Under the pieces are notes generated by a model. It was not told the DNA's origin. It made no database searches and saw only the letters and a list, made by a program, of their open reading frames with translations. This document shows positions 1 through 64,000 of a DNA stretch of 64,000 bases, piece after piece. Position numbers and translations under genes: made by a program. How positions within the stretch are numbered: position 1 is the stretch's first letter; each line of letters starts with the position of its first letter. Origin of the DNA: a bacterium (GTDB lineage: Bacteria > Krumholzibacteriota > Krumholzibacteriia > Krumholzibacteriales > Krumholzibacteriaceae); the NCBI GenBank assembly GCA_020350885.1, contig CP070727.1, positions 2,744,498 to 2,808,497 on the forward strand, in the 5' to 3' direction.

Positions 1-1184
1 ATATTCAATCCCACATTTGAGATGAGTGCGACCAGCCCCGCCCAGAGGTGCACTCGCGGGTACCCTCGGGCGAGCAGATCGCTCGAGATGATCCGCGCAA
101 CACTCGCGGCGAGGATACCGGGCAGCAAGACAAAGAGCGGGATTACCGCCGGCAAGAATTGCTCGGTGTAGAAGTACCGTACGACCGGACGGCCAACAAG
201 CAGGATCCCCACACACCCGAAGAGGATTATCAGAACGGTCTGCCGGCTCACGACCGCTGTGTCCCGGTTGGCCTCCTCCTCCCCGCCGTGCGCCACCCTG
301 GGATACAGCACCACGGATAGTACATCCGGAACATACCAGAGTTTCTCGGCTATCATGACCGAGATCGTGTAGTAGCCCACGAAGCGCGGTGCCAGGAACA
401 GGTTTACCAGCAGCAGATCGAGGCGAAGGTTGAGAAAGTCCAGGAAACTGGCCAGATAGCCCTGGATGCCGAAGCGGGCGGAGGCGCGGGCCAGCTCCCC
501 CGACCACCGGAACCTGAGCCTGACGACGCCGGCGGTAAGCACGAGCACGGCCACCGCCGCTATGATGTATGAGGAAGCGTTCACGGAGACGGCAGCGGAT
601 AGCTTATGCCCGGGTACGATATAGATGAGGAGAACGAAGAGAATGAGAAAGCTCCCCGGCTGGAAGAGATCCAGGATATTGAACCTCTTGAAATCCCCCA
701 TTGCCTTGAAGACGGTCTGGAAGGTATAGATCAGGATCAGGCAGGGGACGCTCACCAGGCTCAACTGGACGAACCAGACCGGCACCGAGGGCATGATGCT
801 GGGAACGATGTAGGGAGCCACCAGAACAGCGACGACCAGTACCGAGAGGCCTATCAGAAGCGAGAGGGTCAGCCAGGTGCCGGTGAGGAGCTCGAGCGAG
901 ACCTTGCGCCTGCCGAGGAAGTAGCCCGCCCCCATACCGATCCCGAGGTTCGTGGCGTAGAAGATCACCGCCGAGGCGAGGATCGCAAGCGAGAGGATGC
1001 CTTTTCCTTCGGGCCCTACAGCACGGGCCAGCACGATGCTCGTCGCTAGGCCGATTACGAAGAGGGCACACCTGGTAGCCAATGTTATCGAGACGTTTCT
1101 GATGAACGACAAACGCTCCACCACCCGGTGCTCAGGGATCACGCCATCGGGTACCCAATGCGCCCATCTTAGCCGAAGCAGCAT
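1..1184 (-). CDS. Polysaccharide flippase (Wzx/MATE-like), 3' end outside window
   Basis: Integral membrane protein of the polysaccharide/lipid-linked oligosaccharide flippase type, expected to move lipid-linked sugar repeats across the inner membrane. The frame reads leftward and runs off the window edge without a stop, giving about 394 codons. Near the N terminus it reads LSFIRNVSITLATR followed by a hydrophobic segment and VLARAVGPEGKG, the usual start of Wzx proteins. Successive hydrophobic helices follow (for example around FYATNLGIGMGAGYFLG and VGYYTISVMIAEKLWYVPD), which also fit this family. The start is taken as ATG 1184, but GTG 1142 is also possible and no strong Shine-Dalgarno is visible at either. 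It may belong with the glycan genes further right, though it is not in the same operon. The family assignment is good; the substrate is unknown. Confidence 0.8.
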   Translation of the reverse strand, partial: MLLRLRWAHWVPDGVIPEHRVVERLSFIRNVSITLATRCALFVIGLATSIVLARAVGPEGKGILSLAILASAVIFYATNLGIGMGAGYFLGRRKVSLELLTGTWLTLSLLIGLSVLVVAVLVAPYIVPSIMPSVPVWFVQLSLVSVPCLILIYTFQTVFKAMGDFKRFNILDLFQPGSFLILFVLLIYIVPGHKLSAAVSVNASSYIIAAVAVLVLTAGVVRLRFRWSGELARASARFGIQGYLASFLDFLNLRLDLLLVNLFLAPRFVGYYTISVMIAEKLWYVPDVLSVVLYPRVAHGGEEEANRDTAVVSRQTVLIILFGCVGILLVGRPVVRYFYTEQFLPAVIPLFVLLPGILAASVARIISSDLLARGYPRVHLWAGLVALISNVGLN

Positions 1185-1266
1185 GGGCCACGTAACAGAA
1201 CTTTAAAATTATACGTAGAAGAGTAAGGTAAGTCATGCTAAAGTTATTGCTCCAAACACTGGCAGA

Positions 1267-2424
1267 ATGGAAGACTGTATGATTCAGAGGCACGGAACCG
1301 TAGACTGGCAACGCTACCGGACGGAGTTTCCCGTTACCGAGCGCCATATCTACTTCAACAACGCAGCGATCAGCCCGCTCTCGACACGGGTATGCAACGC
1401 CATTCAGGAGGTCTCGGAAGCGCTCGCCCGTGATGGTATCCTCTGCGAGAAACAGATATTCGGCCGGATGGAAGAGATTCGCGGCATGGTTGCCACCTTC
1501 GTGGGTGCGGATCCCGACGAGATCGCCTTTATCAAGAATACGAGCCAGGGGATCAACCAGGTGGCCGGCGGTATTCACTGGCAATCGGGTGATAACGTAG
1601 TCATGCCCGGGAACGAGTTCCCGGCCAACGTCTATCCCTGGATGGCCCTCGCGCGCCGAGGTGTGGAGCTCAGGATGATTCCTCCCGATGGGAACAAGGT
1701 CACGGCATCGATGCTCCAAAGGGCCTGCAACGACCGTACGCGGGTCGTCACGGTAAGCCATGTCCAATTCTCCACCGGGTACCGCATCGATCTCAAATCT
1801 CTCGGCTTATTCTGCCGGGAGAGGGGAATCTACCTGCATGTGGACGGTATCCAGGCGCTCGGAGCGCTCCAGTGCGATGTCAGAAAGCTCGAAATCGATT
1901 TCCTGTCCTGCGGCGGGCACAAGTGGCTCTGTGCAACGCCGGGGCTCGGATTCTTTTACTGTAGGAAAGAACTCCTCGATGAGATCGATGTCGTCAACCC
2001 CGGTTGGACCGGCGTTGTCAATCCGATGGAGTTTCTCTCCTACGACCTGAGCTACCGGAACGAAGCGGCACGCTTCGAGGAGGGAGCCTTGAACCTGCAC
2101 GGGATTTTCGCCCTGGGGGCATCGGTCGAACGATTCCTGGAAATCGGGATGGATCGGATCGAGGACCGTATTCTTTCGCTCACAACGCTACTCGAGAGGG
2201 GACTCATCGAGCGTGGTTACACCTTGACGAGCCCCCGCAGTGAGGGCGAAGTATCTGGGATTATCTGCTTTGCCCATCCCGGCAGTGATACCGAGGCACT
2301 ACAGGAAACCCTCACCGATGCGGGTGTCATATCGAGTCTTCGGAACGGGACCATCCGCCTCAGCCCTCACTTCTACAACAACGAAGCAGAAGTCGCCAGG
2401 GTGCTGGAGATACTTTCGCGATGA
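1267..2424 (+). CDS. Class V PLP-dependent aminotransferase / cysteine desulfurase-like
   Basis: PLP enzyme of fold type I, class V (SufS/CsdA, isopenicillin N epimerase, kynureninase relatives). The family pattern is clear: IYFNNAAISPLS at the N terminus (about residues 28-39), HVDGIQALGA with the aspartate that contacts the PLP ring nitrogen (D193), and SCGGHKWLCATPGLGF with the PLP-binding lysine K219. I do not see the mobile catalytic-cysteine loop of true cysteine desulfurases in the expected C-terminal region, so an epimerase or aminotransferase role is at least as likely. Length (385 aa) is normal. A second ATG at 1279, preceded by GGAAG, may be the real start. It is divergent from the flippase and followed by the LiaF-like genes. 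The substrate cannot be told from sequence. Confidence 0.85.
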   Translation: MEDCMIQRHGTVDWQRYRTEFPVTERHIYFNNAAISPLSTRVCNAIQEVSEALARDGILCEKQIFGRMEEIRGMVATFVGADPDEIAFIKNTSQGINQVAGGIHWQSGDNVVMPGNEFPANVYPWMALARRGVELRMIPPDGNKVTASMLQRACNDRTRVVTVSHVQFSTGYRIDLKSLGLFCRERGIYLHVDGIQALGALQCDVRKLEIDFLSCGGHKWLCATPGLGFFYCRKELLDEIDVVNPGWTGVVNPMEFLSYDLSYRNEAARFEEGALNLHGIFALGASVERFLEIGMDRIEDRILSLTTLLERGLIERGYTLTSPRSEGEVSGIICFAHPGSDTEALQETLTDAGVISSLRNGTIRLSPHFYNNEAEVARVLEILSR

Positions 2425-2487
2425 GGGCCATCGGAACAAATACATACGAGCACCCGTGAATACTTAGGGAACACAGGAGGTTGTTCT

Positions 2488-2979
2488 ATGGAAGAGGAAA
2501 AAAGACATTCCATCATTCCAGGGGTGATATTCATCCTGGTGGGACTTGCGATCCTGCTGGCCGCCTTCGGAGCGTTCCGGATAAGAATCGACGTGATCTG
2601 GACGTACATCGTGATTCTCATCGGCATCGTTTTCTGGTTCGGATTCATCACGGACAGGACCAAGGTGGGCAATGTGATGCCAGGAACGGTGCTGCTCACG
2701 GTAGGTCTCCTGTTCAACTACTGTGTGCGGCACGGCTGGGACAACATGAGCTATCTCTGGCCGTTTTTTATCCTGGCGCCCGCATTCGGATTTTACGCGC
2801 TGTACCTCTTCGGCGGCCGCGACCGGGGCGTCCTAATCCCGGCCGGAATTCTGACGATACTGGGAGTCATCTTCCTGCTCCAGAGCTACGATGACTCGAT
2901 ACGCTACATCGGACCGATCGCACTCATCGTAATCGGAGCTCTTCTCATCTTTCGCGGTGTCAGCTCGGGACGCAGGTGA
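2488..2979 (+). CDS. Multi-pass membrane protein, LiaI/LiaF-like (DUF5668 type)
   Basis: Small integral membrane protein of 163 aa. It opens with a short charged segment (MEEEKRHSIIPG) and then has about five or six hydrophobic helices, each starting with a pattern such as PGVIFILVGLAILL, PGTVLLTVGLLF or PAGILTILGVIFLL. This repeated 'G-hydrophobic-LxG' pattern is typical of the LiaI/LiaF transmembrane module (DUF5668) found in envelope-stress proteins. A good AGGAGG Shine-Dalgarno precedes the ATG at 2488. The next gene, 39 bp downstream, has the same type of N-terminal helices plus a soluble domain, so the two form an operon and probably work together at the membrane. Exact function is unknown. 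Confidence 0.75.
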   Translation: MEEEKRHSIIPGVIFILVGLAILLAAFGAFRIRIDVIWTYIVILIGIVFWFGFITDRTKVGNVMPGTVLLTVGLLFNYCVRHGWDNMSYLWPFFILAPAFGFYALYLFGGRDRGVLIPAGILTILGVIFLLQSYDDSIRYIGPIALIVIGALLIFRGVSSGRR

Positions 2980-3018
2980 TATAGAGCTGAAACTCGAACC
3001 TTCTCACGGAGGATCTGT

Positions 3019-3603
3019 ATGAGCAACGGAACGAAACATATAAAGTGGGGCGTGATATTCATCCTACTGGGTCTCTTTCTCATCCTCATCAACGTTGGCG
3101 TCCTGGATCTCGGAAGGGTCTTCTGGGTGCTCATGGCACTCATCGTCATCTGGGCCGGGATCAAGATGCTGCGCAGGCAGCGTGCGCATAGAGAGAAGTA
3201 TCGCTTCTTCACCGAACCGGATGACGCGATGATCGTAACGTCGGGCGATATCAATTACTCGAGTGTATTCGGCGATGTACACATCAAGGTCGAGGGGAAC
3301 GAGCTCTCCGGCGGCTGTGCAAACAACGTCTTCGGCGATATCTTCGTCGATATCGCCTCCGTCGAGACGGTCAAGGGCACCGGACAGCTCGACCTGAACA
3401 CCGTTTTCGGCGACATCGTGCTGCGGCTGCCCCCCGAACTCGCTTACAGGATCAAGGGCACTAGCGTGTTCGGCTCCCTGAGCCTGCCCGAGCACCGCAA
3501 GTACCACGGCAAGGTGTATGTGAGCCCGGATTTCGACAAGGTGTCGAATCGTCTGACCATCAATGTATCACAGGTTTTCGGCGATATAGAGATCGTGCAC
3601 TGA
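3019..3603 (+). CDS. LiaF-like protein: transmembrane module plus adhesin-type beta-repeat domain
   Basis: 194-aa membrane protein. Residues about 8-50 form two helices of the DUF5668/LiaF type (KWGVIFILLGLFLILINVG). The soluble part (about 75-194) is a repeating beta structure in which V-F-G-D recurs: SSVFGDVHIK, NNVFGDIFVD, NTVFGDIVLR, TSVFGSLSL and SQVFGDIEIV. This matches the LiaF C-terminal / cell wall-active antibiotics response domain. LiaF proteins in Firmicutes modulate envelope-stress histidine kinases; no kinase is seen here, so the partner is unknown. CGGAGG lies just before ATG 3019. It follows the 2488 gene in an operon. A weak GCCGT/ACGGC hairpin just after the stop (3604-3616) could help end transcription. 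Confidence 0.8.
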   Translation: MSNGTKHIKWGVIFILLGLFLILINVGVLDLGRVFWVLMALIVIWAGIKMLRRQRAHREKYRFFTEPDDAMIVTSGDINYSSVFGDVHIKVEGNELSGGCANNVFGDIFVDIASVETVKGTGQLDLNTVFGDIVLRLPPELAYRIKGTSVFGSLSLPEHRKYHGKVYVSPDFDKVSNRLTINVSQVFGDIEIVH

Positions 3604-3700
3604 GCCGTGAAACGGCGCAATTTGCTACTTTCGTGAGATTGCCAGCGGCATCGACCCGGCCACTCCGGTTGCTATCCGATCGTCACCGGTCGGATCGATA

Positions 3701-5893
3701 TCACCGGAGCAGCACCAGCTTCCGTACCGCTTCGTACCCGCCGCCGCTGAGACGCAGAAAGTAGATGCCGCTCGAGAGCTTTCTTCCCTCGGAATTTCGC
3801 CCATCCCATACGCGTGTGACTCGTTCGGGGCCGTACCACCCGCTCTCGATCACGGCCACCCGCCTCCCGGAGACGTCGTATACGGCCAGCTCCACCGCCA
3901 TCGGCCTCGGAAGAGCAAAGGAGATCTGGGTGTTGGCGAAAAAGGGATTCGGCACATTCTGCTCGAGAACGATGCGATCGACGGGAATCGGGTCCTCCTG
4001 ACCCTCGTACCCGGCAAGCATGGCGACAGCTCCCAATGCCCCCTTCACACACTGCGTGAAGTATGGAAAATCGATTGTTACTGCGACATCGCCGCACGTG
4101 TGGTAGAAAGGCGTCAGATCCACACGCTCCCCCTCGATGAGAAGCACGCTTCCGACACCGAGATCATAGAAGGAGATGTGATCACTCGTAAGGTTACTGG
4201 CTGTCGTATAGTGGGGCACGAGATCGACGGCGAGAAGCCCGATCGCATCGATGATGGTTTCCGACAATACCGAATCTTCCGGGTCGTCACGGCCGGCGAT
4301 CGCGATCGACATATCATCAAATCTATCGTAACCGAGCATATCGAGGTTTATTACCGCCTCGTACTCGGCCCCGATATCCAGGTTGTCTGCGTAATACGAA
4401 CTGCCCTGAAATCCGATCTCCTCGCCATCGAAGAGGACGAATTCGACCGAGTATTCAGTGATTCCGTCTGCGAGTAACCTGGCTGCTTCGAGCACACCGG
4501 CCACACCGGTACCGTTGTCGTCTGCCCCCGGCGCACATATGTATGAGTTGTCGATCGGAGTAGACCTGCTGTCGTAGTGTGCACAGAGCATAACCCTGTG
4601 CTCTGGAGCATCCCTCCCCTCGAGACGGAACGCAACGTTCTTCCCCCATATGGTGTCGGTGAGGTCATAGAAGTAACAGTCGGGATCGGGAAGAAGCTCC
4701 AGCTCCAACCGCTTTGCTTCGCTCCTTCCACAGAGCCACAGAATGTCGTCCTCGGTAAACTGGGCATCGAGGAGATCCTCCGCTCCGATACAATCGATAT
4801 TGACCGCCGACCAGCTTGCACCGCCGTCCTCGCTCAAGTACAACGCACCCCCTACACCCCCTGCGATCACACGGGTGGTATCGGCCATCGCAACACACCT
4901 GAGCTCGGAGCCGATAACCTTTTCATTCCAGGTAACCCCACCGTCGCTCGTGTAGAGGATAAGCCGGCTCCCGACAACGACACCATGCCTGGCACCAGAG
5001 AAATCGATATCGAAGAGCTGGCGGTACCCGAAGGACTGGCTGGTCCAGGTGACTCCGGCGTCGATGCTCTCGTAGATGTAACCGCCGGATGATACTACCC
5101 AGAAGTGAGTGGAGTCAGTCATAGCGCAGCCATAGAGAGATTGGTATTGAAACAGGGATGGGTCCTTTCTCCACCAGGTCTGCCCCCAATCCCCCGTTGT
5201 CAGCACCGTGCCAAAAGCACCGCAGGTGACTCCGTACCGCTCGTGATCGAAGGCGACCGAATGCAGCGTGTAGATCTCCTCTCCCGAGGCCACCAATTCC
5301 CAGCTCAACGCGCCGTCTTCCGATACGTAGAGCCCCCCGAGACCACTCCCCTGAAAACCGCACGCGAACCACAACCGCCCCTCTGTGTCGGTCGTCATAC
5401 CAAGGATCCTCTGGTCCATACTCTCCCGCAGCACAAAATCGGACCACCCGTCGGCCTCAGTTGCCATGAAGACCTTTCCCTCATTTCCCCCCACCCAAAG
5501 TGTATCCAGCGAACGGGAGAATGTGAGCGCCTGCTGGTCGTACGTGACCCGACCCATGAAGAACGTCTGCACGAATGGATCGTATCCGAATGTAACCGCC
5601 CTGTCGCAGAGATACTGCAGTGCGAGATGCTTCTGATCCGACCGGGCGTACCGGGTCACGAGCGTAATCGAATCCCCATTCACATATATCTTGTCTGCGC
5701 CGCTGAGCTCACGGACGTAACGTTCGAGCTCCGCCTGGTCGACCCTATCGACAAGTTCCTCGATGGCACAGAGAGGACACTGCCACTCCCGGCTGGCGGC
5801 CGCCGAAGAGAGCAACAAGGAAAGAGACAAAAAATAGGCGAGAACATATAGAAATGCACAAGATGACCGCTGTGGTTGTATAGTAGTATGCAA
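3701..5893 (-). CDS. Secreted M28-family zinc aminopeptidase with inserted beta-propeller and C-terminal sorting domain
   Basis: Exported zinc exopeptidase of 730 aa. A signal peptide covers about residues 12-34 (FLYVLAYFLSLSLLLSSAAAS). Residues about 45-112 look like the N-terminal cap of M28 peptidases. Residues about 120-390 are a propeller with BNR/YCF48-type repeats (LYVSEDGALSWE, LYTSDGGVTWNE, LYLSEDGGASWS). The catalytic domain follows, with all five expected zinc ligands visible: H439 (CAHYDSR), D458 (PGADDNGTG), E492 next to catalytic E491 (FDGEEIGFQGS), D518 (NLDMLGY) and H598 (YHTCGD). The end (about 645-730) is a FlgD-like sorting domain containing QNVPNPFFANT and ending KLVLLR. 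The propeller sits between cap and catalytic domain, which is unusual. It probably releases amino acids from peptides outside the cell. Confidence 0.9.
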   Translation of the reverse strand: MHTTIQPQRSSCAFLYVLAYFLSLSLLLSSAAASREWQCPLCAIEELVDRVDQAELERYVRELSGADKIYVNGDSITLVTRYARSDQKHLALQYLCDRAVTFGYDPFVQTFFMGRVTYDQQALTFSRSLDTLWVGGNEGKVFMATEADGWSDFVLRESMDQRILGMTTDTEGRLWFACGFQGSGLGGLYVSEDGALSWELVASGEEIYTLHSVAFDHERYGVTCGAFGTVLTTGDWGQTWWRKDPSLFQYQSLYGCAMTDSTHFWVVSSGGYIYESIDAGVTWTSQSFGYRQLFDIDFSGARHGVVVGSRLILYTSDGGVTWNEKVIGSELRCVAMADTTRVIAGGVGGALYLSEDGGASWSAVNIDCIGAEDLLDAQFTEDDILWLCGRSEAKRLELELLPDPDCYFYDLTDTIWGKNVAFRLEGRDAPEHRVMLCAHYDSRSTPIDNSYICAPGADDNGTGVAGVLEAARLLADGITEYSVEFVLFDGEEIGFQGSSYYADNLDIGAEYEAVINLDMLGYDRFDDMSIAIAGRDDPEDSVLSETIIDAIGLLAVDLVPHYTTASNLTSDHISFYDLGVGSVLLIEGERVDLTPFYHTCGDVAVTIDFPYFTQCVKGALGAVAMLAGYEGQEDPIPVDRIVLEQNVPNPFFANTQISFALPRPMAVELAVYDVSGRRVAVIESGWYGPERVTRVWDGRNSEGRKLSSGIYFLRLSGGGYEAVRKLVLLR

Positions 5894-5995
5894 GCCGGTT
5901 GTCCTTCCAACTGCTTTGTAATTATATAATATAGCCTATCCGGTCCAATTGCAATAAGTCCTTTTCACACACCCGGCCGCCACCCGGCCGCCCCT

Positions 5996-6104
5996 AGCAG
6001 ATGGACATCGGCACATCGAGACGTGCATCCTTCCAACGGGCTGACGCCCCAGCAGATGGACATAGGTACATCTCGGTACATCGAGGCGTGCGTCCTTCCA
6101 ACGG
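5996..6104. repeat. Imperfect direct repeat in intergenic spacer 5894-6318
   Basis: Two copies of a unit that begins AGCAGATGGACAT and ends TCCTTCCAACGG lie at 5996-6039 and 6051-6104; the second carries a roughly 10-bp internal insertion that repeats part of the unit. The spacer (about 425 bp) separates the divergent M28 peptidase and tldD genes. It also holds short CCGGCCGCC repeats around 5974-5993. An open frame continues through it into tldD but has no coding character. I see no gene here; promoters for both neighbours must lie in it, but I cannot place them with confidence. Confidence 0.55.
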
Positions 6105-6318
6105 ATTGCTGGCCGAGGGAATTACCACCCCAAAGGTATATCATAAAATACATGGCCTCCGGTCGGGTTTTATATTACAATGTGGCCTTTCCGGCTGGGT
6201 ATCGGTCCCGGGGCACTCCTTATATCTAGGCAGAGATCGTCGTTTATGCCGTAGCGCAGATGAGAGTAGCTATTACGGGCTCGACGATGGATACCGGTCG
6301 CAGCGGAGGTTTGTCGCG

Positions 6319-7740
6319 TTGATATCGTATACGGATTATTTCAACCTTTCTGAAGAGGATATGCGCGCGATTCTCTCCACAGCGCTTTCCAAGGGCGGTA
6401 CCTACGGCGACCTCTACTTCCAGCATATGATCAAGAACGAGATCACCATGGAGGAGGGGATCGTTAAAGAGGCCGCCAAGTCGATCTCCCATGGCGTCGG
6501 TGTGCGTACGCTCAAGGGGGAAAGCACCGGTTATGCCTATACCGAAGAGATATCCACGGAAAAGATAAAACAGGCGGCACTCGTCGCCGCCGCTATCGCT
6601 GATGCTCCCACTGAACCGGGGCCGATCGCGATTCACGAGGAACAATTTCCGGACCAGTATCCCGTACAGGAGCCGACAACAGGCACCCCGCTGGAGCAGA
6701 AGGTCGCATGGATTCAGCAGGCGGAGGAGTCGGCGCGGCACTACAGTCCGCACATCACCAAAGTCACCGTCACCTGCTATGACAGTCTGAGCAACATCCA
6801 GATAGTGAATTCGGAGGGGAGACTGCTCCGCGACACGCGGCCGATGCTGCGTTTCACCGTCTCGGCAATAGCCGAAAAGAACGGCAACCGGCAGATAGGC
6901 ATATCGAGCGGGGGCGGGCGTGTCGGTAATGAATACTTCACCAATGTGACACCACCCACCAATCACGGCACTGAAGCCGCCCGGCAGGCCATCCTCCTTC
7001 TCGATGCGATCGATGCCCCTGCGGGTCCCATGGAGCTCATTCTTGCCCCGGCCGAATCGGGAATCCTGCTCCACGAATCGGTCGGCCACCCCCTGGAAGC
7101 CGATTTCATCAGGAAACGGACCTCGGCGTACACCGACCGCGTCGGTGACAAGGTCGCACACGAGCTCGTCACCGTGATAGACGACGGAACCGTCAAGAAC
7201 GACCGGGGCTCTATCAACTTCGATGACGAGGGTACGATCCCTTCTCCGACCGTTCTCATCGAAAACGGCATCCTGAAAGGCTTCATGCACGATCGCATCA
7301 GCGCTACCATCTTCGGTGTACCGCCAACGGGGAACGGGCGCAGGGACTCGTACAAGTTCCCGCCGATCCCGCGCATGACCGTCACCTACCTAGCAAATGG
7401 AACGAGCGATCCGGGTGAGATTCTCGAATCGACGAGAAAGGGAATCTATTGCAAATCCTTCAGGGGCGGACAGGTCGATATTTCAAACGGAGATTTCGTC
7501 TTCGTCCCGATCGAGGCATACCTCGTTGAGGACGGGAAGATCTCCGCACCCGTCAAGAACCTGACAATAATCGGAAACGGACCCGAAGCGCTCTCGAATG
7601 TGACCATGGTCGGAAACGACTTCTCCTACAGCGACGGGCGATGGACGTGCGGGAAGCATCAGCACGTTCCCGTCGGTGTCGGCCAGCCGACGATCAAGAT
7701 CTCCGAGATCACGGTCGGTGGCAGTGAACTCGGCACCTGA
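6319..7740 (+). CDS. tldD: TldD metalloprotease subunit
   Basis: Large catalytic subunit of the TldD/TldE (PmbA) heterodimeric zinc protease, which degrades unfolded peptides and in some bacteria matures microcin B17 and the CcdA antitoxin. The HExxxH zinc motif is visible as LLHESVGHPLEAD (H252, E253, H257), and the C-terminal region has the family's CGKHQHVPVGVGQPT segment with the conserved cysteine. The open frame extends upstream to 6001, but that part is repeat-rich and unlike the family. I choose TTG 6319, which has GGAGGT eight bases upstream and gives a 473-aa protein, matching the usual length of about 480. The start ISYTDYFNLSEEDMR is family-like. It is directly followed by its partner gene, so the two are co-transcribed. 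Confidence 0.92.
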   Translation: MISYTDYFNLSEEDMRAILSTALSKGGTYGDLYFQHMIKNEITMEEGIVKEAAKSISHGVGVRTLKGESTGYAYTEEISTEKIKQAALVAAAIADAPTEPGPIAIHEEQFPDQYPVQEPTTGTPLEQKVAWIQQAEESARHYSPHITKVTVTCYDSLSNIQIVNSEGRLLRDTRPMLRFTVSAIAEKNGNRQIGISSGGGRVGNEYFTNVTPPTNHGTEAARQAILLLDAIDAPAGPMELILAPAESGILLHESVGHPLEADFIRKRTSAYTDRVGDKVAHELVTVIDDGTVKNDRGSINFDDEGTIPSPTVLIENGILKGFMHDRISATIFGVPPTGNGRRDSYKFPPIPRMTVTYLANGTSDPGEILESTRKGIYCKSFRGGQVDISNGDFVFVPIEAYLVEDGKISAPVKNLTIIGNGPEALSNVTMVGNDFSYSDGRWTCGKHQHVPVGVGQPTIKISEITVGGSELGT

Positions 7741-7755
7741 ATGCCGGGAGGAAGC

Positions 7756-9099
7756 ATGACGATCGACGAGATGAAAGTACTAGCCGATCGGACCGTGAAA
7801 CACGCCGTTACAAGCGGTGCAGAGACAGCCGAGGTCGGAGTGATCGAAAACACGGAATTCGAGGCCACGGTCCGGAACGGGTCGATCGAGACCCTTCTAG
7901 AGTCGGTCTCGAATCACATCATGATCCAGGTCTCGGTCGATAAAAGAAAAGCAACCGTTACATCGAGCGACCTCTCTGAAACCAGTATCGAATGGCTCAT
8001 CGGCGAGGCGATAGAACTCGCACACGTTATGGATCCTGATCTCTTCTTCGATCTACCCGATCCGGAGGAACTGGGCAGCGTCGAGGGGGAACTGAAGGTA
8101 TACGATCCGGAAACACTCTCTTTGCCAACCGAACGGAAGATCCAGATCGCACTCGACCTGGAGCGGGCCGCATGCAGCCTCGATCGGCGAATCATCTCGA
8201 ATGGAGCAACATTCTCGAACGACGTCAAATCGAAGGTGATCGCAAACTCTCTCGGTTTCTGTGATGGCTACAGAAAAACATCCAACCTGATCCTCCTCTC
8301 ATGTGCGGCGGAAGACAAACCGAAGAGCGGTGAAAACACGGGGAAAAAACAATCCTCCTTCTGGTATTCGGCGGCTCCCTCCTTCGAGGCACTCGAACCG
8401 ATTGAACATGTAGCCGGTACCGCTGTATCGAGAACCCTCGAGAAACTCGGAGCCGTCAGACCCAAGACATGCGAGGTGCCGGTCGTCTTCGACCCACACA
8501 CAGCCGCCGTGTTCCTCGAAGCGGTCGCCTCTGCCGTCGACGGCGGTAATATCTACCGGAAATCCTCCTTCCTCGTGGACAAACTCGACCAGTTGATCGG
8601 GTCCCCCGCAGTCACGATCATCGATGACGCCTCGCTCGCCGGCAAACTGGGCACCCGCCCGTTCGACGAAGAGGGTGTGAGATCGAGAAGAACCATCGTC
8701 ATGGCTAAAGGTCGACTCAAAAGCTATCGGATGGACAGCTACCAGGCAAGGAAGCTCGATAAGAAAACCACCGGGAATTCCGGAGATACTTCGAATTTCT
8801 ATATCGAACCAGGGCTATACAACCGCGGCGAGATCATCGCAACCGTGCGGGAGGGGTTGTTCCTCACAATGCTTTTCGGTCCCGGCGCAAATTGGGTAAC
8901 CGGTGATTTTTCGCAGGGCGCACAGGGAATCTGGATCGAGAACGGTGAGCTCGCCTACCCTGTCGACGGCTTCACGATCACGAGTACGTTTCTCGGGATG
9001 CTCGATGGGATCGAGATGATCGCAAACGATCTCGATTGGAGGCGTTCGACCACATCACCGACCTTCAAGGTCAAAGGCATGACCATCAGCGGGACATAG
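7756..9099 (+). CDS. pmbA: TldE/PmbA metalloprotease subunit
   Basis: Non-catalytic partner of TldD. The two share a fold, but this subunit lacks the HExxxH motif, as expected: the corresponding region reads PVVFDPHTAAVFLEAVASA. The C-terminal part contains the family segments SYQARKLDKKTTGNSG and FSQGAQGIWIENGELAYPV. The frame is open from ATG 7741, directly after the tldD stop. ATG 7756 has GGGAGG four bases upstream and is the more likely start, giving 447 aa. The short gap to tldD indicates one operon and matched subunit synthesis. Its natural substrate in this organism is unknown, and no RiPP precursor gene was recognised nearby. Confidence 0.9.
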   Translation: MTIDEMKVLADRTVKHAVTSGAETAEVGVIENTEFEATVRNGSIETLLESVSNHIMIQVSVDKRKATVTSSDLSETSIEWLIGEAIELAHVMDPDLFFDLPDPEELGSVEGELKVYDPETLSLPTERKIQIALDLERAACSLDRRIISNGATFSNDVKSKVIANSLGFCDGYRKTSNLILLSCAAEDKPKSGENTGKKQSSFWYSAAPSFEALEPIEHVAGTAVSRTLEKLGAVRPKTCEVPVVFDPHTAAVFLEAVASAVDGGNIYRKSSFLVDKLDQLIGSPAVTIIDDASLAGKLGTRPFDEEGVRSRRTIVMAKGRLKSYRMDSYQARKLDKKTTGNSGDTSNFYIEPGLYNRGEIIATVREGLFLTMLFGPGANWVTGDFSQGAQGIWIENGELAYPVDGFTITSTFLGMLDGIEMIANDLDWRRSTTSPTFKVKGMTISGT

Positions 9100-9128
9100 C
9101 CCGCCCAAACGCTGCTACACGGGAACTG

Positions 9129-9887
9129 CTATTGATTCGCACCCGGTGAATAGAGCCAGTACCGGAACCGGTATGTATTTCTTTCCACAGCCAGGCCGGC
9201 CGCATAACATCGATGGGGATCAATCCGGTGAAGTATCCAGCGGGATGCCGCCTCGGGATCGTCCAGATCTGTCACCAAAGCAGGTGGTTCGGTCGGCTCA
9301 ACAGTGACCTCGAAGCGATTCGGCGGCAATGCCAGCCCCTTGCCTCGCGCCTTCATGTATGCCTCCTTCAACGTCCAACAGGAAAAGAAAGCTTTATATC
9401 CCTTGGCTTCGGACATCGATTCCAGTTTCTCCTTCTCGCCCGGAGTGAAAAAACGATCGGCAATGGGTTGCCAATCGAAATCCTTGCGGATACGTTCGAG
9501 ATCCACACCGATCTCCCTTCCCAACGTAAATGCATACAACGCCAGACCCCGGGAATGTGAAAGGTTGAACCTCACATCGTGAATATCGAATCTCTCATCA
9601 AGTTGCGGCTTGCCATCAGGAGCGACCGCAAACCGAACCACCTTGGGATCGGTATCCAGATAGAAACCAATGATCGAGCGAAGCACTCCGCGTGCGGCTA
9701 TGAAATGCAGACGGTCTCGCTCGAAAAAGAACCGTCCCGCCCGCCGGAGCTCATCGCCCGACAGCGTACCCTTGAGCACCGACAGGCTGTCGGATGCAAC
9801 ATCGAGCGAGACCCGCCAGATATGCACTTCATCCGCCGGTAATGTGAGCTCTTCGGGTGGTTTATCCCAGGGCATCTCTGCGTTCAT
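9129..9887 (-). CDS. 4'-phosphopantetheinyl transferase, Sfp type
   Basis: Transfers the 4'-phosphopantetheine arm from CoA to a serine of acyl or peptidyl carrier proteins. The Sfp/Gsp family motifs are in order: PDGKPQL, VRFNLSHSRGLALYAF, the metal-binding IGVDLERIRKD, and FFSCWTLKEAYMKARGKGL with the glutamate and lysine of the (W/F)xxKEAxxKxxG signature. Length is normal at about 250 aa. The start is uncertain: the frame is open to GTG 9920, with ATG 9887 and ATG 9875 inside it. ATG 9887 gives an N terminus leading well into EVHIWRVSLD. No polyketide or peptide synthetase is seen in the window, so it may serve the fatty acid carrier protein or a cluster elsewhere. It converges with the TldD/E operon. 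Confidence 0.9.
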   Translation of the reverse strand: MNAEMPWDKPPEELTLPADEVHIWRVSLDVASDSLSVLKGTLSGDELRRAGRFFFERDRLHFIAARGVLRSIIGFYLDTDPKVVRFAVAPDGKPQLDERFDIHDVRFNLSHSRGLALYAFTLGREIGVDLERIRKDFDWQPIADRFFTPGEKEKLESMSEAKGYKAFFSCWTLKEAYMKARGKGLALPPNRFEVTVEPTEPPALVTDLDDPEAASRWILHRIDPHRCYAAGLAVERNTYRFRYWLYSPGANQ

Positions 9888-9949
9888 TGTATTAAAGGGG
9901 GTGGACCTCCTCGAAGGCACACCCCTTGATGAATCCTCTATCCGAACAG

Positions 9950-12097
9950 CTACCGCATGAGAACCATCTTCCTGGTCTCCACGAAGCTGTCGGCCTCCAA
10001 TCGATAGAAATACACGCCGCTCGTGAGCTTACCTGCGTTCCAGGATACGGTTTTCTCTCCCGCAGTCTGGAATTCGTCGACGAGGATTGCAACACGCTGA
10101 CCGGATACGTTGTAAACGGTGAGCCGTACGTTACAGTCATCACGCAGGCCGTATTTGATCTGCGTGACCGGATTGAACGGGTTGGGCCAGTTCTGGTAGA
10201 GTGCATACGGCTTTGGTGCCTGCTGCTCTTCACCCGTGACCACGAAACCGCGTCCTCCGACCGCCTGACCGTCGTCAGATAGATACGGTGGGCAGAAATC
10301 CTCGTCGGACATATCGGAACCGAACCTCCCGACCGCATCGTAGCACGTAACCATGATCCGGCAGTGCGTCGAAGGAGGCCCGCAGACCGTCCACATGTAC
10401 GATTCGGGATTACCCGGAAGTGTGGCGATACGCGTCCAGGTATCACCGCTATCGACCGAGTAGTCGATCAGGCTGGAGTCGATCCCTACATTATCGGAGG
10501 CTTCCCAGATGATCTCGTACTGCTGGCCGATGTAGAGCACCTCGCCGCCGTTCGGCTGGATTACGGTCACCGATGGTGCTACTGCGGCATTGAGTGACTT
10601 GAACACATTCAGCCGGCCGCTTCCCAGCAGCCCTTCATAGCCAGGATTGAGATGATCGATCGGATCGGTGTAGTCTATGATGAGGTCCACGATCTCGGCC
10701 GCGGTCAGGCCGCTGTCGTACGACTTCAGCAACCCCGCGGCGGCCGTCACGTGTGGTGCCGCCTGCGAGGTACCCGAAGCCCAGGCGATGTAGTTTGGAT
10801 TGTAGTGGTAGGAATAGGTGCTCAGGATATCGACACCGGGGGCGGCCAGATCGACCCAGGTGCCGTAATCGGAGAAGTCGGCCAGCACATCGTCTGAATC
10901 AGTGGCGCATACGTTGACTACATCGTCACGCGTGCCGAGATAATCGGGATAGCTATCCCCGTCGTTTCCGGCGGCCGCCACAACGATGACTCCGTTGGCA
11001 ATCGCATAGTCGACCGCAGCACCAAGCCCGCCTGTATTCGAGGAACCCCAGCTACAATTGATCGCGGTGCATCCGTTATTCACGGCATAGTAGATCGCCT
11101 GTGCGGCGAAATCCATCCGGACGTAGCCGACCTCGTAGCCCATGTACGGGGCCGACCAACCGATGCGGCATGCCATGAGCTTGACACCGTTGGCGGGACC
11201 CTCGCCCCAACCGCCGGCGAGTCCCGCGACCATGACATTATTGTTGGTGATCGCCCCCATGATCCCGGCAACGTGGGTTCCGTGTCCATTGAAGTCGGTC
11301 GGCTCGTTGTCCGGAGTATTACCATCTTCTCCGGGCCAGAGGGGTGAGGCGCCATGGACGAAATCCCAGCCGATCCAATCGTCGACGTAGCCGTTGCCGT
11401 CGTCATCTACGCCGGGGGTTCCATTGTACTCCGTCCAGTTGATCCACACGTTGCCCTCCGTGTATGGAGAGGTGCCGCCCAGATCCCGGGAGGTGTACTG
11501 AAGGCCTGTATCGAGATCGCCGAGGATGATACCCGCATCACCCGTCTCGAGATCCCACGCATCCGTCGCATCGACGTCGTTGTCATCACTGTCGTAGAGA
11601 TTCCATTGATCGGAGAAGAAGTAAGGATCGTTCGGGAACTGTTCATAAACCGGATGCACACCGATCGGTTCGACACCTACAACGCATTCACTTCTATTGT
11701 ATGCCGACATGACCTGCTCGAGCGCAAACTCCTTGCCGAATTCGACAATATAGTATCTCGAAAGATCCTCTTCCTGAGCGTTTTCCGAACTCATGACAGC
11801 GGCCGGGAACTCCCGCTCGAAAGTCGTTACTTTGTATGTTTTATTCAGATCATTCAAGCAGGGAGGCACCTTCGCCGCCACAGTCCCCGGACCGGTCACA
11901 GCCGCTTCGGTTGCAGAATTAGACAGCTTGATCACCATCATATTGGGAATGTAATACATCGTGGGCGGGGGCGGACGGAAGGGAATACGGATCGCTTTAT
12001 ACCGGCTTATCTCCCTCAGGGCCGGTTCCTCCGTGGAGACTGCCACGGATGCGAATATGAACAGCACGGCAACCATAAACAGAATTCCCTTTTTCAT
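9950..12097 (-). CDS. Secreted subtilisin-like serine protease with C-terminal sorting domain
   Basis: Exported S8 peptidase. With start ATG 12097, preceded by GGAGGT seven bases upstream, the protein begins MKKGILFMVAVLFIFASVAV, a clear signal peptide, and is 715 aa long. A prodomain-like region (about 45-150) precedes the catalytic domain. The triad is visible: Asp in GDLDTGLQ (about 196), His in NGHGTHVAG (about 272) and Ser in SGTSQAAPH (about 444), with the oxyanion Asn in AAAGNDGDS (about 378). An Ig-like domain follows (PNGGEVLYIGQQYEIIW). The C terminus is a FlgD-like sorting region with NWPNPFNPVTQIKYGL ending TRKMVLMR. It probably digests extracellular protein together with the other exported peptidases here. 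The longer frame to TTG 12163 lacks a signal peptide at its start. Confidence 0.93.
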   Translation of the reverse strand: MKKGILFMVAVLFIFASVAVSTEEPALREISRYKAIRIPFRPPPPTMYYIPNMMVIKLSNSATEAAVTGPGTVAAKVPPCLNDLNKTYKVTTFEREFPAAVMSSENAQEEDLSRYYIVEFGKEFALEQVMSAYNRSECVVGVEPIGVHPVYEQFPNDPYFFSDQWNLYDSDDNDVDATDAWDLETGDAGIILGDLDTGLQYTSRDLGGTSPYTEGNVWINWTEYNGTPGVDDDGNGYVDDWIGWDFVHGASPLWPGEDGNTPDNEPTDFNGHGTHVAGIMGAITNNNVMVAGLAGGWGEGPANGVKLMACRIGWSAPYMGYEVGYVRMDFAAQAIYYAVNNGCTAINCSWGSSNTGGLGAAVDYAIANGVIVVAAAGNDGDSYPDYLGTRDDVVNVCATDSDDVLADFSDYGTWVDLAAPGVDILSTYSYHYNPNYIAWASGTSQAAPHVTAAAGLLKSYDSGLTAAEIVDLIIDYTDPIDHLNPGYEGLLGSGRLNVFKSLNAAVAPSVTVIQPNGGEVLYIGQQYEIIWEASDNVGIDSSLIDYSVDSGDTWTRIATLPGNPESYMWTVCGPPSTHCRIMVTCYDAVGRFGSDMSDEDFCPPYLSDDGQAVGGRGFVVTGEEQQAPKPYALYQNWPNPFNPVTQIKYGLRDDCNVRLTVYNVSGQRVAILVDEFQTAGEKTVSWNAGKLTSGVYFYRLEADSFVETRKMVLMR

Positions 12098-12618
12098 GGC
12101 TTGTACCTCCTTCGATATCATGCCGTGATAGGGTCGGTAATACCGATACCGGTAATCGGGCAAGGATCTCCTGCTCGGTAATCACACAGGAGCAATTACC
12201 CCTCCTTACCACCTCCTTCCCTCAATATCGCCGTGATTGAACCACAGGATACGTAGACTGATGGAAAGATGCCGTCTTCGCAAACCTCAGATGCCCGTTC
12301 GCACGAAAACGCATGTGCAGGGCTGTGATTCGCCCGCGGAGTGCCTTCAACAATCTAATTCACGTGAATAGTTTCGTTACGTACTGTCGCAGATAGATGT
12401 CCCGCCAGTATACCGCTCGAAAACCTGGCCCCTATTGTACCGGTTCTTGGTCGAATGTGCAACAGAAACCTTCCCTGAGCGTGGTGCCGGCCGGGAGCCG
12501 GGACAGGTGGTAGAATAGCCCTTTATCCTTTAAATACAATGTGATACCATTCGATACTGCACCGTTTGCAGGAACGGTCTTCGAGAGAGACCGATCGTAC
12601 CGTGTTACGGAGGTCGAT
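12098..12618. other. Divergent intergenic region, no gene seen
   Basis: This 521-bp spacer separates the leftward subtilisin gene from the rightward aspartyl protease gene. It contains the two Shine-Dalgarno sites at its ends (GGAGGT in both directions). A short dyad of TACCGATACCGGTA type lies around 12141-12154. No open frame here has coding character and I found no structured RNA. Promoters for both genes are expected here but cannot be assigned with confidence. Confidence 0.5.
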
Positions 12619-14478
12619 ATGAAAAACAGACTGATCTCCATAGCTGTTCTCTTCACTGCCCTGGCGTGGGCCTTGAGCGCGCCGGGCAGTGGAGGGGTCG
12701 AGGAGCTCCTGAGAAAGCACCTCGAGGCACTGGGCGGCGAGTCGGCGATCCGCTCGCTGCACTCGATAATCACCACCGCAGAAATTGAGTTCCGGGGGAC
12801 CGGTCTGAACGGTACGATGACGTCCTACTACCTCGAACCGTGCCTCTCGTACAGCGAAATTTCCATCGGGCTCTTCGAGATCAAGCACGGATACGACGGA
12901 GAACGTATCTGGATGGTGGATCCGAACGGTAAGCTCCAGATAAAACGCGATCCGGGCTCCGTCGAAGACCAGGTGAGCACCTGTATCATTGAGAGTTATT
13001 CGTACCTGTTTCCGGGCGGCGATGCATTCCGGCTCCTCGCCGCCGGGCAGGACACGGTAGAGGGCACTCTCTGCGAGGTCATAGAGCTGATTCCCACAGG
13101 CGGGAACAGATGCCTTCTCTATTTGGACTCGTCAAGTCATCTCCTGCGGCGCGTCACGACAGAGTCCCGGCAGGGACGTATCGAACAGACCTTTAGCGAC
13201 TACCGGGCCGTCGCGGGAGTCATGCTACCCTACACAACGTGTACACATCATGCAGCACTGAACCAGACAATCGTAGCACGGGCCGATTCCATCAGTGTGA
13301 ACACACCCATCGATCCCGTGCTCTTCCTTCCACCGCCGGGAGATGTTAAAGATTACCGATTCACCGAGGGTCCGGCGGCCGAGCGTATGCATTTCCTATA
13401 CAGGTTTCAGCACATCTACCTTCCGGTAAAACTTGCACCCGATGCCCCCGACGAGATTTTCCTCCTCGATTCCGGTGCGGGCATGACCGTCATCGACTCG
13501 ACACTCGCCGCTATGCTGGAGCTTCCATCAGGCGGAACGCTCACCGGCTTGGGTGCTGGAGGAGTGGCGAATTTCTCAATGACGCGCATCCCGGCTCTGT
13601 ATCTACGCGGTGTCGAGTTCTCCACGCAGAGTGTCATTTCATATCCGCTCACCAGATTCCGGGAACGGTTCACCGACATCGAGTTCACGGGGATTCTCGG
13701 CTACGATTTCCTGAGCCGCTTTACGACACATATCGACTTCGAAGGGAAAACGATATCGCTGTACGAACCCGATTCAACGCCGCCCTCGCCGTCGGATGCA
13801 GTCATCGATGCCCCGCTCATTCACAACATCCTCTCGTTCACGGGTCGCGTAAACGGCTCCCACAGCGGCACCTTCCTTCTGGATACGGGGGCAAACAGCT
13901 CTGTACTTCGCAAGGAATTCGTGAAGGAGCATGACCTCGCCGATCCCGACCAGCTGCCGAGGATCGCCGTCATCGGGGCCGGAGGCAGAGAGGAGGTCGC
14001 TCTGCGTAGATTCGACTCGTTCGAGGTCGGAGGAATCGTCATAGAGCAACCGGTTTTCGCCATTGCGCGGGAACCGGCCGGGATCGGTGCGTTCGATGGA
14101 ATAAGCGGCATCATCGGCAACGACATACTCGAACGGTTCACCGTGATCCTCGACTACAAGCATCAGAAGATACACCTATCGAGAAACGGTATGTTCGATG
14201 AGCCATTCTTCAAGGACAAGTGCGGCCTTCAGATCATGAGATCCGCCGACAGTCGTGTCCTGATCATTCTCGTAGTAGCGGGATCACCGGCGGAGAAGGC
14301 GGGTTTGAAGGTTGGCGATGAGATTGTAGCAGTCGACGGACAGAAGATAGAAAAATTTTTGAATCTCGAGGAAATCCTTCGCAGCTTCCAGGCCAAGGAT
14401 GGTGTTAAACGCACGCTCACGATTAGGCGGGCAGGCGTAGAACGCACCGTTCCAGTAACGCTCGAACGATACATCTGA
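12619..14478 (+). CDS. Exported protein with two retropepsin-like aspartyl protease domains and a C-terminal PDZ domain
   Basis: 619-aa exported protein. ATG 12619 has CGGAGG just upstream and begins a signal peptide (MKNRLISIAVLFTALAWALS). Residues about 33-230 resemble the LolA-like / outer-membrane lipoprotein-sorting fold (EELLRKHLEALGGESAIRSL). Two retroviral-type aspartyl protease domains follow, each with its own catalytic aspartate: FLLDSGAGMTVID (D284) and FLLDTGANSSVLR (D422). A PDZ domain closes the protein (AGSPAEKAGLKVGDEIVAVDG). Retropepsins act as dimers, so the tandem pair could form one active site within the chain. Periplasmic location is inferred. The next gene starts 74 bp later. 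Substrate is unknown. Confidence 0.85.
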   Translation: MKNRLISIAVLFTALAWALSAPGSGGVEELLRKHLEALGGESAIRSLHSIITTAEIEFRGTGLNGTMTSYYLEPCLSYSEISIGLFEIKHGYDGERIWMVDPNGKLQIKRDPGSVEDQVSTCIIESYSYLFPGGDAFRLLAAGQDTVEGTLCEVIELIPTGGNRCLLYLDSSSHLLRRVTTESRQGRIEQTFSDYRAVAGVMLPYTTCTHHAALNQTIVARADSISVNTPIDPVLFLPPPGDVKDYRFTEGPAAERMHFLYRFQHIYLPVKLAPDAPDEIFLLDSGAGMTVIDSTLAAMLELPSGGTLTGLGAGGVANFSMTRIPALYLRGVEFSTQSVISYPLTRFRERFTDIEFTGILGYDFLSRFTTHIDFEGKTISLYEPDSTPPSPSDAVIDAPLIHNILSFTGRVNGSHSGTFLLDTGANSSVLRKEFVKEHDLADPDQLPRIAVIGAGGREEVALRRFDSFEVGGIVIEQPVFAIAREPAGIGAFDGISGIIGNDILERFTVILDYKHQKIHLSRNGMFDEPFFKDKCGLQIMRSADSRVLIILVVAGSPAEKAGLKVGDEIVAVDGQKIEKFLNLEEILRSFQAKDGVKRTLTIRRAGVERTVPVTLERYI

Positions 14479-14552
14479 GCGTGAGTGCCGGCCGTGCCGA
14501 AGCTGCAGAAAATCGAATGCCGAAGGGACGGCAACACACGAAAGGAGTGGGA

Positions 14553-15950
14553 TTGAGCTCATCACTAACATTCTACGGCGGTGTTCGTACGGTAACCGGA
14601 TCGATGCATCTTGTCTCAAACGGCAAAGCGAAGGTCATCATAGACTGCGGGCTCTTTCAGGGCCGCAGGGATGAATACTACAGGCGAAACTCTCATTTCC
14701 CCTTCGATCCCGCAGAGATCGATGCGTGTATCCTCTCACACGCACACATCGACCACAGCGGCAATATTCCCAATCTTGTCAAACAGGGTTTCAGGGGAAG
14801 AATTGTCACGACATCGGCAACGGCAGACCTCTGCGGTGTCATGTTGCCGGACAGTGGTCACATCCAGGAAGAGGACATCAAATATCTCAACAAGATCCAT
14901 ACCCGTAAAGGGCTTCCACTGCGCAACCCCTTATACACCCGCAAGGATGCCGAGGATGCGCTCGATTACTTCTCGGGCCATCTCTATCACAAACCGGTCG
15001 AGATCGCCGATGGATTCTCGGTGACCTTCTACGATGCCGGCCATGTGCTCGGCTCCGCCATCCCGCTCCTCGAAGCCGGAGAGGGAAGCAAGCGGCTGCG
15101 GATCGCCTATGCGGTCGACCTCGGACGCAGAAATATACCCATCCTGAACGATCCCGAGACACCGCCGGAGATCGATTACCTGTTTCTCGAGAGTACCTAT
15201 GGAGGGAGATATCACTCATCCGTCGACGAAGCGAAGGACAAGCTCGCCCACATCGTAAATACGACGGTCAAGCGGGGCGGCAAGATCATCATACCTTCAT
15301 TTGCACTCGAACGGACGCAGGAGATCGCATACTACCTCAACCAGCTCCTCATTGAGGACCGGATTCCGGATATCCCCATCTACGTCGACAGCCCCCTTGC
15401 GGTCAATATCACTGAGATATTCCTCCGGCACCCCGAATGCTACGACGAGGAGATGTGCGAAGCGTTCAAATCGGGAAACGATCCTCTCGGAACGAACCGA
15501 ATCGAATACATCACCGATGTCCAGGATTCGAAAAGGCTGAACCAGAGCCGAAAGCCCATGATAATCATATCTGCCTCAGGCATGTGTGAGGCGGGCCGGA
15601 TACTGCACCATCTCAAGAACAATATCGAGAATCCGAAGACAACGATCATCGTCGTCGGGTACATGGCGAGAAACACACTCGGGCGCCGGATCGTCGAGCG
15701 GCACAAAACGGTCAAGATCTTCGGGGAGGAATACAAGCTCAGGGCAAAGATCAAAGTGATGAATTCCTTCAGCGCGCACGCCGACAGGAACGACCTCTTG
15801 GGTTACGTTCAGCCGCTCAAGGGAGGCGTCAAACGGATCTCGATCGTTCACGGTGACGAGGACCAATCGCAAAAGCTCCATGACCTTCTCGAGGAGAACG
15901 GGCTCCCGGCGCACTTCCCCGAACCCGAGGAGCGGCTCACACTTTCGTAG
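14553..15950 (+). CDS. MBL-fold beta-CASP ribonuclease
   Basis: Metallo-beta-lactamase protein of the beta-CASP group (RNA-processing exonuclease / CPSF-like), expected to cut RNA. Motif 2 is SHAHIDHSGNIPNL. Also present are YDAGHVLGSA, the aspartate-containing VDLGRRNIPIL (motif 4), and the beta-CASP motifs IIIPSFALERTQEI, ISASGMCEAGRILHHL and MNSFSAHADRNDL with a C-terminal histidine. The frame is open from GTG 14481, but TTG 14553 has AAAGGAG five bases upstream and gives the standard N terminus LTFYGGVRTVTGS, for 465 aa. It lies between the aspartyl protease and endonuclease V and is probably transcribed with them. Confidence 0.88.
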   Translation: MSSSLTFYGGVRTVTGSMHLVSNGKAKVIIDCGLFQGRRDEYYRRNSHFPFDPAEIDACILSHAHIDHSGNIPNLVKQGFRGRIVTTSATADLCGVMLPDSGHIQEEDIKYLNKIHTRKGLPLRNPLYTRKDAEDALDYFSGHLYHKPVEIADGFSVTFYDAGHVLGSAIPLLEAGEGSKRLRIAYAVDLGRRNIPILNDPETPPEIDYLFLESTYGGRYHSSVDEAKDKLAHIVNTTVKRGGKIIIPSFALERTQEIAYYLNQLLIEDRIPDIPIYVDSPLAVNITEIFLRHPECYDEEMCEAFKSGNDPLGTNRIEYITDVQDSKRLNQSRKPMIIISASGMCEAGRILHHLKNNIENPKTTIIVVGYMARNTLGRRIVERHKTVKIFGEEYKLRAKIKVMNSFSAHADRNDLLGYVQPLKGGVKRISIVHGDEDQSQKLHDLLEENGLPAHFPEPEERLTLS

Positions 15951-16030
15951 CGATCCGGGGCGGAGTTCTGACCGCACCGACGGCACACGGTACGTACCGA
16001 AAGACCGATCCGTAGACGGAATGGAGTGTT

Positions 16031-16699
16031 ATGACCATCGCGGAAAGGCTTACGAACTGGAACCTGACGCCATCGGAGTGTATCACGCTGCAGAAGGAAC
16101 TCAAGGGGCTCGTCCGCAGGCGGTGGGACGGGCGCAGGATCAAATGCATCGCCGGAACCGACGTGCATTTCCCCGAGAAAGGCACCGTCAGGGCGGCGAT
16201 CGTCGTTCTCTCCTATCCCGGCTTCGATCACATCGAGTCGCAGACCCACACCGGGGCGGTGACATTTCCGTACATTCCGGGCCTCCTCTCATTCAGGGAG
16301 ATACCGCCACTGCTTGCTGCATGGCGGAAACTGAAGAAGATTCCAGATATCATTCTCTGCGACGGACAGGGGATCGCCCATCCCAGGGGACTCGGGCTCG
16401 CCAGTCACCTCGGTCTCGTGCTCGATCGTCCGACGGTGGGTTGTGCAAAATCACCGCTCTTCGGCTCCTTCAGGGAGCCCGGAAAACGCAGGGGAAGCCG
16501 CTCCGCCATCGTCGACGGATCCGGTAGAACAATCGGTACTGTTTTGAGAACGCGCGACAGCACGAAACCGATCTTCGTCTCGGTGGGACACCGTATCGAC
16601 CTGAGAACCGCCGTCCGCCTGACCCTCACCTGCTCTCCACGCTACCGGATACCCGAACCGCTCAGGGCTGCACACAGGCTCGCAGGACTGAAAGACTGA
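16031..16699 (+). CDS. nfi: Endonuclease V (deoxyinosine 3' endonuclease)
   Basis: DNA/RNA repair nuclease that cuts near deoxyinosine. The catalytic residues sit almost exactly as in the Thermotoga enzyme: D44 in AGTDVHF, E90 in the YIPGLLSFRE motif and D111 in LCDGQGIAHPRGLGLASH. Length (222 aa) is typical. GGAG lies a few bases before ATG 16031. It follows the beta-CASP nuclease gene by 80 bp, so both nucleic acid enzymes may be co-expressed. The region after the stop holds a short direct repeat. Confidence 0.93.
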   Translation: MTIAERLTNWNLTPSECITLQKELKGLVRRRWDGRRIKCIAGTDVHFPEKGTVRAAIVVLSYPGFDHIESQTHTGAVTFPYIPGLLSFREIPPLLAAWRKLKKIPDIILCDGQGIAHPRGLGLASHLGLVLDRPTVGCAKSPLFGSFREPGKRRGSRSAIVDGSGRTIGTVLRTRDSTKPIFVSVGHRIDLRTAVRLTLTCSPRYRIPEPLRAAHRLAGLKD

Positions 16700-16737
16700 T
16701 TGAGTCAAACGTCGTCATTCCAGCTCCCTCACCCAGG

Positions 16738-16800
16738 CCTCGATCATTCCTTCCACTCCCCACCCGGGCCTCGATCATTCCTTCCACCCCCCACCCAGGC
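16738..16800. repeat. 31-bp direct repeat, two copies plus a diverged half copy
   Basis: Two nearly identical 31-bp units beginning CCTCGATCATTCCTTCCA lie at 16738-16768 and 16769-16799 and differ at two or three bases. A diverged copy precedes them (around 16710-16737) and CCTTATGG follows. The spacer between endonuclease V and the rhomboid gene (16700-16981) otherwise shows an AT-rich stretch at 16860-16885 that may carry the rhomboid promoter. Confidence 0.6.
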
Positions 16801-16981
16801 CTTATGGAACCGATCTTGCTTCAACCGGTAATGGCTGGGTACACACCGAAGGGATTACAGCATAACTATATATATTTAAATAGGTTGCGTCATTGCATCC
16901 GGTAGGCACTGGGGGGATGACCTCAGAGAATCGTTCCACATTGCAACGCCAATAGAAATCTCGTAACGGAGGCACTTCGCC

Positions 16982-18583
16982 ATGATTATCCCGATCGGCA
17001 CAAAATCGTCACTTGCACTCAAACCGATGCTGACGATCGGCCTTATCGTCACCAATGTCATCATCGCTATGATAACCTTCCCTCTGTCGATGGGAACGGA
17101 GAAATCCCTGTTCAAGGTTCGCAGGGACCGTTACGCCGAGCAGGTAAAGTTATACATCTCAGAGCATGGTGATTCAGATGGCTCGTACAACATCTATATT
17201 CAAAGACAGATCGACCGTTCCATAAAGGAGATCGAGAACGCGGAAGACTACTTCGACCTCGAGATGGCGATCATGGATGCGATTCTCCTCTCGGGTGCCT
17301 CATTCGAAGATCTGGAGGAATTCGGCACGGAGCTCGCCGAGCGCACCGACCTCGATTATATCAATGCCGAATTTGACCAATCCGAATCGTTCTCCGAATG
17401 GAAACGATTGATGGCTAAGGAAGAGAAAGTTATCCAGGGCAACGTTTCCTTCGCCTTCGGGCTTGTCCCGAGCAAAATGGACCGGGTTCATACATTCATC
17501 ACCCATATCTTCCTGCACGGCGGTATATGGCACCTGCTCGGCAACATGCTCTTCCTTTGGGTCGTTGGGTGCCTCATGGAAGACAGCTGGGGACGCATCC
17601 CCTTTCTCGTCTTTTACCTCTGCGGTGGTGTCTTTGCGGGGCTCGCCCATTGCCTGCAGGATACCTCGTCGGCGATGCCGCTCATCGGCGCTTCGGGAGC
17701 CATCGCCGCCGCAATGGGCGCCTTCACCATCAGACACTTTTGGACAAAGATCAAATTCTTCTACTTCTTCATCTTCTTATTCAGGCCGTTATGGGGCACC
17801 TTCCATCTTCCCGCCTGTGTCTTCCTGCCATTCTGGTTCCTCCAGCAGATAACGCTCAAATACCTCTCCGACTTCATGGGAGGTTCAGATGTGGCATACC
17901 TGGCGCACATCGCCGGATACATCGGCGGTCTCAGCACAGCTCTGGTCTTCAAGGCGACCAATTTCGAGCAACAGTTCCTCGCGCCCAGGGTCCAGCGCAA
18001 GCAGGTCGAGGCGGGGGTACTCAAGGATCCGCGCTTCGACGAGGCATGCAACCTGATCGACCGCAAACAGATCGACAAGGCCCGGCAGCTCTTCACCAAG
18101 CTCGTCGCCGATCGCCCCGAGGATCTCACGACGATCCAGGATATCGCCATGATCTACAAGGAGAACGGCCTCACCAAGGATTACAACATGCTTGCGGACA
18201 AGATCCTCAAGAGTGCACTGCTCACCTCCCAGTTCGAGGAAGCTGCCAGCATCTCACTCGAAATCATCGCCGCCCAGGAACCGGTCCCGGTGAATCCACA
18301 GTACATGATGAGGACCGGTAAGTGGCTTGCTGACAACGATCAGCATGGACAGGCTCATGACATCTACCGATGGGTTATAAAGAACTCCTTCTCGCCGCAG
18401 GTTGCCGCAAAGGCGTCCCTATCACTGGCACGGCTCTATATGGGGCCGATGGATAACCCAAGGAATGCCATGGATATCCTCGAGGAGGCATCGGAGCTCC
18501 CGCTCGATGCCGAATGGATGGAACGGATAACAGAGATGAAAGATTCCGTAGCCAAACATATTCCTGTAGGTTCTAAGGTCTAA
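16982..18583 (+). CDS. Rhomboid intramembrane serine protease with C-terminal TPR-like region
   Basis: Membrane protease of the rhomboid family, cutting transmembrane substrates within the bilayer. The rhomboid core spans about residues 150-325: HIFLHGGIWHLLGNMLFLWV (the conserved H and GN segment), the catalytic serine S238 in IGASGAIAAAMG and the catalytic histidine H309 in LAHIAGYIGG. A soluble stretch of about 110 residues lies between the first helix and the core. The C-terminal part (about 340-520) is helical and TPR-like (DEACNLIDRKQIDKARQLF). The protein is 533 aa, long for the family because of these additions. The start ATG 16982 follows GGAGG by several bases. Substrate is unknown. 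Confidence 0.9.
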   Translation: MIIPIGTKSSLALKPMLTIGLIVTNVIIAMITFPLSMGTEKSLFKVRRDRYAEQVKLYISEHGDSDGSYNIYIQRQIDRSIKEIENAEDYFDLEMAIMDAILLSGASFEDLEEFGTELAERTDLDYINAEFDQSESFSEWKRLMAKEEKVIQGNVSFAFGLVPSKMDRVHTFITHIFLHGGIWHLLGNMLFLWVVGCLMEDSWGRIPFLVFYLCGGVFAGLAHCLQDTSSAMPLIGASGAIAAAMGAFTIRHFWTKIKFFYFFIFLFRPLWGTFHLPACVFLPFWFLQQITLKYLSDFMGGSDVAYLAHIAGYIGGLSTALVFKATNFEQQFLAPRVQRKQVEAGVLKDPRFDEACNLIDRKQIDKARQLFTKLVADRPEDLTTIQDIAMIYKENGLTKDYNMLADKILKSALLTSQFEEAASISLEIIAAQEPVPVNPQYMMRTGKWLADNDQHGQAHDIYRWVIKNSFSPQVAAKASLSLARLYMGPMDNPRNAMDILEEASELPLDAEWMERITEMKDSVAKHIPVGSKV

Positions 18584-18700
18584 CCTCCATTGGCGATCTC
18601 CGTTTAATAGAAGTTTAAACAGCATTACCAACCTGTCAGGCAGTTAATTCCATATCGAAAAAGAAGATATACGAATTGCTGATTTAAATAAAAATAATTC

Positions 18701-18728
18701 TTGACTAGAAATAATTGTTTTTTATATT
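18701..18728 (+). promoter_or_regulatory. Sigma-70-type promoter upstream of candidate small RNA
   Basis: TTGACT (18701-18706) and TATATT (18723-18728) are separated by 16 bp within an AT-rich stretch. This is among the best sigma-70-like matches I saw in the window. It points rightward although the next rightward protein gene starts only at 23946, so it should drive something non-coding. Expected transcription start is near 18735. Confidence 0.5.
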
Positions 18729-18734
18729 TGAAAT

Positions 18735-18851
18735 AGCGAGACAGCAACAATCGCTTTGCAACGATTAGAGGTTCCCGCTGGGAATGCAGCACGACACCTT
18801 GGCCGGTACTACGAAAGCGGGAGCCTCTAATTATGTCACCCTGGGATTCCC
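18735..18851 (+). ncRNA. Candidate structured small RNA (long hairpin, possible pseudoknot)
   Basis: Arms 18764-18779 and 18816-18831 pair over 16 bp with one G-U pair (ATTAGAGGTTCCCGCT with AGCGGGAGCCTCTAAT), enclosing a 36-nt loop. The loop start GGGAAT (18780-18785) can also pair with ATTCCC (18846-18851), which would make a pseudoknot. A promoter lies just upstream. No riboswitch or known RNA family was recognised. The ends are estimates; there is no clear U-run after the hairpin. It could instead act as a terminator for the leftward selenoprotein gene, whose stop is at 18852, but a 36-nt loop and lack of a T-tract argue against an ordinary terminator. Confidence 0.4.
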
Positions 18852-20075
18852 TTACAGATAATGAATCACCTCACGTAAGACACCGGTGAGGTTCTCGATC
18901 TCGCCGACAAGCCGGCATCGTATCCTGCCTCCCCTATCGATAATGAACGTGGTGGGTGTACCCATTATATTGAGCACGTTTCTGGCGTACCGATCGCTGT
19001 CGAGCAGAATAGGAAAGGTAGCACCGGTCTCTCCGAGAACCTTCCGCGTCCCTGTGAGATTACCCGTTACCTCGAGGACGAGTACCTTTGCTCCAAGCCC
19101 CGCCTCGTTCTCGTACGCCTCCTGTAGCTGCGGAACCTCCGCAACGCACGGCGGTCAGGTCGGGCTCCAGACGGATATCACCAGAACGGTCCCCCGGTAA
19201 TCGCTCAAACGATAACTTCTTCCCTCGAGATTCACAAAGTGCCGGTCGGCAAGTTCCCCTTCATCCTTGATCCGAGCCTGTATGATTCTCTGCGGCAAAT
19301 TCTGGGACGACCCATTGACGAACGCATAGAGACTGTCCAGCGCCACATCGTCCCATGCACCGGGGCGAACGGCGACGAGACGAATGTACACCTCGAGCGC
19401 TTCCTCCCGTTTGCCCTCTTCCCATAGGATCCTACCCAGGAGCTCGTCGGACATAGGATTGCCGGCAGCCCGGGCGGCGAACTCGTAAGCTTCCTTCCGC
19501 CTCCCCATACCGTCCAGATGGATTGCGAGGATCGCCTGGCCCTGGGATCGTTCGATGTCGTTGGAGGCAAGCTCGAGCGCACGTCGGAAGCACCGCTCCG
19601 CCAGTGTCTCTCTATCCTCCTCGTCCATGAGGTAGTATCCCATGTATAGAAACAGTCGGAAGTACCGCTCGTCACCTTCGCATAAGCGCTCGGCGAGCCC
19701 GATCGCCTGCGCCCTCTCGGCCTTCCAGAGATACGCAAACTGCCGGTAGAGCAGGCTCCCACGCACCACCGGATCGGTCTCTCCCGAGAGCACGCCGTCG
19801 TAATACCGGAGGGCGGCGGGAAGGTCCTCGAGATCATCGGCTATCGTTTCGAAGATCCTACGGTGCCCGAGGACATGATACGGATGGTTCGTGTGGTTAC
19901 CGACGAAGAGCTTCAACCGCTCGAGCCGTTCCTCCGGATCGCTCACAGCAGAGGCCGCTTCGAACTCCTCCAGAATGTATAGTGCCGATGTGCCCGGCTT
20001 GTCCGAACAACCGGAATTGAGATGGGCGAAGATCACCAGGAATACGAGTGCGGCAAGGGCAATCCTATTTCGCAT
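18852..20075 (-). CDS. Predicted selenoprotein: TPR lipoprotein with C-terminal TlpA/thioredoxin domain (in-frame TGA read as Sec)
   Basis: The frame carries one TGA at 19157-19155. Before it: a lipoprotein signal (LVFLVIFAHLNSGCSDKP), then helical TPR-like repeats (about residues 35-255), then HFVNLEGRSYRLSDYRGTVL, the usual lead-in of TlpA/AhpC-TSA domains. At the TGA the sequence is VISVWSPT-U-PPCVAEVPQL. TlpA proteins read W-x-x-W-C-P-P-C here, so the TGA sits exactly at the first redox cysteine (residue 307; C310 follows). The frame stays open to TAA 18852 and contains the cis-proline segment IMGTPTTFIIDRGGRIRC. A SECIS-like hairpin follows the TGA. It would be a periplasm-facing lipoprotein thiol oxidoreductase of 407 aa. 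Start ATG 20075 has AAAGGAG upstream and directly follows the glycosyltransferase stop. Read as two genes or a pseudogene, the N-terminal piece would be 306 aa. Confidence 0.85.
19127..19145 (-). promoter_or_regulatory. SECIS-like hairpin for selenocysteine insertion
   Basis: Nine nucleotides after the TGA the mRNA can form a 7-bp stem, GUUGCGG with CCGCAGC (one G-U pair), closed by the loop AGGUU. The Escherichia coli fdhF element has loop AGGUCU beginning 17 nt after its UGA; here the loop begins after 16 nt. The loop GGU agrees with the bases SelB reads. The hairpin lies within coding sequence, as in bacteria generally. Confidence 0.65.
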
Positions 20076-20076
20076 A

Positions 20077-21222
20077 TCAGCTCCTTTCTCGTTCCTTTCC
20101 AAGCCCGTTCAGGATGAGATCCGCCATTGCGTCGGCACGCACCTGCCAGCTGCTTTCCCTGGCAAACGCTACGAGCTTCTGGCGATCCACACCCCGTTCG
20201 AGGGCGATTCGAACCTTTTCCACAAATCCATCGGCAGACTCCGCAAGGTAGATAATATCTGCCATGGCTTCCATATCCTCAGAGTATTTCATCGTTACGA
20301 TCGGCTTGCCTGCGGCGGCGTATTCGTAGAGTTTGTTGGGATCGGCCATCCGTCGGAGTTCGGTTACCTTGAGCGGGATGAGACACACATCCATTGCAGC
20401 GATGTATCCTCCGAGCTGGCCGTAGGGTCGCGACCCGAGATGGTGGATGTTACGGTGCCGCTCGAGTAGATTGCCGAGCTCCCCCTCGAGGTTGCGATAC
20501 ACGGGGCCGACCAGGACGAGGGATGCCTCGGGAAAGTCGCATGCAAGCCGACCGATCAGCCCAAAATCGAACCAGTGTGCGATTGCCCCGACGTATCCAA
20601 TAACGGGCTTCGCCAGGTTGCGGAGTTCATCGGGAACACCGGCGGCGGCTGCTTCACTGAACAGATCGTAATCCACGCCGTTGGCGACCCTTTGGACCGC
20701 ACCTGCTCCGGTTTTCTTGAGCAGATCGACCAGCCCGCCGCTCACGGCCACAGTGATGTCTGCTTCACGAACCAACCTCTCGAAATAGCCTGACGCCCAT
20801 GCGGGGGTATTCTCGAATCCGAGAGGATCGTCGTTGCAATCATAGAGCATAACAGAGCGCGACAGGTGTCCAAGTACGGCGGCGTAATAGATGTTTGAAA
20901 CGTAAAAGATACGACGGTGCCCCGCGAAGCCCGTAACGATGAAGACGACATTGAGCCACAGGTACATGACCACATTCCAGAGGAACCTGAAGAGAGGAAT
21001 CGAGAACATGGCGCGGATCGCCGCCTGGGGAAAATTCTTGAAGATGGGGATGCACACATGCACAACCCGCCCGTCCCGCTTCGGCAGGAAGTTGTTCCGC
21101 TTGCCCTGTACAACGGTGGAGAGAAAGAGGATCTCCCAGTCCCGGGGAAAACGGGTGAGTATCTGCTGCTTCCTCGTACGGAGGTAATGCCACTGGATCT
21201 CCGAGAAACATACGATCTTCAT
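20077..21222 (-). CDS. Glycosyltransferase, GT-B fold
   Basis: Cytoplasmic GT-B glycosyltransferase (GT1/GT4-like) of about 381 aa. The N-terminal half reads VCFSEIQWHYLRTRKQQIL and has the acceptor-side Rossmann segments, including VMLYDCNDDPLGF. The donor-binding half has VANGVDYDLF, KPVIGYVGAIAHWFDFGL, the family glycine-rich start, and LIPLKVTELRRMADPNKLYEY with the E-P/N-K-L pattern that binds the nucleotide sugar. ATG 21222 is chosen over ATG 21234, because conserved sequence starts with MKIVCFSE. It sits in an operon with the DegT aminotransferase and GT4 gene upstream and the selenoprotein directly downstream, which suggests a role in surface glycan assembly. Sugar specificity is unknown. 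Confidence 0.88.
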   Translation of the reverse strand: MKIVCFSEIQWHYLRTRKQQILTRFPRDWEILFLSTVVQGKRNNFLPKRDGRVVHVCIPIFKNFPQAAIRAMFSIPLFRFLWNVVMYLWLNVVFIVTGFAGHRRIFYVSNIYYAAVLGHLSRSVMLYDCNDDPLGFENTPAWASGYFERLVREADITVAVSGGLVDLLKKTGAGAVQRVANGVDYDLFSEAAAAGVPDELRNLAKPVIGYVGAIAHWFDFGLIGRLACDFPEASLVLVGPVYRNLEGELGNLLERHRNIHHLGSRPYGQLGGYIAAMDVCLIPLKVTELRRMADPNKLYEYAAAGKPIVTMKYSEDMEAMADIIYLAESADGFVEKVRIALERGVDRQKLVAFARESSWQVRADAMADLILNGLGKERERS

Positions 21223-21270
21223 ACCGCACCCCATCCGTACACCGCGATCAATCCGGCCCGTGGCGAATAC

Positions 21271-22395
21271 TCAGAGCCGGCCCTGGAAGAAGCCCGTGAT
21301 CCTCTCGGCTACGTACTCCTGTTGCCCCTTCTCGAGCTCCGGATATATAGGAAGGGCAAGCGTCTCCCGCGACGCACGCTCGGCCTCGGGGAAATCCCCC
21401 TCCCGGTAGCCCAAAGATGAAAAACATTTCTGAAGATGAAGAGGAACGGGATAATAGATCTCGCATCCGATTCCGTTCTCGATGCAGAACGCCTTGCACT
21501 CGTTGCGCCGTTGGATTCGTATCACGTACTGATTGAAGACCGGAACGTTCCCTTCGGTAACAGGAGGTACCGTTACCTCGGGTACCTCCGAGAAGAGCTC
21601 GTGGTAATAGGCGGCGCGCTCGCGCCTGAGCTCGTTCCATTCCTCGAGATACCCGAGCTTGACGGTCAGAACCGCAGCCTGAATTGCATCGAGCCTGCTG
21701 TTGATACCGACGAAATCGTGGAAGTAACGCTCCCGTGAGCCGTGAACACGAAGGATCCTGATGTTCTGCGCGAGCCTCACATCATCCGTTGTGATCATTC
21801 CCCCGTCTCCATATCCGCCGAGGTTCTTCGAAGGGAAGAAGGAGAAACAACCCACCGAGCCCATCGAGCCCGCCGATCTGCCCTTGTAGCTGGCCCCGAT
21901 CGCCTGGCACGCGTCCTCTATGACGGGCACTCCCCGCTCGCCGCCGAGCGCCAGTATCGGATCCATATCGGCCGTCTGCCCGAAGAGATGAACGACGATG
22001 ACGGCCTTCGTACGGGCCGTTATCGAATCCCGAATACTCGCCGGATCGATATTGAAGGTAGCTGGATCGATATCAGCGAAGACCGGCCGTGCTCCCAGTC
22101 GCGTAATCGAGCTCACGGTAGAGAAGAAAGTATAGGGTGTCGTGATTACCTCGTCACCCTCCCGGACACCTAAAGCCATGAGCGCCAGCAAGAGCGCATC
22201 GCTGCCCGATGCGCACCCGACCGCGTGCTCGACACGGCAGAAGTCTGCGATACGTCCCTCGAGCGTTTCAACAGGCGAACCCAGGATAAACTGCTGGGTG
22301 GAAAGCACGCCGCCGATCGCTTCGAATATCTCGTCCTTGATCCGCTCGTATTGTGGGACGAGATCGAGTAACTTGACCTTCACGCTCTGCTTCAC
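21271..22395 (-). CDS. DegT/DnrJ/EryC1/StrS-family sugar aminotransferase
   Basis: PLP-dependent enzyme that transfers an amino group to a nucleotide-linked keto sugar. The family pattern is complete over 374 aa: FILGSPVETLE, CASGSDALLLAL, TTPYTFFSTVSSI, VIEDACQAIGASYKG, and FSFFPSKNLGGYGDGG with the PLP lysine K190. The C-terminal region has VHGSRERYFHDFVGINSRLD and the proline-rich YYPVPLHLQKCF. It overlaps the preceding glycosyltransferase gene by 4 bp (ATGA type), so translation is coupled. The product is likely an amino sugar for the surface polysaccharide. Exact sugar is unknown. Confidence 0.92.
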   Translation of the reverse strand: MKQSVKVKLLDLVPQYERIKDEIFEAIGGVLSTQQFILGSPVETLEGRIADFCRVEHAVGCASGSDALLLALMALGVREGDEVITTPYTFFSTVSSITRLGARPVFADIDPATFNIDPASIRDSITARTKAVIVVHLFGQTADMDPILALGGERGVPVIEDACQAIGASYKGRSAGSMGSVGCFSFFPSKNLGGYGDGGMITTDDVRLAQNIRILRVHGSRERYFHDFVGINSRLDAIQAAVLTVKLGYLEEWNELRRERAAYYHELFSEVPEVTVPPVTEGNVPVFNQYVIRIQRRNECKAFCIENGIGCEIYYPVPLHLQKCFSSLGYREGDFPEAERASRETLALPIYPELEKGQQEYVAERITGFFQGRL

Positions 22396-23600
22396 TCCCC
22401 ATTCATGGTTTCTTTGAGATCCCGATAGAGCTGTACGAGCTCCCTGCTCGTGTGGTCCCAGTGGTACCGGTCGAGAAACGCCGCACGGCCCGCCTGGGAT
22501 ATCCGTGTCCGCAGATTCTCGCTCTCGTGGATGCTGAGAATCTTATCGGCCAGGTCCCGGGGGTCATCGTAGCGGAAATGGAGCCCGCCTCCCGAGTCAT
22601 CGATCACCCGGCGCAGCGGCGGGCAATCGCTCACCACGACGGGCTTACCCACCATCATGTACTGAAAGATCTTGTGGGGAATGGTCGTGTCCGTATGGGG
22701 ATTCCGTGCATGAGGAACGAGGCAGACGTCGCTCGCCTCAATATAGCTCCAGATCTTCTCAAAGGGCTGCCACCCGGTCATCTCGAGGACATCCGTGCAA
22801 TGGAGCCCGGAGGCCAGCTGCGCCAGGTATCGGCGGTACCCCTCGTTCCGGTCACCGACCAGCACGAGCCGGATACCGGGTATACGCTCCCTCAGCAGGG
22901 GCAGCGCCTGCACCGTAACATCGAGCCCCCTGTGCGGTGCGAAACCCCCGATATAGGATATTACGAAATGATCACGGTAGCGGTCCGTGATCGTCCGATC
23001 GATCGGGATCTCTTCCCGCTTCTTGCTTGCCGTGTTCGGCACCACATAGATCTTACCGGGCGGTATCCCCAGTCCCGTTATCCGTTCCTTCGACTCCTCG
23101 ATCACGACGACGACGGCGGCGACCCGTTGAAGAATGCTCCGTTCGTACCGCGACCACCTGCCGTAGTTATAGATCGTCCTTTTCTTGAGCTCACTCGTGT
23201 ACCATACCTGGAGCCCCGCCGGATAGTTCTCATGAAGATCGGCGACAACAGGCAGTCCACGCGCCGCCCCGACGCTCACCGCCTCGTTCACTAGGGGGAG
23301 GTCGTGCACATGCAGCACCTCGATCCCCCGATCGCGAACAAAGGCCTCGATCGCCCCGTGCCAGAGGGGATCACGGAATGTGTACGAGAATGTATAACGG
23401 TGCCATTTCTCCCTGAGCAGTCCCATCGTAACACCGCGCAGGAAACGTATCCCGTCTGCCGTCTCCTCCCTCCGCTCACCTCTCCCCCGTTCGAGGAGCA
23501 GATGGACCTCGTGCCCCGCCTCGATCAAGGTCTGTGCTTCCTTCTCGACCCTGATATCCGGCGGAGGAATCCTCGCCTTGAGAATCATACCGATGCGCAT
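22392..23600 (-). CDS. Glycosyltransferase family 4
   Basis: GT-B fold retaining glycosyltransferase of 402 aa. The N-terminal domain begins MRIGMILKARIPPPDIRVEK and contains HVHDLPLVNEAVSVG. The C-terminal domain has ISYIGGFAPHRGLDV, LVLVGDRNEGYRRYL and SDVCLVPHARNPHTDTTIPHKIFQYM, matching the GT4 donor-binding region. The frame is open to 23693, but ATG 23600 is preceded by GAAGGA and starts at conserved sequence. It is the first gene of a leftward operon running through the DegT aminotransferase and second glycosyltransferase to the selenoprotein. The 345-bp spacer upstream (23601-23945) should carry divergent promoters. Confidence 0.9.
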   Translation of the reverse strand: MRIGMILKARIPPPDIRVEKEAQTLIEAGHEVHLLLERGRGERREETADGIRFLRGVTMGLLREKWHRYTFSYTFRDPLWHGAIEAFVRDRGIEVLHVHDLPLVNEAVSVGAARGLPVVADLHENYPAGLQVWYTSELKKRTIYNYGRWSRYERSILQRVAAVVVVIEESKERITGLGIPPGKIYVVPNTASKKREEIPIDRTITDRYRDHFVISYIGGFAPHRGLDVTVQALPLLRERIPGIRLVLVGDRNEGYRRYLAQLASGLHCTDVLEMTGWQPFEKIWSYIEASDVCLVPHARNPHTDTTIPHKIFQYMMVGKPVVVSDCPPLRRVIDDSGGGLHFRYDDPRDLADKILSIHESENLRTRISQAGRAAFLDRYHWDHTSRELVQLYRDLKETMNGE

Positions 23601-23945
23601 GGCATAAAATCCTTCTTCACTGGGCGGCCCCACCTCGTCGGGCCGGTCACAGCGGCCCGACGACCACCCACATACAATCCCAGCAGCACTCAAACGGTAA
23701 CAGCAATAAGTCAGTATAGAATGAGGCGTTGATTCGGTAAAGCCTAACTTGCACGAGATGCCGGTGGAGGGTTACTGCGCTCGTTCGGTGGGGGAAGCTG
23801 CCGCCCCTTCGCCCGGCAGGATCACCCCTACCCCACAACCGCGGAAACATCCACAACCGGTTTTATCCCTTTCCGGTGCCTTCACGATCCAATATCATGG
23901 CACCGAATCGCGACTCCGACTGTCCTCTCTGGGAAAGGAGCGTCA
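23601..23945. other. Divergent spacer, no gene seen
   Basis: This stretch lies between the leftward glycan operon and the rightward methyltransferase gene. I found no convincing coding frame, repeat or RNA structure in it. It probably holds both promoters, none of which I can place by eye. Confidence 0.4.
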
Positions 23946-24956
23946 ATGGCTTCCAAGCGCACAAGCACCGCACGGCAGACCGCCGAGATCATAACCACAT
24001 ACTCGTGGGCCTACCGGTACTCGATCGTAATCCTGACCGCGAATCGACTACGCATCTTCGATGCCCTCGCCGCGAAGCCCGTGACAGCTCGTTCCCTTGC
24101 GCACCGCTCGGGACTCGATGTCCGGGCACTCACAATCCTGCTCGATGCGCTCACCGCCATGGGCCTCGTGGTGAAGGAGAAGCAGCGGTACCGATGCCCG
24201 CGAGACGTGAGCCGTTACCTCGCAAAGGATTCACCGGATTACCAGGGCAATATACTCGATCACCGATTCAATCTCCTGCAGCACTGGGTACACCTTCCAG
24301 AGGTCGTGACAGGAGGGGGTCCCGCCCCTTCGAGACGCCGGAGGAGGGGACGGCGCCAGCATCGAGACTTCATACTGGCCATGGCGAACATCGCCCGGAC
24401 CGCCGCCCGCGCGTTGGCCGAGGCGATCGATATCGACCGGTACAACCGGCTGCTCGATCTCGGAGGCGGACCCGGCACCTATACAATCGCTCTCTGCTCG
24501 GCCAACACACACCTCACCGCGACACTATACGACCTGCCCGAGACGGAGGGGATCGCCCGGGAGGAGATCAGGCGGGCGGGGCTGGGAGAACGGATAACAT
24601 TCACCGGAGGTGACTACCTGCACGACCCCCTGGGAAACGGGTACGACCTCGTCCTGGCATCGAACATCATCCATAGTCTTTCCCTCGCTCAAACCGAATC
24701 ACTCATGAGAAATGCCCGCCGGGCGATGATCCCCGGCGGAACGATAATCATCAAGGAATTCTACTTGGACGAAAGCAGGACGGGACCGCTCGATTCGGCA
24801 CTCTTCGCCGTCAATATGCTCGTGGGTACGGCCGGGGGCAACGCCTATACGCCGTCCGAGATCAAGCGGGCATTGAAAAAGGCGGGGTTTTCCGCCATCA
24901 GGATGCGGCGGCTCGACGATCGATCGGCTCTGTATACCGCAAGAAATCCAAAGTAG
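23946..24956 (+). CDS. SAM-dependent methyltransferase, O-methyltransferase (acetylserotonin type) family
   Basis: 336-aa enzyme with two parts. Residues about 15-90 form the winged-helix dimerisation domain of class II small-molecule O-methyltransferases (IFDALAAKPVTARSLAHRSG). The catalytic domain holds the SAM-binding motif LLDLGGGPGTYTIAL (about 175), an acidic strand end ATLYDLPET, and LVLASNIIHSLSLAQT. An arginine-rich stretch after about residue 127 (PSRRRRRGRRQHRD) is unusual and may be a loop. AAAGGAG sits five bases before ATG 23946. It may act on a secondary metabolite or quinone; the substrate cannot be told. The RNA methyltransferase gene starts 18 bp after its stop. Confidence 0.87.
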   Translation: MASKRTSTARQTAEIITTYSWAYRYSIVILTANRLRIFDALAAKPVTARSLAHRSGLDVRALTILLDALTAMGLVVKEKQRYRCPRDVSRYLAKDSPDYQGNILDHRFNLLQHWVHLPEVVTGGGPAPSRRRRRGRRQHRDFILAMANIARTAARALAEAIDIDRYNRLLDLGGGPGTYTIALCSANTHLTATLYDLPETEGIAREEIRRAGLGERITFTGGDYLHDPLGNGYDLVLASNIIHSLSLAQTESLMRNARRAMIPGGTIIIKEFYLDESRTGPLDSALFAVNMLVGTAGGNAYTPSEIKRALKKAGFSAIRMRRLDDRSALYTARNPK

Positions 24957-24974
24957 AGGCATGGGCGCAAAGCC

Positions 24975-26123
24975 ATGAGCGGAACTGCAACCGTCAACAA
25001 GATCATCTATGGTGGGTGGGGGCTGGCGCACCACGAGGGGCATACACTCTTTCTCCCGTATACCGCCCCGGGTGATGTCGTCAGATTCTCTGTAACGAAA
25101 AAGCGAAAGAACTGCCTCTACGGCCGTGTGGAGGAGATCCTGGAGCCGTCCCCGATCCGTGTTCAGCCCGATTGCCCCGTTTTCGGCCTGTGCGGAGGAT
25201 GCCATCTATTACATATCAGCTACGACGATGAGATAGAAGCGAAGATGAGCTTTGTACTCGAGAGCCTGGAGCGGATAGGAAAGATCCGGACCAAGCTTAC
25301 GAGTGTGATACGCTCACCCGATCGTTTCGCCTACCGGAACCATGCCGTCTACAAGGTGGATGCCGGGGGGAATACCGGATTCACCATGCCGGAATCGAGG
25401 ACGGTGGTACCGTTCCCCGAAGCGGGTTGCCTGCTGCTCCCAGCAGCGATGCGGGATGCAATCGCCTCCCAGCCAAAGGGGCACGTGCCCGGTGGCGGTG
25501 AGGTGCGCGTGCGCATCGACCGGCATGGAACTGTACATTTCTGGGGGCTCAGAGACGCTGTAGGGCCGCCCGAGGTGCTTATGGAGGCGAGAGAGCTTCT
25601 CTTTCCCATACACCCCGACGCATTCTTTCAGGTCAACCGATTATTGAACGATCGGCTCTTGGAGCTCGTCGTCTCACTGCCGGCGAAGGTACGACGCTCT
25701 CTGGTCGATCTCTACTGCGGTACGGGATTCTTTACACTCGGTCTCGCATCCATCTATATGGAGGGGCTCGGCATCGAGCGGAACAGGGCCGCCGTGCGGA
25801 ACGCGGCCGCAGCCGCCCGGTTGAACAAGATCTCACACGTGCGTTTCAAGCGTGACAGGATTGAGAGCGCCATCGGTAGGATCCGTGAAACCGACATCAT
25901 CGTAGCGGATCCACCGCGCGCCGGCCTCACCGATGTCGTACTCAGAGGCATCACCCGTCTCAGGCCGAAGGAACTGATACTCGTCTCCTGCGATCCCCCC
26001 ACCCTGTCGAGAGATGTGGCAAAGCTCATCGACACAGGTTTCATCCTCGCGGGACTCCACCTCGTGGACCTCTTTCCCGGAACCTACCACGTCGAGACCG
26101 TAACACTTCTGCGTAGAACGTAA
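24975..26123 (+). CDS. rRNA/tRNA (uracil-5)-methyltransferase, RumA/TrmA family
   Basis: RNA m5U methyltransferase of 382 aa. An N-terminal TRAM-like domain (about 1-55) leads to an iron-sulfur motif with C67, C73 and C76 in DCPVFGLCGGCHLL, and a likely fourth cysteine in PEAGCLLLP, the RumA arrangement. The catalytic half has VDLYCGTGFFTLGLA (SAM site), VADPPRAGLTDVV, and the nucleophile cysteine in LVSCDPPTLSRD, ending with DLFPGTYHVETVTLL. This is closest to RlmD/RlmCD (U1939 and/or U747 of 23S rRNA), but the target site cannot be fixed from sequence. The Shine-Dalgarno is weak. It overlaps no gene and is convergent with pfk. Confidence 0.92.
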   Translation: MSGTATVNKIIYGGWGLAHHEGHTLFLPYTAPGDVVRFSVTKKRKNCLYGRVEEILEPSPIRVQPDCPVFGLCGGCHLLHISYDDEIEAKMSFVLESLERIGKIRTKLTSVIRSPDRFAYRNHAVYKVDAGGNTGFTMPESRTVVPFPEAGCLLLPAAMRDAIASQPKGHVPGGGEVRVRIDRHGTVHFWGLRDAVGPPEVLMEARELLFPIHPDAFFQVNRLLNDRLLELVVSLPAKVRRSLVDLYCGTGFFTLGLASIYMEGLGIERNRAAVRNAAAAARLNKISHVRFKRDRIESAIGRIRETDIIVADPPRAGLTDVVLRGITRLRPKELILVSCDPPTLSRDVAKLIDTGFILAGLHLVDLFPGTYHVETVTLLRRT

Positions 26124-26224
26124 AACGGGATTAGTGCGCATGGGAGCCGTTACACGGCGTTTGCAAGGGCGTCGATTAGCACTCCGACTACCACGTGAGG
26201 TTCATCCGATGCTTCGGCTGCACC

Positions 26225-27313
26225 TCACGAACACTCCGACAGCTCGGTTTCCTCGATCTTTACATTCAACCGATCGGTGTCGTAGTACCGGTCGACATCG
26301 ACGAGGTGTGGCGACTTCCTGATCTCCTGGATCGGCACCTTGACCAGCCTGGACCTCTGGAGGGTGACCATGCAGCCGAACTCGCCGCGCCGGACCATCT
26401 CCACAGCGTTGTGCCCGAAACGCCGTCCGACCTGGCGGTCCTTCTGTGACGGCGGAGCACCGCGTTGGAGGTATGCGAGCGCCATATACCGTGTATGATG
26501 GAATTCGTGCTCGAGGAGGCCCTTGAGGTAGTTGCCGATACCACCGAGACTGTAGTGCCCGAACTCGTCCAGGATACTGTCCCGCCGAACGGCATCCTCT
26601 CCCTTGATATGGGCGCCCTCTGCGACGACGACGATCTTGTATGTGTGCTCGAAGCCCATATCCTTCGTCTCCTCGAGCTTCTTTCTGATAACGGAGACAA
26701 GTTTTTCCAGGGTGAACGGGTACTCGGGAATGAGGACTGTATCGGCGAATGCCGCCTCACCCCCACGTAGGGCGAGCCAGCCGGCGTGACGGCCCATAAC
26801 CTCGAGAAAGAATATCGTCTGATGTGATTCGGCGGTATGGGAAATGCGCTCGGCACTGTCACAGATCACGTTGAGCGCCGTATCGTATCCGAGTGTGTAC
26901 TCCGTTCCGGCCAGATCCCTGTCGATCGTCTTCGGAATACCGACCACGGGAATGCCGCGCTCGGCAAGTATCGCCCCGGCCCCGAGGGTATCCTCCCCCC
27001 CGATGGCGATCACGGCATCCAGACCGAGCTTTTCTATGTTCTTTTTCACCAAACCGGTCCGGTCGCTCTGGGGAGAGACCGGATTCGTACGGCTGCATTG
27101 CAACTTGCTACCACCCATCCGGCTGTATTCCCGAATGATTTCGGGACCGAGCCTCGTGACATGATTCTCGTTGTCCTTTATGGCGAGTGCCTCCCACCCG
27201 CGCTTGAGCCCGAGAACCTCGATGCCGTGTAACGTCGCATTCTCCACGATCCCCGCTACAGCCGGATTCAATCCAGGTGCATCACCGCCCCCGGTCAGTA
27301 CTCCGATTCTCAT
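26225..27313 (-). CDS. 6-phosphofructokinase, probably pyrophosphate-type
   Basis: Phosphorylates fructose 6-phosphate in glycolysis. The frame begins MRIGVLTGGGDAPGLNPAVAG, as in group A enzymes, and is 362 aa. The phosphoryl-donor loop reads IGGEDTLG (E107, D108) where ATP enzymes have GGDGS, and the catalytic loop is PKTIDRDL with lysine K128 where ATP enzymes have PGTIDND. An acidic residue at position 104 and lysine at 124 (Escherichia coli numbering) mark pyrophosphate-dependent enzymes such as that of Amycolatopsis methanolica. I therefore expect PPi as donor and a reversible step. GGGAGGG lies before ATG 27313. It stands alone, convergent with the RNA methyltransferase. Confidence 0.85.
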   Translation of the reverse strand: MRIGVLTGGGDAPGLNPAVAGIVENATLHGIEVLGLKRGWEALAIKDNENHVTRLGPEIIREYSRMGGSKLQCSRTNPVSPQSDRTGLVKKNIEKLGLDAVIAIGGEDTLGAGAILAERGIPVVGIPKTIDRDLAGTEYTLGYDTALNVICDSAERISHTAESHQTIFFLEVMGRHAGWLALRGGEAAFADTVLIPEYPFTLEKLVSVIRKKLEETKDMGFEHTYKIVVVAEGAHIKGEDAVRRDSILDEFGHYSLGGIGNYLKGLLEHEFHHTRYMALAYLQRGAPPSQKDRQVGRRFGHNAVEMVRRGEFGCMVTLQRSRLVKVPIQEIRKSPHLVDVDRYYDTDRLNVKIEETELSECS

Positions 27314-27457
27314 TATATAGCCCTCCCCGAAGCAGCCACCGGGCTGCCGTTATATGAACTCGATACTGTAACATACGTCCATAATATTGCCGTTGGTCCG
27401 TGCGCGCAAATTAATTTACCGTGTGGTTGCGTGAAATACGGATACCACCGGGAACAT

Positions 27458-27982
27458 CTACTCGCATTCCTTCTTTTTCTTCAGAAATTCCTCGAAGGAT
27501 ATCTGCTGCCCGTAGCATTCCTTCTTTATATAGTGAAGAAACGGGAGGAATGTCTCCGGCGGTACGAATCCGGGTACGACCGTGATCAGCTTCCCTTCCT
27601 TATCGAGGTAAGCGAGAGATGGAAATCCCCGTACCCCGAAATGGCGGGTGAGCTGAACCGGTGTAAATGTCTTTCCGTTATAGCTAAATCGATCGGTCTT
27701 GCTTTCCGCATTGATCCTTATAGAGACGAAGTTGTCTGCGAGATAGCGCTGAATCTCCGGTCTCGAGAATGTTTTCTCATCCATCACCTTGCACCATCTG
27801 CACCACGAGGTGTAGAAATCGATCACGACCGGCTTTTTCTCCCTGCTTGACCGGGCGATCCCCGTATCGAACGGCAGCCATTCGTTGATCACGGTACCTT
27901 CCTTTGCCGGTTCACGATCACCACATCCGGACGTGATTACAGCGAGGGTGAATATAACCGTTGCCGTGCGCTTCAGCTTCAT
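27458..27982 (-). CDS. Thioredoxin-family lipoprotein
   Basis: Exported redox protein of 174 aa. ATG 27982 with AAAGGAG upstream begins a lipoprotein signal, FTLAVITSGCGDREP, with lipid-carrying cysteine C20. The thioredoxin fold follows with CxxC in FYTSWCRWCKVMDEKTF (C61, C64), a pattern seen in the DsbD C-terminal domain and DUF255/SoxW-like proteins, and the cis-proline region RGFPSLAYLDKEGK. The C terminus is lysine-rich (EEFLKKKKECE). It probably reduces or relays electrons to envelope thiols, a role overlapping with the selenocysteine protein at 18852-20075, but it uses ordinary cysteines. The upstream gene is divergent. Confidence 0.85.
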   Translation of the reverse strand: MKLKRTATVIFTLAVITSGCGDREPAKEGTVINEWLPFDTGIARSSREKKPVVIDFYTSWCRWCKVMDEKTFSRPEIQRYLADNFVSIRINAESKTDRFSYNGKTFTPVQLTRHFGVRGFPSLAYLDKEGKLITVVPGFVPPETFLPFLHYIKKECYGQQISFEEFLKKKKECE

Positions 27983-28257
27983 CTCCATCTCTCCTTTTAG
28001 GTGCGTGCATCCATCCAATGCGACTTCTAATACATAGTAAGAAAGCGGGAGTGTCAGCACAAGAGCGATTCGCCACGATTTATGGTACGGATCGAACAGG
28101 GCATACCCCTTCCGGGAGGCCGAAATCCCTCCGGAAGCCGGCCTTGAAAATACCGGACGCTCGCTTTATTATGCTGGGGTAGGACCGGGACGCCCCCGGT
28201 GCCCGGACAACAACCCGCTTCGTCACTTACGGGATCACCGTGCAAGAAAGGAAGATA

Positions 28258-31200
28258 ATGATTCAATACACATCTCGGAGAAAACGTACACTCGCAATCT
28301 GTATCGGCTTCCTCGCCTTGCTTCTGGCCGCGGAAACACTCAGGGCCGCCGGTTATCCGGAAGGGAAAACGGCAGAACAGGACACCACCGAATCCGAAAG
28401 CTTACCGATTACGGAATGGCTCCTGCTCGGGGCGATTCCCTCACCGTACCCTGCATTCTCATCGGAAGGAAAAGAGAAGATCGATGCCGCTTATCTCCTA
28501 TCCTACCAAGACCTTACGACCGAAGGGATGATCCCCTCCTCCGGCGAAACGGTGAACCTGGCCGGTGGAAGGAGAGAGGCATGGCGGCGGGTGACCGCCG
28601 GTAGCGAAGGGGTAGAGATCGTCGCCGATACGGCGATGCCGCACATCGCCTATCTCGCCTGCTACCTGGAAACGAGCCGCTGGCTGGAAGCAAAGCTGGA
28701 GGTGAGATCGAACCGGCCGTTCGACGTGAACGTGGACGGAAGATCCGTAGTGAAGCGGACGAAGAACGGCTCGTATGACAAGAAGGAGACGGGCAGAACA
28801 AAGATCAAGCAGGGCAAACACCTCATTCTCGCAAAGACCGTCTTCACACCAGGAGATACGGTGACCGGCTGGCAACTCTCGGCGCGGATCATCCCGAAGG
28901 GTCATCCGCAGGATGCGATCGGGACGAGCATCATACCGCGGCAGAGACTCTCCATCGAGCATATCCTCGATGTGCCCTGGATACGCGGCGCCTCGATCTC
29001 ACCGGACGGGGAGCTCATCGCCGTTACCATGAACAGGTTCAAGCCTCCCGAAGGCGAGCGGGAAGGATGGCTCGAGATAAGGCGTTTCACCGACGGCTCG
29101 ACCGTCTATACCATCAGAGACATAACCGGACTTTCAAACGTTGCGTGGGCCCCGGCGGGCGATCGCCTGTCCTACAAGACGACCTCGAAGGGTAAGGGAT
29201 CTATCAGAATCATCGATCTCGGATCGGGGGAGATAGAGACGATCGTAGAAGAGATAGAAGAGCTCGGCGGATACGACTGGTCTCCCGACGGTACATACAT
29301 CGTTTACTCGGTCACCGGGAAGCCCGAGCCCGACAAGACAGGGGTCAAGCGCCTGCGCGGCCTGACGGACCGGTGGCATTACGGGCGGGACCGGTCACAC
29401 CTCTACACCGCCTCTGTGCCGCGCGGCGTAACGAGGCGGATCACGGCCGGAAGATACAGCGCGTACCTGGAGGACATCCATCCAGACGGTGCGACACTTC
29501 TCATATCGAGAAATTACGAAGACCTCGCCGACCGGCCTTACGGATGGAGTGAGCTCGTACGGATGGACCTGGCAAGCGGCGAAACCGAGATCCTCTTCAA
29601 GGCCCCCTGGCTGAGAAGTGCGACATGGTCACCCGACGGCACGAAGATCATGGTCCTCGGAGGGCCGTCGATCTTCGGCGATCTCGGAAAGAATATCCCC
29701 GAGGGCGAGATCCCGAACGACTACGATACACAGGCCTACATCTACGATCCGGTAACGAAGGACATCGATCCGATCACGAAAGAGTTCGATCCCGCAATCA
29801 ACCGGGCACACTGGTCCAGGGCCGACGGAAACATCTACTTCGTCGCCGAGGAGGGTGAATATGTCCGGACCTATAGATATCATCCGGGGAAGAAATCCTA
29901 CCGGCGCCTCGAACTGGGCTTCGAAGTGATCGAGCGCGGCTCGAGCTTCGCACGAGGCACGGCCCGTGCGGCAATGATCGGCTCGGGCGTCGGTCATCCC
30001 ACCCGGCTCTATGCAGTCGATCTCAAGCAGGGCCGGGCGAAAGAAATACTCGATCCCGGCGCCTGTGTCTTCTCACACGTTCAACTGGGCGCGGTCGAGA
30101 AATGGAGCTTCACGAGCTCGGGCGGAAAATCGATCGACGGACGCATACATTACCCACCGGACTTCGATCCGGAGAAGAGCTATCCCTGCATCGTCTACTA
30201 CTACGGCGGCACTTCACCCGTGAATCGCTCCTTCGGCGGCCGCTACCCCAAGAACCTCTGGGCGGCAAAGGGGTACGTCGTATACGTCCTCCAGCCGAGC
30301 GGTGCGACGGGGTACGGGCAGGCATTCTCGGCCCGGCACGTTAACGATTGGGGGAAGACCACCTCGGACGAGATCATCGAGGGGGTAACGAAGTTTTTGG
30401 ATGCACATCCGTTCGTGGACCGCTCGAGGATCGGCTGCATCGGGGCCTCCTACGGGGGATTCATGACGCAGCTCCTTGTAACGAGAACCGATATCTTCGC
30501 CGCCGCCGTCTCGCACGCCGGCATCAGCTCGATCACGAGCTACTGGGGCGAGGGATACTGGGGCTACGGCTACAGCGCCGTCGCCACGGCGGAGAGCTTT
30601 CCGTGGAACAGACGGGATATCTATGTTGATCAGAGCCCTCTCTTCTCCGCCGACAAGGTTCACACACCGCTCCTGCTCCTGCACGGCGCCAGCGATACGA
30701 ACGTTCCGCCCGGCGAGAGCGATCAGATGTACATCGCCCTCAAGCTCCTCGGCAAGCCGGTCGAATACATACGCTTCGCGGAGCAGAACCATTTCATCCT
30801 CGACTACAAGAAACGCAAGATCTGGAACGACGCGATAGTATCCTGGTTCGACCGGTGGCTCAAGGAAGAGCCAGAATGGTGGAACAACATGTATCCGCCT
30901 CTCGAGGAGGAACCGGCCGGAGAGCCGGCTGATATCGGCCTGCACTCGGCAGAGCTCGAGGGGTGGGGAACGGTGCTCCTCGGCGAGGTCACGAGAGCGG
31001 CGATCGTCGATCATATACCCCACTGGGATGAGGAATACTTCACGTACGCACCCGACGCATCCCTCCTGCCCGAGATCCAGGAGCTCATGACGGGGGTCAA
31101 GCTCGTGATCGTACTCGGCACATGGTGCAGCGACTCTCAACGGGAGATTCCGAGACTCTGGAAGATACTCGACGAGATCGGCTTTCCCGCCCCGGATGCA

Positions 31201-31410
31201 CGAACGTTCGCCGTGGGCAGCTCCCGCTTCACCGAGGATATGCCGATTGCCGCCGAGGCACTGACCTGGTCGACCGGGATCAAGGATCTCTACAAGATAG
31301 AGCTCGTGGCGACGATCATCGTCAACCGTGACGGGAGGGAGCTCGGGCGGATCATCGAGACGCCCGTAGAGTCACTCGAGAAGGATCTCTTACGCATACT
31401 GAAGAAGTGA
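28258..31410 (+). CDS. Exported S9 prolyl-oligopeptidase-family peptidase fused to a thioredoxin-like domain
   Basis: 1050-aa protein. ATG 28258 follows AAAGGAAG and starts a signal peptide (RTLAICIGFLALLLAAETLRA). After an N-terminal jelly-roll-like region (about 60-225) comes a WD-like propeller (ASISPDGELIAVTM, YDWSPDGTYIVYS). The alpha/beta hydrolase domain shows the S9 triad: S731 in GASYGGFMTQL, D813 in HGASDTNVPPGES and H845 in EQNHFILDY. After residue about 880 an added domain reads VTRAAIVDHIPHWDEEY and VIVLGTWCSDSQREIPRLW, a thioredoxin-fold pattern with only one cysteine at the motif (C957, CSDS). Such a fusion is unusual. The peptidase probably works in the periplasm on proline-containing peptides. 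Confidence 0.88.
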   Translation: MIQYTSRRKRTLAICIGFLALLLAAETLRAAGYPEGKTAEQDTTESESLPITEWLLLGAIPSPYPAFSSEGKEKIDAAYLLSYQDLTTEGMIPSSGETVNLAGGRREAWRRVTAGSEGVEIVADTAMPHIAYLACYLETSRWLEAKLEVRSNRPFDVNVDGRSVVKRTKNGSYDKKETGRTKIKQGKHLILAKTVFTPGDTVTGWQLSARIIPKGHPQDAIGTSIIPRQRLSIEHILDVPWIRGASISPDGELIAVTMNRFKPPEGEREGWLEIRRFTDGSTVYTIRDITGLSNVAWAPAGDRLSYKTTSKGKGSIRIIDLGSGEIETIVEEIEELGGYDWSPDGTYIVYSVTGKPEPDKTGVKRLRGLTDRWHYGRDRSHLYTASVPRGVTRRITAGRYSAYLEDIHPDGATLLISRNYEDLADRPYGWSELVRMDLASGETEILFKAPWLRSATWSPDGTKIMVLGGPSIFGDLGKNIPEGEIPNDYDTQAYIYDPVTKDIDPITKEFDPAINRAHWSRADGNIYFVAEEGEYVRTYRYHPGKKSYRRLELGFEVIERGSSFARGTARAAMIGSGVGHPTRLYAVDLKQGRAKEILDPGACVFSHVQLGAVEKWSFTSSGGKSIDGRIHYPPDFDPEKSYPCIVYYYGGTSPVNRSFGGRYPKNLWAAKGYVVYVLQPSGATGYGQAFSARHVNDWGKTTSDEIIEGVTKFLDAHPFVDRSRIGCIGASYGGFMTQLLVTRTDIFAAAVSHAGISSITSYWGEGYWGYGYSAVATAESFPWNRRDIYVDQSPLFSADKVHTPLLLLHGASDTNVPPGESDQMYIALKLLGKPVEYIRFAEQNHFILDYKKRKIWNDAIVSWFDRWLKEEPEWWNNMYPPLEEEPAGEPADIGLHSAELEGWGTVLLGEVTRAAIVDHIPHWDEEYFTYAPDASLLPEIQELMTGVKLVIVLGTWCSDSQREIPRLWKILDEIGFPAPDARTFAVGSSRFTEDMPIAAEALTWSTGIKDLYKIELVATIIVNRDGRELGRIIETPVESLEKDLLRILKK

Positions 31411-31425
31411 CGACACGGCCCGATC

Positions 31426-32703
31426 TCAGGTCTGACTCGTATTCGCCTGTGCCTTAACGCTCGGCAGCTCGAGCCCTGTCTTTTGCCGCCTATCGAAATA
31501 CATGAGCAATAGGGCAAAGATAATGCCTATGAAGCTCAGCGATGCGAACATGATCTCCATGTTCGTATAGTCCCCTCCCGAGGCATCGACTACCTTACCC
31601 GCAAACCACGGGAAGAAGAAGAGACCGAAGTTCTGAATCCAGCCGATTATTCCGTATGCAGTGCCGAGGAACTTCTCCTTCACGAGGATCGGCACCGCCG
31701 GCCACAGGGCCGCCGGAACGAGCGAAAAGGATATTCCGAGCAGGATGAATGAAAAGATCGGATTGAGGCGTGTCAATCCAAGCAGCAGATGCGCAGGGAG
31801 GATCAACAGGGAGCCGATGATCATGATCTTGCCGCGATGCCCGAGCTTGTCCACGAAGAGGCCGAGCAGCGGAGTGAAGATCATCGAAGCCGTCATGATA
31901 TATGAGGTGTACTGCCCGCCCTTTGCGGCGCTCAATCCCCACTTCACCTGTAGAAAGCGCGGTGCATGGTTCGTGAACGGGAACACGGCCGAGTAGTAGG
32001 TCAGGCAGAGCAGGCTGATCATCCAGAACGCCGGGCCGATCTTGAAGATATCGCCGAGGACGATCTTCTCCTCATCACCGCCCCCCTTCGCCTCCTCGGT
32101 CCTGCGATCGATAACGACATATATAAGGAAGAAGACGAAGCAGACGAGCATGATGATCGTGCTCACCCAGATCGACCAGCGGTAGGTGCCGGTCCGTTCG
32201 GCGACCTGAGCCGCGGAGTTCATTGCCAGAACCGTACCGAGACGCATAACGGTGATATTGAGTCCGAAGGCGAATCCGAGCTCCTTTCCCCTGAACCACC
32301 GGGCGATCACCTTGTTGGTAACGAGAAGCGTCGCCTCCGATCCGAAACCGAATACCATCCTGCCGATGAGCATCGTCATGAACGATGCACCTGCCCCGAT
32401 CGATGTGATGAACGATCCGAGCAGGATCAGGAAGGCGTAAATGGTTCCCGCCTTGCGAACGCCGATTCTATCGATCAGGAAACCGGCGAAAATGAGGGTA
32501 AGAAAGAGATTCGGAATCGCATAGAAGGAGAAGAGCATGCCGAACCGGGCGTTATCCAGCCCCATGTCCCTCTGGATGTAATCGTTGATCGGGCTGAGGG
32601 CGTCGTAGATATAGTACGATCCGAACATGACCATACTGACGATCAGTAAGACCAACCATCTGAACCACTGTTTCTCCTTGTGTTCAGCATCAACAGCCAT
32701 CAA
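31426..32703 (-). CDS. Major facilitator superfamily transporter
   Basis: Secondary transporter of 425 aa with about 12 hydrophobic helices. The first helix is WLVLLIVSMVMFGSYYIYD, followed by the MFS loop signature between helices 2 and 3, GFLIDRIGVRKAG, and the repeat in the second half, FVDKLGHRGKIMIIG. A central cytoplasmic loop (RRTEEAKGGGDEEK) separates the halves. ATG 32703 with GGGAGAG upstream is preferred over the longer frame to 32730. The overall look resembles MFSD1/NNP-like members, but no substrate can be assigned. Its 3' end converges with the S9 peptidase gene 16 bp away. Confidence 0.88.
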   Translation of the reverse strand: MMAVDAEHKEKQWFRWLVLLIVSMVMFGSYYIYDALSPINDYIQRDMGLDNARFGMLFSFYAIPNLFLTLIFAGFLIDRIGVRKAGTIYAFLILLGSFITSIGAGASFMTMLIGRMVFGFGSEATLLVTNKVIARWFRGKELGFAFGLNITVMRLGTVLAMNSAAQVAERTGTYRWSIWVSTIIMLVCFVFFLIYVVIDRRTEEAKGGGDEEKIVLGDIFKIGPAFWMISLLCLTYYSAVFPFTNHAPRFLQVKWGLSAAKGGQYTSYIMTASMIFTPLLGLFVDKLGHRGKIMIIGSLLILPAHLLLGLTRLNPIFSFILLGISFSLVPAALWPAVPILVKEKFLGTAYGIIGWIQNFGLFFFPWFAGKVVDASGGDYTNMEIMFASLSFIGIIFALLLMYFDRRQKTGLELPSVKAQANTSQT

Positions 32704-32903
32704 GTCTCTCCCTTGTGCAGTCGACAGCAACCAGCCTTGTCATGACCGATACACCAACATACTATACCATACCCGCATACCAGACAAGGGATTAGATGGC
32801 GGCCGGTATCGCTCTGTATCCACCCTGCCGCAATCCCGGCGACGGTACGGGTGAAGCCGTATCGATCGTCGCCGCCGCCCTGCTCCCGCATCACGCTACA
32901 CGG

Positions 32904-34478
32904 TTAGAACTTGCCGGTATACTTGCTCCACAGATGATCGCCAAGCTCCCAGTAGCTCTTCGTGACCCGGCCGCAGAAATCCTCCGTGTAGCTGGTCAGG
33001 TAGCTCCGGGCCCGCTTTGTACTCTTCCCGTGCAGGGCTAGTGCCCTCTCCTCGACCGCCGGCTGTGCCAGGAGCGCCTCCTCCTCGAAGGCGACCCGTA
33101 CCGAGTCGACATCGACCCTCATGTGGCCCCACTTCTGTGCCGAGAGATCGGCAACGCGGTTGAAGGCCCACCAGGCGCAATCACGTTTGTACCGGGGTCT
33201 CCCGCATACCTTCCACGAATCGGGAACATCCGTGATCCCGCAGTAGAGTGGTACATAGCTCGTCATCGCCGGATTATCCCAGCCGAGCCACACGACGCCG
33301 CCGATCACGTCGGGAAGCCAGTCACGGGACTGCGTGATCGTAACATACGTGCAGTAGTAACGGGCAATGCAGCGCTCGCCCCGCCACCCCCAGCCGCCGT
33401 TTACCTTGAACAGTGGCATCATATCGTAGTGCATGAATGGATTGGCATAGGGGCTCTTGATGAATCTCCCCTCATTCTCCGGATCGGAAACGAGCATGTA
33501 CTTGGTCATATCGAACTCCGTATCCTCGTAAGTATCACGGAAGATCTCCATCATCTTCGCAAGGGTGACGAGTGTATCGGGTTTCACGGAGAAAGGGTAG
33601 TTCTCGGCGTTCGGATCGAGCTCGAGGGAGGGGGCCACGAGATCGAATACCCGCCATTCCCTCCGACGGGCCGCCATGCTCGCCCGACTTTCCGGATCGT
33701 ACGCGTAACAGAACTGAAAGGGCAGGCCCGAGTCGGGATCCCACCATCCGTGCTCCACAGCCACGTCGGAGACGTTCTTCGAAGCCATGAAGTAGTCGGG
33801 ATCACTGAGATCGATCTCCCTGATTCTGCTTGCGTTTGCATTGACACCGATATGGTCGTCCGGGATGCGTCTGGCGGCCCAGACGGCCCCGATGCAATCT
33901 TCCCCGCAGCCGATGATCTCGAGGTGCCACGCCTCGTTCTTGTCGGTAATCGTGAGGCATTCGCCTCCGTCATTGTATCCGTACTCCCTCGTGAGCTCGT
34001 CGATCACGCGGATCGCCTCCCGTGCCGTACCTGCCCGCTCGAGGGCCAGACGACAGAGCTCGTCGCAACTGAGCATGGCATCCTTGTTACGGAGCTCCTT
34101 TCGTCCCCCGAATGTCGATTCGCCGACCGCCACCTGGAGCTCGTTCATACAGGGGTAGGCCGTGTTGATATAGCCGTAGGTCTCGCGAATCTGAGGGATG
34201 GTACCGGCCACATGTGCCGTATCGAGCCCGGTAGCGCCGCGGATAAAGCGTCTCCCCGCATAGACCTCGCAGAGAGAACCTTCTCGGTGCTTGATGCGCG
34301 GGACGATCGAGAGCCAGGTTCGATCCACCCTGCTATCGCACGTATGCGATGTCATAACGGAACCGTCCGCCGATGCTTTCTTTCCCACCAGGATAGTAGT
34401 ACACGCGCGGGCGGCGGCACCGGCAATGACCACCAGCAGCAGGATGGCAATATAGGTGCGGATAAGCTTCGAAATCAC
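32904..34478 (-). CDS. C69-family dipeptidase (N-terminal nucleophile hydrolase), exported
   Basis: 524-aa enzyme of the peptidase C69 (PepD/U34) family, which hydrolyses dipeptides. I choose GTG 34478, which has AAGGGGG six bases upstream. It gives a signal peptide SKLIRTYIAILLLVVIAGAAARA, and cleavage would expose C26 as the catalytic N-terminal cysteine (ACTTILVGKKASADGSVM), as the family requires. Further conserved segments are NDGGECLTITDKNEAWHLEI, GVNANASRIREIDL and YYCTYVTITQSRDWLP. The longer open frame to 34541 would bury this cysteine behind 46 residues. The enzyme probably works in the periplasm next to the other exported peptidases. A divergent RRM gene follows a long leader. Confidence 0.9.
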   Translation of the reverse strand: MISKLIRTYIAILLLVVIAGAAARACTTILVGKKASADGSVMTSHTCDSRVDRTWLSIVPRIKHREGSLCEVYAGRRFIRGATGLDTAHVAGTIPQIRETYGYINTAYPCMNELQVAVGESTFGGRKELRNKDAMLSCDELCRLALERAGTAREAIRVIDELTREYGYNDGGECLTITDKNEAWHLEIIGCGEDCIGAVWAARRIPDDHIGVNANASRIREIDLSDPDYFMASKNVSDVAVEHGWWDPDSGLPFQFCYAYDPESRASMAARRREWRVFDLVAPSLELDPNAENYPFSVKPDTLVTLAKMMEIFRDTYEDTEFDMTKYMLVSDPENEGRFIKSPYANPFMHYDMMPLFKVNGGWGWRGERCIARYYCTYVTITQSRDWLPDVIGGVVWLGWDNPAMTSYVPLYCGITDVPDSWKVCGRPRYKRDCAWWAFNRVADLSAQKWGHMRVDVDSVRVAFEEEALLAQPAVEERALALHGKSTKRARSYLTSYTEDFCGRVTKSYWELGDHLWSKYTGKF

Positions 34479-34670
34479 CTTGTACCCCCTTGAAATCGCA
34501 CAATAGAGATCTCTTGGCAACGTAAAAATGTACCATAGCAATCGTACCGAGAGAGTGCAATATCAAAAGGTCCCATCACATGATCCCGCTACTTCCCTCC
34601 CGGTGTTTTTGCACCCCCCGAACCGATATTTCACCCCTAAAAAAATGCGCCTGGTGACAAAATTTTTAAT

Positions 34671-34697
34671 TTGTTTTTTCGAAATTTACGGTATAAT
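34671..34697 (+). promoter_or_regulatory. Promoter for RRM gene with long 5' leader
   Basis: A perfect TATAAT lies at 34692-34697, preceded by TTGTTT at 34671-34676 (15-bp spacer) in a very AT-rich stretch. Transcription would start near 34704, leaving about 290 nt of untranslated leader before ATG 34997. Long structured leaders are typical of cold-shock and RNA-binding protein genes. The rest of 34479-34996 holds no convincing gene. Confidence 0.5.
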
Positions 34698-34996
34698 AGA
34701 TGTATCAACGATCGGCAAAGGAGAGTAGAGAGAGAAGACGCATTCCATTCAAAGATCGGCCAGGCTCAAGAGACCTATCGATACAGTACCGTTTCCTGCC
34801 TTTATACATTCCCAGGACAACCCTGAATCGATACCAATCTTGTGAGAGGTGGGCGCAGCACATTCAACGGTGGGGCGCGTTGGCCGCCGGTCTTTGAAGG
34901 AACACACGGAGGAGGTGCCCGTATAGAGCAGAAAAGACAATATCAACGTTCGCAAATGAAACGAAAGCAACTGATCTGTGAAAGGATTTTCGAGGA

Positions 34997-35290
34997 ATGG
35001 CTAAGAATCTGTACGTAGGGAACATTCCCTTTTCGATGAGTGATGAACAGCTCGGTGAGATCTTCAATCCATATGGAACGGTTAGCTCTTCCCGGGTGAT
35101 CCGTGACCGATTCACCGGCCGGTCGCGGGGCTTCGGCTTCGTTGAGATGGATGATCCCGAGGAAGCCGAGAAGGCCGTGGGCGAACTCAACGGAAAGACG
35201 GTTGAAGGACGCATCATCAAGGTCAGTGAAGCGAGACCTCGTGAGGATCGTGGAAGACCGGGCGATGGCAGGAGAGACCGGGACTTATAG
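34997..35290 (+). CDS. RRM-domain RNA-binding protein
   Basis: 97-aa single-domain RNA-binding protein of the bacterial/cyanobacterial Rbp type. The RNA recognition motif shows RNP2 as NLYVGNIPFS (about 4-13) and RNP1 as SRGFGFVEMD (about 43-52), with the aromatic residues that stack on RNA bases. The tail is arginine- and glycine-rich (EDRGRPGDGRRDRDL), as is usual for this type. GAGGA sits close before ATG 34997, with AAAGGA further up. Such proteins often act in cold adaptation as RNA chaperones. Its long leader suggests control at the mRNA level. Transcription heads towards the oppositely oriented tRNA-Asp gene. Confidence 0.93.
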   Translation: MAKNLYVGNIPFSMSDEQLGEIFNPYGTVSSSRVIRDRFTGRSRGFGFVEMDDPEEAEKAVGELNGKTVEGRIIKVSEARPREDRGRPGDGRRDRDL

Positions 35291-35338
35291 GCTGAACAGG
35301 CTGGACCGTCCGAAAGACACAATAGAGGAATTAAAAGC

Positions 35339-35416
35339 TGGCGGGGCCGACGAGACTCGAACTCGCGACCTCCGGCGTGACAGGCCGGCGTTCTAACCAA
35401 ACTGAACTACGACCCC
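35339..35416 (-). tRNA. tRNA-Asp (anticodon GTC), CCA encoded
   Basis: On the minus strand a full cloverleaf can be folded: acceptor GGGGTCG with CGGCCCC (one T-G pair), D arm GTTC/GAAC, anticodon arm CCGGC-CTGTCAC-GCCGG with anticodon GTC, variable AGGTC, T arm GCGAG-TTCGAGT-CTCGT, discriminator G, and an encoded CCA. Length is 78 nt. The layout matches Escherichia coli tRNA-Asp closely. Confidence 0.95.
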
Positions 35417-35669
35417 GCACATGCTATATATTCGAAGTAGAATCGTACCTCTTCCTATCCGACTGTACCATCTAAATTGTCTTCCGGTACATTCAAGGTA
35501 AACCAAAAATTGGCAGATCCCCCTGCCAATCGTATCTATCTATAGCAGGGTTACGGCTAAATGTCAAACGGTTTCTGGCTCACCGGAGGGCAGATGACGT
35601 TGAGACCAAACAATCCCTGCCGTATCCCACCGATGCACGGGATCATGTGCATTCATGCATACCGGGACG
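35417..35669. other. Spacer upstream of tRNA-Asp, no gene seen
   Basis: This 250-bp stretch separates tRNA-Asp from the end of the NagZ-like gene, both on the minus strand. No coding frame or clear structure was found. It should contain the tRNA promoter. Confidence 0.4.
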
Positions 35670-37310
35670 CTACAGGCCCATGATCATGCTGCCGGTAATC
35701 CCGGCGGCCGCATCATAGAGGCCGAAGGTACATATCACGGTGAGCTCCCCGGGCAGAAGCTCCGCGGCATACGGCCAGCCGGCGATGACTGCTACGGACG
35801 TCTGCGAACAGCACTTGTGGAGGATATCATATGGAACGGGGCGTCTGCCAACGAGGACGAGAACAGCCGGCGATCCCGGCCCGCCGCTCAACGGGGTGAA
35901 TTCGAAGAGCCTGGACTCCTCACCGCTCCCGGGGACCTCGAATACGGGACCGGGGTGGAGCCGCTCCTGCGAAACAAGCTCGTCAAGATGATCCGCAGAG
36001 ACGTTCCCTTTCTCTCCGGTGCCGGCCAGGATTGAGTGCAGGCATCCAATGAACCTCCGTACGACGTCGTTTTCGAAATCCTCCCGTTCACCAAGGAAGG
36101 TGAGCCTGAATCCGCCATCCCCGCCGACGGGAAGTGCCGCCGAAGGATCCCGGATCACCTGCACGGACTTCTCGGCGATCCGCCGGTACGGTGTGTCGTC
36201 GAAACGGCCTCCACTATCACCCGGAATGTCCCCCACCCTATCCCCCGCGATACGCGCCCTAAGGGCTTCGATCCTTCGATACGATTCCCCATCCCCTAAT
36301 CCGGGCGGCTCGCCCCTACCCCCCCATAACCCGTCAGCCGCTCGTCCCGCATCCTCGAGCTCTGCAAATAGGAGCCCTACCGACCGTGAGAATAGGAGAA
36401 GATCGTTCCCCGCCCCGAAGGCATACCGAAGCAGATCGATCGTGGCATCCCCTCCACGCCTGTCCATCGGCTCCGTCCGGGCGGGTACGTCACCTCCCGG
36501 TACCGCTCGGTGCGCCCCCTCCATCTCGAGTGCATCCGTGATCACCACACCGTGAAATGCCATCCTCTCGCGGAGGAGACGAAGGACGATGTTCGGATCG
36601 AGCGATGCGGGAGGCATACGTTCCGCCATGGCTAGGTGGCCGACCATTACCATATCAGCACCAGCCTCGATTCCCTCTGTGAAGGGAAGGATCTCCCGTC
36701 TTTCGAGCCGCCCTATCGTGGTGCCGAGCACCGGAAGGGTATGGTGCGAATCGGTGCCGGTACCGCCGTGGCCCGGAAAATGCTTGATGCACGTGATGGA
36801 TCCCCCGGCGGCGAATGCGGTAATGGCGCAATGAACCCATTGCGACACCTCGACCCGGTCCTCACCGAACGACCTCGTCCCGATCACGGGATTCAAGGGC
36901 TCCGTGTTGATATCCGCAACGGGGCCCAGGATCGTGTTCACCCCACACAGGGAGAGACGATGAGCGGTCTCTGAGAAGGCCTTATCGCCAAGCGAGTGAT
37001 CGCCAGCCCGGGCGATGGCCATCTGTGCAGGCGGAACACCGATCGCTCTAGCAAGCACCGATATCCTGCCGCCCTCATGGTCCGCCATGATTAGGGGAGG
37101 AAGACCCGAGGACTCCTCGACGATCCGGCTCACCTCCGCCGTAAGCCCCTGTGTCTGCCTCAGGGATGAAACGTTTCTGGAAAAAAGGATGACCCCGGCT
37201 GGTGGATATGCAGAGAGTATTGCACGTTCCGTATCCGAGAGACCGGTTCCCTCGATTCCGACAACGAACCGGCTGGCCATTCGACTGAGGATCGAGCTCG
37301 TCATCTGCAT
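35670..37310 (-). CDS. Glycoside hydrolase family 3, beta-N-acetylhexosaminidase (NagZ-like)
   Basis: 546-aa enzyme that removes N-acetylglucosamine from muropeptides or chitin fragments. The NagZ hallmarks are in place: IMADHEGGRISVL, IKHFPGHGGTGTDSHHTLP (with the Asp/His acid-base pair on the flexible loop, about 176-192) and VVITDALEMEGAHRA with the nucleophile D259. It is longer than single-domain NagZ (about 340 aa); the extra C-terminal 200 residues fit the second GH3 domain of Bacillus-type NagZ. No signal peptide is obvious at MQMTSSILSRMASRF. Start is uncertain: ATG 37310, 37304 and 37280 are all possible and none has a good Shine-Dalgarno. Its neighbours are SpoIID/LytB and an AnmK-like gene, a murein-turnover set. 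Confidence 0.88.
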   Translation of the reverse strand: MQMTSSILSRMASRFVVGIEGTGLSDTERAILSAYPPAGVILFSRNVSSLRQTQGLTAEVSRIVEESSGLPPLIMADHEGGRISVLARAIGVPPAQMAIARAGDHSLGDKAFSETAHRLSLCGVNTILGPVADINTEPLNPVIGTRSFGEDRVEVSQWVHCAITAFAAGGSITCIKHFPGHGGTGTDSHHTLPVLGTTIGRLERREILPFTEGIEAGADMVMVGHLAMAERMPPASLDPNIVLRLLRERMAFHGVVITDALEMEGAHRAVPGGDVPARTEPMDRRGGDATIDLLRYAFGAGNDLLLFSRSVGLLFAELEDAGRAADGLWGGRGEPPGLGDGESYRRIEALRARIAGDRVGDIPGDSGGRFDDTPYRRIAEKSVQVIRDPSAALPVGGDGGFRLTFLGEREDFENDVVRRFIGCLHSILAGTGEKGNVSADHLDELVSQERLHPGPVFEVPGSGEESRLFEFTPLSGGPGSPAVLVLVGRRPVPYDILHKCCSQTSVAVIAGWPYAAELLPGELTVICTFGLYDAAAGITGSMIMGL

Positions 37311-37382
37311 TCACTCGTCGCACGGAGGTCTTCAGCACCGGAGTGCGGTCCGGATGGGCGGAACATGAAGGATTCTCTCGAC

Positions 37383-38693
37383 TCAGTAGAAGCGGACGAT
37401 CACGATGCCGGGATAATAGTGCCCGAGAATCTCCTCTGCCGAATACCCAAACTCCGCCATCCGCACTGCACCGGCCTGGCACATGCCGACACCGTGCCCG
37501 TTTCCACCGCCCACGAGATTCACCGAGACGACCTTCCCCCGTGCCCTCTTCACACTCATCTTGAACAGCGTGCTCTTGAGTATCGCATTGGAGTTTGGAT
37601 CTGGTTTCAACACCCACCGGATCCGATCACCATCGATACGGTACGTACCGTGGGTGGTTACGATTTTGATGGATGTGATCCTTCCGTCCGGGGAGGTGCC
37701 GAGCTGCTTCAGATCGGTCAGCGACCCCACCGCATCGCGCCTGATCTTGAGTTCCCCGGGAAGAGTTTTCTTCAACATGCGCTCGAGTGTATTTCCGCTC
37801 CAGTGCACCCGCCAGCGGAAGTGCGGCGAGCGGCTGCAGAATGAGTTGCTCCCTCCACGTTCCGATGCATCCCTCCCGCCGTGCAGGTAGGGATACGAGT
37901 CCTTCCACGGCCAGCAGATCCTGATATCGGCGGTGTGCCCCCCGCAGCAGGCCGAATAGTACGCCCGGACCGGCTCCCCGCGCCACAATGCCACGCGGCC
38001 CCGTGTCTCGTCGACCGCACGGGAGGCCTCCGGGTCCTCACCATTAACACCCTTGTAGACCTGGTCCATAATCGTGGCCTGCAGGTCGTACATTTCACCT
38101 TTTTTCTCTTCGAGCTTGCTGAGAGCGTAGGACCGCGATGCGATCGCCTGGACGCGGTACGCCTCGAATTGATCCGATTTCAGGTAACCGATCTCCGCCG
38201 GGAGCACCCCTTTGAGGTAGTCATCTATCTCGAGCACGTTGATGGTGATAACTTTACCGTGCACGGGCCTGAATATGAACCCCCCCCGGTACGCCCTTCC
38301 GTTGATATAGATATGCCCCCTACCGTGCGGCACTATCGATACCACCGGAGCATCGAGAATGGCCTCACCACCCCTCTGAAAACGAACAAGTTCCTGGGCG
38401 CACCGGACCGTGAAATCACCGCTTTCCTCGAGGCGCGTCCCCTCGCTCACCTCGAGCTCTCCACCGATATGAAACGATGTCGTCGCCTTTACCCTGACGT
38501 TATTGCGCGCATCGAGGATGAGGACTCGAACCACGGGCGGTCTGTCCAGCGGCACACCGGGTGTCACAACCGGCACGGCCGGCTTCGTGACTTCCGGCCT
38601 CCGCACGACCTCCGGACCACCACACGAAGAGAGTATGAGCGCCAGGGTCAAGGCCATGGCCGTTACGACACAAGTAGTACCGCTCCTTCTCAT
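37383..38693 (-). CDS. SpoIID/LytB-domain lipoprotein
   Basis: 436-aa exported protein with the SpoIID/LytB domain, which cuts or modifies peptidoglycan glycan strands. ATG 38693 starts a lipoprotein signal TTCVVTAMALTLALILSSCGG. The domain spans about residues 160-435: VLEIDDYLKGVLPAEIGYL, AYRVQAIASRSYAL, YYSACCGGHTADI and GGGNGHGVGMCQAGAVRM near the end. The CC motif and final GHGVGMCQ pattern are typical. The frame is open to 38807 because the start region is duplicated upstream. In spore formers SpoIID is a lytic transglycosylase acting on denuded strands; in non-sporulating bacteria LytB-like proteins act in cell-wall turnover. It sits between NagZ and an AnmK-like gene. Confidence 0.88.
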   Translation of the reverse strand: MRRSGTTCVVTAMALTLALILSSCGGPEVVRRPEVTKPAVPVVTPGVPLDRPPVVRVLILDARNNVRVKATTSFHIGGELEVSEGTRLEESGDFTVRCAQELVRFQRGGEAILDAPVVSIVPHGRGHIYINGRAYRGGFIFRPVHGKVITINVLEIDDYLKGVLPAEIGYLKSDQFEAYRVQAIASRSYALSKLEEKKGEMYDLQATIMDQVYKGVNGEDPEASRAVDETRGRVALWRGEPVRAYYSACCGGHTADIRICWPWKDSYPYLHGGRDASERGGSNSFCSRSPHFRWRVHWSGNTLERMLKKTLPGELKIRRDAVGSLTDLKQLGTSPDGRITSIKIVTTHGTYRIDGDRIRWVLKPDPNSNAILKSTLFKMSVKRARGKVVSVNLVGGGNGHGVGMCQAGAVRMAEFGYSAEEILGHYYPGIVIVRFY

Positions 38694-38697
38694 CCTT

Positions 38698-38820
38698 ATC
38701 AACCTCGGATCTTGACCCAACAGCAGCACGATATCATACACGTGTAACTGCCCACTCACATCACCCTCATCAACCTCGGATTTTGATCCGATAGCAGCAC
38801 CATACACGTGTAATTATCCA
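38698..38820. repeat. Duplicated upstream region with two TACACGTGTA palindromes
   Basis: Two copies of a segment starting ATCAACCTCGGAT lie at 38698-38751 and 38769-38820, offset by 71 bp. Each carries the perfect palindrome TACACGTGTA (38737-38746 and 38803-38812). On the minus strand both copies also contain a GAGGTTGAT-(G/A)AGG run that serves as the ribosome-binding region of the SpoIID/LytB gene in the nearer copy. The palindromes could bind a dimeric regulator. This is an observation from sequence; no regulator is known. Confidence 0.55.
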
Positions 38821-38861
38821 CCGCAACCGGCGGACATGAAGAACCAGCGAGAGGTTACTCC

Positions 38862-39572
38862 TCATGGAGGGAAGAAAAACTCGCCACAGAGGACGGCTTC
38901 GCCACCAGCCGTCGAGGTCCCCGTGCTCTTCAGCGCCCGGAGGCTCGGCCGCCCTTTCCCCTCACCGGTACCGCCGACCTCACAGGCCTCGCTGCTCTCG
39001 TGGTGAAGTGATTCATTCGCCAGGAGGGCAACAGCGACCGCCTCACGAACCTCACTGTCGAGACCGAACCGGTCCATCATGTCATCGACCATCCCCTGTA
39101 GTATCGGTTCCTTCACCGGAAGGAGCCCGCCCTTGGCGTTTTCAACGCCTATCAGGAACCGGCTGGCAACCGTGCAGTTGGTCATCTCGCTGAAAACGGA
39201 AGGGTCGTTCGGGAAGCTCCGGCTGCCGATCTCCATACATTGCAGTCCAATGAGATCGATCCAGCCGGACGGTGTCCCAACCTGCTCGAGAGTCCCCTCG
39301 AAGAGCTGGAAAAGATGATGCAACACGAGGAAGTTGATCCCTGCCGTTTCTTCGGAATCGAGTTCGGACTCCCGTTCGAGCGCTTCGAGTGTCGCAAGGA
39401 GCTCCCCCGGAAGTGGATAGCTGCGGAATCCGTGCAAGTCGAGTATGGTCTCATTGCCATACCCGCTCACCTCGACCACTGCTGCACCCAATCGCCCCGG
39501 TGTATTGCCGGTCTCGATACCGACGATGATCCGCTTCTTCTTCTCCTTCAACGCATTCAGATGCTTGTCCAA
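38862..39572 (-). CDS. Degenerate AnmK-like protein (anhydro-N-acetylmuramic acid kinase homologue)
   Basis: 236-aa protein, much shorter than AnmK (about 370 aa). The N terminus reads IIVGIETGNTPGRLGAAVVE, which lines up with the AnmK start G-L-M-S-G-T-S-x-D-G-x-D but has lost the SGTSxDG residues. SYPLPGELLATLEAL matches the AnmK 'PLP' segment, and the GHxGQT motif with the catalytic aspartate is replaced by DLIGLQCMEIGS. The C-terminal part, FGLDSEVREAVAVALLANESL, matches the AnmK ending where a helix carries EAxAFAxLA. A short low-complexity tail follows. It lies with NagZ and SpoIID/LytB genes, the usual AnmK neighbourhood. Loss of the active-site motifs suggests it is not a kinase. The assignment rests on pattern and context. 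Confidence 0.6.
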   Translation of the reverse strand: MDKHLNALKEKKKRIIVGIETGNTPGRLGAAVVEVSGYGNETILDLHGFRSYPLPGELLATLEALERESELDSEETAGINFLVLHHLFQLFEGTLEQVGTPSGWIDLIGLQCMEIGSRSFPNDPSVFSEMTNCTVASRFLIGVENAKGGLLPVKEPILQGMVDDMMDRFGLDSEVREAVAVALLANESLHHESSEACEVGGTGEGKGRPSLRALKSTGTSTAGGEAVLCGEFFFPP

Positions 39573-39873
39573 GTGATTACCTCCGAATCGAAACCAACCG
39601 GATACCCGCTATACTATCCGCTCATAGCTTCAATACTCCGTTGCCGCCCGGATCCGTGTTCCGCCCCTACCTGTAATGAAGCGGCTGAAGAGTGTGTATC
39701 CGACCCGACAAGGGCATCATAAAGAAGAAGGGAAAGATGGGTAAAGGGATTTTTCGGCATGCCCGGCACTCAGGCTTCGCGGACCTGTTATGTGATTGTA
39801 CGACAATACATTACACCGGCTGCACCGGCCTTTAATCTCTTTGGATGGATAATGGGAATGACGAACGTACCAG
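39573..39873. other. Spacer of about 300 bp, no gene seen
   Basis: It separates two leftward genes. No coding frame stands out. Short inverted CCGG elements near 39815-39830 are too weak to call a terminator. It should hold the AnmK-like gene's promoter. Confidence 0.4.
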
Positions 39874-42800
39874 CTATTCCAGCTTCACGCATTTTCCTGT
39901 CATCGTGAGCTCCGTGCCTCCCAGAACCACCTGCAGGAAATAGATGTAGGTCCCGTTCGCAATCCGATCTCCCGCCGAATCCCGTCCGTCCCAGTAGACG
40001 GAATTGGGCAACGGATAGAGTGCGGCATCGAGCTCACGGGACTCGAGTTCGAACCTTCTGATGTGTGTGCCGCTCACATTGTATATATCAATGCTTCCTG
40101 CCTCCACGGGAAGGTTCAGCGTGTAGACGATGTTCGTTCCTTCGCTGAACGGATTGGGGAATGCGAAGCTCTCCATCTCGAGCTGATCGCCGGTCACTGT
40201 GAAGAAGAAGTCCTTCAAAAAGTCTCCGACCTTCACGGTGAGCTTCTGATCTCCCGCCGAGAAGGTGTATCTGAAGGCGGCCTCCCAGTGCAGGGAATCC
40301 TCGGGATCGGGGACGGTGAAACTGACACCGGTCATTTCGACATCGTTGAGCAGGAGAACCGGCTCCTGCGAGAGGTATGCTGGGAAATCGACCTCAAGCC
40401 GGAACCTTCCCGTAGGGGGCGATTCCACGCCCGGTGTGATCTCGATGTTGTCTTTGTAGAAAAGCGACACGGATGTTTCGAACGGGATCTCCAGATACCC
40501 CACCTCGACACCCTCGGGAGAGTCGACCCTGAAGACTATCATCCCGTCCTCGAGGTTCACCGTGTAGTCGAGATCGGCACGGTATGAGCGTGCATAGGTT
40601 TTATCCTCGTCCGTAAGAGGTGTAATCTCAAGCGTATCGGTTCGGTCGTCCCCATCAACGAAACATCTGATCGCGCCGAGGGCTATCACATCGCTCGCTA
40701 AAAACCGTATCGTACAGTCATTGGTTCCGTTCATGGCCCTGAACGAATCGGCGGCCACCGATACCCAGCCATCCCCCCAGTTCGCCTCGAGTGTCATGAG
40801 CGGTGGGCCCGGATCGAGCCTCGTCATCGGATCGCCGAGAAGCAGGTACCTGAGAACCTGCCGGTATCCGTACGAGGTGCTGCCTATATGTTCGATCTCA
40901 GCCTTGGTGATCGCTTCGCCGAGTATCCAGTGAGAACCCGTATACTCCTTCAACGGGGGTACGGAATCACTTGGAGGATCCTGGAAGATGACTCTGTGCA
41001 TCCGTTCGCAGAAGCGGGCGTTCTCGCTGAGGTACTCGTATCCGGTACTGGCGTAGGATGCCACCGATCCCTTTCCCGGTTTGAATAGAATCTGTTCACT
41101 GAAGCAGTCCCCGTTCGGGCCGTCGTAGGTGCGCTGGAGCTCGTTTAGGGGTGCGAATTCGCTGATGTGGCATCCCACGCCGATAAAGATATTCAATCTG
41201 TTATTTATGGCCAGACTGTCGAGGTCGTCGTACTGCGCGAAGGTCGCAAACCCGGCCTCTGTTGTCAATGTGGATCGGTTCGCATGCCCCTGGAAGGTGA
41301 AAAGGAGACTTCCCTCGTTCAAACGCCGGATGAGGTACGGTGTGAAGTAGGTGCGCGTCGTATCGTTCGCCCTGGAGTAGACTGCCGGCCCTGACTCCGA
41401 ATTATTCTCGTGTGCCCCGTCGGTCCAGTGCGACAGGAATAGCCTCTGGATATCGAAGCCGCCCGGGAGTGCATCGTCGATCCAATCTGCGATCCTGCCC
41501 ATACTCGACTCGAACTCGTTTTCATAGTACCGGTACCGGTAGTCACTGCCCCTCCCTGACCACGAATCGTCCGAAAAGAGAATGACCCGGCGCCGCCATG
41601 TTTCATCCTGAGAGGATTGCTCGAAGTGTATGAGCTTTGAACGTATCGCCCGCAACTCGCTATCGGATCCCACCGGGAAGCGGCCCAGAAAGACATCGGG
41701 GAAGCTATCGCTCCCGTCCTCATCGAGGAAGGAATACCACCGGTCGGAAGCAACAACCTCATCATCGTACGACTGGCTGATCACCCCGACGGAATAGGTG
41801 TATGTAGGAACGAAATCAGGGCCGGAGGCGGCTACGATCCGTTTTCTGTCCTCGTTACTATCCCCGACGAGCAGCACAAACTCGACGCCCCATTGGTCCA
41901 CCCCATACCTGAGAAAGCGCTTGATCGCCTGACAGGAGGGCAGACCGCCGTTAAACTCGTCGTACACATCGGCGACATCGACCGTCAGTATCCGGTAGCC
42001 GCCATTGCTGCGTCGCCATTCGGCGTACACACGCATCGAATCTACGAAATCGGCATGGGACACGATGAGGGCGTCGTATGGACCCGTCTCTTCACGGATA
42101 TGGGATGGACTGTCGATCGAGACCATCCCGGTCGGAATGTACTCTCCCATATTATCCCCGAGCAGGATGAAGTGGCCGTCCGCATCGGACTCGATGTTGA
42201 AGGTGCAGGTGTAGGTCTCTCCGTCCTGCGTGTAGAATTCGGAAGGCAGCTTAATATAGCGAGGGCTCCCGAGATCGGTAATATCGAGCAGGTATCCTTC
42301 GTTAATGGAAAATCCCGGTATCGTGACCGTTGCGGTATTGATGATGGGGCTTTCCTGAATAGAGAACTCGAGCATGTCGTCGTAGGATACGAAGCTGCGC
42401 GGGTAGGTGACGGAGAAATCGTTTACGAGAAAGCCGTAGGTCACATCGGTCCGGATAACGAGCTCGTTCTCGCCATCTGTGAGCCAATCGGATGTAACCG
42501 CCTCGTAGTTGAATGTGAAATCACTTTTCGAATTGATCGTTTCCACACCGAGCAGGTGCTCCCCGGTACCCGAATTCCTCACGGATATCTCGAGATGTTC
42601 CTCGTTGATATCATACCGGGTCCCTGTCACTCGAACGGTTACAGAAAACGTTCTCGAGGGTACCGGATCATGCACCGTAAACGGAAGGGCGATCTCCAAT
42701 TCCACATATCCTGTCACGTAGTTGAAGTCGCTGGCGCCGGGCCGGGCCCTTTTATGATAGTACGTATCCGTCCTCCCATGGACCGTATACTGGGACTCCA

Positions 42801-43902
42801 CGGGGATCATGCCGCTCTCGGCGGGAAGCGGTGGACGTTCCACCCAGAGCGCCCCGGGTACCTCCTCCTCGAGCCACACCGTGTTGTTGTCGGTGAACGA
42901 TGCATCCGTATCTCCCGCTTCCGTATCGTCCTTGATTCCCAGCACATAGAAGATCATACGGTCGTCCCCATCGAAGAATCCGGTATTGGGAGAGCTTCCC
43001 TCGATAACAAGCAGTGGAATATCCACTTCCCGCAGGAGATCGGGCTCCGTCTCATCGTAGTAGTACTTCTTCATTGCGAAGAAACCAGTGGGAAGGTTCG
43101 GTGACAGCAGCCCGGCATCAATCAATGAATCCGCCCTGAGGCTGTAGAGGCCGGTCTCGTGTATGGCGATCTTGAGCTTTTTACCCGCCTCGTACGGCTT
43201 CCGCATGCTCCGTCTCGGCCTGAGCTGCCTCCTGAAGCGTGAGACATCCTCCGGATTGACCAGCAGGTCACTATAGAGCCTATCCCACGCACCGGAACCG
43301 GACGGCGGCCTCAGAAGATCCTCCATCTCAACAGCACCTCGATCGTACCCGTCGAACTCCACCCGGATAGAAAGTCTGCGCACCAGTGTCAAGCCGCCGC
43401 TGTCGATACGGATCGGATTAACCCTCACGGGCAGCACGCGTTGCCGTCCCATAAAGGAGGGATCCCCCGACTCGATTACAGGGGGGGGACCGCTCTCCGC
43501 CCACGGATCGGATGGATGGAAGACCTCGGTGACCGGAATGCCGTTCTCCCCCTCGATGAACCGTTCCCCGGGCACCCGGACCAGTCGAAGATCTCCGAGC
43601 TTCTCGGTTTCCAGAACGGTGAATGTCACACGCACGTCCCCCCGGGGAGGGACGGCGATATAAAAGGACCTGCCGGGCACCTCAACCGCACCAGGGGGCG
43701 AAAAGGAACCGTATCCCGGAAGGTACAGGCGGACATGTCCCTCGCCGGCCGGGACGATTCCAGGCTGCGGTACCTCGACTTCGAAGGTGACTGAACGCAC
43801 CCCGGTAGACGTGATACGGACCTCCCGAGACGATGCCATGCCTCCCGCACAATACAGGACGGCAACAACCAGGGCCGTGACGAGGCATGTATCTTTCCTC
43901 AT
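39874..43902 (-). CDS. Secreted C25 (gingipain-type) cysteine peptidase with C-terminal sorting domain
   Basis: 1342-aa exported peptidase. ATG 43902, with AGGAAA upstream, starts a signal peptide (DTCLVTALVVAVLYCAGG). An N-terminal Ig-like region resembles the gingipain propeptide (about 30-230). The C25 domain spans about residues 600-1000: LIVSHADFVDSMRVYAEWRR, FVLLVGDSNEDRK, the catalytic histidine H873 in FTFQGHANRSTL and the catalytic cysteine C911 in FIGVGCHISEF. Ig-like domains follow and the C terminus has FAFPNPFSEGTNIVYTLNL and SVYWDGRDSAGDRIANGTY, a FlgD-like sorting tail ending GKCVKLE. Gingipains are classical type IX secretion cargo. Cleavage specificity cannot be told. Confidence 0.9.
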   Translation of the reverse strand: MRKDTCLVTALVVAVLYCAGGMASSREVRITSTGVRSVTFEVEVPQPGIVPAGEGHVRLYLPGYGSFSPPGAVEVPGRSFYIAVPPRGDVRVTFTVLETEKLGDLRLVRVPGERFIEGENGIPVTEVFHPSDPWAESGPPPVIESGDPSFMGRQRVLPVRVNPIRIDSGGLTLVRRLSIRVEFDGYDRGAVEMEDLLRPPSGSGAWDRLYSDLLVNPEDVSRFRRQLRPRRSMRKPYEAGKKLKIAIHETGLYSLRADSLIDAGLLSPNLPTGFFAMKKYYYDETEPDLLREVDIPLLVIEGSSPNTGFFDGDDRMIFYVLGIKDDTEAGDTDASFTDNNTVWLEEEVPGALWVERPPLPAESGMIPVESQYTVHGRTDTYYHKRARPGASDFNYVTGYVELEIALPFTVHDPVPSRTFSVTVRVTGTRYDINEEHLEISVRNSGTGEHLLGVETINSKSDFTFNYEAVTSDWLTDGENELVIRTDVTYGFLVNDFSVTYPRSFVSYDDMLEFSIQESPIINTATVTIPGFSINEGYLLDITDLGSPRYIKLPSEFYTQDGETYTCTFNIESDADGHFILLGDNMGEYIPTGMVSIDSPSHIREETGPYDALIVSHADFVDSMRVYAEWRRSNGGYRILTVDVADVYDEFNGGLPSCQAIKRFLRYGVDQWGVEFVLLVGDSNEDRKRIVAASGPDFVPTYTYSVGVISQSYDDEVVASDRWYSFLDEDGSDSFPDVFLGRFPVGSDSELRAIRSKLIHFEQSSQDETWRRRVILFSDDSWSGRGSDYRYRYYENEFESSMGRIADWIDDALPGGFDIQRLFLSHWTDGAHENNSESGPAVYSRANDTTRTYFTPYLIRRLNEGSLLFTFQGHANRSTLTTEAGFATFAQYDDLDSLAINNRLNIFIGVGCHISEFAPLNELQRTYDGPNGDCFSEQILFKPGKGSVASYASTGYEYLSENARFCERMHRVIFQDPPSDSVPPLKEYTGSHWILGEAITKAEIEHIGSTSYGYRQVLRYLLLGDPMTRLDPGPPLMTLEANWGDGWVSVAADSFRAMNGTNDCTIRFLASDVIALGAIRCFVDGDDRTDTLEITPLTDEDKTYARSYRADLDYTVNLEDGMIVFRVDSPEGVEVGYLEIPFETSVSLFYKDNIEITPGVESPPTGRFRLEVDFPAYLSQEPVLLLNDVEMTGVSFTVPDPEDSLHWEAAFRYTFSAGDQKLTVKVGDFLKDFFFTVTGDQLEMESFAFPNPFSEGTNIVYTLNLPVEAGSIDIYNVSGTHIRRFELESRELDAALYPLPNSVYWDGRDSAGDRIANGTYIYFLQVVLGGTELTMTGKCVKLE

Positions 43903-44127
43903 GCGGCGTTTCCTAACCAACAATACTCTCCTTGCTTTCAGGGGTGCCAGTCAGGGGCTATTGTGGCGATATGAATAATCCTTCCTTCTCTCTAAAATGT
44001 AGTGAGCACGGGAACCGGGGACAAGATAAAAATTTCGTTACCGATAAAACGATACCTTCTTATCCATCTTCCCGGTGAGCATGGGGCTGCTGAGCAAGGA
44101 TCGGCGTGTCGATGTACGAATACAAAA

Positions 44128-44153
44128 GGGGTTCCCCTCAACAGGGGAACCCC
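44128..44153 (-). terminator. Rho-independent terminator after the 44198-44755 gene
   Basis: An 11-bp perfect stem (44128-44138 with 44143-44153, GGGGTTCCCCT with AGGGGAACCCC) with a 4-nt loop. On the minus strand it is followed by TTTTGTATT. It lies 45 bp after the stop of the small cysteine-rich protein gene. Confidence 0.8.
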
Positions 44154-44197
44154 CTCTATCATTTCACGCTTCCTGCAAAGCGATCGAAAGACCGTTC

Positions 44198-44755
44198 CTA
44201 CTTGAACTGATCCTTGATCGCTCCCCAGCTTGCTTCCTCCGTGCCAACGCAATCGGGCGGCGGGCACTCCTGGTTAAGCAACAGCTTCGTGTGTACAACG
44301 GCGCACTCTGTCGGATAGCCAGGATCACAGTTCGCAAACTGCACACATTCGATATTGGGATCCGGATGTTTCACGATCGAGATATCGGTCGCAGTCGGAT
44401 CGGTGACCCAAAGTGCCTGGTGGAACGGCCATATCCATGTCCAATGGCAATCAGCGAAACAGACGCTCATTCCGGTATCGAGCGTTCCGAGGGTCACGGA
44501 GACCAACGGGTTCGTCGTGACTGTGCTCTGAATGACATTGGCGGGATATACACACATGAACTCGGCACAGATCATACCCTTTAAACTGGGAAGGCACCAG
44601 ATCCACATCTCAACCGGATAGAAGCCCTCACCGGTCACACAGCAGGTTACGTGCTCATCGGTATACAGGCCAATGTATCCGTGTGGAGGAAGCTGCGCCA
44701 ATGCAGCGCCTGAGAGAAACAGGACCGCGAGCGCAAGCAGTAAAGCTTTCTTCAT
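44198..44755 (-). CDS. Small exported cysteine-rich protein, new family
   Basis: 185-aa protein with signal peptide MKKALLLALAVLFLSGAALA and a cysteine-rich mature part. I do not recognise a named family. The mature domain resembles the N-terminal domain of the exoprotein at 56406-58754: shared elements are GLYxDE, a Cys pair, G-x-G-F, VEMWxWC, YPxNxI with TVT, GTLxxG, and DCxxxWxWPFHQ. This shared pattern and the conserved cysteines suggest a disulfide-stabilised extracellular domain. CAGGAGA lies just before ATG 44755. It ends with PPPDCVGTEEASWGAIKDQF. A strong terminator follows, so it is transcribed alone or with a short upstream unit. Function is unknown. Confidence 0.8.
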   Translation of the reverse strand: MKKALLLALAVLFLSGAALAQLPPHGYIGLYTDEHVTCCVTGEGFYPVEMWIWCLPSLKGMICAEFMCVYPANVIQSTVTTNPLVSVTLGTLDTGMSVCFADCHWTWIWPFHQALWVTDPTATDISIVKHPDPNIECVQFANCDPGYPTECAVVHTKLLLNQECPPPDCVGTEEASWGAIKDQFK

Positions 44756-45074
44756 CTCTTCACTTCTCCTGGTGTCATGCCTAGTAAGTCAATCCAAGTT
44801 TTACCAGCACTGCCCGTTTCACATGCATGGAAGAGTGTGGTGTTTAGCAATCGTGACACTTCTTGCTATACTCTAGCCACCACCCCTTCCCCTCGTGGCC
44901 TCGTGGCTGGATGAACGATCCATCACCCAGCCACAGCCTACGAATGTTGTTCACCTATACTTCGAAAGTAATGCCAATGCGTAACAGCAATACCTTCTTT
45001 ACAATCCAACTCCCTCGCAGCATCCCTATAGACGAATGTATCAACAGGGTCGCCAGATCGTACTTGGTGAGCGA
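44756..45074. other. Spacer between two exported-protein genes
   Basis: No gene or repeat is seen in this 319-bp stretch. It should carry the promoter of the 44198 gene and the end of the 45075 transcript; no clear terminator hairpin was found. Confidence 0.4.
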
Positions 45075-45758
45075 TTACGGTCCGCAATTGTGCTGGTAGT
45101 GCTCTCCCATGAACGCGAAGTCACTCAGGTTACAGCAGGTGTCATCGTTGTAATCGCAGCACGAGTTGTAACCAGCATCGCCTTCACACTTGTTGTAGCT
45201 CTGCCCGAAGACACCGAGGTCTCCGAGGACGACCTGACAGTCGGCCGTCAGATCAGGGCTCACAATGATAATGTCAAGGCAAATAGGTGTTTCAAGGAGA
45301 CAATCCGGGTCCGCGCCTCCGAGATCATCGAGGATGATCTTACCCTGGACAGCAAGGTAGACGCCGTCTTCGAGAACACAGCCACCGCCTGCTATACGGC
45401 CGGAGATGGTCGTCTCACCGTTCGCATTTGTCAGCGAATCGGCGACAATACCACCCGGGCAGATGCACAGCTTATCCGGCGGTGTTGCGTCTTCTGTACA
45501 GGCACCCATCCAGTAATCGGTCCAGGGAATACCCGGAATACCTGCCCCGGCAGCATCCCTGACGACTACGCGGATGTAACTGTTACCGGTGCCGCACATA
45601 TCCCTGATGAACTCGAAGTCACCAGCCGGGCAAATCGAAAGCCTGCAACCCTCGTCGACAACCCAACACTCACTCTCGCAGTCATCGACATCACCCGCGT
45701 AGACTGCAGTTGCGAATACCAGCAGCAAAGAGAAAAGCAGAACTTTTCCTTTGAACAT
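45075..45758 (-). CDS. Exported cysteine-rich protein with dockerin-like C terminus
   Basis: 227-aa exported protein. Signal peptide MFKGKVLLFSLLLVFATAVYA, then a cysteine-rich domain (about 22-150) with an Ig-like beta pattern (DSLTNANGETTISGRIAGGG). The C-terminal 60 residues read SPDLTADCQVVLGDLGVFG and CDYNDDTCCNLSDFAFMGEH, two calcium-loop-like repeats similar to dockerin type I (D-x-x-x-D-x-x-V-x-x-x-D-L). Dockerins bind cohesins or anchor proteins outside the cell. Two GGAGG sites precede ATG 45758. A 20-bp dyad lies in its leader. Precise role unknown. Confidence 0.8.
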   Translation of the reverse strand: MFKGKVLLFSLLLVFATAVYAGDVDDCESECWVVDEGCRLSICPAGDFEFIRDMCGTGNSYIRVVVRDAAGAGIPGIPWTDYWMGACTEDATPPDKLCICPGGIVADSLTNANGETTISGRIAGGGCVLEDGVYLAVQGKIILDDLGGADPDCLLETPICLDIIIVSPDLTADCQVVLGDLGVFGQSYNKCEGDAGYNSCCDYNDDTCCNLSDFAFMGEHYQHNCGP

Positions 45759-45781
45759 CTCTTTAACCTCCTAAACCTCCT

Positions 45782-45801
45782 TAAAGGTTCGGGAACCTTT
45801 A
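45782..45801. promoter_or_regulatory. Inverted repeat in leader of the dockerin-like gene
   Basis: TAAAGGTTC and GAACCTTTA form a perfect 9-bp inverted repeat with a 2-bp centre (45782-45801), about 25 bp before the start codon and overlapping the ribosome-binding region. It could be an operator or a leader hairpin (8 bp, 4-nt loop). Confidence 0.45.
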
Positions 45802-45827
45802 GCTTAAATAGACAGGTTTGGGGGTAA

Positions 45828-46369
45828 CACTAACCTCCTTCCGCACGTTGGTGTTGGAGATACCAAATACTTACTCGACGAGGGAATTCTAACACAAGAG
45901 AGAAGACAATGTCAACCCTTAATTAACGGGCATTTGGGAGCGTTTCGGCCCACTTGTGAACAGCAGTGCCATACCGAATCAGGAGGGGCCATCCATGCGC
46001 TATTGAATAACTAAAACCCATTCCAATATTTGGAGTTATGAATTTCTTTCTGGGATTTTTCCTCCACCCGCCGGCGTAACATTCAGGCATCCCAACAAAT
46101 CATTCATGATGCGGACATGAAAATTTATTATACCATTCGATTCTAATACACACAAAAAACGGCAGTTCCATCGTTTTTACAGAAAAATTCCATCCTTTAC
46201 GTGAGTTTTTTGAAACATTTTCCTTGAATTATTAGTAACTAAATAGTAGTATTCATTTATGAATAATACAAAGTTAATAATGATAGAAAATTATTATTAA
46301 TCATGTGGCTGGTCGATAGATGCAGAAGAATCACATCAACGTTCCTTTAGCTCTTGTGTATGGTTACGA
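45828..46369. other. Long AT-rich spacer
   Basis: This stretch separates the leftward dockerin-like gene from the rightward PadR gene. Base composition is strongly AT-rich from about 46090 on. It includes the ATTCAT/ATGAAT dyad listed separately. I see no gene. Promoters for both neighbours are expected. Confidence 0.45.
46250..46265. promoter_or_regulatory. Dyad upstream of PadR gene (possible autoregulatory operator)
   Basis: TATTCAT-TT-ATGAATA is a perfect 7-bp inverted repeat with a 2-bp centre, about 105 bp upstream of the PadR start in an AT-rich region. PadR proteins usually bind such palindromes near their own promoter. A similar ATTCAT/ATGAAT palindrome stands before the TetR gene. 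Confidence 0.4.
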
Positions 46370-46747
46370 ATGAAAGAGGTGCCTCAGTTGAACGATCCCA
46401 ACTCTGCCGATAAGAAATTCCAGAAGGAGCTGAATGCCGGCATCGTTTCACTCGTGCTGCTGAATGTTCTGGGACGTGCGGATGAACCGACCTACGGTTA
46501 CCAGATTGCACGGGAGATCGAAACCGTTAGGGAAAACCTCCCTATTATGAAACAGGGAGCCTTCTACCCCGTTCTCAGGTCCCTCGAGAACAGCGGGCTT
46601 CTCGAGAGCACCGTGGAACCTTCGGTGTCGGGGCCTCCCCGGCGGTACTACCGTATCACGGGGGCCGGCCGCGAAGCGCTCGAACGGTGGACGACGATCT
46701 GGCAAGAGACTCGTAACTTTGTCGATTCTATATTGAAAGGAATCTAG
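46370..46747 (+). CDS. PadR-family transcriptional regulator
   Basis: 125-aa winged-helix repressor of the PadR family. The DNA-binding core is visible: GIVSLVLLNVLGRADEPTYGYQIARE, then MKQGAFYPVLRSLENSGLL and a wing with RRYYRITGAGREAL. The N terminus is longer than usual by about 20 residues. ATG 46370 has only a weak upstream signal. Its stop is followed by the HAAS/sensor membrane protein gene one base later, so the two are co-translated. Such pairs link a membrane sensor to a transcription factor. Target genes may include its own operon. Confidence 0.9.
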   Translation: MKEVPQLNDPNSADKKFQKELNAGIVSLVLLNVLGRADEPTYGYQIAREIETVRENLPIMKQGAFYPVLRSLENSGLLESTVEPSVSGPPRRYYRITGAGREALERWTTIWQETRNFVDSILKGI

Positions 46748-46748
46748 T

Positions 46749-47639
46749 ATGAGCAACCACATACAGGGATATCTGGATCAGTTGAAATCGGCGCTTGCCG
46801 GTAGCGATCCCGCTCTCGTCCAGGACGCACTCGCCGATGCCGAGGAGCATCTGACAACAGCGGTGGAGCAAGCCATAGCCGGACAGCCCGGAACGACCGA
46901 AGAGGAGGTACTACCCATGATTGTCGAACGATACGGAACGCCGAACGAGGTCGCCTCGGCGTACAGGGAGATCGAAACACATACGAAGCCGGCACTCGCT
47001 CCCTCCGAGGGACGGGAAAGCCGATCCATCGCCGCACGATTCTTCGGTGTGCTCGCCGAGCCCAGAACGTACGGTGCGCTGCTGTATATGATCCTCTCAC
47101 TCGTGACCGGGATCATCTACTTCACGTGGGCACTAACCGGTTTCTCCCTCTCCATAGGGCTCATCATACTGATCATCGGGATCTTCGTCGTCGGCTTCTA
47201 CCTCCTCTCCCTCCGCGGCATCGCCCTCGTAGAGGGACGCATCGTCGAGGCGCTGCTCGGGGTGCGGATGCCACGCAGGCCGCTCTTCTCGCATAAGGGG
47301 CTCGGTCTGTGGGGGCGGTTCAAGGATCTCGTCGCCGACCGGCTCACATGGACGGCACTCGCCTACATGATCATCCAGCTCCCGCTGGGTATCATCTACT
47401 TCACCCTCGCCGTGACCCTGGTCTGCACCTCCCTCGGTCTCGTCGCCTATCCGGTGCTGTCACTGATATTCGATGTGCCTATCATGGTAACGGGGAACGT
47501 GTACTACTACGTACCGGGCTGGGCTCTGCCGTTCGTGACCATCATCGGCTTTCTCCTGCTGGTTCTTACGATGCATCTCGCCCGGCTCATCGCGATGATG
47601 CACGGGGCGATCGCCAAGCTCATGCTCGTGCGGGAATAG
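46749..47639 (+). CDS. HAAS/sensor-domain integral membrane protein paired with PadR
   Basis: 296-aa membrane protein. Residues about 1-75 resemble the HAAS/DUF1700 domain (YLDQLKSALAGSDPALVQDALADAE), a helical domain usually linked to PadR. Then come two copies of the putative-sensor pattern, each of two long hydrophobic helices: MILSLVTGIIYFTWALTG and MIIQLPLGIIYFTLAVT. This fits the Sensor (PF13796-type) fold. It begins one base after the PadR stop. A strong terminator follows. It presumably detects a membrane signal and controls PadR. Confidence 0.85.
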   Translation: MSNHIQGYLDQLKSALAGSDPALVQDALADAEEHLTTAVEQAIAGQPGTTEEEVLPMIVERYGTPNEVASAYREIETHTKPALAPSEGRESRSIAARFFGVLAEPRTYGALLYMILSLVTGIIYFTWALTGFSLSIGLIILIIGIFVVGFYLLSLRGIALVEGRIVEALLGVRMPRRPLFSHKGLGLWGRFKDLVADRLTWTALAYMIIQLPLGIIYFTLAVTLVCTSLGLVAYPVLSLIFDVPIMVTGNVYYYVPGWALPFVTIIGFLLLVLTMHLARLIAMMHGAIAKLMLVRE

Positions 47640-47680
47640 CGGTGCGGCTGCAAGACCCACCGGAATCGTTTACTTACAGA

Positions 47681-47714
47681 GGGAGGGAGGAACCGCAGAT
47701 TGTTCCTCCCTCCC
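47681..47714 (+). terminator. Rho-independent terminator after PadR/sensor operon
   Basis: A perfect 13-bp stem (47681-47693 with 47702-47714; GGGAGGGAGGAAC with GTTCCTCCCTCCC) with an 8-nt loop, followed by TTGTATCGTT. It lies between the operon end (47639) and the oppositely oriented RND gene end (47746), so it could work in both directions. Confidence 0.7.
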
Positions 47715-47745
47715 TTGTATCGTTGACCCGCAAGGTATCCGTTGA

Positions 47746-50700
47746 TCAAGACCGATGCTTTGCCTCCCTGCGGCCCGCCGCCGTCAGTTTATCCATGATC
47801 GTATAGGTTGCCGGTATCACGAAGAGGGTGAAAAAAGCCGAGATCAATACACCGCCGATCTGAACGATCGCCATCGGGGCTCGGAACTCAAGGCCGGCGC
47901 CGCCGACCGCCTGCGGGATCATCCCTACGGCGATGGCGAGGTTCGCCATGAGGATCGGCCTGAGACGGGTGGGGCATGCGGCAAGGAGGGCCTCCCTGAC
48001 GAGCATTCCCTGCTTTCGTAGCTGGGCGGTGTAGTCGAGCATGAGGATCGCGTTGTTCACGACGATTCCCACGAGCATCACGACCGACATCAGGGAGAAT
48101 ATGTTGATCGTCTCGCCGGACAGGAAAAGGGCGATCGAGACACCGATGAGCGCCAGTGGCAGGGTGATCATCACCGTGATCGGGTGGACGAAGCTCTCCA
48201 GGATGGCGGCCATCACGATGTATACGAGGATGATCGCCAGAATGAGGGCCGTGAAGATCGAGGCGAAGGATTCGTCCTGTATCTCGGCGTAACCACCGTA
48301 CCTGACGGTAACATCCGGCGGCAGTGTGATCCCGGCAAGCTCCGCATCGATCATGGCACGCGCCTCGCTCAGGGTACCGGATCCGATGTTGGCGGAGACT
48401 TCAACCATACGCTGTTTATCCTTACGCTGGATCTCCGAATCGCCCGACCGGGTCCTGAGATCTCCGATATCTGCAAGGGGAACGGTAAAGCCTGCACGGG
48501 AAGGCACCGGAATATCCTCTAGGAAGGCCGGATCACGGCGCGCATGCTCGGCGTATTTGACCACGATGTCGTACTCCTCGCCCCCCTCACGGTACACACC
48601 CGCCTCCACACCCTCGTATGCAGCCCTGAGCAGTGTACCCATCGTTGCCGTCGTGAGTCCGCGTTCGGCAAGCTGCCTGCGCCTCGGAAGCACGTTGATC
48701 TCGGGCTTTCCCGCCTCACGGCTCGTCTGGATCTCCACAAGGCCTGCCACTCTGCTCACGGCGGCGAGCACCTTGTCGGCCGCTTCATCGAGCGCCGCCT
48801 GGTTGTTCGAGAGAACCTCGATAGAGAGCTCGGCCCCGCCACCGCTCTCTCTCTCTTCCTCCGTCACGAGTATCTCCGCATCCGGTATGCCGGCGAGCTC
48901 GGGCCGGATGACGTTCATGAACTCTGTGACGTGGAGGTCACGCTCATCGGGGCTTACGAGTGTAGCGATTATGGCGGCATCCTCCACGCCCCGGTTACCT
49001 CCCCCTATCTTGACGATTACCCCTTCCACCTCTTCATGGCTTCGCAGGATATCTTCGACACGCGATGCGACCTCCCGTGTCCGCTCGATGCTCGTACCAG
49101 CAGGAAGCTCCGCCTGGACGATTACCATGTTTTGATCGATCTTGGGCATGAACTCGCCGCCCACGAACCTGAATAGGAAGATGGCGAGGAAGAATCCCAC
49201 AACGGCGATCGTGACCGGGATCCATCGCCGGGAGATGAAGACGCCGAGTATGTCCCGGTAGCCAGAAGCCATCCGCTGGTAGAAACCATCCCAGCGTCTG
49301 CCCAGGCGTTCGCCTAATCCGTCGTATCGAGGATCGCCCGGCTTCGCCTTGGGCCGGAGAACCCTGGCGGAAAGCATCGGAACGATCGTGAAACAGACAA
49401 AGAGTGAAAAGATGGTCGCATAGACCACCGTGAGACCGAACTGAAGGAAGAAGCGGCCGATGATCCCATGCATGAAGGCGATCGGAGTGAAGACCACGAT
49501 ATTGGTGAGGGTCGAGGCCATTACGGCCACGGCGACCTGCCCCGTACCCTGCACGGCAGCCTCGTACGGTTCGGTCCCGTCGTGGACGAGCCGGCTTATG
49601 TTCTCGATAACGACGATCGAGTTCGTGACAAGGGTGCCGATCGAGATGCCGAGTGCCATAAGCGACATGATGTTCAATGTGAATCCGGAACCGTCCATGA
49701 TGAGAAAGGTCGCCACCACGGAGACGGGCATCGAGATGGCCGCTATAAGGGTCTGGCGCCAGCTATGGAGGAATGCCAATAGCAGGATCGCCGTGAGCAT
49801 GATGCCGATGGCGATATTCTGCAGTACATCGTTCACGGCATCCTCTACGAACGTCGCCGAGTTGTGCGAGATGGTGATCTGGATGTCCGGAGCGATCGTC
49901 GCCCGAAGCCTGTTGAGTGCTCTGTAGACACCGTGGGAGACCTCGACGGTGTTTCCGTCCGAACGCTTATTGATCGAAAGCCCGATCACCGCCTGGCCGT
50001 TGTAGGTCGATGACTCCCTGAGCTCCTCGGTCGTATCCAGAATATCCGCGACCTCCGAGAGAGGCACGGAGCCCCCTCTGGGTAGCGGCAGGCGGAATTC
50101 GGCGAGCTCTTCGGGGGTGGTCACCTCACCCACCATCCGCAATGTGATCTCCCGGGGCCCTCTCGTGATATGACCGGCTGGCACATTGAGATTACCGGCC
50201 GCCACGATCCCCACGACATCGAGGAGACTGAGCCCGTAGGGGCGGAGCCGCTCCGGAGCCACCTCGATGCGGATTTCACGCTCCCGCTTACCGGTGATGC
50301 CCACCTCTGCAATACCATCGATCCGGCTGAGGCGTTCCTTTATGACCTTGTCGGCGATCTGATAGATCTCCTCAAGCGGCCGGGGTCCGGAAACGGCGAC
50401 CTCCATGATCGGGAAAGCCTGGATGTCGAATTTCTGGATGACCGATTTCTCTGCATCGTCGGGCATCTCCGCCTGTATCGCATCGACCTTGTCCTTGACA
50501 TCTATGGCATCGAGATCGACATCGGTTTCGAGCTCGAACTCGATGAAGACCAGCGAGAGGTTCTCCTGCGAGATCGACTGCAGGTTCTTCACATTGGCAA
50601 TCGTCGATACCGCATCCTCTATCTTCTTCGTAACCTGCGTCTCGACCTCACCGGGAGAAGCGCCCGGGTAGATCGTGGTCACCATGATAAAGGGAAACTC

Positions 50701-50820
50701 GACGTTGGGCATGAGCTCGATGACCATGCGGTTGTATGAATAGATGCCGAGCACGATGAAGGCCATGAGCAGCATGGTCGTCAGAACAGGTCGACGAACG
50801 AATATCCGTATCAGGTTCAT
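47746..50820 (-). CDS. RND-family efflux pump inner-membrane subunit (HAE/AcrB type)
   Basis: Proton-driven exporter of 1024 aa. The family layout is complete: first helix PVLTTMLLMAFIVLGIYSYN, periplasmic domain with FPFIMVTTIYPGASPGEVE, the central helix block LMALGISIGTLVTNSIVVIEN with the proton-relay region, RWIPVTIAVVGFFLAIFLF starting the second half, FVGGEFMPKIDQN, and a matching block SVVMLVGIVVNNAIL. ATG 50820 has GGGAGG upstream. The longer frame to 50997 lies inside the adaptor gene and is spurious. It is the last gene of the TetR-TolC-MFP-RND operon. Likely substrates are drugs or other hydrophobic compounds. Confidence 0.95.
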   Translation of the reverse strand: MNLIRIFVRRPVLTTMLLMAFIVLGIYSYNRMVIELMPNVEFPFIMVTTIYPGASPGEVETQVTKKIEDAVSTIANVKNLQSISQENLSLVFIEFELETDVDLDAIDVKDKVDAIQAEMPDDAEKSVIQKFDIQAFPIMEVAVSGPRPLEEIYQIADKVIKERLSRIDGIAEVGITGKREREIRIEVAPERLRPYGLSLLDVVGIVAAGNLNVPAGHITRGPREITLRMVGEVTTPEELAEFRLPLPRGGSVPLSEVADILDTTEELRESSTYNGQAVIGLSINKRSDGNTVEVSHGVYRALNRLRATIAPDIQITISHNSATFVEDAVNDVLQNIAIGIMLTAILLLAFLHSWRQTLIAAISMPVSVVATFLIMDGSGFTLNIMSLMALGISIGTLVTNSIVVIENISRLVHDGTEPYEAAVQGTGQVAVAVMASTLTNIVVFTPIAFMHGIIGRFFLQFGLTVVYATIFSLFVCFTIVPMLSARVLRPKAKPGDPRYDGLGERLGRRWDGFYQRMASGYRDILGVFISRRWIPVTIAVVGFFLAIFLFRFVGGEFMPKIDQNMVIVQAELPAGTSIERTREVASRVEDILRSHEEVEGVIVKIGGGNRGVEDAAIIATLVSPDERDLHVTEFMNVIRPELAGIPDAEILVTEEERESGGGAELSIEVLSNNQAALDEAADKVLAAVSRVAGLVEIQTSREAGKPEINVLPRRRQLAERGLTTATMGTLLRAAYEGVEAGVYREGGEEYDIVVKYAEHARRDPAFLEDIPVPSRAGFTVPLADIGDLRTRSGDSEIQRKDKQRMVEVSANIGSGTLSEARAMIDAELAGITLPPDVTVRYGGYAEIQDESFASIFTALILAIILVYIVMAAILESFVHPITVMITLPLALIGVSIALFLSGETINIFSLMSVVMLVGIVVNNAILMLDYTAQLRKQGMLVREALLAACPTRLRPILMANLAIAVGMIPQAVGGAGLEFRAPMAIVQIGGVLISAFFTLFVIPATYTIMDKLTAAGRREAKHRS

Positions 50821-50821
50821 C

Positions 50822-51934
50822 TTAACGTTCCTCCCCACCGCTGATGATCTTGACGAGATCACCGTCGTCGATCCTGGTCTTTCCGAACTCGACGACCCGC
50901 TCACCGGCCGCAATCCCCGAGAGCACCTCCACATCATCGGATGTCCTGAGACCCGTTTCGATTGCGCGGAGGCGTGCGTAATCCTTACCGTCCTCACCCG
51001 GTTCGACCACGAAGACCGTGTAACGATCGTCCGTCTGCATCAGGCAATCGATGGGGATCTTGACTATCCCCCGCCGTTCGCCGGTGCGGACCCGGAAGCT
51101 TATGAGCAGTCCCGGTATGAGCTTCCTGTCGGGATTGGGAAAGAGAGCCTCGCCCTCGAGCAGGTGCGTCTCCGGATCGGCCGCAAGATCGAGCCTATTG
51201 ACCGTACCCTCACCGGAATCACCCGTGCTGTTAGAGCGCCAGACCGCCTTCTGGCCGACACGCAAGGCGATCGCCTGGCGGCTCCCCGCTTCGAAGACAA
51301 TCTTGACGGAATCGGTCCGAGCCACCCAGGCGAGGGGTTTGTGTGCGGGGGCCATCTCCCCTTCCTCGATATCGATACTCGTTACGATCCCTGCATGCGA
51401 TGCGACAAGGTTCGTACTCTCCCGGGCGTTTACGAGATCCGACTTTGCAACTTTGAGAGCGAGCTCCGCCTTGTCGAGTGCCTGCTTCGAGACCGCCCCT
51501 TCATCGTAGAGCTTCCGCATGCGCCGGGCATCGGCGAGGGCATCCTCGTACAGGGCCTTCGATCTGTTATAGGAGTGGAGCATAGGATTCGGGGCGGTCT
51601 TCTCGAGCCGCACGATGACATCGCCTGCGTTCACACGGTCTCCTTCCTCCCTCACGACATCGATCACACGAATTGAATTCGTCGAGACGACGGGATACTG
51701 GAACGAGCCCTCGACCGTCCCGGCCAGTGTGGTCCACAATTCGAGATCACCGATTGCGGCAGCGATGACCTCCACCGGTTTCCCCTCACTCTCCTGCACC
51801 GAGCGTATGCTCGCGAAGATCTCCCGCTGGCTCAACCGCCAGAATCTGACTGCGAATACGGCCACGACGACAGCAACAACGACCCAGAGTATCAGCCTGC
51901 CGCGTCCCCGTTTTGTCTTCCTCGTGTCATTCAT
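50822..51934 (-). CDS. RND efflux periplasmic adaptor (membrane fusion protein)
   Basis: 370-aa HlyD/AcrA-type adaptor that links the RND pump to the outer-membrane channel. After a single N-terminal membrane helix (RLILWVVVAVVVAVFAVRFW), residues about 65-110 form a lipoyl-like half (VIDVVREEGDRVNAGDVIV), then an alpha-helical hairpin (about 110-170), the second lipoyl half (ASHAGIVTSIDIEEGEMA) and a beta-barrel and membrane-proximal part (KLIPGLLISFRVRTGERR). GAAGGAG precedes ATG 51934. The stop is 1 bp from the RND start, so the pair is coupled. Confidence 0.93.
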   Translation of the reverse strand: MNDTRKTKRGRGRLILWVVVAVVVAVFAVRFWRLSQREIFASIRSVQESEGKPVEVIAAAIGDLELWTTLAGTVEGSFQYPVVSTNSIRVIDVVREEGDRVNAGDVIVRLEKTAPNPMLHSYNRSKALYEDALADARRMRKLYDEGAVSKQALDKAELALKVAKSDLVNARESTNLVASHAGIVTSIDIEEGEMAPAHKPLAWVARTDSVKIVFEAGSRQAIALRVGQKAVWRSNSTGDSGEGTVNRLDLAADPETHLLEGEALFPNPDRKLIPGLLISFRVRTGERRGIVKIPIDCLMQTDDRYTVFVVEPGEDGKDYARLRAIETGLRTSDDVEVLSGIAAGERVVEFGKTRIDDGDLVKIISGGEER

Positions 51935-51947
51935 TACCCGTCTCCTT

Positions 51948-53345
51948 CTATTGATTGATCGTTATATTTGAATAATCCTTGCTGCCGACCGCCAGCTCGA
52001 GGTAGGCCTCCGCCATATTGAGCGTATACAACGCCTCGGCTAGCTGGCCGCGTGCGGTCGTCATCGCCAGCTCCGCATCCAGACGTTCGAGCGGGGTCGC
52101 CAGGCCGTTCCGGAGGCGCACCACAGAGAGGCGATGAGCCTCTTCCGCCAATCGAACGGTCTCCCGGCGTCCCTCGAGGGCTGTGATTGCACTCTCGAGG
52201 GAAAGCCAGGCACGCCGAACGGCCAGCTCCTTGTCGCGCTGCACACGCTCCAACTCGAGCTCGGCGAGACGGAGATTCGCCCTTGCCTCGCGTATCTTTC
52301 CCTTGGCATTGAGACCGTCGAATATCGGTACATGCATACCTACCTGCACCGCTGCCACCTTGGCTATCAGTTCCTCGTCCGGCAGGAGATCCTTCGACCA
52401 CTGGGTTTGGATCGCGTAGAAGGCGGAAAGTTGCAGCATCGGATACCGCTCGGCCTTGGAGATGCGGAGGAAATGCTTCCTGGCCTCTACATGGTTCTCG
52501 AGCGCCTTGATCTCCGCACTCCCCCCATGCATCACGGCCAGCAGCGTTTCGAGATCACCGGCATGGTGCGCCGATTTCAGGGAATCCGATAGAACGATCT
52601 CTACATCGGGGCCCAATCCACAGCGCCGTCTCAGGAGTATCAACGCCTGATCCAGATTGTTCCGTGCTCCCACGAGGGGTGTCTTTCTGTTGGCGAGCTC
52701 AACTTCGGCACGCATCACATCGAACCTGCTCACCACCCCTTCATCGAAGCCGGCCCGTGCGACACGCACCGCCTCCTCGGTTTCGTGCAACGCCTTCTCG
52801 GCGATACGGACGAACTCGGAGGCGAGCAGCACCCCGAAGTAGGCCTCTTTTATGTTGAAACGCACATAATCGGAAGCCGCTTGCTCCTGAAACCGGAACG
52901 ACCTGAGGTAGGCCCGTGCGGCATCGAGGCCGGCCGAGACACGGCCCGCCGCCCAGAGAACCTGCGTGAGATTCGCCGATCCTTGAAAATCGTTGTCCTC
53001 ACCAATTTCGACCTTGGCCGGCGCATCGGAATCCTCCCGGAACTCCTCTGGGAGAAAGAACGCGGGTTTGAGAAAGTTGCGTCCGTACTGACCCGTGAGA
53101 CTGAGTTGTGGAAATGCCGCCGACTTGGCCTGCGTCACCTGGCCCTCCGCTCCTGCGATGGCCTGCTCCGCCTGGAGGAGTGTCTCGTCATTCTCGAGCC
53201 CCAGCTCGATCGCCCTCTCGAGGGACAGAACGAGCTTCGCCTCCCGGGCCCCCACCGGCCCGCAGATCAGTAGCGTACCAGCGAGAGATACGATTAATGA
53301 GAAAAGCAACAACCGGTCGCATTGCTTCTTAGGAATATGATCCAT
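51948..53345 (-). CDS. TolC-family outer-membrane efflux channel
   Basis: 465-aa outer-membrane channel of tripartite pumps. Signal peptide (LLLFSLIVSLAGTLLICGPVGA), then the TolC repeat structure: LSLERAIELGLENDETLLQA and QAKSAAFPQLSLTGQYGRN in the first repeat, ISKAERYPMLQLSAFYAIQT in the second, with long helical stretches between. ATG 53345 overlaps the TetR stop (TGATG) and has ACGGAGG upstream. It belongs to the efflux operon. Confidence 0.93.
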   Translation of the reverse strand: MDHIPKKQCDRLLLFSLIVSLAGTLLICGPVGAREAKLVLSLERAIELGLENDETLLQAEQAIAGAEGQVTQAKSAAFPQLSLTGQYGRNFLKPAFFLPEEFREDSDAPAKVEIGEDNDFQGSANLTQVLWAAGRVSAGLDAARAYLRSFRFQEQAASDYVRFNIKEAYFGVLLASEFVRIAEKALHETEEAVRVARAGFDEGVVSRFDVMRAEVELANRKTPLVGARNNLDQALILLRRRCGLGPDVEIVLSDSLKSAHHAGDLETLLAVMHGGSAEIKALENHVEARKHFLRISKAERYPMLQLSAFYAIQTQWSKDLLPDEELIAKVAAVQVGMHVPIFDGLNAKGKIREARANLRLAELELERVQRDKELAVRRAWLSLESAITALEGRRETVRLAEEAHRLSVVRLRNGLATPLERLDAELAMTTARGQLAEALYTLNMAEAYLELAVGSKDYSNITINQ

Positions 53346-54052
53346 CAATCTTCCTCCGTTCCGGTTGCATCGTCTTTGGATATTTCCAGGGGTTTCAGGA
53401 TAATCCTATCGATCAGGGAGGCTGCTGTGTTGAAGGCGGCCGTGTTTCCGCTCTCTGCAAACATGTACATGAGCCTGTGTATCGCCCCGATGAGAATGGC
53501 CGAGACGGCTTCCGGATCCTCATCCCGCATCTCGCCGCATTCGATCGCCTGTTTGATGAGCCCCGCCACGTGGGCACAGTAGTTACACATCTCATTCTTG
53601 ACGAGTCCCTTGAGTCTCATTGGATTCTCGTTGATGAATATGAGCAGTAGCTTGCTGTTGTCCCTGAGATGATCGATCGCCACTGCGAGCCGGCACCTGA
53701 GCTGATCCAGTGGAGAATCATCGGGATTGCACCTTTCATCCCTCTTGCGGTGAAACTCCCCGAGATAGTTCTCGAGGAGCTCGCGAAAGATATCTTCCTT
53801 GCTCTCGAAGTGGAGATAGAGCTTGCCGACGGAGAGCTTGGCCCTGTCGGCTATCTGCTTCACACTCGTACCCTCGTATCCATAATCTGCGAAGAGCTCC
53901 ATCGCCCCTGAGAGGATGAGTTCTTTGGCTCTCCTTCGCTCGTCTTCCTTCCACGAGGAGCTTTCCCGGCTCAGGGCACCAGAGGCGTTCACCTCTTCCT
54001 GCCCGTTTCCGATCGGGCCGGGATCCGCCGCGCTGGGATCATCGAAACTCAT
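53345..54052 (-). CDS. TetR-family transcriptional regulator of efflux operon
   Basis: 235-aa repressor. The helix-turn-helix is typical: AKELILSGAMELFADYGYEG followed by TSVKQIADRAKLSVGKLYLH and FESKEDIFRELLENY. The N-terminal 35 residues are low in structure and rich in serine and proline. The ligand domain (about 100-225) is variable. GGAGGAG stands before ATG 54052. As first gene of the operon with TolC, adaptor and RND, it most likely represses the set until a ligand binds. Two palindrome-like sites lie upstream. Confidence 0.93.
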   Translation of the reverse strand: MSFDDPSAADPGPIGNGQEEVNASGALSRESSSWKEDERRRAKELILSGAMELFADYGYEGTSVKQIADRAKLSVGKLYLHFESKEDIFRELLENYLGEFHRKRDERCNPDDSPLDQLRCRLAVAIDHLRDNSKLLLIFINENPMRLKGLVKNEMCNYCAHVAGLIKQAIECGEMRDEDPEAVSAILIGAIHRLMYMFAESGNTAAFNTAASLIDRIILKPLEISKDDATGTEED

Positions 54053-54095
54053 AACTCCTCCACAAATAAAAAGTTAGCCATAACATTGAACCCAA

Positions 54096-54129
54096 ATTCA
54101 TATTAGAAATCTAAATTCATATTATGAAT
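54096..54129. promoter_or_regulatory. Candidate TetR operator pair upstream of efflux operon
   Basis: ATTCATA-T-TATGAAT (54115-54129) is a perfect palindrome; a half-conserved copy ATTCATATTAGAAAT (54096-54110) lies 19 bp away. They sit 45-75 bp upstream of the TetR start, the expected place for an autoregulatory operator. Confidence 0.55.
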
Positions 54130-54212
54130 CTATGTTCTATACTACGCCGCCGCAAGGAGAATGTTTCGTGTATTCGTCATTGAGAGGCTAGTCATCGTGG
54201 ATTGAAAGGGAT

Positions 54213-54480
54213 CCATTCGAGGTGAACCGCCGGGAATGTGTGTGGGTGGTGTCTACTAGAACGGTAACGCTGGGCATGGATACGAAGACGTACTATCCGA
54301 GTGACAAAAAAAGGCGGGCTCAAGGAAATCCTAATCGAGTGGTAAAGCGGGGCACGGGTAGGAGCGGTTTCTTTTTCGAACGGCAACGACAGCCGTGGGC
54401 ACGAGTAGAATCCATTCGAGCAGCAAAACTGGGAGAGGATGAATGGTTTCCATTCGAACGGCAACACCGAGGAGCATGAA
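54213..54480. repeat. Degenerate tandem repeat with about 40-bp period (seven units)
   Basis: A motif close to CCATTCGARCGGCAAC recurs seven times. Its (C)CATTCGA-like part ends at 54220, 54260, 54300, 54338, 54379, 54419 and 54457, so spacing is 38-41 bp. The last two copies and the first are best conserved; the middle ones are eroded. Short frames overlap the array on both strands, but none looks like a real protein. It fills most of the spacer between the efflux operon and the TolQ-like operon. Confidence 0.65.
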
Positions 54481-54485
54481 AAGGA

Positions 54486-54524
54486 GGGGCCGGAGTGCCT
54501 CACCGCTTCGAAACCTCCGGCCCC
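54486..54524 (-). terminator. Rho-independent terminator after TolQ-like operon
   Basis: A 10-bp perfect stem (54486-54495 with 54515-54524; GGGGCCGGAG with CTCCGGCCCC) and a 19-nt loop. On the minus strand TCCTTTTC follows. It lies about 75 bp after the stop of the small TolQ-like gene. Confidence 0.6.
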
Positions 54525-54601
54525 CTTTCCCCTTCATTTCCTTCAGTTCATCCCGAAACAGCTCAGTGTATACTGTGGAACATCGGTCCGGCCGCAGTTC
54601 C

Positions 54602-54985
54602 TCATGATGTAGCAGTCATACGTTTATAACGGGTGAAGAGTGCGAACCATATGATCGCCGAGAACATAAGGATATAGAGACCGGTAATCGTCGTTGTCAG
54701 GGATTCTGCAAAGCCCATGGCAACGATATTCGGATCGATCTCTCGTGCCCTTGCGATCACTTTGAAGGCATTGTAGAGTCCGTGGGCCTGCCCGAGGAAT
54801 CCCATAACTGCACTTAGAAAACCCCAGAAGAGAATCGCATGTAGTCCTTTTTCGAGCTGTACGGCATCGAGCCCCTTCCTTATGAACAGGTCGAATACCT
54901 TCTTGATGGCTAGAATTGCAATTGCAGCCGCCAGCATGAGCAAGGGTGGCCCATAGCTACCCATCTGTTTAATGAAACCGATCAT
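54602..54985 (-). CDS. MotA/TolQ/ExbB-like membrane protein
   Basis: 127-aa protein with three hydrophobic helices: LLMLAAAIAILAIKKVFDLF, HAILFWGFLSAVMGFLGQAH and ESLTTTITGLYILMFSAIIW. The last two and the stretch between carry the pattern of the MotA/TolQ/ExbB proton-channel family, including FAESLTTTITG in place of AL-x-TTA-x-G-L. It is shorter than TolQ because the cytoplasmic domain is reduced. AAGGAGG precedes ATG 54985. It follows a longer gene with a similar C-terminal half. No TolR/ExbD partner is seen. Confidence 0.8.
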   Translation of the reverse strand: MIGFIKQMGSYGPPLLMLAAAIAILAIKKVFDLFIRKGLDAVQLEKGLHAILFWGFLSAVMGFLGQAHGLYNAFKVIARAREIDPNIVAMGFAESLTTTITGLYILMFSAIIWFALFTRYKRMTATS

Positions 54986-55030
54986 TGTGTTGCCTCCTTG
55001 CGGGCGTCAGGCCCGATTTTATTGATATCG

Positions 55031-55786
55031 CTAACTCTCGATGAAATCCTGATCCAGCAGCCATGCGGCCTCGGCGATCTCGATGGATCGGACCTTGTTC
55101 GAAAACAAGAACCACAGAAGTCCGGCTACGATCGCCATGAGCAAACTCACGACGAGTGTCGCCGAAGCATGGATGCCCCATTGGACGAGGTGCATCATAG
55201 AACTCTCGATCTCAGGCATTCCCGAAACAACCAATCGGTAGAGTTCCATAAAGAACCCGTACATTCCGACCAGCATGCTCAAACACCCCATAACGGGGAG
55301 ATATACGAGCCCCGAACGGAGACGCCGGATAGCATGATCCTTCTTGATATAGAGCCTGTATACCTGAAAAACGGTGATAACGAGCGTGCCGAATGCCGCT
55401 GAGGCAACCGGCCATATGAAACCACTCGCCTGCTTAAAGATCTCTGTGGAGAGAAGCTCTCTACCGGCAAACGCTGCAATGAAAAGGATGACGACGGAGA
55501 GAAGCACACGTTCCCACCGTGTCCGCGCCTGCTCGGAGAACCTGCTGAGGAGTCGGCGAAACGAGGATTCGTGTATCTGTACAAGCTCATCGAGCGCCTC
55601 ATCGGATACATCGAACTTCTCCATAGCCTTTCGTACCGCTTCTTCCTCTCCTATCCCCTGACCCCGGTAGAGCTCGTACATATCCTCAAGGTCGGCTGCA
55701 ATCTCGAGCAGGATTCGCGACTTTTCCGGCTGGGGAAGATCCAGCCGCTCGTTCATCCGCTGCAGGAGTTCCTTGAATCTGCTCAT
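55031..55786 (-). CDS. HAAS-like domain fused to TolQ-like membrane domain
   Basis: 251-aa protein. Residues about 1-75 are helical and charged and resemble the HAAS/DUF1700 domain that usually sits next to PadR (EIAADLEDMYELYRGQGIGE). The rest has about four helices (WERVLLSVVILFIAAFAGREL and further segments), the last two similar to the neighbouring MotA/TolQ-like protein: PVMGCLSMLVGMYGFFMELY and ATLVVSLLMAIVAGLLWFLF. GAGGAAGGA lies before ATG 55786. It is in an operon with PadR upstream and the TolQ-like gene downstream. This suggests a PadR-controlled two-subunit channel or sensor. Function is not known. Confidence 0.75.
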   Translation of the reverse strand: MSRFKELLQRMNERLDLPQPEKSRILLEIAADLEDMYELYRGQGIGEEEAVRKAMEKFDVSDEALDELVQIHESSFRRLLSRFSEQARTRWERVLLSVVILFIAAFAGRELLSTEIFKQASGFIWPVASAAFGTLVITVFQVYRLYIKKDHAIRRLRSGLVYLPVMGCLSMLVGMYGFFMELYRLVVSGMPEIESSMMHLVQWGIHASATLVVSLLMAIVAGLLWFLFSNKVRSIEIAEAAWLLDQDFIES

Positions 55787-55846
55787 AGTTCCTTCCTCTT
55801 AGCTAGCTTTGTGCTCATAGCTCGATCCCCTCGACTAGCTTTGCGC

Positions 55847-56194
55847 TCATCGTTCGATCTCCCCAACGATTCCAAAGAAATGATCGAAGAATCCACGCCA
55901 CGAGGCGGCCTGCCATGTGGCGTACCTTCTTCCCTTATCGGTCAGCGAATAGAGCTTTCGTTTCCGTTTCCGCCCATCACCCTTCCAGGAACCGCGGATC
56001 ATACCTTCCTTCTCGAGTTTGTGAAGTATCGGGTACAGTGTTCCATGGTTGAACCTGAAGAATCCCTCACTGCGCTCCTCGATCTCCAGGGCGAGCTGGT
56101 AGCCGTGCTTCCGCCCACCTGCGAGGATTGCCAGGATCAGCGCTTCGTTACAATGTTTGGCAAGGTTCTGCGGTTCCAGCTCAGGAAAGCGCAT
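55847..56194 (-). CDS. PadR-family transcriptional regulator (second copy)
   Basis: 115-aa winged-helix regulator. Core motifs: ALILAILAGGRKHGYQLALEIEERS, FFRFNHGTLYPILHKLEKEG and the wing KRKLYSLTDKGRR. ATG 56194 has CGAGGA upstream and is preferred over TTG 56200. It is first in an operon with the HAAS-TolQ-like and TolQ-like genes. A long perfect inverted repeat just upstream should be its operator. Confidence 0.9.
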   Translation of the reverse strand: MRFPELEPQNLAKHCNEALILAILAGGRKHGYQLALEIEERSEGFFRFNHGTLYPILHKLEKEGMIRGSWKGDGRKRKRKLYSLTDKGRRYATWQAASWRGFFDHFFGIVGEIER

Positions 56195-56235
56195 GTACAA
56201 ATCCTCGTAATCGAATTGACAGCACGTTCACTATA

Positions 56236-56275
56236 TAATATATAGATTCTCAATATATCGAACATCTATATATTA
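56236..56275. promoter_or_regulatory. Perfect 12-bp inverted repeat, probable PadR operator
   Basis: TAATATATAGAT (56236-56247) and ATCTATATATTA (56264-56275) are perfect inverted repeats with a 16-bp centre, 40-80 bp upstream of the PadR start. The AT-rich arms also offer -10-like sequences, so binding would block the promoter. Confidence 0.65.
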
Positions 56276-56341
56276 ATTGATTACAGGGACGGTGTCAATG
56301 GAAAATCCGATGTAAAGGAGATATACCAGGGTCGTATATAT

Positions 56342-56370
56342 CCCGGCCCGAGGATCATGTCCCCGGGCCG
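56342..56370 (-). terminator. Terminator-like hairpin after the 56406-58754 gene
   Basis: CCGGCCCG and CGGGCCGG pair over 8 bp with a 13-nt loop. On the minus strand the following sequence is GATATATACG, only weakly T-rich, so it is a moderate terminator candidate for the exoprotein gene. Confidence 0.5.
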
Positions 56371-56405
56371 GCTGCTAAATCCGTGCTTCAGATGAGAGCG
56401 ACGTA

Positions 56406-58754
56406 CTAACGCAAGAGTATCATCTTACGGGTAATGCGCTCCTTTCCGAATGAGATCTGGTAGAAGTAGATACCGGAAGCGACGGCAGTGCCGGTATCAT
56501 CCAGACCGTTCCATTCAACGGTGTGTTTGCCGGCCTTCCTCCCGCCGTGCACCAGGCAGGCTATACGACGGCCGGAGACGTCATAGACGTTGAGCGTCAC
56601 CTCGCCATCGCGGGGAAGGTAGAACTCGACTACCGTCAGTGGATTGAACGGATTAGGATGGTTCTGATACAGGGTCAGGGACAGTGATGGAATACGAACG
56701 GCATGCGTTTCGAAGAGGATCTTTCTCATGTTGTTCTCTATCGTGCTGACCCGGTAGATATAGGATCGTCCCGGCTCGACCGCCGCATCCACATAGCGAA
56801 ACTCGGTATCGCTTATGCGAAACACCTCGCCGGGAAGAACCTCGCAGAGTGCATCTGTTGCCGACCTGCGTGAAACGCAGAACTCCGGCACAGCATCGGT
56901 CGTCGTAACCTCCCATTTGAGCTCGACTACCGACTCCTTCGTACGGGCCTCGAAGCCCAGGAGGAAGGTTGCAATCAGATTCTCCGGTGCAAGGAGGGCA
57001 TGATCGCTCTCGTTGTAGTGCATATCGACTGCGGACAGCTTGTAGTAGAAGAGGGAATCTATCGACCAGGAGGTATCCACCCTGAAGGTATCCATGAATA
57101 TCGGGCTGAAGCGGTGTGCTTCGTCCGCCGGGAAATCCGGTGTCGTCCCCCTGTAGAGATAGTACCAGTAGACGTCGGGTTCCCTGTTCCGGTTCCATGT
57201 CAGCAGGAGGCGATCTTCTCCGATCTGCCGTCCCGCAAATCCCTCGGGCATCCTGGGAGCGACATCCGCACCGGTTTTGTAGTAATGCTCGCATGAAGGA
57301 TAGTGATGGGTGATGCCCCCCGACGGACGCACTGCCCGGATGTAGAAGTATGTGTATTCCTCGCCCGGTTCGGGAGGAAAATCCACGGTGTAGAAGTACG
57401 AATAGTCCGCCGGCACCGATGCGACGAGGTCGTAGCCTCCGAGCGTCTGGTTCGCGCGGTATACTTCATAGACAGTGACGGGATCCATGAATGCGGTGCT
57501 GTCGAAGAGCGCCCTCACGAACTCGACGGTGACATCATTTCCCCCGCCAGGATGGGTGACATCGGTGATCCGCGGCTTCGGAACGATCATATCGTCGTAT
57601 CCGACGTTGTTATGCTCTCTCGCTTCATCGACGATTTCATCCGTATCGACCGTCACCGTCACCCTGTTGTGAAAACGAAACTCGCTTCCCCAGAGGGGAT
57701 GAATGCAGTCGAAGAAGTGCTCTGTCACCGTATCCCCTGGAGCCAGGCCGTCGTAATAGTACGGAGTGATTATCATCTCGCCCGCCTCGTTGCCGTCGTC
57801 GTCCAGCATGACGATCGAGAGCATGACCGCGAAGACACCCGCGGGGTAACTGCCGATATTCGTTACCTTGAAGGTGGCATCGAAACACTGCGGGCAGCCG
57901 TTTACGGTATCCGGGCCGTTCACGTACGGGACGATGAGATCGGGACCGTTACCGAACTGACCGTAGGTCTCCCACGTATTGCCTGCCATGTCCTCTACGC
58001 CGTACGATTGCAGGACATAGGGCGTATTGTCCATAAACGGCGTTGCGAGATCGAGCGCGACCGTCCTCCCGTCACCGAGGAGGGTGGCGTTCGATACCAT
58101 AATGCTGTCCGTGCCGCCCAATCTCAGATAGGCGACGTAGTGATCGACATTCTCAGCTGTAGCTACGGCAACCTCCTCCGAATAGAGAACCTCGATATGC
58201 GAGTTGTCGACGACCTCCACGTACTCGATGAGCGGCGGATCGACATCCTCGGGGCAGTGGTTCACACCGAGGTTCGAGATCCGTTCCGCATGTTTCGCTT
58301 CCGACGATCCGCAGGCGAGAAAGGAGATATCCGCCGGTATCGCCCAGGGGAAATCGCTCGGGTACGGTACGAGCTGCACCATGGACGAGTCGGCTGAAGT
58401 AATGTAGAGCGTCTGGTGAAACGGCCAGCACCAGTCCGTCTGGCAATCGAGGAAACCGATCACGGCGCCATCGCCCAGGGTTCCGTTCACACCGCTCAGG
58501 TTGTCGGTATAGGTCACCGTCGCCGGGATGATGTTATCGGGATAGCGGACTCTTAAGACGACGGATTTGAAACCGTCATCATCCGGCTCGCACCAGCACC
58601 ACATCTCTACCTCGGCAAAGCCTGATCCATAGACGCAGTGCCCGCTTCGGGCCTCGTCGATGTAGAGGCCGATCGTACCCATCGCCATGGCCTGGCAGTG
58701 CCCGACGAACGACACACATAGTACAATCGTCAGGGGAATGAGCACGAATTTCAT
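56406..58754 (-). CDS. Large exported protein: cysteine-rich N domain, CARDB, fibronectin-like and FlgD-like domains
   Basis: 782-aa exported protein. Signal peptide MKFVLIPLTIVLCVSFVGHC from ATG 58754. The N-terminal domain (about 25-165) shares its pattern with the small protein at 44198: GTIGLYIDEARSG, VEMWCWCEPDDDG, DCQTDWCWPFHQ. A bacterial Ig-like segment follows, then a CARDB-like domain (about 275-390, CFDATFKVTNIGSYPAG, ending EIVDEAREHNNV) and fibronectin-type segments with repeated Y-E-V-Y-R-A and Y-L-Y-R-G. The C terminus is a FlgD-like sorting tail (QNHPNPFNPLTVVEFYL, ending TRKMILLR). No enzymatic motif is evident. It may be a surface scaffold or adhesin. Confidence 0.85.
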   Translation of the reverse strand: MKFVLIPLTIVLCVSFVGHCQAMAMGTIGLYIDEARSGHCVYGSGFAEVEMWCWCEPDDDGFKSVVLRVRYPDNIIPATVTYTDNLSGVNGTLGDGAVIGFLDCQTDWCWPFHQTLYITSADSSMVQLVPYPSDFPWAIPADISFLACGSSEAKHAERISNLGVNHCPEDVDPPLIEYVEVVDNSHIEVLYSEEVAVATAENVDHYVAYLRLGGTDSIMVSNATLLGDGRTVALDLATPFMDNTPYVLQSYGVEDMAGNTWETYGQFGNGPDLIVPYVNGPDTVNGCPQCFDATFKVTNIGSYPAGVFAVMLSIVMLDDDGNEAGEMIITPYYYDGLAPGDTVTEHFFDCIHPLWGSEFRFHNRVTVTVDTDEIVDEAREHNNVGYDDMIVPKPRITDVTHPGGGNDVTVEFVRALFDSTAFMDPVTVYEVYRANQTLGGYDLVASVPADYSYFYTVDFPPEPGEEYTYFYIRAVRPSGGITHHYPSCEHYYKTGADVAPRMPEGFAGRQIGEDRLLLTWNRNREPDVYWYYLYRGTTPDFPADEAHRFSPIFMDTFRVDTSWSIDSLFYYKLSAVDMHYNESDHALLAPENLIATFLLGFEARTKESVVELKWEVTTTDAVPEFCVSRRSATDALCEVLPGEVFRISDTEFRYVDAAVEPGRSYIYRVSTIENNMRKILFETHAVRIPSLSLTLYQNHPNPFNPLTVVEFYLPRDGEVTLNVYDVSGRRIACLVHGGRKAGKHTVEWNGLDDTGTAVASGIYFYQISFGKERITRKMILLR

Positions 58755-58943
58755 TGGGTTCACCACCCTTCAATAGGGGTATTCTCCCTGTTACTGTACT
58801 ACATCGTGCCCGGTTTTGCAACAATCATTTTACTCAATGAATTAGAGCGGACCATTACAGGGTAAACGGGTGGGGAATCCGGACCGAAGAGGATAGAGCA
58901 ATCATCAAGCAGCCCCCCATACATTCCAAATTGTAAATATAAG

Positions 58944-58973
58944 CGGGGCCCCTCCCATGCGGGAGGGGCCCCG
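58944..58973 (-). terminator. Rho-independent terminator after tricorn-like protease gene
   Basis: A perfect 13-bp stem (58944-58956 with 58961-58973; CGGGGCCCCTCCC with GGGAGGGGCCCCG) and a 4-nt loop, then CTTATATTT on the minus strand. It lies about 65 bp after the protease stop. Confidence 0.75.
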
Positions 58974-59036
58974 TAGCTGCAGGCTCCATTGCGGGCAAGC
59001 AACGGAACCTGCACGAGTTGAAGAGACGAAGCGAAT

Positions 59037-62000
59037 CTAACTCTTATCAGGCGCCTTGGGCTTCTTGGGTAGTTTCGGCGGATCTTCCTTGATCTTCTTC
59101 ATAAGATATTCGATCGCCTTCTCGAGCTGCGGATCCAACCCCTCGACTACGAGGTCCGGCCTGTTGTCTACCTCGATATCGGGTGGAACGCCGACGTTTT
59201 CGACCGCCCATTCGCCGTCCAGATCGAAGAAGCCGATCGTCGGGATGGTGCAGTACCCGCCGTCCATGAGCGGCACGTTCCGGTTCATACCGACGAGCCC
59301 ACCCCAGGTGCGTTTTCCGATGAGGGGACCGAGCCCCGCATGCCGGAACAGGTACGGGAAGGCATCGCCGCCGGAACCTGCATAGGCGTTTATGACACAC
59401 GCCAGGTGCCCCTTCGGCGCGCTCATGGGGAATTGAATGGCACGACCGTAGCGCCGTCCCCACATGCTCGTGATCTTCTTGGCCAGCCGGTCGACGAAGA
59501 TCGACGGCATCCAACCGCCGCTGTTGTAGCGGACATCGATGATAATGCCGTCCAAGCTTGTCTGGCTATAGAAGTACTTTGCGAACTCCATGATTCCCCA
59601 AACGTTCGTATTCGGTACATGAACGTAACCGATGCGACCGTTCGAGGCTTCGAGCACCTTCTGACGGTTGCTTTCGACCCAGTCGGCATAGCGAAGGTTG
59701 ATCTCGCTCTGAACCGGCACGACCGTGTACTCCTTCGCATCGGCACCCTCGGGATCGGGGCTGACCTTGATCACAACCTGCTGGCCGGCGAGCGTCTCGA
59801 GCAGCATGTACGGATTGTCCGGATAATGGAGCTCGATCCCGTTGATCTCAAGCAGGTAGTCACCCTCATTGACGAGGATTCCCGGCTGGGCGAGGGGCGC
59901 CTGGAACGTCGGATCCCAGTTTCTGCCCTTGTAGATCTTCTTGATCTTGTAGAGCTCGTTCTTCTTGTCGACCTCGAAGTCGCAGCCGAGCTGGCCGGAA
60001 CCTACGTACTGCAACTGCGGGTAATCCCCTCCATAGACGTAGGAGTGCCCGACGCAGAGCTCCGCCACGAGCTCGCCGATGATGTAGTTGAGATCACTCC
60101 GGCTCGTTAGATGTGGAAGGAACTGTTCATAGCGTTTCTTCATCTTCTCCCAGTCCACACCGTGCATGTTGTGCACGTAGAAGAAGTCGCGCTCGTACCG
60201 CCACGCCTCATAGAACATCTGCTTCCACTCTGCAATGGGATCGACCCTCATCCGGAGATCCTGCGTTGCGATCGATCCATCTCCGACTTTCTTGCCCGCT
60301 GCGGCATCGATGATCCCGAATGTTTGGCGGGCCCGGTATAGTATCTTCTTTCGGTCATGCGAAATCGCATACCCGTTAATCCCGCCGATGACCGTCTTCA
60401 CCTCGCGCTTCTTGATATCGTAGTACTTCAGGGTAAAGCTGAAGACCTGATCGAATAGCGCAGTAATGGTGAAGTCGGGGATCTCGGCGAAGAAGATCTT
60501 GTCCTCGGAGGGGACGAGACCAACGTAGTTACCCACACCGATCGGGAGGGCGACGATCCGATCCTCGATACCCTCGAAATCGATCTCGAGTCCCTTTTCC
60601 TCCTCTTCCTCATCCTCCTCGGCTTCTTCGCCTTCCTCCTTCTCGGCCTCCTCCTCTTTCTCACCCTCTTCGGGCTTCTCGCCTTCCTCCTCCTTCTCCT
60701 CCTCGTCTTCTTTCACTTCGATCTCGTCGCTCTCGGGAGCGAGGATCGAGGGGGTGTCCGCCTTGAGCGTAACAGCACAGAGGGCGGAGGGATAGACGTA
60801 ATGGATTTCGAACTCGAGGTTGTTGAACTGGAAGTTCCGCATCCGGTCGGAGAAGAAAAAGAGGTACTTGCCGCCCGGATCGAACTGGGGATTGTAATCT
60901 TCGTAGAGATCATCCGTGACCTTGTAGGATTTCTTTTCCTCGACCGAGTAGAGATGGATAGAGCTTACCGCGTTATCGCTGTTCTTCGAGTAAGCTATCC
61001 ACTTGCTGTCGGCCGACCATGAGAAGTCGTTCATATCCCTGAACTCGTCCTCGTCTATCTTGACGACATCCTTCTTGTCGATATCGACATAGTAGAATGC
61101 GAAGGTCTGGTCGTAGAAGATGATCTTCTTGCTATCGGGTGACCATTCGAGATAGAACGGGAAGTTGTGCACACCGGACGTGAGCTTGATCTCCTCGCCG
61201 GTGCCGTCGGGCTTGCATATGTAGACCTCGTACTCCCCGGTCTGATCGGAGAAGTAGGCCACCCATTTGCCGTCCGGTGAGAATGCGGGTGCACGCTCAC
61301 GGATACCCGGCGTCTTCGTGAGGTTACGCACGTCGCCCTTCTCTGCGGGAACGGTGAAGATATCACCCCTGGCGCCGAAGATCGCGCGCTTTCCGGTGGC
61401 GGAGATGTTGTAGTAGCGGATCATGTTGCTTACACGCTCGAAGTGTGGACGCGTCATGTTGAGCTCGCCGGGCACGACGACGCTGATCTTCTCCGACCGC
61501 TCGGTGTCCAGATCGAGTACGTAGAGGTACCCCCCGTTTTCATAGACGATCTTGTCCTTCCCGAGACTCGGCCATTTGACGTCGAACTTCTTATGGTTTG
61601 TTATCTTGCTGATCTTTCGACTGTCGAGATCGAGACGGTAGATGTTCATCGTGTGGGCCCGGTCCGAGATGAAGTAGATCCGGTCCTGGTACCACATCGG
61701 GAAGGCGTCTGTCCCCTCGAACTCCGTGAGCTTTTCGACTTCGTTCTTCGCGAGGTCGTAGAGCCAGATATCCTGCGCCATACCGCCACGGTAACGTTTC
61801 CATGTCCTGAACTCACGGGACATCCGGTTGTAGGCGATCTTCGTGCCATCGGGGGAGTAGCTCGTAAGCTCACCCTCGAAGAGGGGCAGCACCTCGGGAT
61901 AGCCTCCCTCCACACCGATGGTGAAGAGCCTGCGGTACCTCGGGCCGGGATTCGTCTTCGATTCCCGCACCGAACGGAAGAGGATCTTCTCCCCCGCAGG

Positions 62001-62351
62001 GTGCCAGTCAACTATCAAATCGCTGAATGGATGATAGGTGAGCCTCTTTGGCACACCACCTTCGACGGGGATCGTGAATATGTCATTGTTCCCGTCGTAA
62101 AAGGCGGTAAAGGCGATCGTCTTGCCGTCGGGAGAGAATTTGGCGAAGCCTTCGCTGCCTACATGCGAGGTCAGCCGCGAGGCTGTTCCGCCCGTGGATG
62201 GAACGATCCAGAGATCCCCACCGTAACTGAAGACGATATTCTCCCCGTGGATGTCGGGGTAACGCATGAGGCGGCTTTCGCCTGCGGCGTTCATGGTGCC
62301 GACCATGAGGAACACTGCCAGCACAAGGACGAAAAGTCCCCGTTTACCCAT
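59037..62351 (-). CDS. Exported tricorn-like S41 protease
   Basis: 1104-aa protein of the tricorn protease type. Signal peptide GLFVLVLAVFLMVGTMNAAG, then a beta-propeller from repeated WD40/DPP-like blades (AKFSPDGKTIAFTA, PAFSPDGKWVAYFS, EWSPDSKKIIFY). A long acidic linker of Glu-rich repeats lies at about residues 545-600. After about residue 720 comes the C1 core (YERDFFYVHNMHGVDW, GELVAELCVGHSYVYGGD), a PDZ domain (ILVNEGDYLLEINGIEL) and the S41 domain with VPNTNVWGIMEFAKYF, IIDVRYNSGGWMP and the nucleophile serine S993 in NAYAGSGGDAFPYLF. AAAGGAG precedes ATG 62351. It degrades oligopeptides, probably in the periplasm. The low-complexity Glu-rich segment is unusual. Confidence 0.92.
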   Translation of the reverse strand: MGKRGLFVLVLAVFLMVGTMNAAGESRLMRYPDIHGENIVFSYGGDLWIVPSTGGTASRLTSHVGSEGFAKFSPDGKTIAFTAFYDGNNDIFTIPVEGGVPKRLTYHPFSDLIVDWHPAGEKILFRSVRESKTNPGPRYRRLFTIGVEGGYPEVLPLFEGELTSYSPDGTKIAYNRMSREFRTWKRYRGGMAQDIWLYDLAKNEVEKLTEFEGTDAFPMWYQDRIYFISDRAHTMNIYRLDLDSRKISKITNHKKFDVKWPSLGKDKIVYENGGYLYVLDLDTERSEKISVVVPGELNMTRPHFERVSNMIRYYNISATGKRAIFGARGDIFTVPAEKGDVRNLTKTPGIRERAPAFSPDGKWVAYFSDQTGEYEVYICKPDGTGEEIKLTSGVHNFPFYLEWSPDSKKIIFYDQTFAFYYVDIDKKDVVKIDEDEFRDMNDFSWSADSKWIAYSKNSDNAVSSIHLYSVEEKKSYKVTDDLYEDYNPQFDPGGKYLFFFSDRMRNFQFNNLEFEIHYVYPSALCAVTLKADTPSILAPESDEIEVKEDEEEKEEEGEKPEEGEKEEEAEKEEGEEAEEDEEEEEKGLEIDFEGIEDRIVALPIGVGNYVGLVPSEDKIFFAEIPDFTITALFDQVFSFTLKYYDIKKREVKTVIGGINGYAISHDRKKILYRARQTFGIIDAAAGKKVGDGSIATQDLRMRVDPIAEWKQMFYEAWRYERDFFYVHNMHGVDWEKMKKRYEQFLPHLTSRSDLNYIIGELVAELCVGHSYVYGGDYPQLQYVGSGQLGCDFEVDKKNELYKIKKIYKGRNWDPTFQAPLAQPGILVNEGDYLLEINGIELHYPDNPYMLLETLAGQQVVIKVSPDPEGADAKEYTVVPVQSEINLRYADWVESNRQKVLEASNGRIGYVHVPNTNVWGIMEFAKYFYSQTSLDGIIIDVRYNSGGWMPSIFVDRLAKKITSMWGRRYGRAIQFPMSAPKGHLACVINAYAGSGGDAFPYLFRHAGLGPLIGKRTWGGLVGMNRNVPLMDGGYCTIPTIGFFDLDGEWAVENVGVPPDIEVDNRPDLVVEGLDPQLEKAIEYLMKKIKEDPPKLPKKPKAPDKS

Positions 62352-62487
62352 GGATCAACTCCTTTCTTAAAGAAGGATTACGTTTGTGTCGGACGTATGT
62401 ATCCAGCACTGCACACAGATATATATTAGTACTTACCTAAAATGAAATAAGTTTCAAAAAAATGGCGGGGTAGAGCTTGTCTCTTGG

Positions 62488-62675
62488 GTGCGGGGGGTGA
62501 ATGTCCGCCTGCTCAAACAGTCCTCGCTCATCGGCTCTACGGGGCGCATGGTGCGGGGGGTGAATTTCCACTTGCTCAAACAATCCTCGCTCGCCGGCCC
62601 TACGGGGCGCATGGTGCGGGGTGCGAATGTCCGCTTGCTCAAACAGTCCTCGTTCGCCGGCCCTACGGGCGTAGG
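62488..62675. repeat. 63-bp tandem repeat, three units
   Basis: Three units of 63 bp starting GTGCGGGG lie at 62488-62550, 62551-62613 and 62614-62675, with a core GCTCAAACAGTCCTCGCTC and GGCCCTACGGGGCGCATG. Copies differ at a few bases each. The period is a multiple of three and no stop interrupts it on either strand, but no signal or known domain appears. It is in the 720-bp spacer between the tricorn and GH53 genes. Confidence 0.75.
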
Positions 62676-62677
62676 TC

Positions 62678-62805
62678 CGGCTCACTGCGGAACTCGCCTT
62701 CGGACATTCGCTCCCCGCACTGGGATGTCCGACTCGCTGCGGAACTCGCTGGCGGACTTTCACCAATGCGCCTCCGCTCACTGCGGAACCTGCAGGCGGA
62801 CATTC
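62678..62805. repeat. Second repeat family, three irregular copies
   Basis: Three copies of GCTCACTGCGGAACTCGC followed by a cGGACATTCG-type end start near 62678, 62731 and 62774, with spacers of different length. The motif differs from the adjacent 63-bp array. Together they make most of the spacer 62352-63071. The rest (62806-63071) is AT-rich with no gene apart from a terminator. Confidence 0.6.
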
Positions 62806-62911
62806 GTCCCCTGCATCCCGCATGGCACGGCAGGATTTTTTATCATTACAGCTACCGTCGCGGTTGGGGAAATGCAATTCGTGCATAGATTTAAAAAACC
62901 TACAAAATCTA

Positions 62912-62939
62912 TAAGTACTCCCAACGCCGGGAGTACTTA
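62912..62939 (-). terminator. Rho-independent terminator after GH53 gene
   Basis: TAAGTACTCCC (62912-62922) and GGGAGTACTTA (62929-62939) form an 11-bp stem with a 6-nt loop; on the minus strand TAGATTTTGTAGG and a T-run follow. The GH53 stop is 130 bp upstream of it. Confidence 0.65.
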
Positions 62940-63071
62940 CAAAATTAGTGAGTTATTTCGCAGGATTTAATACTAATAAACAGTTATTGAGTAGGGCTGG
63001 CAGTGTAATGCCTATTTATCGCAACCACACCCTCTATTCGCCAGTAGATATCCACCCGGCAGGCCAGCCTG

Positions 63072-64000
63072 CTATTCTTTTTGATTGATGCGTGGATCTT
63101 CATGGAACGACTCGATCGAACGTAGTAGCTCCCCCTCGAAATCGAAGAGCGTCATGTTCTCCCAGGCGGATCCGGCGCCCGGGACGGCGATTGCAGCAGG
63201 CTCCCAGTAGACGAAACCCAGGCCCCTGCCACCGGGTGTCCGTTTGATAACGGCGGCGAGGTCGGTGAGGAACCGCTTCTGCCCTTCAACAGACGCAGGG
63301 TACCCTTCGAGCACATGTGACGGAAGGCCAACGATGTTGTGGGTATCATCGTTCCATCCGAGCGTCCAGGGGTAGGCGGTCTCGACGACCAGGATCCCCT
63401 TACCGTAACGTCGTGCGAGTGCGAAGAGATTGTCCTCAAGATCGTCGAATGTCCCGTGCCACCAGGGATAAAACGAGAGACCGACTATATCGAATCCGAC
63501 ACCCCGCGCGAGAAGGTTATCGTAGAAGCGGATGCATACCGCCCTGTTACCGCCCGAATCCGCATGGATCACGATTTCAGGTGCCTCCAGCGGCCCGGCG
63601 GCGGAGGTATCCACAGTGCCGGCAGGGGCATGCTCTACTCCGGTGCTGGTGGATACATCCACAGTACCGTCTCGGATACTTCCAGTCTTCGTACGTATTC
63701 CCCTCATACCGGCCTGTACCCCGGCAATACCTGCCTTCAGGAGCTCCGTGAAACGGTCCCACTGCTTCGATGTATCGAACGGCCCGCAGACGCGACCGTC
63801 GTCCCAGAGCATGCCGCAGGTAATCTCGTTTCCGATCTGAATCATTGCGGGCGGCGTTCCCTGCCGCCGGAATGCCGCCACGACATCCCTGGTATAGCAA
63901 AAGACACTGTCCTTGAGCGTCTCGAAGGGGAGACCCATCCAGGCCGCCGGCTTGAACTGCTTTCCCGGATCGGCCCAGGTATCCGAATAGTGAAGATCGA
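63072..64000 (-). CDS. Glycoside hydrolase family 53 (endo-beta-1,4-galactanase), 5' end outside window
   Basis: Enzyme that cleaves the beta-1,4-galactan side chains of pectin. The frame reads leftward and continues across the right edge. GH53 signatures are clear: DLHYSDTWADPGKQFKPAAW at the edge, the acid/base glutamate in MIQIGNEITCGMLWDDG, and the nucleophile glutamate in GILVVETAYPWTLGW. VGLSFYPWWHGTFDDLEDNL lies between. An insertion rich in Thr, Ser and Ala (SIRDGTVDVSTSTGVEH and following) is not seen in typical members. Any export signal is outside the window. About 310 codons are visible. Confidence 0.88.
   Translation of the reverse strand, partial: DLHYSDTWADPGKQFKPAAWMGLPFETLKDSVFCYTRDVVAAFRRQGTPPAMIQIGNEITCGMLWDDGRVCGPFDTSKQWDRFTELLKAGIAGVQAGMRGIRTKTGSIRDGTVDVSTSTGVEHAPAGTVDTSAAGPLEAPEIVIHADSGGNRAVCIRFYDNLLARGVGFDIVGLSFYPWWHGTFDDLEDNLFALARRYGKGILVVETAYPWTLGWNDDTHNIVGLPSHVLEGYPASVEGQKRFLTDLAAVIKRTPGGRGLGFVYWEPAAIAVPGAGSAWENMTLFDFEGELLRSIESFHEDPRINQKE

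What the first reader, a model, noticed from the sequence alone, without database searches (positions are those of the whole stretch)
18852..20075. Undescribed-looking selenoprotein: TPR lipoprotein with a UxxC TlpA domain
An in-frame TGA sits exactly where TlpA-type proteins have the first Cys of CxxC (W-S-P-T-U-P-P-C). The frame stays open for about 100 codons with conserved thioredoxin-fold features (cis-Pro segment GTPTTFIID), and a signal for lipid attachment and TPR repeats lie before it. TGA serves as a normal stop elsewhere in the window (for example tldD), so the code is not altered. Selenocysteine in place of the first redox Cys is established for bacterial thioredoxin-like proteins; the combination with a TPR lipoprotein at the end of a glycan operon is not one I know. 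An ordinary gene finder truncates this protein and loses its catalytic domain.
Basis: partly seen in the sequence, partly recalled or inferred. Interest (0 to 1): 0.88.

Follow-up and report, generated by a model that had tools for sequence, protein, structure and literature searches.

The report
Selenocysteine-containing envelope redox lipoprotein family
A bacterial gene that normal annotation would cut short at a TGA codon really continues through it: TGA here encodes selenocysteine at the active site of a membrane-anchored redox protein, and the same TGA is kept in all 24 related genes that could be checked, making this a well-supported new variant of a known class of selenoproteins.

Summary
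Confirmed. The in-frame TGA (19157-19155, minus strand) falls at the first redox position of a TlpA/ResA-type thioredoxin domain (WSPT-U-PPC) in a lipobox + TPR protein. The 4.1 Mb single-contig genome (Candidatus Krumholzibacteriota, inferred from relatives) has selA, selB, selD and a tRNA-Sec (TCA anticodon) 562 bp left of the window. All 24 family members in which the site is sequenced have TGA there; none has Cys. A stem-loop 10 nt after the TGA meets the published bacterial-SECIS constraints; three of its six pairs are kept by compensatory changes, and the codons beneath it show the strongest synonymous conservation in the gene. TGA still ends 13 of the same 24 genes about 100 codons later, so the code is not altered. 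UxxC TlpA/redoxin selenoproteins are already catalogued, but none I found has the TPR-lipoprotein layout, and no NCBIfam model claims it: a new variant of a known kind. Best guess at function: an envelope thiol-disulfide reductase supplied by DsbD/CcdA. The link to the upstream glycan genes is weak, because relatives without them keep the selenoprotein.

The parts
18852..20075 (-). Full selenoprotein gene, 407 aa with Sec at residue 307, TAA stop at 18854-18852
20081..20086 (-). Shine-Dalgarno-like AAGGAG before the ATG at 20075
   Evidence: sequence
20007..20075 (-). Signal peptide with lipobox; Cys23 (20009-20007) is the predicted lipid-attachment site
   Evidence: Cys23 invariant, preceded by G/A/S, in 20 aligned members
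19368..19985 (-). TPR-type helical solenoid, residues 31-236
18855..19250 (-). TlpA/ResA-type thioredoxin domain, residues 276-407
19155..19157 (-). Sec-encoding TGA (residue 307)
   Evidence: TGA in 24 of 24 family members with the site
19146..19148 (-). Cys310, second redox residue of the UxxC motif
   Evidence: invariant
19128..19144 (-). Bacterial SECIS stem-loop: TTGCGG / AGGTT loop / CCGCAG, starting 10 nt after the TGA
18954..18956 (-). cis-Pro374 of the thioredoxin fold (GTPTTFIID)
   Evidence: invariant
20077..23693 (-). Upstream gene run: glycosyltransferase (22392-23693), DegT/DnrJ/EryC1 aminotransferase (21271-22395), glycosyltransferase (20077-21234); the stop of the last lies 1 nt before the selenoprotein ATG

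Best explanation
The gene encodes a selenoprotein: an exported, lipid-anchored protein with a TPR solenoid followed by a TlpA/ResA-type thioredoxin domain whose nucleophile is selenocysteine (U307-P-P-C310). SelB with tRNA-Sec reads the TGA as Sec, directed by the stem-loop immediately downstream (strongly supported by comparative evidence). Working outside the cytoplasm, the selenolate attacks disulfides in client proteins, Cys310 resolves the mixed selenenyl-sulfide, and a DsbD/CcdA-type membrane transporter re-reduces the pair (inferred from the fold and from a DsbD-type gene in the genome). The TPR part most likely holds the client or a partner near the active site (inference). The most likely role is a disulfide reductase for periplasmic or outer-envelope proteins.
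For: TGA at the same codon in 24 of 24 members from three GTDB families, pairwise identity down to 34% among the 21 close ones. selA 480.9 bits, selB 380 bits and selD 363.2 bits, all over their cut-offs. tRNA-Sec 72.5 bits, TCA anticodon. SECIS: RNAalifold found the 6-bp helix unprompted; 99.3% of cells pair and 3 pairs have compensatory changes (5 of 500 shuffles reach that; slid versions give at most 1). It meets the four published bSECIS constraints: 5-nt loop and 6-bp stem, G at loop position 2 followed by G/U, 16-nt spacing, MFE -12.2. Residues 311-316 have mean same-residue codon identity 0.94 against 0.43 elsewhere, the highest window in the gene. TlpA/ResA fold by sequence: 3kcm 2.4e-17, ResA 6e-14. 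DsbD-type transporter, 180.5 bits. Lipobox Cys invariant.
Against: No mass-spectrometric or selenium-labelling evidence. The thioredoxin domain could not be modelled well (pLDDT about 30 with a two-row alignment). The reductase direction, the client and the electron donor are inferred. One member (L051) does not form the SECIS helix as its minimum-energy structure when folded alone. PF00578/PF08534 also include peroxidases.
Confidence: 0.85

Rival explanations
1. The TGA is a real stop or a sequence error, and the downstream thioredoxin domain is a remnant.
For: A solitary TGA replacing a conserved Trp does occur elsewhere in this assembly, in a PrxQ-like gene, so stray in-frame TGAs exist.
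Against: 24 of 24 members from separate genomes have the TGA, the downstream domain is conserved, and there is a covarying SECIS.
Confidence: 0.01
2. Conditional decoding: with enough selenium the full selenoprotein is made, without it a 306-aa TPR lipoprotein is released as a stable, separately useful product.
For: Termination would leave an intact TPR lipoprotein. Incomplete UGA decoding is common for selenoproteins (general knowledge).
Against: Nothing in the sequence shows that the short form is selected for; the only TPR-only members seen are ones whose contigs end there (L023, L045).
Confidence: 0.2
3. The protein is a selenium peroxidase (AhpC/PrxQ-like) rather than a disulfide reductase.
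For: Pfam's best labels are AhpC-TSA and Redoxin.
Against: The motif is UxxC placed as CxxC in ResA/TlpA, not the TxxC/TxxU peroxiredoxin motif; the best solved relatives are ResA/TlpA/DsbE-type and the best NCBIfam match is ResA.
Confidence: 0.12
4. It is a dedicated part of the adjacent glycan biosynthesis operon.
For: Start codon 1 nt after the upstream glycosyltransferase stop; the GT-aminotransferase-GT-selenoprotein order is kept in many genera.
Against: The whole neighbourhood, including unrelated genes, is syntenic. G015, G031 and G032 lack two or three of the glycan genes beside it yet keep the selenoprotein, and G033 keeps the aminotransferase but lost the selenoprotein. The distant f4 members lie in other surroundings.
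Confidence: 0.1
5. TGA is reassigned to another amino acid in this lineage.
For: In-frame TGAs in several genes.
Against: 13 of the 24 members of this very gene family end in TGA about 100 codons after the Sec TGA, and the upstream glycosyltransferase ends in TGA; the TGA-reading tRNA found is tRNA-Sec.
Confidence: 0.01

Closest known systems
UxxC TlpA-type selenoproteins: 'thiol-disulfide isomerase-like protein' (cd02966), 'UGC-containing TlpA', 'Redoxin family protein UxxC' (PMC13188914 Table 1; PMC1088965)
   Same: Thioredoxin-fold TlpA/redoxin-type domain with Sec at the first redox position
   Different: No TPR or lipoprotein is mentioned for any of them (the review text has neither 'lipoprotein' nor 'tetratricopeptide'); I could not align their sequences here
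NF041054 WAxxUGC_long (ResA-like WAxxUGC protein, NCBIfam)
   Same: Sec-bearing ResA-like domain; 19 of 20 members match its thioredoxin part
   Different: 28.4 bits against a cut-off of 300; the thioredoxin part sits at positions 84-194 of a 354-position model, here it is C-terminal after TPRs; motif SPTUxxC, not WAxxUGC
ResA / TlpA / CcmG (DsbE) thiol-disulfide reductases
   Same: Fold, motif spacing, conserved E and P after the motif, cis-Pro
   Different: These have Cys at the first redox position and no TPR part (general knowledge); scores below the family cut-offs
Second TlpA-like selenoprotein of the same genome (GYGUPPC, G000:C1 about 170.5 kb)
   Same: UxxC with PPC, bSECIS-like stem-loop
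   Different: Short, no TPR; separate clade in the tree

Membership tests
Bacterial selenoprotein (SECIS/SelB-dependent) | In-frame TGA at a functional site, conserved as TGA or replaced by Cys in homologues | tested here: met
   TGA in 24/24 family members; Cys at this site in more distant paralogues
Bacterial selenoprotein (SECIS/SelB-dependent) | selA, selB, selC, selD in the genome | tested here: met
Bacterial selenoprotein (SECIS/SelB-dependent) | bSECIS: 3-9 nt loop, 4-16 bp stem, G in first two loop positions, 16-37 nt spacing, MFE <= -7.5 | tested here: met
   constraints from PMC13188914; values
Bacterial selenoprotein (SECIS/SelB-dependent) | Selenium found in the protein | not testable with these tools
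   needs labelling or mass spectrometry
TlpA/ResA-like thiol-disulfide oxidoreductase | Thioredoxin fold with (C/U)xxC, conserved E/P after it, and cis-Pro | tested here: met
   (by sequence; the fold model of this part was poor)
TlpA/ResA-like thiol-disulfide oxidoreductase | Reductase activity toward disulfides | not testable with these tools
   biochemistry needed
NF041054 WAxxUGC_long | Curated score cut-off 300 bits | tested here: not met
   28.4 bits
Bacterial lipoprotein | Signal peptide with lipobox ending in Cys | tested here: met
   Cys23 invariant in 20 aligned rows, -1 residue G/A/S; the -3 residue is variable, so the consensus is loose
TPR protein | Helical-pair solenoid of TPR type | tested here: met
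   fold; Pfam TPR just under the gathering score

The most novel reading that the evidence does not exclude
A lineage-fixed selenoprotein family of Krumholzibacteriota in which the TPR solenoid and the Sec-thioredoxin domain form a one-chain chaperone-reductase for a specific envelope client (for instance apocytochrome c, as CcmI plus CcmG do in two chains), with Sec so strongly required that no Cys version survives: lineages keep Sec or lose the gene.
Probability: 0.25. Interest if true: 0.65.

Novelty: new variant of a known kind. Interest (0 to 1): 0.48.

Why it matters
An ordinary gene caller truncates this protein at the TGA in every genome that has it, so its catalytic domain is likely to be missing from databases. 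The family is old within its phylum (three GTDB families), was never seen with Cys among the 24 members checked, and comes from a phylum in which 78 of 80 sampled genomes have selA although I found no paper on its selenoproteins. It gives a clear case for asking why an envelope reductase should need selenium.

Tried and rejected
Rfam RF00031 (SECIS_1) search of the genome found nothing and also rang in no control genome, so it is uninformative; an all-Rfam scan of the locus gave no match. The single genome-contig scan found only one relative, a contig that ends before the TGA. Literature searches for Krumholzibacteriota plus selenoprotein gave none; plus selenocysteine gave one wastewater-reactor ecogenomics paper, not read. 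A search for further TGA-interrupted genes in the window gave only adjacent same-frame genes or weak frames; that filter was too strict to be exhaustive, since it missed the known case. A first tree with only two Cys rows was replaced by one with 18 Cys rows and 2 rows of a second Sec type. A functional link to glycan synthesis was considered and downgraded.

Full report
WHAT IS THERE. On the minus strand, an ATG at 20075 preceded by AAGGAG opens a frame that runs to a TAA at 18854-18852, interrupted once by TGA at 19157-19155. A standard ORF caller ends the gene at that TGA (19155..20102). Read through, the protein has 407 residues: signal peptide with lipobox (Cys23), a helical solenoid (31-236), and a thioredoxin domain (about 276-407) with motif WSPT-U307-PP-C310 and a cis-Pro (P374). 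Pfam gives AhpC-TSA and Redoxin above the gathering score for residues 281-391. The nearest NCBIfam model is ResA. The nearest solved chains by sequence are a thioredoxin-family protein (3kcm, from Geobacter metallireducens) and ResA proteins. The codons after the TGA score as coding in this frame.

IS IT SELENOCYSTEINE. (a) The genome (one contig of 4,125,935 bases) has selA, selB and selD above their curated cut-offs, and a tRNA-Sec of 72.5 bits with TCA anticodon at G000:C1:2743843-2743936, 562 bases left of the window. Its selD carries its own in-frame TGA. (b) Searching the 80 genomes held for the phylum, 24 family members including this one cover the site: 21 close ones in families f1 and f2 and 3 distant ones in f4 (26-28% identity). 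Every one has TGA there and none has Cys. Median pairwise identity of the close set is 44%, minimum 34%. Thirteen of the 24 end in TGA about 100 codons later, so TGA still works as a stop. (c) Ten bases after the TGA lies a 6-bp stem with a 5-base loop. RNAalifold proposed exactly this helix. Counted as given, 99.3% of cells are standard pairs, three pairs have compensatory changes (UA/GC, UA/CG, CG/UA), and every slid control is much worse. It meets the published bSECIS constraints quoted in PMC13188914: loop 5 nt, stem 6 bp, G at loop position 2 followed by G or U, spacing 16 nt, -12.2 kcal/mol. (d) Among sites where two members share an amino acid, codons are identical 43-44% of the time on average, but residues 311-316, those under the stem-loop, reach 94%, the maximum of 184 windows. 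This is what a coding-region RNA signal should leave.

A CONTROL. Stray in-frame TGAs do occur in this assembly. A PrxQ-like gene has TGA where all seven relatives aligned have Trp; that one is a mutation or error, not Sec. It shows why conservation across genomes, not the TGA itself, carries the argument.

NEIGHBOURHOOD. Directly upstream and nearly overlapping are a glycosyltransferase, a DegT-type aminotransferase and another glycosyltransferase; downstream and convergent is a rhomboid-domain protein with a long C-terminal extension. The order is kept in many genera, but so are unrelated flanking genes (phosphofructokinase, RNA methyltransferase, beta-CASP nuclease, endonuclease V), so this is general synteny. 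In G015 the selenoprotein stands next to the methyltransferase without the three glycan genes; in G031 and G032 both glycosyltransferases are missing. In G033 the selenoprotein and the rhomboid gene are both gone, leaving about 380 bases between the neighbours' matches, with no Cys replacement there. The glycan link is therefore weak.

EVOLUTION. The organism is placed in Candidatus Krumholzibacteriota because a relative in the same GTDB family (L023) bears that name (taxonomy). In a tree of thioredoxin domains the 24 Sec proteins form one group (support 93/75; 92% of bootstraps), apart from 18 Cys paralogues of the same phylum and from a second TlpA-like Sec type (GYGUxxC) present in this genome and in G001. 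selA is found in 78 of 80 phylum genomes, so Sec use looks general in the phylum. Two f1 genomes without the gene (G011, G013) are 61% and 89% complete, so their absence is uninformative.

HOW IT WORKS. Strongly supported by comparison: Sec decoding and a UxxC thioredoxin fold. Predicted from sequence: export and lipid anchoring; TPR solenoid. Inferred: the selenolate acts as nucleophile on client disulfides, Cys310 resolves, a DsbD-type transporter (683-aa open frame) supplies electrons, and TPRs hold the client. The pairing of a TPR part with a CcmG-like reductase recalls the TPR protein CcmI and CcmG of cytochrome c maturation (own knowledge), which suggests apocytochromes as one candidate client; this is speculation.

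NOVELTY. UxxC selenoproteins with TlpA/redoxin-type domains are known (PMC1088965; PMC13188914). The window protein misses every NCBIfam cut-off it was scored against by a wide margin, and the other 19 aligned members match the same ResA/TlpA-type models. I found no description of a TPR-lipoprotein fusion nor of selenoproteins in Krumholzibacteriota in the held library; papers outside that library were not seen. Hence: new variant of a known kind.

Noticed in passing
L109:2264-2878 (-), i.e. G000:C1 about 170.3-170.9 kb: A second TlpA-like selenoprotein (FFFGYG-U-PPC) in the same genome, with a stem-loop (loop GGUCCGA) 21 nt after its TGA; a relative in G001 (L084, GYGUSQC) groups with it.
   Followed up: partly
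L089:1573-1575, G000:C1 near 3414944: A PrxQ/BCP-like peroxiredoxin gene has an in-frame TGA where all seven relatives aligned have Trp: likely nonsense mutation or sequence error, not Sec.
   Followed up: yes
L017:1531-1533: selD of this genome has its own in-frame TGA (SCAG-U-ASKL), a Sec-containing selenophosphate synthetase, with a possible weak stem-loop after it.
   Followed up: partly
L001:1497-1594 (G000:C1:2743843-2743936): The tRNA-Sec gene lies only 562 bases outside the left end of the window.
   Followed up: yes
phylum-wide: 78 of 80 Krumholzibacteriota genomes have selA, so the phylum may hold many uncatalogued selenoproteins.
   Followed up: no
window 16982-18583: Conserved convergent neighbour: rhomboid-domain protein with a long C-terminal extension; lost together with the selenoprotein in G033, but absent in G025, which keeps the selenoprotein.
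   Followed up: partly
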